Positions 1-22,980 of a stretch of DNA of 22,980 nucleotides are shown piece after piece. Where the stretch lies: the IMG/VR virus record IMGVR_UViG_3300042922_000462, positions 1 to 22,980 of that record. One strand, given 5' to 3'. The position numbers were made by a program, and so were the translations under genes. The notes under the pieces are model-generated. The model had not been told where the DNA came from. It did no database searches and saw nothing but the letters and a program-made list of their open reading frames with translations. Source of the stretch: a virus. Position 1 is the stretch's first letter; the number at the start of each line of letters is the position of its first letter.

Positions 1-140
1 GCGCGGCATTAATGGCAGCAGGGCAGGCAAGAGCGTCTGAAGCTGTTCATCTGCCTGCACTGCGGTTCAATGATGACAGGCAAGAGCGATTAAAGCCGCT
101 TACCTGTTCAGGCTACGGTTCGACACCGGCAGAAGGGCCG
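1..140. other. Host flank downstream of fldB, no gene seen
   Basis: No convincing coding region is visible in these 140 bases. The 12-base word CAGGCAAGAGCG occurs twice as a direct repeat, at 24-35 and 77-88. The stretch is presumably the chromosomal intergenic region after the end of fldB. A longer gene entering from the left edge cannot be excluded. Confidence 0.5.
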
Positions 141-659
141 TCAGAGCAGTCCTGCGGTTTCGGTTAACACCTGCTCGCACCACTGCTCAACGCGCTCATC
201 GGTGACCTCGAACTGATTCACATCATCAAGCGCCAGACCCACAAACTGCGAGCCATCTGCACTCAGCGGTTTCGGGCTGGTGAACTCATAGCCTTCAAGC
301 GGCCAGTAGCCAACAAAACGTACTCCCATCGGCTGCAGCAAATCGTGCAGCATGCCGAGCGCATCTAAAAACCACTCGCCATAGCCAATCTGATCGCCCA
401 TGCCATACAGTGCGACAATCTTGTTTTGCAGATTCAGCGCGGGCAACTGCGGCCAGATCGCCTCCCAGTCCTCCTGCAACTCACCGAAATCCCAGGTCGG
501 GATGCCCATGATCAGCAAGTCGTACTGCTCCATCAGGCGCGGGTCGTCATCTTTCACGTTATGCAGCGTCACTAACTCTTCGCCAATAAAATCGCGAATT
601 TTCTCCGCTACGATTTCGGTGTAACAGGTACTGGAACCGTAAAAAAGACCGATTTTCAT
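141..659 (-). CDS. fldB: Flavodoxin 2 (FldB), host gene
   Basis: A 172-residue protein with the flavodoxin fold, a small cytoplasmic FMN electron carrier. The FMN phosphate loop reads [12 protein letters not shown] near residues 4-15. The stretch [12 protein letters not shown] around residue 54 and the loop [13 protein letters not shown] around residues 84-96 would stack on the isoalloxazine ring. The variant CYTE in place of the more common GNTE, the length and the overall sequence fit FldB better than FldA. It starts at ATG 659 after a weak AGG. Its natural upstream region has been replaced by prophage DNA, so its present promoter is unclear, and read-through from the int operon could transcribe it. 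This is the only recognisable chromosomal gene, so it marks the left boundary of the prophage. Confidence 0.93.
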
Positions 660-729
660 ATTTACCTAGCAAAAACAGTTATTTATATGTTTAACAGTAA
701 CTTACAACCACGTTTAAGGTTAGTAAGGG
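660..729. other. Probable left prophage junction (attL region)
   Basis: An AT-rich spacer lies between a host gene (fldB) and the 3' end of a phage integrase, which is where an attL site is expected in P2/186-type prophages. The core cannot be delimited because the right junction is outside the window. Two internal signals are visible. AACAGT is repeated near 675 and 693. A perfect 8-base inverted repeat, AGGTTAGT at 717-724 and ACTAACCT at 739-746, spans the int stop codon and could be an arm-type binding site or a weak terminator. No tRNA gene is seen here. Confidence 0.35.
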
Positions 730-1776
730 TTAATGAGGACTAACCTCTGCCGCCAATCTGCCGCCACTTTTTGCCATTGCTATTGGATTGAGTTTTATAG
801 CTGTTTCTAAATGCTCAGGGGCAAAGTGGGCGTATCTCATCGTCATACTGATGTCATGATGCCCCAAGATTTTTTGAAGCACTAAAATGTTGCCGCCGTT
901 CATCATAAAGTGTGCAGAAAAAGTGTGCCTTAGTACATGTGTCATCTGGCCTTTGGGCAGGTGAATAGATGAATTCTTGATTGCCCTTAAAAAATTGTAA
1001 TGGCAGTCATCGAACATGATTTCTTTCTTGATGCCGTTAAGTTCTTTGTAAAACTCTTTCGAGATCGGCACCGTACGATTTTTCTTGCTTTTAGTATTGG
1101 TGAACGTGATTTTGCTGGGGCTTAGTTGTGACCTGCGAAGATTTTGTGCCTCACTCCATCGTGCGCCGGTAGACAGGCATATTCTTATTACGCGATTCAA
1201 ATCGACGTCTGCGCTACTGATTTCTAATAAACGCTCTATCTGCTCCTGATCAAGCCAGGCCATTTCACGCTCAGTAGTGCTTAACTTTCTTAGCTTCTCA
1301 AGTGGATTGGGTAGGGACCATTCACCAAGCCTGCTAAGTTCGCTAAACATGCTGTTCAAATGAGAGTGGTCCATATTTAAAGTGGTGTTTGATGCACCAT
1401 AGGGAAAGCGCTTATCTAAATAAATTTCTCCACTCAATCGCATCTTGCGATAATGGGCAAAATCATTTGCAGTGAAGTCGGTGGCGCGAGGATTTCCCAA
1501 AGCGTTAGCAATAAGTTTCAGTTTTCGGAAAACCATTAAACCCGACGATAAAGTCTGCCCGTGCAGGTCATACCAAAGCTGAGCTAATTCTAAAAGAGAT
1601 CGCTTGTCGGTTTTTTCAATGATCCACGGCCTGCTTGCTGATTCATTCATTACATATTGTTCGTAAGCAACGGCCTCCCCTTTTGTCGGGAACGACTTCC
1701 TGATTCGCTTCTTATCGCGTCCTTGTGGGTAGCACTCACAAAGCCATTTCCCTGTCGAAAGTTTCCGCACGCTCAT
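730..1776 (-). CDS. int: Tyrosine-type site-specific integrase, P2/186 family
   Basis: A 348-residue integrase that would catalyse attP x attB recombination. The N-terminal about 50 residues look like the arm-binding domain of 186-type integrases (basic, with KKRIRKSFPTKGEA). The catalytic domain has the full tyrosine recombinase set: R206 in STGARWSE, K229 in TKSKKNRTVPI, H280-x2-R283 in THVLRHTF, H306 in LGHH and the nucleophile Y315 in MRYAHF. No catalytic residue is missing, so the enzyme looks functional. It starts at ATG 1776, two bases after the CI stop codon, so it is cotranscribed with the repressor, as in phage 186. The stop codon at 730-732 lies inside a short inverted repeat next to the presumed attL. 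Confidence 0.95.
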   Translation of the reverse strand: MSVRKLSTGKWLCECYPQGRDKKRIRKSFPTKGEAVAYEQYVMNESASRPWIIEKTDKRSLLELAQLWYDLHGQTLSSGLMVFRKLKLIANALGNPRATDFTANDFAHYRKMRLSGEIYLDKRFPYGASNTTLNMDHSHLNSMFSELSRLGEWSLPNPLEKLRKLSTTEREMAWLDQEQIERLLEISSADVDLNRVIRICLSTGARWSEAQNLRRSQLSPSKITFTNTKSKKNRTVPISKEFYKELNGIKKEIMFDDCHYNFLRAIKNSSIHLPKGQMTHVLRHTFSAHFMMNGGNILVLQKILGHHDISMTMRYAHFAPEHLETAIKLNPIAMAKSGGRLAAEVSPH

Positions 1777-1778
1777 AG

Positions 1779-2351
1779 TTAGCCTTTGCGCATAACCAAA
1801 GAGACAAATCCCACAAACTTCACGTCAGACATAGGGCAGTCAAAACTACCTGACTCATTGGAAATTCTTACTTTCTGCTGAGGTAGGCGCATCACTTCTC
1901 TAATAGACTTTTTGCCGTCTATATCCATCAGCCACAATCCATCACACACGTCTTTAGCACCCTGGTCCATAAGGTATCTGCCCTTGCCAACGAAGAGTAC
2001 GCAAGGTGAACTCAGATCCTCTGGATAAAGCTGCTTATCATAAAAAAGTGACTCACCTGAAGTGAGCTCACCATTCTCAAGCACAGCACTGGGAACTTTT
2101 AACGTAAGGTGGTTCTCATTTGCGTACTTTTCCCCCGTCCCAAAAGCCAGCCACTCAACATTAATTCCTGTTTCAATGGATGCTTGAATCACCCAATCGG
2201 CAGGAAAAATGTCCCTCATGTATCTGGAGGCCATTGTGCTTTTTGCTACTCCGAGCTTGTCACACAAGGCCTGACGAGTCTTGAAGCCGTAAGCCTCAAG
2301 AAGCCGTTGTACTACTTTCTGACCACCTGTATTAAAGTCCATAGTTCTCAT
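1779..2351 (-). CDS. cI: CI-type repressor, phage 186 family
   Basis: A 190-residue lysogeny repressor. The N-terminal half carries a helix-turn-helix with the family pattern LEAYGFKTRQALCDKLGV followed by AKSTMASRYMRDIFPADWV (about residues 18-54), and then the ETG-hxWLxFGTGE segment typical of the bacteriophage CI repressor family. The C-terminal half is a hydrophobic-core oligomerisation domain. It resembles 186 CI (about 190 residues), not the shorter P2 C repressor, and no Ser-Lys peptidase signature is evident, which fits 186-type induction by an antirepressor instead of RecA cleavage. Possible starts are ATG 2351 and ATG 2342 (MDFNTGG). Neither has a strong ribosome site. The first operator-like element overlaps the upstream start. 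Confidence 0.9.
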   Translation of the reverse strand: MRTMDFNTGGQKVVQRLLEAYGFKTRQALCDKLGVAKSTMASRYMRDIFPADWVIQASIETGINVEWLAFGTGEKYANENHLTLKVPSAVLENGELTSGESLFYDKQLYPEDLSSPCVLFVGKGRYLMDQGAKDVCDGLWLMDIDGKKSIREVMRLPQQKVRISNESGSFDCPMSDVKFVGFVSLVMRKG

Positions 2352-2449
2352 TGGGGTTCAATTTAGTTTGACAGGTACCCCATATCGGATCTAAATTGTC
2401 CTCGAAGTACGAATTCGGGTTCTTCTTAGGTCTGATTGGGCTTAATTAG
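2351..2449. promoter_or_regulatory. Cluster of four operator-like elements in the immunity region
   Basis: Four related elements of 14-16 bases are visible by eye. TTGGGGTTCAATTTAG lies at 2351-2366. Its inverted relative CTAAATTGTCCTCGAA is at 2391-2406 and matches the reverse complement at 12 of 16 bases. TTCGGGTTCTTCTTAG at 2414-2429 matches the first at 12 of 16. The shorter TTGGGCTTAATTAG is at 2436-2449. The first two include a perfect inverted pair, CAATTTAG at 2359-2366 and CTAAATTG at 2391-2398, flanking the rightward promoter. By analogy with 186 these are likely CI and/or Cox/Apl binding sites. Which protein binds which site is inference. Confidence 0.55.
2368..2397 (+). promoter_or_regulatory. 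Rightward early promoter (pR-like)
   Basis: A perfect -35 TTGACA at 2368-2373 is followed 18 bases later by TAAATT at 2392-2397 (4 of 6 matches to TATAAT). It points toward the Cox/Apl, CII and replication genes. The promoter lies between the first two operator-like elements, so repressor bound there would block it. The opposing promoter for cI-int must lie further right, but I could not pick out a convincing -35/-10 pair for it. Confidence 0.6.
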
Positions 2450-2479
2450 ATATCAATAAGCAAACATTGAGAGTATTGC

Positions 2480-2764
2480 ATGATGCAAAACAACATTTCA
2501 ATCACGCTTCTGGTTCCTCACATGACTAAGGAGCGCTACAGCGAAGCTACTGGTCTTGATATGAGCACCATCGATCTGATGCTGGGCGATGGCCGTTTGT
2601 CTCCTTTTCGTCATCGTCTTGGTAAAGAGGGCAAGCGCGAAAAGGTTCTAATTAATCTTGTGGCGCTAAGCGCTGATGCAATTCGTTCTTATCAGGAGGC
2701 TGAGCAGCAAGCAGTAAAAGTCTCCAAGTCATTGAGCCGCAATTCCTTAAAAAGTACTCAATAG
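2480..2764 (+). CDS. Cox/Apl-like excisionase and transcription regulator
   Basis: A 94-residue first gene of the rightward operon. The N-terminal part, SITLLVPHMTKERYSEATGL followed by MSTIDLMLGDGRL, has the order of a small MerR/excisionase-type helix-turn-helix seen in P2 Cox and 186 Apl: a conserved hydrophobic-Pro-x-Met-Thr segment, then the recognition helices. Cox/Apl proteins repress the leftward promoter and act as directionality factors for excision, and the position opposite cI agrees with this. The C-terminal 30 residues are polar and rich in Ser, Lys and Gln. ATG codons occur at 2480 and 2483 after a GAGAG ribosome site, and either could be used. Confidence 0.75.
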   Translation: MMQNNISITLLVPHMTKERYSEATGLDMSTIDLMLGDGRLSPFRHRLGKEGKREKVLINLVALSADAIRSYQEAEQQAVKVSKSLSRNSLKSTQ

Positions 2765-2792
2765 CATTATCGAAACAGGGAAGGGTGATTGC

Positions 2793-3302
2793 ATGTTTGA
2801 TTTTCGAGTTTCTACACATAGCCATTTTGATGATGCTTGCCGGGCGTTTGCACTGAAGCACAACATTATCCAGCTGGCTAATAAAGCTGGACTGAACCCA
2901 CAAACCATACGTAACAAACTCAACCCGGAGCAGGTTCACCAGTTAACCGTTCGTGAAATGCTGCTGCTGACCGATCTCACTGAAGACGCAACGCTGATCG
3001 ACGGCGCACTGGCGCAACTGCAGTGCTTGCCATGTGTGCCAGTTAACGAAATGGCGCATGAGAATTTGCCTGCTTATGTCCTGAAGGCTACTGCCGAAGT
3101 GGGGCAGCTGGCTGCCGGTGTGGTCTGCCAGGAGCAATTAACAACTGCCTGCCGCCGTAGTCTGGTCCAGAACGTACACGCAGGGATCCGCTGTCTGACT
3201 CTGGCAGCACTGGCGGTTCAGGCACGAGTGCATTCTAACCCTGCACTTTCAGGTACTGCTGATGTGTTAAGCGGTATCGGTGCATCAATCGGGATGGTCT
3301 GA
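2793..3302 (+). CDS. cII: CII-type phage regulatory protein
   Basis: A 169-residue protein matching the P2/186 CII (CP76) family in length and pattern: FDFRVSTHSHFDDACRAFAL at the start, the helix-turn-helix-like IIQLANKAGLNPQTIRNKLN at about residues 25-45, then the LTVREMLLLTDLTEDATLIDG block and an Ala-rich helical C-terminus. In phage 186 CII activates a promoter that establishes lysogeny by boosting cI transcription. It follows the Cox/Apl gene after 28 bases, with GAAGGG as ribosome site, and is followed after only three bases by the next start codon. I see no truncation. Confidence 0.88.
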   Translation: MFDFRVSTHSHFDDACRAFALKHNIIQLANKAGLNPQTIRNKLNPEQVHQLTVREMLLLTDLTEDATLIDGALAQLQCLPCVPVNEMAHENLPAYVLKATAEVGQLAAGVVCQEQLTTACRRSLVQNVHAGIRCLTLAALAVQARVHSNPALSGTADVLSGIGASIGMV

Positions 3303-3305
3303 GAT

Positions 3306-3494
3306 ATGGCGTTTTCAGTGGCTCCGCTTCTGAAGCGGCAAAGTCCATCACACGCATACGGCCACGGCTGGATTGCGGCAGATAAGGGCAGGCGCTGGCA
3401 CCCGGCAATTTCACAGGCCGAACTGCTGGCAGGATTAACGGGTAAGAGGAAAGAATCATGGGTTACAAAGCTGAAAGTATTACTGTTCAGATGA
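3306..3494 (+). CDS. fil: Fil-like small phage protein
   Basis: A 62-residue protein directly after cII, where phage 186 has fil, a gene whose product causes cell filamentation. The sequence with SVAPLLKRQSPSHAYGHGWI, GRRWHP and a terminal LLAGLTGKRK segment matches my recollection of the family annotated as DUF2724/Fil. It starts at ATG 3306, three bases after the CII stop. Its last 37 bases overlap the next gene in another frame. Function is assigned from family and position only. Confidence 0.65.
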   Translation: MAFSVAPLLKRQSPSHAYGHGWIAADKGRRWHPAISQAELLAGLTGKRKESWVTKLKVLLFR

Positions 3495-3796
3495 ACGCGG
3501 GGCAACGCGCAAGTGCGCTTAATCATATCTCTTCGCTTCGTACCATGATGTACGGCGATTGCAGCAATGAACTCAAACGCTTTATCGCAGATATGCGTAA
3601 TAAGCGTGATCATCAGGCTGAACAGAATAGCCGCGCACTGAGCGCAATTTTCTTCCTGGCTAATATCAGCAAAGAACGTCACAGCGTTGATTTCAGTGAA
3701 CTGACGAGTGACGAAGTTAAGGCGCTGATTGGTGCAATGAATCACTTAAAAGCAGTCGTGAGTTTATTTCCAAAGAATCTGACGTTACCTAATTAA
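3458..3796 (+). CDS. Conserved small phage protein (DUF5347-like)
   Basis: A 112-residue helical protein beginning MGYKAESITVQMNAGQRASALNHI. It starts at ATG 3458 behind a good AGAGGA ribosome site, inside the end of the Fil-like gene. I recall similar proteins at this place in enterobacterial P2-like prophages under the name DUF5347, but no biochemical role is known to me. There is no signal peptide, membrane segment or metal-binding motif. A 69-base gap with a hairpin separates it from the next gene. Confidence 0.7.
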   Translation: MGYKAESITVQMNAGQRASALNHISSLRTMMYGDCSNELKRFIADMRNKRDHQAEQNSRALSAIFFLANISKERHSVDFSELTSDEVKALIGAMNHLKAVVSLFPKNLTLPN

Positions 3797-3829
3797 TTAA
3801 CCCAACGAAGTTAAATGGCGTAAACCCGC

Positions 3830-3847
3830 CGGGCATTTTTTTGCCCG
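3830..3847 (+). other. T-loop hairpin in early operon leader
   Basis: CGGGCA at 3830-3835 and TGCCCG at 3842-3847 form a perfect 6-base stem around six T residues, 19 bases before the next start codon. A ribosome site (CAGGAG) follows. Because the T run is in the loop and not after the stem, it is not a standard terminator. It could act as an attenuator, an RNA end-protecting hairpin or a translation-linked element. Confidence 0.4.
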
Positions 3848-3865
3848 AATTCAGGAGAAAGAGAA

Positions 3866-4093
3866 ATGCGAAATATCCAGACCCGTAATTTTAAAGCTGA
3901 TGACGACGCGCTAAATGCCCTGCTGAGCAAGGCAAAAACTGAGCAGCGCAGTGACGATGCTCTGTCCGTTTCTATCCGCCTGGCCGCACTGGCAATTCAT
4001 GCCCGCCAGCAGGAAATGTCAGCGGCGGAAATCATCGAGCTGCTGGACAAAGAAGCAGAACGCTTTGAGAACCAAGCGCAGGAGCTGCACTGA
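3866..4093 (+). CDS. DUF2732-family small phage protein
   Basis: A 75-residue helical acidic protein: MRNIQTRNFKADDDALNALL, then a helical SIRLAALAIHARQQEMSAAE segment. This matches the P2-like family usually annotated DUF2732, found in the early operon upstream of GpA. It starts at ATG 3866 after CAGGAGAAAGAG. The stop codon TGA at 4091-4093 overlaps the next ATG, implying translational coupling. No function is known to me. Confidence 0.75.
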   Translation: MRNIQTRNFKADDDALNALLSKAKTEQRSDDALSVSIRLAALAIHARQQEMSAAEIIELLDKEAERFENQAQELH

Positions 4094-4320
4094 TGGCTGA
4101 TTCAATGGATATGGTACAGCAGCGCGTGCAGGAAGAACTGGCGCGCAATCTGGCTAACGCTACTCACCGCCCGGCAGGGGCGAGTGAGTTTTTCTGCCTG
4201 TCGTGCGGTGAAGAAATCCCGGAGAAGCGCCGCCGCGCACTGCCGGGCGTTTCCCTCTGCGTGACCTGCAAAGAAATCAGTGAGCTGAAAAGCGTGCATT
4301 ACAAAGGGGCGGCATTATGA
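4093..4320 (+). CDS. TraR/DksA-type zinc finger protein
   Basis: A 75-residue protein with a four-cysteine zinc finger: C35-x2-C38 (FFCLSCGE) and C56-x2-C59 (LCVTCK), with RRRALPGV between. This is the C-terminal zinc-finger module of the DksA/TraR family, preceded here by only a short helical N-terminus. TraR-like proteins bind RNA polymerase in the secondary channel and mimic DksA plus ppGpp. Homologues are standard in the P2 early operon upstream of A. The start overlaps the preceding stop as TGATG, and its stop overlaps the methylase start as ATGA. Confidence 0.88.
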   Translation: MADSMDMVQQRVQEELARNLANATHRPAGASEFFCLSCGEEIPEKRRRALPGVSLCVTCKEISELKSVHYKGAAL

Positions 4321-5180
4321 AAACCATCCTGAAATGGGCCGGCAGCAAGTCCGGCCTGATGCCTGAACTGATTAAGCACCTGCCCGCCGGTGATCGTCTG
4401 GTTGAGCCGTTTGCCGGTTCCTGTGCGGTCATGATGAATACGGATTACCCGGCTTATCTGGTTGCGGATGTTAATCCCGATCTGATTAACCTCTATCGCC
4501 AGGTTAAAGAGCATACGCGCCCGTTTATTGTCGTGGCGGCCTCGCTCTTCAATCAGAACAAAACTGAAGAGAGTTATTATAAGGTTCGCAATGACTTTAA
4601 TTTCACCGCGTCGCTGCCACTGCTGGAGCGTGCTGCACAATTCCTCTACCTGAACCGCCATGGCTATCGTGGCCTTTGCCGATATAACAAGCGCGGTGAA
4701 TTCAATAACCCTTACGGCAATTATAAAGAGCCATATTTCCCGCTGGCCGAAATCGAAGCGTTTGCCGTAAAGGCTCAGCGCGCGACTTTTGAATGTCTGG
4801 GGTACAGCGAAACCCTGAGCATGGTCCGTGCCGGTGATGTCGTGTACTGCGATCCGCCGTATCACGGCACATTCACCGCTTATCACACCGATGGGTTCAG
4901 CGACGATGATCAGCACTCGCTGGCCTGCATCCTGCTGGGTATCTCTGAGCGTAACCCGGTCATCGTTTCAAACAGCGACACGCTTTTTACCCGCAGCATC
5001 TACCGCGAATTTGACCTGACAAAAGTCACAGCTGCCCGCTCTGTTGGCGTAGCTGCCGGTGAAGGCAAGCGCGCACCTGAAATCATTGCAGTACGTAGCC
5101 CGAAGCCGTCACTGGTCTGGTCCGGTTTTGATATGGCGACGGACGCTGATTACTCAGCTGTAGCAGATGTGCAGCCATGA
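4317..5180 (+). CDS. Dam-type DNA adenine-N6 methyltransferase
   Basis: A 287-residue class D12 (alpha-type) adenine methylase. The expected motifs occur in order: KWAGSKS at residues 6-12, the S-adenosylmethionine site EPFAGSCAV at 30-38, FNNPYGNYK at about 129-137 (equivalent to FNxPYG in Dam), and catalytic DPPY at 179-182. The length is normal for Dam homologues, and GATC is the likely target by family. It lies in the early operon just ahead of replication, where phage Dam enzymes can protect DNA from restriction or influence replication and packaging timing. It overlaps both neighbours by four bases (ATGA). Confidence 0.93.
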   Translation: MKTILKWAGSKSGLMPELIKHLPAGDRLVEPFAGSCAVMMNTDYPAYLVADVNPDLINLYRQVKEHTRPFIVVAASLFNQNKTEESYYKVRNDFNFTASLPLLERAAQFLYLNRHGYRGLCRYNKRGEFNNPYGNYKEPYFPLAEIEAFAVKAQRATFECLGYSETLSMVRAGDVVYCDPPYHGTFTAYHTDGFSDDDQHSLACILLGISERNPVIVSNSDTLFTRSIYREFDLTKVTAARSVGVAAGEGKRAPEIIAVRSPKPSLVWSGFDMATDADYSAVADVQP

Positions 5181-5929
5181 TTCATTTTCACGGCGGCCCT
5201 ATCACTCCAGACTTATGCGCACTGAAGGCATGGAAAGGCAGACATGCGTTTATCAGTTTTGCAAATCCTGAGCAGCTGCCGCTTGCCAGTGAGGTTTGTC
5301 AGAGCTTCGCACTGGATAATGGTGCATACAGCTTCTGGACTAAAAATCGTGTTGTTAACTGGCAGGAATACTATGCCTTCGTTGCGCGCTGGTTAAATCA
5401 CCCGCGCTTCTCTTTCGCTTGTATACCCGACGTTATTGGCGGGACCAGCGAAGAAAACGATGCCCTTCTGGCTGAATGGCCACATGGAAAATTTGTAGGC
5501 TGTCCTGTGTGGCACATGTCTGAATCTGATGATCGATTCATCCGGCTTTGCCATGAATATCCGCGTGTCGCCATAGGTAGTATGGGCGAGTACGATGCAA
5601 AGCGGCCGCGCGCCTGCCGTGCAAAGTTGCGCGATCTGATCAGTAAGGTGGTCGATAAAAATGGATATCCGATAAGCAAGTTGCATGGCTTGAGGATGCT
5701 CAACAAAGATATTTTTATGCACGTTCCGCTGTCATCAGCTGACAGCACCAACGTCGCACGGAATATCGGTATCGATAAGGCCTGGAATGGCAGTGCTTAC
5801 GCCCCGGCCAGCAAAGAAACCAGAGCCGCAGTGCTCGTTGAGCGTATTGAGTCACTGAATAGTGCCAGTGCTCTTAACTACGACGCAGAGCGTGATGCCT
5901 TTGCGCCGCAGCTGGCTTTTGAAATATGA
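5177..5929 (+). CDS. TGT/DpdA-like TIM-barrel protein of unknown role
   Basis: A 250-residue protein that I judge to be a tRNA-guanine transglycosylase-like barrel. The motif order fits: ALDNGAY (D47) in the place of the TGT general base DSGG, IPDVIGG (D85), a [10 protein letters not shown]...[12 protein letters not shown] strand at 110-139 resembling the TGT GIVQG...yAIGGL region, then KLHGLRML at 168-175 and SADSTNVAR (D189) in the place of the nucleophilic Asp. The zinc-binding CxCxxC of queuosine TGT is absent, as would suit a shortened phage DpdA-type enzyme, which inserts 7-deazaguanine bases in DNA. The position between a DNA methylase and GpA, coupled by ATGA overlaps at both ends, suits DNA modification. 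The assignment is inference; no preQ0 synthesis genes are visible. Confidence 0.55.
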
Positions 5930-8310
5930 ATAAGTCTGCTGCGCCAGTTGAGTGGGCTTATCAGTGGAACGCCCCGAAAAAAGCAATCAACCCACAGCTG
6001 GACCCGGCGGAAGTTGCGCCGGTGTCCGCGCTTTCAAACCTGATCAGTCTTTATGCTGCAGATAACGAGCAGGAGCAGCTGCGCCGTGAGGCAATGAGTG
6101 ATGAGGTTTGGGACCGCTACTTTTTCAATGAGTCCCGCGATCCTGTCCAGCGTGAAATTGTGCAGGACAGAATTGTCAGCCGGGCAAAGATGGCCCGCGA
6201 ACAGCAGCAACACAATCCCGATCTGGTTATCGTGGCCGATGTCAGCGCCCAGCCTTCGCACATCAGCAAGCCTCTCATGGAGCGCGTTAAGTTTTTCCAC
6301 AATCTCGGCAGGCCACAGGCTTATTCCCGTTACCTGCGCGAAACCATCCGACCCTGCCTTGAAAGGCTAGCCCGCGTGCGCGAAAGCCAGATTTCTGCTT
6401 CATTCCGTTTTATGGCCGGTCACGACGGGCTGGATGGCCTGCTGGCGTTGCCTGAGATGAACCAGAATCAGGTCAAGCGTTTATCAACGCTGGTCGCTGC
6501 GCACATGAGCATGTGTCTTGATAAAGCCAGCGGTCATCTGTTCGTCAGTGACGACGTGACACCAGAGCAAGTCCGCCAGGCATGGGAGCTTGTTGCTGCG
6601 GAAGCGATGCGCCTGGACGTAATCCCCCCGGCCTTTGAGCAGCTGCGCCGCAAAAAGCGCCGCCGCAAGCCCGTGCCCTATGATCTGATCCCGCCATCGC
6701 TGGCCCGTATGCTCTGCGCAGACTGGTGGTATCGCAAGCTGTGGCAGCTGCGTTGTGAATGGCGTGAAGAGCAGCTGCGCGCAGTCTGCCTGGTCAACAA
6801 AAAAGCGTCCCCTTACGTCAGTTTTGAGGCGGTGATCCATAAGCGTGAGCAGCGCAGGAAATCTCTGGAGTTCTTCCGTTCGCATGAGCTGGTCAGCGAT
6901 GAAGGCGATACGCTGGATATGGAAGATGTGGTTAATGCCAGTAACAGCAATCCCGCTAACCGCCGCCTTGAGATGATGGCCTGCGTTAAGGGGCTGGAGC
7001 TTATCGCAGAAATGCGCGGCGATTGCGCCATGTTTTACACCATCACCTGTCCGTCGCGCTTCCACGCTACCCTGAGCAACGGCAGGCCGAATCCGAAGTG
7101 GACCACGGCCACGGTTCGCCAGAGCAGTGATTATCTGGTCGATATGTTTGCCTCTTTCCGCAAGGCCATGCACAAAACCGGTATGCGCTGGTATGGCGTG
7201 CGGGTTGCAGAGCCACATCATGATGGCACCGTGCACTGGCACATGCTGTGTTTCATGCGCAAAAAGGAACGCCGCTCAGTCACTGCTCTGCTGAAAAAGT
7301 TCGCCATCCGGGAAGACCGTGAAGAGCTTGGCGGCAATACAGAGCCGCGATTTAAGGCACTGCTTATTGATCCGCGTGAGGGAACGCCGACCAGCTATAT
7401 CGCTAAATACGTTAGCAAGAATATTGACGGGCGAGGACTGTCGGATGAAATCAGTGCAGAAACCGGTAAATCACTGCGTGACAGCGCGGAGAACGTGGGC
7501 GCGTGGGCGTCACTTCACCGTGTTCAGCAGTTCCGTTTCTTTGGCATTCCGGGCCGCCAGGCTTACCGGGAACTGCGTGTGCTTGCCCGTCAGGCGCTGA
7601 GAAATCAGAGCGATAAAAAAGCCGGTACGCCGGTGCTTGAAAATGCGCAGCTGGACGCAGTGCTGGCTGCTGCAGATGTGGGCTGCTTTGCCACCTACAT
7701 CATGAAGCAGGGCGGCGTGTTGGTTCCGCGTAAACATCACATCGTCAGAACAGCCTACGAGCTTAACGACGAGCCAACCCCTTACGGCGATCATGGCACC
7801 CGAATTTATGGCATCTGGTCCCCGTTAGTGGCTGGCCGCATCTGCACGCACGCAACGAAGTGGAAAATGGTCCGTAAGGCCGTTGACGTTCAGGAGGCGA
7901 TAGCCGACCAGGGCGCTAGCGCCCCTTGGACTCGTGGCAATAACTGTCCCCCTGATGAAAAACTGAACATTTCAGGGGGCGATCCGGTATCTGTTGAACC
8001 TGTAGAGCCGGGCGAAACACCTGTGTATGGTCCGGCAGATTTCGACAATATGACCAGAAAACAGCGCCGGGAACTGCTGGCGCGTCTCCGAGTGGTAAAG
8101 CCGCGCCAGAAAAAGAGTTATAAGCAGGAAATTGACGACTGTCAGCGGGCACTTCTGGTTAGAGAACTGCGGGTGAGGGGTTTTACCGGGGAAGATAAAG
8201 AAACAAACCTGCTTCTGTCCGGAGGCAGTCTTAATTCTGGTGCGGGTATGCGCATTTTCTACCGGAACGGGCGGCTACAGGAAGATGATAAATGGCGGAA
8301 ATGGAGCTGA
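5926..8310 (+). CDS. A: Replication initiation endonuclease GpA (HUH, rolling circle)
   Basis: A 794-residue protein similar in layout to P2 GpA. The catalytic region has the metal-binding HUH motif H437-W438-H439 (in DGTVHWHML) and a YxxxY pair, Y491 and Y495 (in [10 protein letters not shown]), matching the two active-site tyrosines of P2 A. The N-terminal 330 residues are the long helical extension typical of the family, with a basic patch KKRRRK near residue 245. GpA nicks the origin, attaches covalently to the 5' end and starts rolling-circle replication. The P2 family places its origin inside this gene, and a candidate is marked below. It starts at ATG 5926, overlapping the previous stop by four bases. 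It is somewhat longer than P2 A (about 760 residues). Confidence 0.95.
7911..7979. other. Candidate replication origin within gene A
   Basis: The 3' part of gene A contains a perfect 14-base palindrome, GGGCGCTAGCGCCC at 7911-7924, followed immediately by CCTTGGACTCGTGG, then a perfect 8-base inverted repeat CCCCCTGA (7948-7955) and TCAGGGGG (7972-7979) with a 16-base loop. P2 and 186 have their nick site inside A, and P2's nick sequence contains GGAGTCC, of which GGACTC is reminiscent in inverted form. The two adjacent extruding structures plus this word make it the best origin candidate here. The exact nick position is not determined. Confidence 0.4.
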
Positions 8311-8444
8311 TTCAGGTCCAATAGCTATAAGCGAAGCCGCTCAAGTCCCTCATGATTTCGCTTTATCCAATTAAAATAACGAGTTGAAAACATCACCCAA
8401 TCGATATTTTTTTAGGATAAGCCCTTATTGAACGTAAAAAACGT

Positions 8445-8487
8445 TTCACATTTTTAAGACCATACTATACTGTACGCATATACAGTT
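8445..8487 (+). promoter_or_regulatory. SOS promoter with LexA box
   Basis: A complete LexA site CTGT-N8-ACAG is at 8470-8485, with flanks (TA before, TT after) matching the consensus. It overlaps the end of a -10 hexamer TATACT at 8466-8471. TTCACA at 8445-8450 is a plausible -35 with a short 15-base spacer. The promoter faces the Tum/DinI-like genes, matching the LexA-controlled tum operon of coliphage 186. It would couple prophage induction to DNA damage. Confidence 0.85.
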
Positions 8488-8507
8488 GTTACGTCGAGGG
8501 AGGACAA

Positions 8508-8696
8508 ATGAGCGATCATCTTCTGGAGGAAATTAAACTCCAGCGCATTGATTTTATTCTTAAAAAAGTTGCTTTTGATACGTGCGATTTCGAAGAAAAG
8601 GAAATGGCAATTCACTGGTTAGTAGAGTTATCAGGTGAATTGATGGCTGAGGTTAGAAAGGCCAAATCATTTAAATCTGAAGTCGAACGCCATTGA
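8508..8696 (+). CDS. Tum N-terminal-like small protein under LexA control
   Basis: A 62-residue helical protein starting MSDHLLEEIKLQRIDFIL, behind a very strong GAGGGAGGA ribosome site about 20 bases downstream of the LexA box. It ends at TGA 8694-8696. The DinI-like gene that follows starts at 8706 in the same reading frame, so a single codon change would give one fused protein of about 145 residues, the size I recall for 186 Tum, whose C-terminal part resembles DinI. I therefore read it as the N-terminal half of a split Tum antirepressor. Whether it acts alone, with the DinI-like partner, or is a remnant is open. Confidence 0.65.
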   Translation: MSDHLLEEIKLQRIDFILKKVAFDTCDFEEKEMAIHWLVELSGELMAEVRKAKSFKSEVERH

Positions 8697-8705
8697 GAGG
8701 GACTT

Positions 8706-8945
8706 ATGCATATTGAAATTATGATTAACAAAGAGCCGAAAATCAGTGAAGACATTCTCAGCGCCCTTGAAGCTGAGCTTTACAGAAATTTCCTGCCGGT
8801 TTATCCCGATACAAGTATTCGCATCCGTAAGGGTAGTGCTAACGGAGTGGTCCTGAGCGGAGTCAGACAGGACGATGATAAAAAGAATGTTATGGATATT
8901 CTGCAGGCAGTATGGGAAGACGACAGCTGGCAGTATCAACACTGA
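8706..8945 (+). CDS. DinI-like protein (Tum C-terminal domain)
   Basis: A 79-residue protein of the DinI family: MHIEIMINKE at the start, SALEAELYRNF helix, PDTSIRIRKGSANGVVLSG strands around residues 36-55, and the acidic C-terminal helix ending in VWEDDSW. Host DinI modulates RecA filaments, while in 186 the same fold forms the C-terminal part of the Tum antirepressor that removes CI from its operators. It has its own ribosome site, GAGAGGGA, nine bases after the upstream stop, so reinitiation is likely. It shares the LexA-controlled transcript with the 62-residue protein. Confidence 0.85.
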   Translation: MHIEIMINKEPKISEDILSALEAELYRNFLPVYPDTSIRIRKGSANGVVLSGVRQDDDKKNVMDILQAVWEDDSWQYQH

Positions 8946-8950
8946 TAACG

Positions 8951-8985
8951 TTGCTGGCGTCAAAATTCACTTTTGGCGCTGGCAA
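8951..8985. repeat. Strong 15-bp stem-loop after the DinI-like gene
   Basis: TTGCTGGCGTCAAAA (8951-8965) and TTTTGGCGCTGGCAA (8971-8985) form a 15-base-pair stem, with three G-T wobble pairs and a 5-base loop TTCAC. It begins six bases after the DinI-like stop codon. No T run follows the stem, so it is not a standard intrinsic terminator. It may be a 3' RNA-stabilising element, or an element affecting expression of the next gene. Confidence 0.5.
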
Positions 8986-9018
8986 GGTTGAACAACGAGC
9001 ATTGCGAGGCGTTAGGCG

Positions 9019-9285
9019 ATGGCCGGAAGCGATTCAAATTTTCAGGTAGTTTACCGGGGCGAAAGCCTGACTGATTATGCGCCTGGCGGATTAGTTTTCT
9101 TTCAGCGGCCAATAGAGAACGGCGGCGGGTTCTGGTTGGGCCGGACTTATGATGGTGTTTTCTGGCTTGAAATCCCGGCCCCTGTTTCTCTTTCACAGGG
9201 ACTTTTATACCTGCAGGCGGTGAAAAATTCTGCCCCGGCTGATGTGAAATACATACCCCTGGATAATAACCTTTCTCTGTTCTGA
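9019..9285 (+). CDS. Hypothetical protein near the cos end
   Basis: An 88-residue protein starting at ATG 9019 after GAGGCG. It is beta-rich with aromatic and glycine residues (GGLVFFQRPIENGGGFWLG, then DGVFWLEIPAPVSLSQ). There is no signal peptide, membrane segment or zinc motif. Codon composition resembles the surrounding phage genes. It is the last gene before cos and probably the last cistron of the SOS transcript, ending before the terminator at 9356. I do not recognise the family. The corresponding P2 interval carries the exclusion genes tin and old, so a superinfection function is possible but not supported by the sequence. Confidence 0.7.
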   Translation: MAGSDSNFQVVYRGESLTDYAPGGLVFFQRPIENGGGFWLGRTYDGVFWLEIPAPVSLSQGLLYLQAVKNSAPADVKYIPLDNNLSLF

Positions 9286-9293
9286 CTCCATGC

Positions 9294-9402
9294 GCATGAG
9301 TGCATGTCTATGCTGCATGAATCCGCATGATCCCCAAAGGATCGTTAGCCCTCCGGCCCGCCAGTACTGGTGGGCTTTTGCTTATGTCATGCAGGTGCAT
9401 GA
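9294..9402. repeat. GCATGA repeats upstream of cos
   Basis: The hexamer GCATGA occurs at 9294-9299, 9315-9320, 9325-9330 and 9397-9402, and inverted (TCATGC) at 9387-9392. The first three are spaced 21 and 10 bases, about two and one helical turns. The cluster lies between the last right-arm gene and the cos nick region, so terminase recognition is a reasonable interpretation by position. The remaining sequence of 9286-9355 has no convincing gene. Confidence 0.45.
9356..9379 (+). terminator. Rho-independent terminator of the right-arm transcript
   Basis: GCCCGCCAGT and ACTGGTGGGC (9356-9375) pair over 10 bases with one G-U wobble, the central pairs opening to form the loop, and TTTT follows at 9376-9379. 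It lies 70 bases after the last rightward gene and before cos, so it should end the SOS/early transcripts. Confidence 0.7.
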
Positions 9403-9424
9403 AAACCACTGCATAAAGCGGGCA

Positions 9425-9443
9425 GGCGTGGCGGGGCTACGAG
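9425..9443. other. Cohesive-end site (cos), P2-like
   Basis: GGCGTGGCGGGGCTACGAG at 9425-9443 resembles the 19-base cohesive ends of P2 and 186, which I recall as beginning GGCG(A/T)GGCGGGG. It lies where the P2 map predicts: after the A-gene arm and before the leftward Q-P operon. The GC-rich run GAGCGCGCGC follows. In virions the DNA would be cut here, which makes the ATPase gene at 9643 the first gene at the left end. From 9444 to 9642 no convincing gene is seen; a -10-like TATACT is at 9535-9540 without a clear -35. Confidence 0.7.
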
Positions 9444-9642
9444 CGCGCGCTAGCACATACAGCTTGACTCTCTCTGCCAATAAGATGCATTTTCATAAAG
9501 CTCACATTGAGAGTGAATTCTGATCGATTCGTTTTATACTTTATTTGGCAGATTCGACTTGTCTTTGTTAGACGCAATGTGATCAGTAAGGCATAGTTCT
9601 CCACTATCGCTTGAAAGGGCGAAGGACTAAACAAAGGATAGA

Positions 9643-10911
9643 ATGATGAAATATGCAACAAATGCCGTTTTTGGTCTATCGCGTGACTTACCATTGAATT
9701 ATGTTGAGAGGCCGCGAGTAGATGGAAAACTAAAAACTGAGCTAGCAGCCAATAAACATATTGTTATCTATGGGAGTTCTAAGCAAGGCAAGACCTGTGT
9801 GCGTAAGCATTGCATGTCTTCCGACGACTACATTTTAGTACAGTGTTCGAATCGTTCAGATGCATCTGAGCTTAATGCTAGCATATTAAAACGCGCCGGA
9901 TTTGAAATTACTCAGTCCACCAAAAGAGGAATGACTGGGAAAAACAAAGTAGTTGCTTCTGTAAAAGCTACTGTGTTTGGTATAGGTGGTTCTGGCGGTG
10001 GAGAAACCGAGGATACTCATTCTCAAGAGATAACTACTACTCCTCTCGAAATCGATATTGATGATGTTAACGATGTAATAGCCGCATTGAAATCTATTAA
10101 TTTTGATAAGGTCATAGTGCTTGAAGATTTTCACTATATGCCTTTTGAGACACAGAGAGACTTTTCAATAGCATTGAAGGCTTTCCATGAAACGTCATCA
10201 ATAACCTTCATCATCGTTGGCGTTTGGTTAGAGGATAATAGATTAATTGTTTACAATGGTGATTTAACCGGTCGTATCATTTCCGTTAATGCCGACATTT
10301 GGTCAGATGACGAGCTAATGCAGGCCATTCAAACTGGAGGGACACTTTTAAACATTAATTTCACCGAAGAGTTCAAAAAACAAATTTTAGCAAATAGTCT
10401 TAAAAGTATTTATCTGGTTCAAGAAGCATGTAGGCGAGCGTGTGAGCTGACCAATATTTTGGAAACAAGCCCTCAAACCATTACAATTGGTGATGGTATT
10501 GATGGAAAACAATTAATCGCTGAGATAGTTTCCGATCAGTCTGCACGATACAATTCTTTTTTGGTGAATTTCTCAGAAGGATTTCAAGATACTGAGTTAA
10601 AGATGCACAAATGGATTCTTTATCCAGTGCTAACAGCAACTATTGAAGAATTGGAGCTAGGCTTAAGATATGGATATATTCGATCAACTTTACAAACAGA
10701 GCATCCGCGTGGTGAAGGGCTGAATTTGGGTAACCTGACTCAGTCACTTCAATCAACTGCTTCATTACAAATCAAAAAAAATATTATGCCAATTATTCTT
10801 GATTATGACCAGACGAACAGAAAATTGAATGTGGTTGATAAAGGATTTTTAATCTGGTTACAGCATATGGACGTTAAAGAAATTATGGACGAATTAGAAT
10901 TTGTAGATTAA
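9643..10911 (+). CDS. AT-rich cargo P-loop ATPase (AAA+/STAND-like)
   Basis: A 422-residue ATPase. Walker A is G44-SSKQ-G49-K50-T51. Walker B is KVIVLEDF at 156-163, with E161-D162. ITFIIVGVW at about 188-195 fits sensor 1, and LTGRI (R211) fits a distal arginine. A lid-like helical segment follows (SDDELMQAI...KSIYLVQEACRRAC), and a C-terminal part around 320-410, ending GFLIWLQ, has a winged-helix look. The architecture recalls Orc/Cdc6- or STAND-type ATPases. It is visibly AT-rich compared with the surrounding genes, has its own RBS (AAAGGAT) and lies alone between cos and Q, so it is likely a transferred accessory gene, perhaps anti-phage. No effector domain is obvious. The start may be ATG 9643 or 9646. 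Confidence 0.85.
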   Translation: MMKYATNAVFGLSRDLPLNYVERPRVDGKLKTELAANKHIVIYGSSKQGKTCVRKHCMSSDDYILVQCSNRSDASELNASILKRAGFEITQSTKRGMTGKNKVVASVKATVFGIGGSGGGETEDTHSQEITTTPLEIDIDDVNDVIAALKSINFDKVIVLEDFHYMPFETQRDFSIALKAFHETSSITFIIVGVWLEDNRLIVYNGDLTGRIISVNADIWSDDELMQAIQTGGTLLNINFTEEFKKQILANSLKSIYLVQEACRRACELTNILETSPQTITIGDGIDGKQLIAEIVSDQSARYNSFLVNFSEGFQDTELKMHKWILYPVLTATIEELELGLRYGYIRSTLQTEHPRGEGLNLGNLTQSLQSTASLQIKKNIMPIILDYDQTNRKLNVVDKGFLIWLQHMDVKEIMDELEFVD

Positions 10912-10937
10912 TGATGCTGCTCAAGCAGCATCATTAA
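10908..10937. other. Perfect 14-bp hairpin between convergent genes
   Basis: TTAATGATGCTGCT (10908-10921) and AGCAGCATCATTAA (10924-10937) are perfect complements with a 2-base centre. The left arm includes the stop codon of the ATPase gene. There is no T run on either strand directly after it, so it is not a textbook terminator, but it would block or mark the 3' ends of both convergent transcripts. Confidence 0.6.
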
Positions 10938-10972
10938 AAAAGTCAATCCCTATCGTCAAGGACGTAGGGATT
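10936..10972 (-). terminator. Rho-independent terminator of the P-Q operon
   Basis: On the minus strand AATCCCTA-CGTC-CTT-GACG-A-TAGGGATT folds into a 12-pair stem with one bulged base (10945-10972). It is followed by GAC and six T residues (A-run at 10936-10941 on the plus strand). The Q stop codon lies at 10943-10945, so the last codons of Q are part of the stem. Confidence 0.8.
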
Positions 10973-11986
10973 AAACTTAATCACCTCATCATTAAGCCAG
11001 TCATTAAGCTCTTCAAAGCGCCTCTGCAATGGTATCAGTTCATTACGCACAAACACTTTGCTGGCCTTTTCAACGTCACCGAACCCGCCCGTGTTGCTGG
11101 GGATAATCCCCATGAGCTGCGGCGGCACACGATGCACGGCCAGCATGTCATCGCGGCTCACGTTTTTGATGTTCAGGAATTCATCCTTCGCCGCTACCTC
11201 AGACAGCGGAATGATCTGGATGCCGTCCTTTTTCCCATTCGGGCTGTACATAAACAGGTTACGGAAGTTACCCGGCCCCTTTGCGCTTTTCATGGCACCG
11301 CGGATATTGTCCACGTCCTGCTGACTCTGCGCGGGGTCGGTCATGTACATGATGAAACCCGCATGACTGCCGTTAAGGTAGTACTTACGGCGGAACAGCG
11401 TAGCCGACTCATTCAGCAGCGCCGACGGGATAGCCGACAGGTAGCCCGGCAGGCCGTAAATCTCCTGATTGATGTCCGGCTCCATCAGGTGAAACACGCT
11501 GCCCTTCGCAAACTCATACGGCTCCGTGTTAATGCCATAGTGCGCATACCAGTATGTGTCCAGGTCAAGGCCGCGCCGGGTAAACTTTGCCAGTGACGGC
11601 TCCAGCTTCAGCACGTTACCGAGGCGGCTGGTCCGCTTCTCCAGATAGGCATTGCCGAAAATCAGGTAATCCAGCGCAAAGCGGCTGAATGCCTGCTGAC
11701 TCAGCAATGGGTGCGGGATAAAGGTACTCGCCAGAATGTTGCACTTCACGCTAATGGGTGAGCTGTGATGCACGGCGGCACGGAACGTGCGCGCCAGCCC
11801 GTCAACGCTCACGGGCGGTTCATACCAGCGATCATTAATTACGCACTCCACGTAGTCCAGCAGTTCGCGGCGGTCCAGCACCGGGATCGGGTCGCCAAAG
11901 GTAAACGCCTCCGACGCTGCCTCGCTGGTCATGTTATCCGGCTGCGGCACGGGCTGCGTGCGGGTGCGGTTCCTGCGTTTGCTCAT
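10943..11986 (-). CDS. Q: Portal protein GpQ
   Basis: A 347-residue portal (connector) protein of the P2 Q/PBSX family, close to the 344 residues of P2 Q. It forms the dodecameric ring through which DNA enters the capsid. Recognisable segments are DRRELLDYVECVINDRWYEP at about 38-57, YLIFGNAYLEKRTSRLGNVL in the middle, and VHRVPPQLMGIIPSNTGGFG in the last third, the most conserved portal motif. The start ATG overlaps the P stop as TGATG, so translation is coupled to P. It is transcribed leftward from the P promoter and ends in its own terminator. Confidence 0.95.
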   Translation of the reverse strand: MSKRRNRTRTQPVPQPDNMTSEAASEAFTFGDPIPVLDRRELLDYVECVINDRWYEPPVSVDGLARTFRAAVHHSSPISVKCNILASTFIPHPLLSQQAFSRFALDYLIFGNAYLEKRTSRLGNVLKLEPSLAKFTRRGLDLDTYWYAHYGINTEPYEFAKGSVFHLMEPDINQEIYGLPGYLSAIPSALLNESATLFRRKYYLNGSHAGFIMYMTDPAQSQQDVDNIRGAMKSAKGPGNFRNLFMYSPNGKKDGIQIIPLSEVAAKDEFLNIKNVSRDDMLAVHRVPPQLMGIIPSNTGGFGDVEKASKVFVRNELIPLQRRFEELNDWLNDEVIKFNPYVLDDRD

Positions 11987-13746
11987 CAGTAAATCTCCAC
12001 AATGTTCTGCGTGTGTGCCGCCTGTCCCTGCAGCGGCTCGTTTGCCAGCGCGTGCATGGTCGCCCAGGCTAAATCGCCGTGGCTGACTTCTTCGCTGCGG
12101 CTGGTTTCATAGGTCGGACGGTTGCCGCTGGCCGTGGTGGCCTTGCGGATAGACATGAATGACTGCGCGATGTCGAGGTGGCTGGCGTCAAACTCCAGCC
12201 GCCCGCTGGCGATGGTGTCGTAAGCCTTCAGCACCAGGGCGTTCTTCACGTTCGGGTTATAAACAAACTCCTTCACCTGCGGGAAAAACGCTTTGACGTT
12301 CTCATACACGCCCAGCCCGACGCCGGTGGAGTCGATGCCGATATAGGTGACGTTATACTGCTGCGTCAGCGTCCTGATGGCGTCAGCCTGCGCCCGGAAG
12401 TCCATCCCGCGCCACTGGTGGCGCTCAAGGATGCGGAACTTACCGCCCGGCACGGCAGGCGGTGCCATGACCACACATCCGGCACTGTCGCCGTTCTGCG
12501 TTCCTTTCGCCGGGTCATAGCCGATCCATACATCTTTCCAGCCGAACGGCCGCAGCGCCAGCGCTTCAAAGTCAGTCCAGACTTCCCAGCTGTCCACCAT
12601 GCACTTCTGCAGCATGGCCAGCTGGAACACCGACGCCAGATCGTCCATGAATACGCACATCAGCAGGTTCTGATAGTCCTCCGGGCTGTAGCGCGTGCGC
12701 AGCTGCTCCAGGTCAAACAGGTCACAGCCACCACGCACCGCATCTTCAACCGTGACGATCTGGCGAAACTGGCCGTCTTCGCAGAGGCGCCCGGCGGCCA
12801 GTGACTGATGGCTGAGGTCGATATCAACCCTGTCCGCTTTGGCCCGGCCCTTGTTGAACTGCGAACCGGACCAGAACGGATAGGCGCTGTGGGTGAGGCT
12901 GGACGGGGTGGAAAAGTAGGTTTCGCGCCACTTCTTGTGCAGCGCCATGCCGGACGCCACTTTCTGCAGTTCCTGAAACTTCGGGATCCAGAAATATTCA
13001 TCCAGGTACAGATTGCCGTGATAGCTCTGCGCGGTGCGGGCGTTGGTGCCTAAGAAATACAGGCACGCGCCGTTGCTGAGCGTCATCGGGTCGCCCTTCA
13101 GGTCTACGTCCACCTCGCGGGCAAATTCGATAATGTACTGCTTGAAGACGTGCGCCTGCGCCTTGCTGGCTGACAGGAATATCTGATTGCGCCCGGTGGT
13201 CAGCGCATCGATCAGCGCCTCGCGGGCAAAAAAGAAGGTCGCACCAATCTGGCGAGACTTCAGCAGGTTGCGAACCGAATACTTATTTCCTGCCTCCCAC
13301 CACTGACGCTGATAGCCGAACATCGAGCCGTGGAAAACCTCCTGCAGCTTCTCAATCTGTTCGTCGCTGAACAGGTTCTTTTCCGGGGGCTTACGCGGGC
13401 CTTTGTTCCGGTTCTCCACGTTCGGGTTCAGGTCCGCTTCATTGCCGCCGTTGCTGAATTTACCGATCCGGGCGTGGCGCTCGGACTGCCGCGCCAGCAG
13501 GTCAATTTCCTTAAAGTCTTTCCCTTCCTTCTGCTCCTTCATGATGAGCTGGCAGTAGCGTGCGGCGGTGGTCAGCTGCATCTGATCCAGCGGGCCATAG
13601 TCGCCCCACTTATCGCGCTTTTTCCAGCTGTGAACGGTTGCGGGTTTCTCTCCCAGCATTTCAGCAATGCGGGCGATGCGGTATCCCTGAAAGTACAGCA
13701 GTAAAGCCTGCCTGCGGGGATCGAGGTCGTCGGGGGCGGGTGTCAT
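11986..13746 (-). CDS. P: Terminase large (ATPase) subunit GpP
   Basis: A 586-residue terminase motor when counted from ATG 13746 (P2 P is 590). It begins MTPAPDDLDPRRQALLLYFQ, with a DNA-binding helix-turn-helix (RIARIAEMLGEKPATVHSW). The ATPase part has a degenerate Walker A, LLKSRQIGATFF (about 162-173), and Walker B YLDEYFW (about 247-253). The nuclease part has GYDPAKGTQNGDSAG and the Asp of GIDSTGVG. It cuts cos and drives packaging together with M. The frame is open upstream to 13791, but the conserved spacing before LDPRRQ and the position of the Ogr-dependent promoter favour 13746 (or 13752). No good ribosome site precedes any of these starts. Confidence 0.95.
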   Translation of the reverse strand: MTPAPDDLDPRRQALLLYFQGYRIARIAEMLGEKPATVHSWKKRDKWGDYGPLDQMQLTTAARYCQLIMKEQKEGKDFKEIDLLARQSERHARIGKFSNGGNEADLNPNVENRNKGPRKPPEKNLFSDEQIEKLQEVFHGSMFGYQRQWWEAGNKYSVRNLLKSRQIGATFFFAREALIDALTTGRNQIFLSASKAQAHVFKQYIIEFAREVDVDLKGDPMTLSNGACLYFLGTNARTAQSYHGNLYLDEYFWIPKFQELQKVASGMALHKKWRETYFSTPSSLTHSAYPFWSGSQFNKGRAKADRVDIDLSHQSLAAGRLCEDGQFRQIVTVEDAVRGGCDLFDLEQLRTRYSPEDYQNLLMCVFMDDLASVFQLAMLQKCMVDSWEVWTDFEALALRPFGWKDVWIGYDPAKGTQNGDSAGCVVMAPPAVPGGKFRILERHQWRGMDFRAQADAIRTLTQQYNVTYIGIDSTGVGLGVYENVKAFFPQVKEFVYNPNVKNALVLKAYDTIASGRLEFDASHLDIAQSFMSIRKATTASGNRPTYETSRSEEVSHGDLAWATMHALANEPLQGQAAHTQNIVEIY

Positions 13747-13758
13747 GTTCATGCAGCC

Positions 13759-13817
13759 AAAATACGGCCCCGCCGCTTCCTTTTCCGCCATCCCTCATTG
13801 TGTGGTTTCCCGCACAA
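13759..13817. promoter_or_regulatory. Ogr box shared by divergent late promoters P and O
   Basis: TTGT-N12-ACAA at 13798-13817 is a perfect match to the TGT-N12-ACA element bound by the Ogr/Delta zinc-finger activators of P2-like phages. For the leftward P operon, TATTTT (reverse strand of 13759-13764) puts transcription start near 13752, so the box centre is about 55 bases upstream, the known geometry. A start for O at a similar distance would fall near 13862. A further inverted repeat, ACAACG/CGTTGT, lies at 13814-13831. Confidence 0.75.
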
Positions 13818-13894
13818 CGTCCGCGCGTTGTTTCGATACCCCTGCCGCCGCAACCATAGAGCCTCACAGAGTTTTACTGACCGGAGCCTGGACA

Positions 13895-14752
13895 ATGGCA
13901 AAGAAAGCAAAGCGTTTTCGTATCGGGGTGGAAGGTGCCACCACAGACGGGCGCACCATCGAGCGCAGCTGGCTTGAACAGATGGCGGCAAATTACAGCC
14001 CTGAGCTGTACACCGCCGTGATCAACATGGAGCACATCAAGGGCTACACGCCAGACAGTCCATTCCGTCGCTTTGGCGTAGTGGAAGCGCTGGACGCTGA
14101 AGAAATCAGCGACGGTCCGCTGAAGGGCAAGCTGGGGCTGTACGCCCTGATCAACCCGACTGACGAGCTGGTCACGCTGACCGGCACCATGCAGAAAATC
14201 TTTACCTCTATGGAAATCCGCCCGGAATTCGCGGACACCGGCGCGGCCTATCTGATTGGCCTGGCCGTGACCGACGATCCGGCCAGCCTCGGCACGGAAA
14301 TGCTGCAGTTCAGCGCCAGCGCCGGGGCGAACCCGCTGGCAAACCGTAAGCAGCATCCTGACAACGTTTTCTCTGCCGCTGAAGAAACCCTGATCGAGTT
14401 TGAGGACGTGGCCGACGAAAAGCCCGCCCTGTTTGCCCGCATCAAAGCGATGTTCAGCAGACAGCAGCAGACCGACGCGGCGCGCTTCAGCGACGTGCAT
14501 CAGGCCGTTGAGCTGATTGCCACCGAGCAGCAGGACCTGAGCGCGCGCATTGAAACGGCGCTGAGCGAACAGGCCGACAGCCTGAAATCACATTTCAGCA
14601 GTGCGCTGGGTGAGGAAGTGCTGAAGCGCGAAAAGCTGCAGGCGGACTTTACCGAACTGCAGCAGCAGCTGAGCCGGGAAGATGGCCGCCAGCAGGTCCG
14701 CCCGCGCACGCAGGGTAACGGCAGCGGCGGCGAAGTGCGCACCGACTGCTGA
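13895..14752 (+). CDS. O: Capsid scaffold and serine protease GpO
   Basis: A 285-residue protein almost the same length as P2 O (284). The N-terminal half is the maturation protease, with the presumed triad D18 (TTDGR), H47 (NMEHIKG) and S105 (FTSMEI), matching the P2 triad spacing. The C-terminal 120 residues are Gln/Glu-rich and helical (coiled-coil scaffold). O organises procapsid assembly around N and cleaves N, O and Q during maturation. I chose ATG 13895 (MAKKAKRFRIGVEG, after GGAG) over the longer open frame from 13745 because family members begin MAKK and late transcription should start about 13860. It is the first gene of the rightward late operon. Confidence 0.95.
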   Translation: MAKKAKRFRIGVEGATTDGRTIERSWLEQMAANYSPELYTAVINMEHIKGYTPDSPFRRFGVVEALDAEEISDGPLKGKLGLYALINPTDELVTLTGTMQKIFTSMEIRPEFADTGAAYLIGLAVTDDPASLGTEMLQFSASAGANPLANRKQHPDNVFSAAEETLIEFEDVADEKPALFARIKAMFSRQQQTDAARFSDVHQAVELIATEQQDLSARIETALSEQADSLKSHFSSALGEEVLKREKLQADFTELQQQLSREDGRQQVRPRTQGNGSGGEVRTDC

Positions 14753-14796
14753 TACAGCGGCGGCAAACCTTTTTAACGAACAGAGAAAGCGAAGCG

Positions 14797-15993
14797 ATGA
14801 AAAATACTACCCGTTTTAAGCTGAATGCTTACATGTCGGTGCTGGCAGAAATCAACAAGATTGATCTGTCCGCGCTGAACAGCAAATTCACCATTGAGCC
14901 GTCCGTGTCGCAGACGCTGGAAAGCAAAATTCAGGAGTCGTCCGCGTTCCTGCAGGCCATCAACATCATGCCGGTCAGTGAGCAGAGCGGCGAACGGCTG
15001 GGGCTGGGGATCGGCACCACCATTGCAGGCACTACCGATACCACCCAGAAAGAGCGCGAGCCGACCGATCCGACCTACATTGACGGTGACGGCTACAAAT
15101 GCACGCAGACCAACTTTGACACGGCGCTGCCTTATTCAAAGCTGGACATGTGGGCGAAGTTCAGCGATTTCCAGGTGCGCATCCGTGACGCCATCGTGAA
15201 GCGTCAGGCGCTGGACCGCATCATGATCGGCTTCAACGGCCTGAAGCGAGAGAAGACCTCCAACCGCGTGCAGAACCCGCTGCTGCAGGACGTGAATATT
15301 GGCTGGCTGGAAAAAATCCGCCAGGAAAAACCGGCGCAGGTGCTGGGTCAGCACATCGGTGACGACGGCAAAGTGGTGTCGGACAAAATCACCGTGGGTA
15401 AAAACGGCCTGTTCCGTAACCTGGACGCCGTGGTGATGGGTGCGGTGTCGGAAAAAATCGGCGTGCAGTATCAGGACGACACCGAACTGGTGGTTATCTG
15501 CGGACGCCAGCTGCTGGCTGACAAGTATTTCCCGCTGGTTAATCAGAGCCAGCCCAACACCGAAGCGCTGGCCGCTGATCTGATCATCAGCCAGAAGCGC
15601 ATCGGCGGCCTGCAGGCGGTCCGCGCCCCGTACTTCCCGGCGAATGCGCTGCTGATCACCCGCCTGGATAACCTGTCCATCTACTGGCAGGAAGAAACGC
15701 GCCGCCGCTCGATCATCGACAACCCGAAACGTGACCGCATCGAAAACCTTGAGTCGGTTAACGAGGCTTACGTGGTTGAGGACTACGACTGCACCTGCCT
15801 GGTGGAAAACATCGAGCTGCTGGAGCAGGAGCCGGAGAAAGAGCCGGGTGAAATGAGCGACGCGGAAATCGCACGCATCGCCGCCGTGGCGGCCAGCGTG
15901 GTGAAGTCCATGAGCGGCGCGGGCAGTTCAGCCGCCAGCGCGGACACCACGCAGACCGGTGATGCCGGTGATGGCAGCAAAGGCGGAGCGTAA
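14797..15993 (+). CDS. N: Major capsid protein GpN precursor
   Basis: A 398-residue P2-type (HK97-fold) major capsid protein. It begins MKNTTRFKLNAYMSVLAEIN with a typical amphipathic N-terminus that is removed by O on maturation. Conserved blocks are the GTTIAGTTDTT loop, YKCTQTNFDTALPYSKLDMW, and RRRSIIDNPKRDRIENLESV towards the end. P2 N is 357 residues, so this one has about 40 extra residues at the C-terminus: a short helix (MSDAEIARIAAVAASVVKSM) followed by a Ser/Ala/Gly/Thr-rich tail. That extension is the unusual part. It starts at ATG 14797. Confidence 0.95.
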   Translation: MKNTTRFKLNAYMSVLAEINKIDLSALNSKFTIEPSVSQTLESKIQESSAFLQAINIMPVSEQSGERLGLGIGTTIAGTTDTTQKEREPTDPTYIDGDGYKCTQTNFDTALPYSKLDMWAKFSDFQVRIRDAIVKRQALDRIMIGFNGLKREKTSNRVQNPLLQDVNIGWLEKIRQEKPAQVLGQHIGDDGKVVSDKITVGKNGLFRNLDAVVMGAVSEKIGVQYQDDTELVVICGRQLLADKYFPLVNQSQPNTEALAADLIISQKRIGGLQAVRAPYFPANALLITRLDNLSIYWQEETRRRSIIDNPKRDRIENLESVNEAYVVEDYDCTCLVENIELLEQEPEKEPGEMSDAEIARIAAVAASVVKSMSGAGSSAASADTTQTGDAGDGSKGGA

Positions 15994-15996
15994 CCC

Positions 15997-16641
15997 GTGA
16001 CTAACCCTTTCCGCGCGCATACGCGCTTTATTCAGGCACAGGAGGCCGCCCGGTCGGGCGGCAGTGGCCGCAGCACAAAGGGCTATGACCTGATGCTGCT
16101 GCAGCTTAACGAAGACCGCCGCCGCCTCAAGGGCATCCAGTCCAACGTCCGAAAGGCCGAAATCAAGGTGGAGGTGCTGCCGAAGTACGCCGCCTGGGCT
16201 GAGGGCGTGCTGAGTGCTGACGGCGCGCAGCAGGACGACGTGCTGATGTACGTGATGCTGTGGCGCGTTGACGCCGGTGACTATGCCGGTGCGCTCGCGA
16301 TTGGCCGCCACGCGCTGAAACACGGCTGGGCGATGCCGCTGGGAAGCCGCACCACGGCGACGGTGCTGGCCGAAGAAATTGCCGACGCGGCAAAGGCCGC
16401 CATCCTGGCAAAGACGCCTTTTGATCCGGACCTGCTGCTGGAGGCGCTGGAGGTGGTCGACGCACACGATATGCCCGATCAGTCGCGCGCCCGTCTGCAC
16501 AAGTCCATCGGCTGGGTGCTGACGGAAAGCAGCCCGGCGTCAGCGCTGAACCATCTGAAACGCGCCCTGCAGCTGGACGAGAAATGCGGCGTTAAAAAAG
16601 ACATTGACCAGCTGGAGCGGAAAATCCGTAACGCCAGCTGA
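15997..16641 (+). CDS. M: Terminase small (endonuclease) subunit GpM
   Basis: A 214-residue terminase endonuclease subunit of the P2 M family. Family blocks are QDDVLMYVMLWRVDAGDYAG near residues 76-95, LLLEALEVVDAHDMPDQSRARLHK around 148-170, and the ending LDEKCGVKKDIDQLERKI. It is shorter than P2 M (247), mainly because the basic C-terminal tail is missing. It begins with GTG at 15997, three bases after the N stop; no ATG fits the family N-terminus. It acts with P to cut cos. Confidence 0.93.
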   Translation: MTNPFRAHTRFIQAQEAARSGGSGRSTKGYDLMLLQLNEDRRRLKGIQSNVRKAEIKVEVLPKYAAWAEGVLSADGAQQDDVLMYVMLWRVDAGDYAGALAIGRHALKHGWAMPLGSRTTATVLAEEIADAAKAAILAKTPFDPDLLLEALEVVDAHDMPDQSRARLHKSIGWVLTESSPASALNHLKRALQLDEKCGVKKDIDQLERKIRNAS

Positions 16642-16670
16642 TAACCGGACGTGCCCACGCGCGGGGCGGC

Positions 16671-16708
16671 ACGGGGTGGCGACAGGCAGCGCCGCATCAA
16701 AACCCCGT
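16671..16708 (+). other. Nested inverted repeat between M and L
   Basis: ACGGGGT (16671-16677) and ACCCCGT (16702-16708) enclose GGCG (16678-16681) and CGCC (16690-16693), a two-level stem in the 99-base M-L gap. There is no T run after it. It could modulate expression of downstream genes in the late operon or stabilise the transcript. Confidence 0.35.
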
Positions 16709-16740
16709 CCACCGCCCACCTATTCAGGAGTAACAGAGCA

Positions 16741-17205
16741 ATGGAATTTATCGCGCCACAGAAGGCGACGGCAGCGCCGGACATCATCCCCAATAACTCA
16801 TTCTGGCCGGATGTCGATCTGGCGAAATTCCGCAGCGTCATGCGCGTTGACGGCACCGTGACGCCGGAGCGTCTGCGTCAGGTGGTGCTGACCGCTATGG
16901 CAGAGGTAAACGCGGAGCTTTATCCGTGGCGTGAGCGGCAGGAGCTGGCCGGTCATAACGGCCTGGCTGACGTTCCGGCGGAGAAGCTGGCCGGTGAGAG
17001 CGTGCGCCTGCATCACTACATGAATGCGGTGTGGTGCTGGACGCGTGCGGTGCTGAACGAGCGCTATCAGGACTTTGACGCCACCGCAACAGCAGTTAAG
17101 CGCGGCGAAGAACTGAATGATGCCAGCGGCGACCTGTGGCGCGATGCGCGCTGGGCCGTCAGCCGCGTGCAGGACATGCCGCACTGCACCGTGGAGCTTA
17201 TCTGA
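16741..17205 (+). CDS. L: Head completion/stabilisation protein GpL
   Basis: A 154-residue protein of the P2 L family (P2 L is 169). It starts at ATG 16741 after CAGGAGTAAC. Typical segments are IIPNNSFWPDVDLAKFRSVM near the start, AELYPWRERQELAGH, and YMNAVWCWTRAVLNERYQDF followed by RDARWAVSRV. L closes the filled head and joins it to the tail. The frame is open upstream to 16651, but that part does not resemble the family. Its stop overlaps the next start as TGATG. Confidence 0.93.
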   Translation: MEFIAPQKATAAPDIIPNNSFWPDVDLAKFRSVMRVDGTVTPERLRQVVLTAMAEVNAELYPWRERQELAGHNGLADVPAEKLAGESVRLHHYMNAVWCWTRAVLNERYQDFDATATAVKRGEELNDASGDLWRDARWAVSRVQDMPHCTVELI

Positions 17206-17408
17206 TGAAGGTGCGTGCGCAGCAGTATGACACTGTGGACGCACTCTGCTGGCGTCACTACGGGCGCACGCAGGGGATGACGGAACAGGTACTGCAGGCA
17301 AATCCGGGGCTGGCGGAGCACGGCCCCCTCTTACCGCACGGGCTGGAGGTGGAGTTGCCGGACGTGACAACGACGGCCACCGTGCAGGCCGTCCAGCTTT
17401 GGGACTGA
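17205..17408 (+). CDS. X: Tail protein GpX
   Basis: A 67-residue protein of the P2 tail protein X family, a small LysM-like module: AQQYDTVDALCWRHYGRTQG, then VLQANPGLAEHGPLLPHGL and a final beta strand. Its length equals that of P2 X. I chose ATG 17205, overlapping the L stop, instead of the longer open frame. X is needed for tail assembly, and in P2 is placed exactly between L and the holin. Confidence 0.9.
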   Translation: MKVRAQQYDTVDALCWRHYGRTQGMTEQVLQANPGLAEHGPLLPHGLEVELPDVTTTATVQAVQLWD

Positions 17409-17411
17409 ATC

Positions 17412-17624
17412 ATGTGGGAAAAAATCAGCACCTTTATCACCTGGTGCATGGCGGTAGTGATGGCGTGGCTGGGCGGCATGGACCTGAAGGACATGGCCAC
17501 CGTGGCCGGGGTATTCATCGGCCTGCTGATGGCGCTTATCAGCTGGTACTACAAACACAAAACCTATCAGCTGCTGGCAAGCGGGCGGATTACGCGGGAG
17601 GAGTATGAATCTGCAGATCGTTAA
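17412..17624 (+). CDS. Holin, small two-membrane-segment type
   Basis: A 70-residue membrane protein with two transmembrane segments (about residues 7-22 and 31-47) and a basic C-terminal tail, YYKHKTYQLLASGRITREEY. This resembles the HP1-type holin family and not P2 Y (which is longer with three segments). It occupies the position of Y, directly before the endolysin, with which it overlaps by 20 bases. Two-segment holins paired with SAR lysozymes usually act as pinholins that collapse the membrane potential; that role is inferred from the partner. Confidence 0.8.
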   Translation: MWEKISTFITWCMAVVMAWLGGMDLKDMATVAGVFIGLLMALISWYYKHKTYQLLASGRITREEYESADR

Positions 17625-18114
17625 ACGCTGCGCCGTGGGCGTGGTGCTGGCACTGGCCGCCACGCTGCCCGGCTTTCAGCAGCTGCATACCTCCGTGGAG
17701 GGGCTGCGGCTGATAGCCGACTATGAGGGCTGCCGCCTGCAGCCGTACCAGTGCAGCGCGGGAAAGTGGACTGACGGGATCGGCAATACGTCCGGCGTTG
17801 TGCCGGGTAAGTCCATCACGGAACGGCAGGCGGCGGGGAATTTCATCACCAATGTGTTACGCACTGAGGCGGCACTGGCGCGCTGCGTGGCGGTCTCTAT
17901 GCCGCAGCAGGTTTATGACGCGCTGGTGTCGCTGGCGTTCAACGTCGGCACCGGCAACGTGTGCGGCTCCACGATGGTGGCGTTGCTGAAAAAGGGCCAG
18001 TGGCGCGAGGCGTGTTATCAGCTGCCGCGCTGGGTGTACGTGAAAGGCGTATTCAATCAGGGGCTGGATAACCGGCGCGGGCGAGAGCTGGCCTGGTGCC
18101 TAAAAGGAGTCTGA
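17605..18114 (+). CDS. SAR-type lysozyme (GH24 endolysin)
   Basis: A 169-residue phage lysozyme hydrolysing the MurNAc-GlcNAc bond. The N-terminus is a weakly hydrophobic Ala-rich signal-anchor (about residues 8-24), fitting a SAR endolysin. The GH24 active site reads E41-x8-C50-x5-T56 (YEGCRLQPYQCSAGKWT), with Cys in place of the usual Asp. This Cys variant, together with C43 and a cysteine in the SAR (C9), is the arrangement I recall for P1 Lyz (E42, C51, T57), where a disulfide cages the active site until membrane release. It is not homologous to P2 K, which is of another lysozyme type. The start overlaps the holin. Confidence 0.9.
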   Translation: MNLQIVKRCAVGVVLALAATLPGFQQLHTSVEGLRLIADYEGCRLQPYQCSAGKWTDGIGNTSGVVPGKSITERQAAGNFITNVLRTEAALARCVAVSMPQQVYDALVSLAFNVGTGNVCGSTMVALLKKGQWREACYQLPRWVYVKGVFNQGLDNRRGRELAWCLKGV

Positions 18115-18115
18115 A

Positions 18116-18487
18116 ATGCAGCTGTTTAAAAAATGGTGGTTTACGGCGTTACTCACCGTCCTGCTGACGCTGGTCAGCATCAGTCACGGCAGCTTTGCGG
18201 GCTATCCGCTGGCGGCGCTGCTGTGGGCTGACTTCTTCGCCTGGGCCGTTATCGGGTTTTCCGGCCTGTACGCCTGCGCCCTGACCGGCAGTGACCGAAA
18301 GCAGGTGTTTGCCTGGCTGCTGCGGTTTGCGCAGTTGGCTGACCGCGTGCCGCTCAGATGGTATCACCGCGTATTTATTGCGGTGGTGATATGGGACACG
18401 GGCTGGAAGCTGGCGGCATTTGCCGGTATTCATGCGGTTTTTTATCGCCGGATGATCAGGTCAGAACTTGAACGGGCGGCAGCATGA
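18116..18487 (+). CDS. Hypothetical membrane protein in the lysis cassette
   Basis: A 123-residue protein with three likely membrane segments (about residues 8-22, 33-57 and 84-110), starting at ATG 18116 after AAGGAGT. It lies between the endolysin and LysB, overlapping LysB by four bases (ATGA). In P2, LysA (an antiholin-like membrane protein with several segments) holds the corresponding place, so a lysis-timing role is a reasonable inference, but the sequence is not one I recognise. Confidence 0.75.
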   Translation: MQLFKKWWFTALLTVLLTLVSISHGSFAGYPLAALLWADFFAWAVIGFSGLYACALTGSDRKQVFAWLLRFAQLADRVPLRWYHRVFIAVVIWDTGWKLAAFAGIHAVFYRRMIRSELERAAA

Positions 18488-18912
18488 TTCGGGTACTGAT
18501 CGCCATCGTGCTGCTCCTGATGGTCGTCACCGGCGTGCAGTCTTACCGGCTGAGCAGCGCCCACGGCAGGATTGATGCGCAGCAGGAAGCTATTGCGGGC
18601 CAGGGGAAAAAGCTGAGCCAGAAAAACAGCCAGCTGATTGCCCTGAACATCCTGACGCAGACCAGCAGCCAGGCACAGACGCAGCTTTACGCCGCCGCCG
18701 AACGCAACGGCCAGCTGCTGCGCGACCGGCAGCGAAAAATTGAGGAGCTGAAACGTGAAAATGAAGACCTGCGCCGCTGGAGTGATACCGCTTTGCCTGA
18801 TCCTGTTATCCGGCTGCGCCAGCGTCCGGCCCTCGCAGGAGGTGGATCTTACCGTGAGTGGCTGTCCGAAAATCACCCGCTGCCAGCTGGATCCGGCAGC
18901 GCCGCGCACTAA
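18484..18912 (+). CDS. lysB: Inner-membrane spanin LysB (Rz-like)
   Basis: A 142-residue protein with one N-terminal membrane anchor (IRVLIAIVLLLMVVTGV) followed by a long periplasmic helix rich in Gln, Glu and Lys (GRIDAQQEAIAGQGKKLSQK and RQRKIEELKRENEDLRRW). This is the layout of Rz-type i-spanins, which with the nested lipoprotein fuse inner and outer membranes at the end of lysis. Its C-terminal 50 codons also encode LysC in the +1 frame. It starts at ATG 18484 overlapping the previous stop. Confidence 0.88.
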   Translation: MIRVLIAIVLLLMVVTGVQSYRLSSAHGRIDAQQEAIAGQGKKLSQKNSQLIALNILTQTSSQAQTQLYAAAERNGQLLRDRQRKIEELKRENEDLRRWSDTALPDPVIRLRQRPALAGGGSYREWLSENHPLPAGSGSAAH

Positions 18913-19045
18913 CGGCGACCTCCTGGCCCTGCTGGACGAAACGGAGGCCGCCTGGGCGGCATGTGCCGGTAAGGTCGATACCATCATCAGCTGTCAGGAA
19001 AAAGACGATGAACAAGCCGCAGTCCTTACGCAGCGCCCTGAATAA
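18755..19045 (+). CDS. lysC: Outer-membrane spanin lipoprotein LysC (Rz1-like)
   Basis: A 96-residue lipoprotein whose start is nested in lysB in a different frame, as in P2. The signal peptide has a lipobox LLSGC, lipidated cysteine at residue 21, followed by ASVRPSQEVDLTVSGCP. GTG 18755 lies seven bases after GAGGAG and is the better start; ATG 18761 is the alternative. LysC partners LysB across the periplasm. Three to four further cysteines are present. Its 3' end overlaps gene R by 38 bases. Confidence 0.85.
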   Translation: MKMKTCAAGVIPLCLILLSGCASVRPSQEVDLTVSGCPKITRCQLDPAAPRTNGDLLALLDETEAAWAACAGKVDTIISCQEKDDEQAAVLTQRPE

Positions 19046-19439
19046 GTCGGTCCCTTACGTGGCTGATAACCCGGACCGCCTGCACCTGTTCGTTGACAGC
19101 GGTCAGTTGGTCGCCACATCCGCCGCGTCCCTGTCGTGGGAGTATCGCTACACACTAAACGTGGTGATCACCGACTTCACCGGCGACCAGAATCTACTGA
19201 TGGCCCCGGTGCTTTTGTGGCTGCGGGAAAACCAGCCCGACGCGCTGCAGAACAGCGAGGCGCGAGAAAAGCTGTTTTCGTTTGAGGTCGATATTCTTGC
19301 TAATGACCGCTGTGACATCAGCATGGACCTGAAGCTGACCGAACGCGTGATAGCGACAGTTGAGAACGGCAAGGCACATATCGAAGCGATGCCGGAGCCG
19401 GACGCGCCGGAGGAATTCTGGACGGTGAAGCATGGCTGA
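19008..19439 (+). CDS. R: Tail completion protein GpR
   Basis: A 143-residue protein of the P2 R family (155 in P2). Recognisable stretches are MNKPQSLRSALNKSVPYV, LHLFVDSGQLVATSAASLS, RYTLNVVITDFTGDQNLLMA and LWLRENQPDAL. R and S complete the head-proximal end of the tail. I chose ATG 19008 on family similarity; the frame is open back to 18858 but that part belongs to lysC. It ends eight bases inside S. Confidence 0.92.
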   Translation: MNKPQSLRSALNKSVPYVADNPDRLHLFVDSGQLVATSAASLSWEYRYTLNVVITDFTGDQNLLMAPVLLWLRENQPDALQNSEAREKLFSFEVDILANDRCDISMDLKLTERVIATVENGKAHIEAMPEPDAPEEFWTVKHG

Positions 19440-19875
19440 ACTGCATGAAGTGGATGCCTGGCTGGCTGCGCTGCTGGCACAGCTGGAACCGGCAGCCCGG
19501 AAAAAGATGCTGCGCGAGGTGGCGCGCGACGTGCGTCGCATTCAGCAGGCAAACATCACAGCACAACGTTCTCCGGACGGCACTGCATGGGAGCCGCGCC
19601 GCGTCAGCGCCCGCAGCAAAAATGGGCGCATCCGTCGCGGCATGTTCGCGAAGCTGAAAACTACAAAGTATCTGAAGGCAAAGACAGACGCAGACGCTGC
19701 TGAGATTGCCTTTATTCCTGGGGTGCAGAAGCTGGCCCGCGTTCACCACTACGGCCTGCGGGACCGGGTAAGCCGTCGCGGCCCGATGGTGAAATATGCA
19801 GAGCGCCCGCTTTTGGGAATTAATCCTCAGGTTAAGATCGAAGTTTTAAAAATTTTGATTAACTGGATTAATTGA
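19432..19875 (+). CDS. S: Tail completion protein GpS
   Basis: A 147-residue protein of the P2 S family (150 in P2). It begins MAELHEVDAWLAALLAQLEP, with the Arg-rich middle VARDVRRIQQANI, WEPRR, then RVHHYGLRDRVSR and VKYAERPLLG. Base composition changes sharply about 45 bases before the stop: the last 13 codons (KIEVLKILINWIN) are AT-rich and look like part of the adjacent cargo DNA, so the original C-terminus was probably replaced when the cassette was acquired. An intrinsic terminator follows 11 bases after the stop. Confidence 0.92.
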   Translation: MAELHEVDAWLAALLAQLEPAARKKMLREVARDVRRIQQANITAQRSPDGTAWEPRRVSARSKNGRIRRGMFAKLKTTKYLKAKTDADAAEIAFIPGVQKLARVHHYGLRDRVSRRGPMVKYAERPLLGINPQVKIEVLKILINWIN

Positions 19876-19886
19876 TGGTGTATTAT

Positions 19887-19913
19887 AAAAGGAATGAGTA
19901 AATCATTCCTTTT
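19887..19913. terminator. Bidirectional intrinsic terminator between S and the cargo cassette
   Basis: AAAAGGAATGA (19887-19897) and TCATTCCTTTT (19903-19913) are perfect 11-base complements with loop GTAAA, and each strand ends its stem in a T run. It lies between the stop of S and the stop of the convergent cassette, so it should separate the O-to-S late transcript from the cargo genes. Confidence 0.8.
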
Positions 19914-19937
19914 GCAATATTCAGAGGCAACTGCGTT

Positions 19938-20315
19938 TTATTTAGTGGCTTTATTGTCAATCTCGTCAATATCATCATAGACATCATGTATTCTTGACTT
20001 GGCGCTAAAATCGGTATTTATTATTTTATCTAATTTCTCAGCAGTTGCGGGATCTAGTTTATTCTTGTCAATTTTAGGTGCATCTTTTTGCAACTTTTTG
20101 ACTTTACGAGAAACTGCAATTTCCACCACTTTACTATAAATTCTCCTCAATACCTCAGGCATCAAAAGAGAAATGAATATGATGAATTGATAGTAGATGG
20201 CTTCAGTTAACATTGAAATTAACTGGTTTTTATATTTAAATCCCAAAAAAAAGCTAATGATAATATTGGCAAGTAAAGATAAGAGCATTAAATGCTTTTC
20301 ATTATTTTTCTTCAT
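19938..20315 (-). CDS. Unknown cargo protein with two membrane segments
   Basis: A 125-residue protein counted from ATG 20315; an upstream TTG at 20324 is possible. The N-terminus is basic (MKKNNEKH), followed by two membrane segments (about residues 9-25 and 33-53) and a cytoplasmic-looking tail of 70 residues, first basic (RKVKKLQKD), then acidic (DVYDDIDEIDN). It is strongly AT-rich. It overlaps the upstream cassette gene by about 14 bases, so the two are likely translated together. I do not recognise the family. Its place between S and V equals the P2 site of orf30, a known position for AT-rich foreign genes, which suggests lysogenic conversion or a phage-exclusion role. Confidence 0.75.
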   Translation of the reverse strand: MKKNNEKHLMLLSLLANIIISFFLGFKYKNQLISMLTEAIYYQFIIFISLLMPEVLRRIYSKVVEIAVSRKVKKLQKDAPKIDKNKLDPATAEKLDKIINTDFSAKSRIHDVYDDIDEIDNKATK

Positions 20316-20829
20316 CAGATTCAATCCCGAGTTTCATTTCATTAATGAGCCCATCTAAAAAATCATCCTGATACTCTTGAAGTTCGGTAATTGCATCCAA
20401 AAGTGATATTATCATTCCAAGCAAGGTCATAACTAAATAATGATTACGGTTTTCTGATATATACTCAAGAAAGGATGAGCTGTCATACGTATAGGGGGCA
20501 TGATTGGCTGAGAAAATAAACGAGTCAGTTTCCTTACGATATGAAACCTTCGCATTTCCTTTGAGGTGAAAATTTACATTATTTACCGTCTCAAGCTTAT
20601 CTATGTACTTGTAAGATTTGATATTATTTGCTGACGGTCTAAACACTGCAGTCATTGTAAAATCTGACGGCATGGTATCCTCAATTATATCGGTATATTT
20701 TTGAGGGGTTATAAGGTAAGTAATTCCTTTTTTGTGGAAAGTGATAGAGTCTGAATCATTGTTTTCTTCAATCTCAACCCCTTTCAGTTTTTTCAAAACT
20801 GGCTTTATCTCTTCTAAGGTGAAATGCAT
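20302..20829 (-). CDS. Unknown cargo protein, first gene of a two-gene cassette
   Basis: A 175-residue acidic protein counted from ATG 20829 (ribosome site AGAGAA eight bases upstream); the frame is open from a TTG at 20853, but that would lie inside the promoter leader. The first 120 residues are predicted mixed alpha/beta (EEIKPVLKKLKGVEIEEN, ITYLITPQKY, VNFHLKGNAKVSYRKE, a domain-like layout). A hydrophobic helix NHYLVMTLLGMIISLLDAI (about 129-147) is long enough to bind a membrane or the partner protein. An acidic end follows. It is AT-rich, unlike the flanking tail genes. I do not recognise it. Confidence 0.75.
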   Translation of the reverse strand: MHFTLEEIKPVLKKLKGVEIEENNDSDSITFHKKGITYLITPQKYTDIIEDTMPSDFTMTAVFRPSANNIKSYKYIDKLETVNNVNFHLKGNAKVSYRKETDSFIFSANHAPYTYDSSSFLEYISENRNHYLVMTLLGMIISLLDAITELQEYQDDFLDGLINEMKLGIESDEEK

Positions 20830-20854
20830 ATAAATTTCTCTAATTACTATCAAT

Positions 20855-20918
20855 TGTATGATTGATTATACAAGTCTTGTCGCTGCGTTGGAAAGCGCAG
20901 ATATGTCAAACTTAAAAT
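20855..20918 (+). promoter_or_regulatory. Ogr box and late promoter of V
   Basis: TGT-N12-ACA is exact at 20855-20872 with extended symmetry (TTGT/ACAA). The box centre is near 20863.5. A -10-like TAAAAT is at 20913-20918 and another, TATGTC, at 20902-20907; these put the centre about 61 or 50 bases before the start of transcription, around the -55 usual for P2 late promoters. It corresponds to the P2 V promoter. Confidence 0.65.
20865..20894 (-). promoter_or_regulatory. Promoter of the two-gene cargo cassette
   Basis: On the minus strand a perfect TATAAT (20865-20870) is preceded by TTTCCA (20889-20894, 4 of 6 matches) with an 18-base spacer. Transcription would start near 20858, 30 bases before ATG 20829. 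The -10 lies inside the TGT-N12-ACA box for late gene V, so the two promoters compete for the same DNA. Confidence 0.6.
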
Positions 20919-20919
20919 C

Positions 20920-21498
20920 ATGGAAAGAAAATTAACTGAAATAATGCGCCTTATCACTAACCTGATCCGCACCGGCATTGTGTCCGAAGTGGACCCGGTG
21001 AACTGGCTGTGCCGGGTGAAAACGGGCGACCTTGAAACCAACTGGATTAACTGGCTCACCCTGCGCGCCGGTAGCACCCGCACATGGTGGAAGCCCACCG
21101 TCGGGGAACAGGTTGTGCTGCTGAGCCTGGGCGGCAATCTTGAAACCGCCTTTGCGCTGCCCGCCATTTATTCCGAAGCCTTCCCGCCGCCCGACTATTC
21201 AGAAGACGGCACCACCACCGTGTTTAAGGACGGTGGCTGGTTTCAGTACGAGCCGGAAACGGGCCAGTTGCTGATTAAGAACATTAAAAGTGTGCGCATT
21301 GAAGCGGCGGACGGCATTCAGCTGATCACCGATGCGCTGGGGATAGAGGCCAGCCAGACACGGATTAACGGTGACACCACGATGAACGGTGATGTGACTC
21401 ACGGCGGCGGTTCAATGAGTTCTAACGGCGTGATTGCTGATAAGCACTTACACAACAAAGTGAAGACCGGCACCGATATGTCAGGAGGCCCGCAATGA
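20920..21498 (+). CDS. V: Baseplate assembly (spike) protein GpV
   Basis: A 192-residue P2 V homologue (211 in P2), the trimeric membrane-piercing spike. It starts with LTEIMRLITNLIRTGIVSEV, the OB-type N-terminal domain (RAGSTRTWWKPTVGEQVVLL, TAFALPAIYS), followed by beta-helix repeats (IKSVRIEAADGIQLITD, TRINGDTTMNGDVTHGGG) and a His-bearing tip (ADKHLHNKV). ATG 20920 fits the P2 N-terminal length, while ATG 20944 (MRLITN) is the alternative if transcription starts at 20925. The 5' end just abuts the cargo region. Confidence 0.93.
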   Translation: MERKLTEIMRLITNLIRTGIVSEVDPVNWLCRVKTGDLETNWINWLTLRAGSTRTWWKPTVGEQVVLLSLGGNLETAFALPAIYSEAFPPPDYSEDGTTTVFKDGGWFQYEPETGQLLIKNIKSVRIEAADGIQLITDALGIEASQTRINGDTTMNGDVTHGGGSMSSNGVIADKHLHNKVKTGTDMSGGPQ

Positions 21499-21851
21499 TG
21501 TATCTCGGCATGAACCGCGACAACGGCAAAGCCATTACCGATATCGATCACATCCGGCAGAGCATGCGCGACATCCTGATCACTCCGGAAGGCAGCCGCA
21601 TCGCCCGGCGTGATTACGGCTCGCTGCTATCGGTGCTGATTGACCAGCCACAGAACGACGTGATCCGCCTGCAGGTAATGGCGGCGGTGTATGTCGCCAT
21701 CAGCCGCTGGGAGCCTCGCGTGAGGCTTAGCACCGTAAACCTTACCAGCGACTTTGACGGCTCTATGGTGGTTGAGCTGACCGGCCAGCGGGATGACGGT
21801 TCGCCGGTTGCTATGTCTGTACCAACGGGGGTGAACAGTGGCAGTAATTGA
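21495..21851 (+). CDS. W: Baseplate wedge protein GpW
   Basis: A 118-residue protein of the GpW/gp25 family (115 in P2). Family signature: ITDIDHIRQSMRDILITPEG, then RRDYGSLLSVLIDQP near residues 37-51. It builds the baseplate wedge with J and I. ATG 21495 follows AGGAGG and overlaps the V stop (ATGA); a second ATG is at 21498. Confidence 0.94.
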   Translation: MMYLGMNRDNGKAITDIDHIRQSMRDILITPEGSRIARRDYGSLLSVLIDQPQNDVIRLQVMAAVYVAISRWEPRVRLSTVNLTSDFDGSMVVELTGQRDDGSPVAMSVPTGVNSGSN

Positions 21852-22752
21852 CCTTTCCCAGCTGCCCGCACCGCAGATTATTGAGGTGCCGGACTTTGAA
21901 TCGCTGCTGGCTGAGCGCAAAGAGGCGCTGATTGCGCTTTATCCGGCGGATGAACAGGCCGCCATGCGCCGCGTGCTGGCGCTGGAGTCTGAGCCGATTG
22001 TGAAAAGCCTGCAGGAAAACACCTACCGCGAAATCCTGTTGCGCCAGCGCATCAATGAGGCGGCGCAGGCGGTAATGGTGGCCTACGCAATCGGCAGCGA
22101 TCTGGACCAGCAGGCCGCCCGCAATAACGTGAAGCGGCTGACCATTACGCCTGCGAATCCCGACGCGGTGCCGCCGGTGGATGCAGTGATGGAATCAGAC
22201 GATGCACTGCGCGTGCGCGTGCCGGAGGCGTTTGAGGGGCTGAGCGTGGCCGGACCGACGGGCGCGTATGAGTTTCATGCCAAAAGCGCCGATGGTCGGG
22301 TGCAGGATGTGTCCGCCATCAGCCCGTCACCGGCGACAGTACTGATCACTGTCCTGAGTCGCGAAGGTGACGGCACGGCGGCAGCGGATTTGCTGACTAC
22401 AGTGGACACAGCACTGAGCGCCGACAGCGTGCGCCCGGTGGCCGACCGTGTGACGGTTCAGGGGCCGACTATTCGCAACTACAGCGTGAAGGCCAGGCTG
22501 CACCTGTTCGACGGCGTGGCCGCCGGTCCCTGCCTTGAGGCGGCAAACGCTAATCTGGCGGCTTACCTTACTGAACAGAAAAAGCTGGGGCGCAGCGTGC
22601 GGCGTGAGTCCTACGGGGCGGTGATGCGTGTGGCCGGTGTGGACTGGGTGGAAATCACCGAACCGGCGCAGGACATCATCATGGACCGCACGCAGGCGGG
22701 TTACTGCACCGGTACGGACATTTCCGTGGCGGGCGATCAGGGGGTGACATGA
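21838..22752 (+). CDS. J: Baseplate assembly protein GpJ
   Basis: A 304-residue protein of the Baseplate_J family, almost the length of P2 J (302). It begins MAVIDLSQLPAPQIIEVPDF, with the early block ERKEALIALYP and the middle RVPEAFEGLSVAGPTGAYEF, and ends with VMRVAGVDWVEITEPAQDI. It begins with GTG 21838 behind GGGGGTGA, inside the end of W. It forms the wedge of the baseplate ring. Its stop overlaps the start of I (ATGA). Confidence 0.94.
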   Translation: MAVIDLSQLPAPQIIEVPDFESLLAERKEALIALYPADEQAAMRRVLALESEPIVKSLQENTYREILLRQRINEAAQAVMVAYAIGSDLDQQAARNNVKRLTITPANPDAVPPVDAVMESDDALRVRVPEAFEGLSVAGPTGAYEFHAKSADGRVQDVSAISPSPATVLITVLSREGDGTAAADLLTTVDTALSADSVRPVADRVTVQGPTIRNYSVKARLHLFDGVAAGPCLEAANANLAAYLTEQKKLGRSVRRESYGAVMRVAGVDWVEITEPAQDIIMDRTQAGYCTGTDISVAGDQGVT

Positions 22753-22980
22753 GCAACAGCAGCCTGATGCCGCCCGGTTCGTCTGCGCTGGAGCGCCGTT
22801 TAGCGCAGGCGTGCAGCGGGATTTCCGGGCTGAACGTGCCGCTGCGCGACCTTTGGAACCCGGCCACCTGCCCGGTGAGCTTTCTGCCCTATCTGGCCTG
22901 GGCCTTTTCAGTGGACCGCTGGGACGAAAGCTGGGCTGAGAGCGTCAAACGGCAGGTGGTGAGCGATGCGTTTTATATTC
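22749..22980 (+). CDS. I: Tail protein GpI, 5' part only
   Basis: The first 77 codons of a P2 I homologue (about 176 residues when complete). It begins MSNSSLMPPGSSALERRLA, followed by IPVSxRxLWNP-like VPLRDLWNPATCPV and the conserved WAFSVDRWDESW. It is cut by the right edge of the window. The start overlaps the J stop by four bases. Confidence 0.92.
   Translation, partial: MSNSSLMPPGSSALERRLAQACSGISGLNVPLRDLWNPATCPVSFLPYLAWAFSVDRWDESWAESVKRQVVSDAFYI

Follow-up and report, generated by a model that had tools for sequence, protein, structure and literature searches.

A two-gene module in the S–V interval of a P2-like prophage, a candidate anti-phage system conserved on three kinds of mobile element

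The gene pair between S and V

The window, which is the whole stretch of 22,980 nucleotides that was analysed, is a P2-like prophage adjoining fldB, and the identity of this fldB to that of E. coli (73–74%) places the host among the enterobacteria but outside E. coli. Two overlapping genes on the minus strand, which are referred to here as gene 1 and gene 2 in their order of transcription, lie between the tail gene S and the baseplate gene V, together with several candidate signals.

19432–19875, plus strand: S, tail gene, left flank of the cassette
19887–19913, no strand assigned: AT-rich hairpin of 11 bp separating S from the end of gene 2, which may terminate transcription in both directions (dG -11.9, z -6.3)
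19938–20315, minus strand: gene 2, ATG start, 125 amino acids, intact ORF
20302–20315, minus strand: overlap of the gene 1 stop with the gene 2 start, 14 nt
20302–20829, minus strand: gene 1, ATG start, 175 amino acids, intact ORF
20855–20872, plus strand: TGT-N12-ACA, TGTATGATTGATTATACA, probable Ogr activator site of the V late promoter
20865–20894, minus strand: TTTCCA-18-TATAAT, candidate promoter of the cassette, proposed from its position only
20920–21498, plus strand: V, baseplate gene, right flank of the cassette

The preliminary description of this DNA had proposed two overlapping, AT-rich minus-strand genes at this place, and both points were confirmed: the ATG starts give ORFs of 175 and 125 amino acids with a 14-nt overlap (the longer ORFs reported there begin at upstream TTG starts), and the GC content of the pair is 33%, compared with 53% for the window. 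The pair had also been given a promoter of its own and a bidirectional terminator, each of which held in part. The promoter (20894–20865) is plausible by its position, whereas the promoter scan returned no more sites than shuffled sequences did; the AT-rich 11-bp hairpin at 19887–19913 is real but does not pass the GC-rich terminator rule of the tool.

Profile searches against PADLOC up to an E value of 5 gave no match for either protein, Pfam and NCBIfam gave no significant match, Foldseek against viral models gave no convincing one, and sequence searches of the PDB returned chance matches only. Elsewhere in the window, a DinI-like protein (PF06183, E 1.3e-19) is encoded at 8706–8945 on the plus strand, downstream of the replication gene A, and a 250-residue protein with no match in Pfam or PADLOC is encoded at 5177–5929 on the same strand, right after a Dam-like methylase ORF.

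The S–V interval as a cargo slot

The interval was compared across 80 IMG/VR contigs encoding a close V, among which 79 loci, including the window, have both S and V. The distance from S to V is 82–86 bp in nine of the 79 loci, which are empty, and 371–2950 bp in the other 70, which carry cargo. This cargo has a GC content of mostly 0.31–0.40, is nearly always on the minus strand, and its 77 ORFs of at least 100 amino acids represent about 43 protein families. When 20 cargo proteins, picked by family size and length and not at random, were scanned one by one, 12 had PADLOC matches. The cargo includes a complete Septu pair (PtuA, E 1.5e-138; PtuB, E 5.1e-91), an AriA/AriB-like pair (PARIS), AbiU (E 2e-103), bSEFIR (E 5.8e-109) and the candidate defence families PDC-S31 and PDC-S49, with weak matches to ApeA and PD-T7-3, as well as the Pfam domains TIR, KAP NTPase, SacI endonuclease, cytosine methylase and OLD-like TOPRIM. 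The commonest cargo is a single gene of about 480–500 codons found in seven loci (L013, L021, L030, L044, L054, L057 and L072); its L013 copy has no PADLOC match and is a candidate unknown defence gene.

The comparison of P2-like loci that had been suggested in the preliminary description thus bears out its view of the interval as a hotspot for accessory genes, many of which belong to known defence systems. Its statement that P2 carries orf30 here agrees with the P2 record, in which orf30 lies in the same slot on the minus strand and is annotated as nonessential; orf30 is one gene of 261 codons, whereas the window has a two-gene pair. With the interval empty in nine P2-like relatives and its occupant in P2 annotated as nonessential, a need for the pair in tail assembly, which had been named as a possible objection, is unlikely, and a tail-assembly role was rejected. 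The C-terminal 17 or so residues of S (19820–19875 in the window) vary with the cargo in the S proteins of 76 loci, as if the end of S were exchanged together with the cassette; the conservation of S is 0.83–0.97 over most of the protein and 0.52–0.62 at its end.

Two other loci of P2 have been described as defence hotspots: A–Q (Rousset et al., PMC9122126) and fun, which was added by Vassallo et al. (PMC9519451). The accessible parts of these two papers do not name S–V, and no description of S–V as a defence hotspot was found in the openly accessible literature. In the A–Q hotspot of the window, a 422-residue AAA ATPase (9643–10911, plus strand) matches the candidate defence family PDC-S59 (E 8.4e-72), and the prophage therefore has cargo in two hotspots.

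The TGT-N12-ACA element is found at about -64 of V in 77 of the 79 loci and is the only common element upstream of V, since the remaining sequence up to the V start codon changes with the cargo. It has the form of the P2 late-activator (Ogr) site, and the P2 record has an annotated activator site for pV upstream of V. In the window, this site (20855–20872) contains the TATAAT proposed as the minus-strand -10 box of the cassette, and because the late-activator site thus overlaps the candidate promoter, the cassette may be off during the lytic cycle; the late activator would then silence it on induction. A comparable minus-strand -10 box inside the site is not generally seen in the other S–V loci.

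Homologues and products of the pair

Homologous pairs were found on other mobile elements. The P2-like contig L074 has one, likewise in its S–V interval, in which gene 2 is 34% identical and gene 1 is matched with a BLASTP E value of 0.001, and the contig L084 has the same cassette. Two lambdoid contigs, L088 and L093, also carry the pair, which in L093 has a DnaB-like helicase region on one side and a NinB-like gene on the other (named from a reading of the sequence, not from a database match), and it is further present in three 2.97-kb mobilizable E. coli plasmids with rop and mobA, with one more plasmid of that kind in the E. coli genome collection. The gene order is identical in all pairs, the two genes overlap by 11, 14 and 17 nt in the three homologues of the pair, and the pair is AT-rich on every element (31–35% GC). 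In all four pairs gene 1 encodes an acidic protein (pI 4.9 in the window, range 4.8–5.0) and gene 2 a basic one (pI 9.4, range 8.5–9.5), and such opposite charges are as expected for partners.

The gene 2 homologues are 24–34% identical, and no pairing leaves doubt about their homology (z 14–32 against local shuffles). Gene 1 has diverged much faster: its homology is clear for the window with L074 (z 7.2), moderate for the window with the plasmids and for the lambdoid contigs with the plasmids (z 3.2–3.4) and not above shuffles in other pairings, so that its orthology across all four pairs rests partly on position. Between the two lambdoid copies, seven of the differences in gene 1 are silent and four are not, and in gene 2 eight are silent and one is not. 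The pair is a conserved two-gene module on three kinds of mobile element. As both frames are kept in distant homologues, the idea that the genes are decayed remnants, an objection foreseen in the preliminary description, was rejected.

A DNA search with the pair as the query gave no match among E. coli genomes or phages, nor did tblastn with both proteins in phages, tblastn with the gene 1 protein in plasmids or scans of genome contigs with single proteins as the query. Pattern matches in L091 and L092 were attributed to chance, and two weak matches on Acidisarcina plasmids were dismissed, both lying under an IS110 transposase.

The gene 2 protein has hydrophobic stretches at residues 8–26 and 33–51 by hydropathy. 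The presence of two membrane segments, as originally proposed, was upheld by these stretches, and two of the three homologues also have two, the third having one above the threshold. A conserved FKYK-x11-YYQ motif surrounds the short loop, lying between and extending into the hydrophobic stretches, and is followed by a charged, positive, helical tail. The AlphaFold2 model (pLDDT 71) is helical throughout, and by the positive-inside rule the protein would form a membrane hairpin whose two termini face the cytoplasm. It falls into phrog_28117 (E 6.8e-22, residues 3–116 on positions 2–113 of the 118-position profile), which is also matched by the L074 and plasmid copies. PHROGs gives this family no function and no described partner, whereas here it adjoins gene 1 in every copy examined.

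The AlphaFold2 model of gene 1 has low confidence (pLDDT 52). In structural alignment, its best matches were E. coli YbjN (Z 8.5), AmyR (8.4) and DR_1245 (8.2), with Z values of 8.0–8.5 over 125–129 residues for this group, followed by many class I type III chaperones in succession. Structures of these two kinds fill nearly all of the top 33 places, although the pLDDT of the model is 52, the Z scores of up to 8.5 are middling and values near 8 can be common with this tool. It is the uniformity of the match list, which holds YbjN proteins and type III chaperones almost throughout, that favours a chaperone fold, and the model thus supports, without proving, the view that gene 1 is a soluble protein of the YbjN/class I type III chaperone fold (alpha-beta3-alpha-beta-alpha). 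Foldseek with the same model gave nothing below an E value of 0.06, the YbjN family PF10722 was absent from the Pfam matches of gene 1 up to an E value of 5, and hhalign of gene 1 against E. coli YbjN gave a probability of 0.1%. YbjN proteins have a common fold with little sequence conservation (PMC5398634), a trait that gene 1 shares; it differs from the family in having no Pfam YbjN match and in sitting in a mobile operon with a membrane partner.

The C-terminal hydrophobic helix noted previously in gene 1 is present at residues 132–150 (KD 1.92), but in three homologues the same helix scores 1.13–1.33, under the membrane threshold. It fits the terminal helix of a chaperone-like fold and is probably part of the soluble core, and a membrane-anchored gene 1 protein was rejected on the evidence of these homologues. 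The layout put forward in the preliminary description, a soluble or peripheral sensor with a membrane protein, accordingly stands as an architecture, with gene 1 apparently soluble and chaperone-fold-like and gene 2 apparently spanning the membrane twice, whereas the sensor role is presumptive.

Possible function of the pair

The simplest reading of a conserved, mobile pair of genes in a slot rich in defence systems is that it is itself one, and we put the probability at about one half that the pair is a mobile anti-phage module occupying the S–V slot, acting by prophage-encoded exclusion or abortive infection, with gene 1 as the sensor or regulator and gene 2 as the membrane effector. From context and architecture we infer a role in phage defence: the S–V slot of relatives carries known defence systems, and copies of the pair are found on three kinds of mobile element. 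The abortive-infection function suggested in the preliminary description is plausible. Against this, slot context is no proof, as other cargo could serve the host, and a maintenance module, too, would fit the context of a minimal plasmid of 2.97 kb.

The cassette would be expressed from the lysogen. Gene 1 would form an acidic, soluble dimer with the YbjN/type III chaperone fold and would bind its basic partner as well as a protein of the phage or a damaged one of the host. Gene 2 would lie in the inner membrane as a helical hairpin whose cytoplasmic tail is positively charged. On a change of state of gene 1, gene 2 would perturb the membrane and growth or phage development would stop. The physical complex of the two proteins, and the assignment of sensing to one and action to the other, are likewise presumed.

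The arrangement works like RexAB of phage lambda, which is also prophage-borne and has a soluble partner and a small membrane protein encoded by adjacent genes. The likeness does not extend to sequence, as the pair has no match to the RexA or RexB families in Pfam, NCBIfam or PADLOC; furthermore, RexA is a DNA-binding protein and RexB forms an ion channel (PMC12894663), whereas gene 2 has two hydrophobic segments. The TY-chaperones of ADP-ribose conflict systems (PMC9503650) show that the type III chaperone/YbjN fold does occur in conflict operons of bacteria, although these are ADP-ribose-centred and the accessible part of that paper describes none with a two-span membrane partner.

The same architecture can be read as toxin–antitoxin-like addiction, with gene 2 as a membrane toxin and gene 1 as a chaperone-type antitoxin, the benefit being retention of the element and any effect on phages secondary. 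An acidic first gene overlapping a small, basic, membrane-protein second gene fits this arrangement, as does the pair being the sole cargo of the minimal plasmid beside rop and mobA. We consider it unlikely, however, since neither protein matches a toxin–antitoxin family in PADLOC, Pfam, NCBIfam or PHROGs, an integrated prophage needs such a module less than a plasmid does, and the S–V slot is rich in defence systems. Superinfection exclusion, in which gene 2 acts at the inner membrane to stop related phages from adsorbing or their DNA from entering, gene 1 is its assembly chaperone and the cells survive, would suit a small two-span membrane protein, a partner from a fold family of protein-binding chaperones and the occurrence in temperate phages; it is distinctly unlikely because on the plasmids there is no resident phage for the pair to protect and the identified S–V cargo is mostly intracellular immunity rather than entry exclusion. 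A neutral or host-adaptive moron outside phage competition, for example in envelope stress, would agree with YbjN being a stress-associated protein (PMC5398634, PMC3181261), but is improbable given the slot context and the spread over several unrelated mobile elements. That gene 1 is a class I chaperone of type III secretion and gene 2 its secreted effector in lysogenic conversion is very improbable: the model does match such chaperones and an acidic, chaperone-sized gene does lie directly upstream of its partner, but YbjN proteins and not secretion chaperones rank first, gene 2 is hydrophobic from residue 8, leaving no room ahead of the membrane segment for the usual N-terminal signal and chaperone-binding stretch, and the pair is also found on small E. 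coli plasmids.

Within the anti-phage reading, a more specific proposal is tentative and on balance doubtful: that the pair represents a new two-gene class of defence, with a YbjN/type III chaperone-fold sensor or safety lock on a two-span membrane effector, in a third P2-like defence hotspot, shut off on prophage induction through the overlap of its promoter with the late-activator site. If the anti-phage reading is true, a type of defence has been missed by current catalogues, phrog_28117 would gain a function and a partner, and a chaperone fold would be used to gate a membrane effector. Whatever the function of the pair, the S–V interval of P2-like phages houses a large stock of defence genes and unknown genes, and with about 43 families in 79 loci, several of them without a PADLOC match, it is a concentrated place in which to seek new systems.
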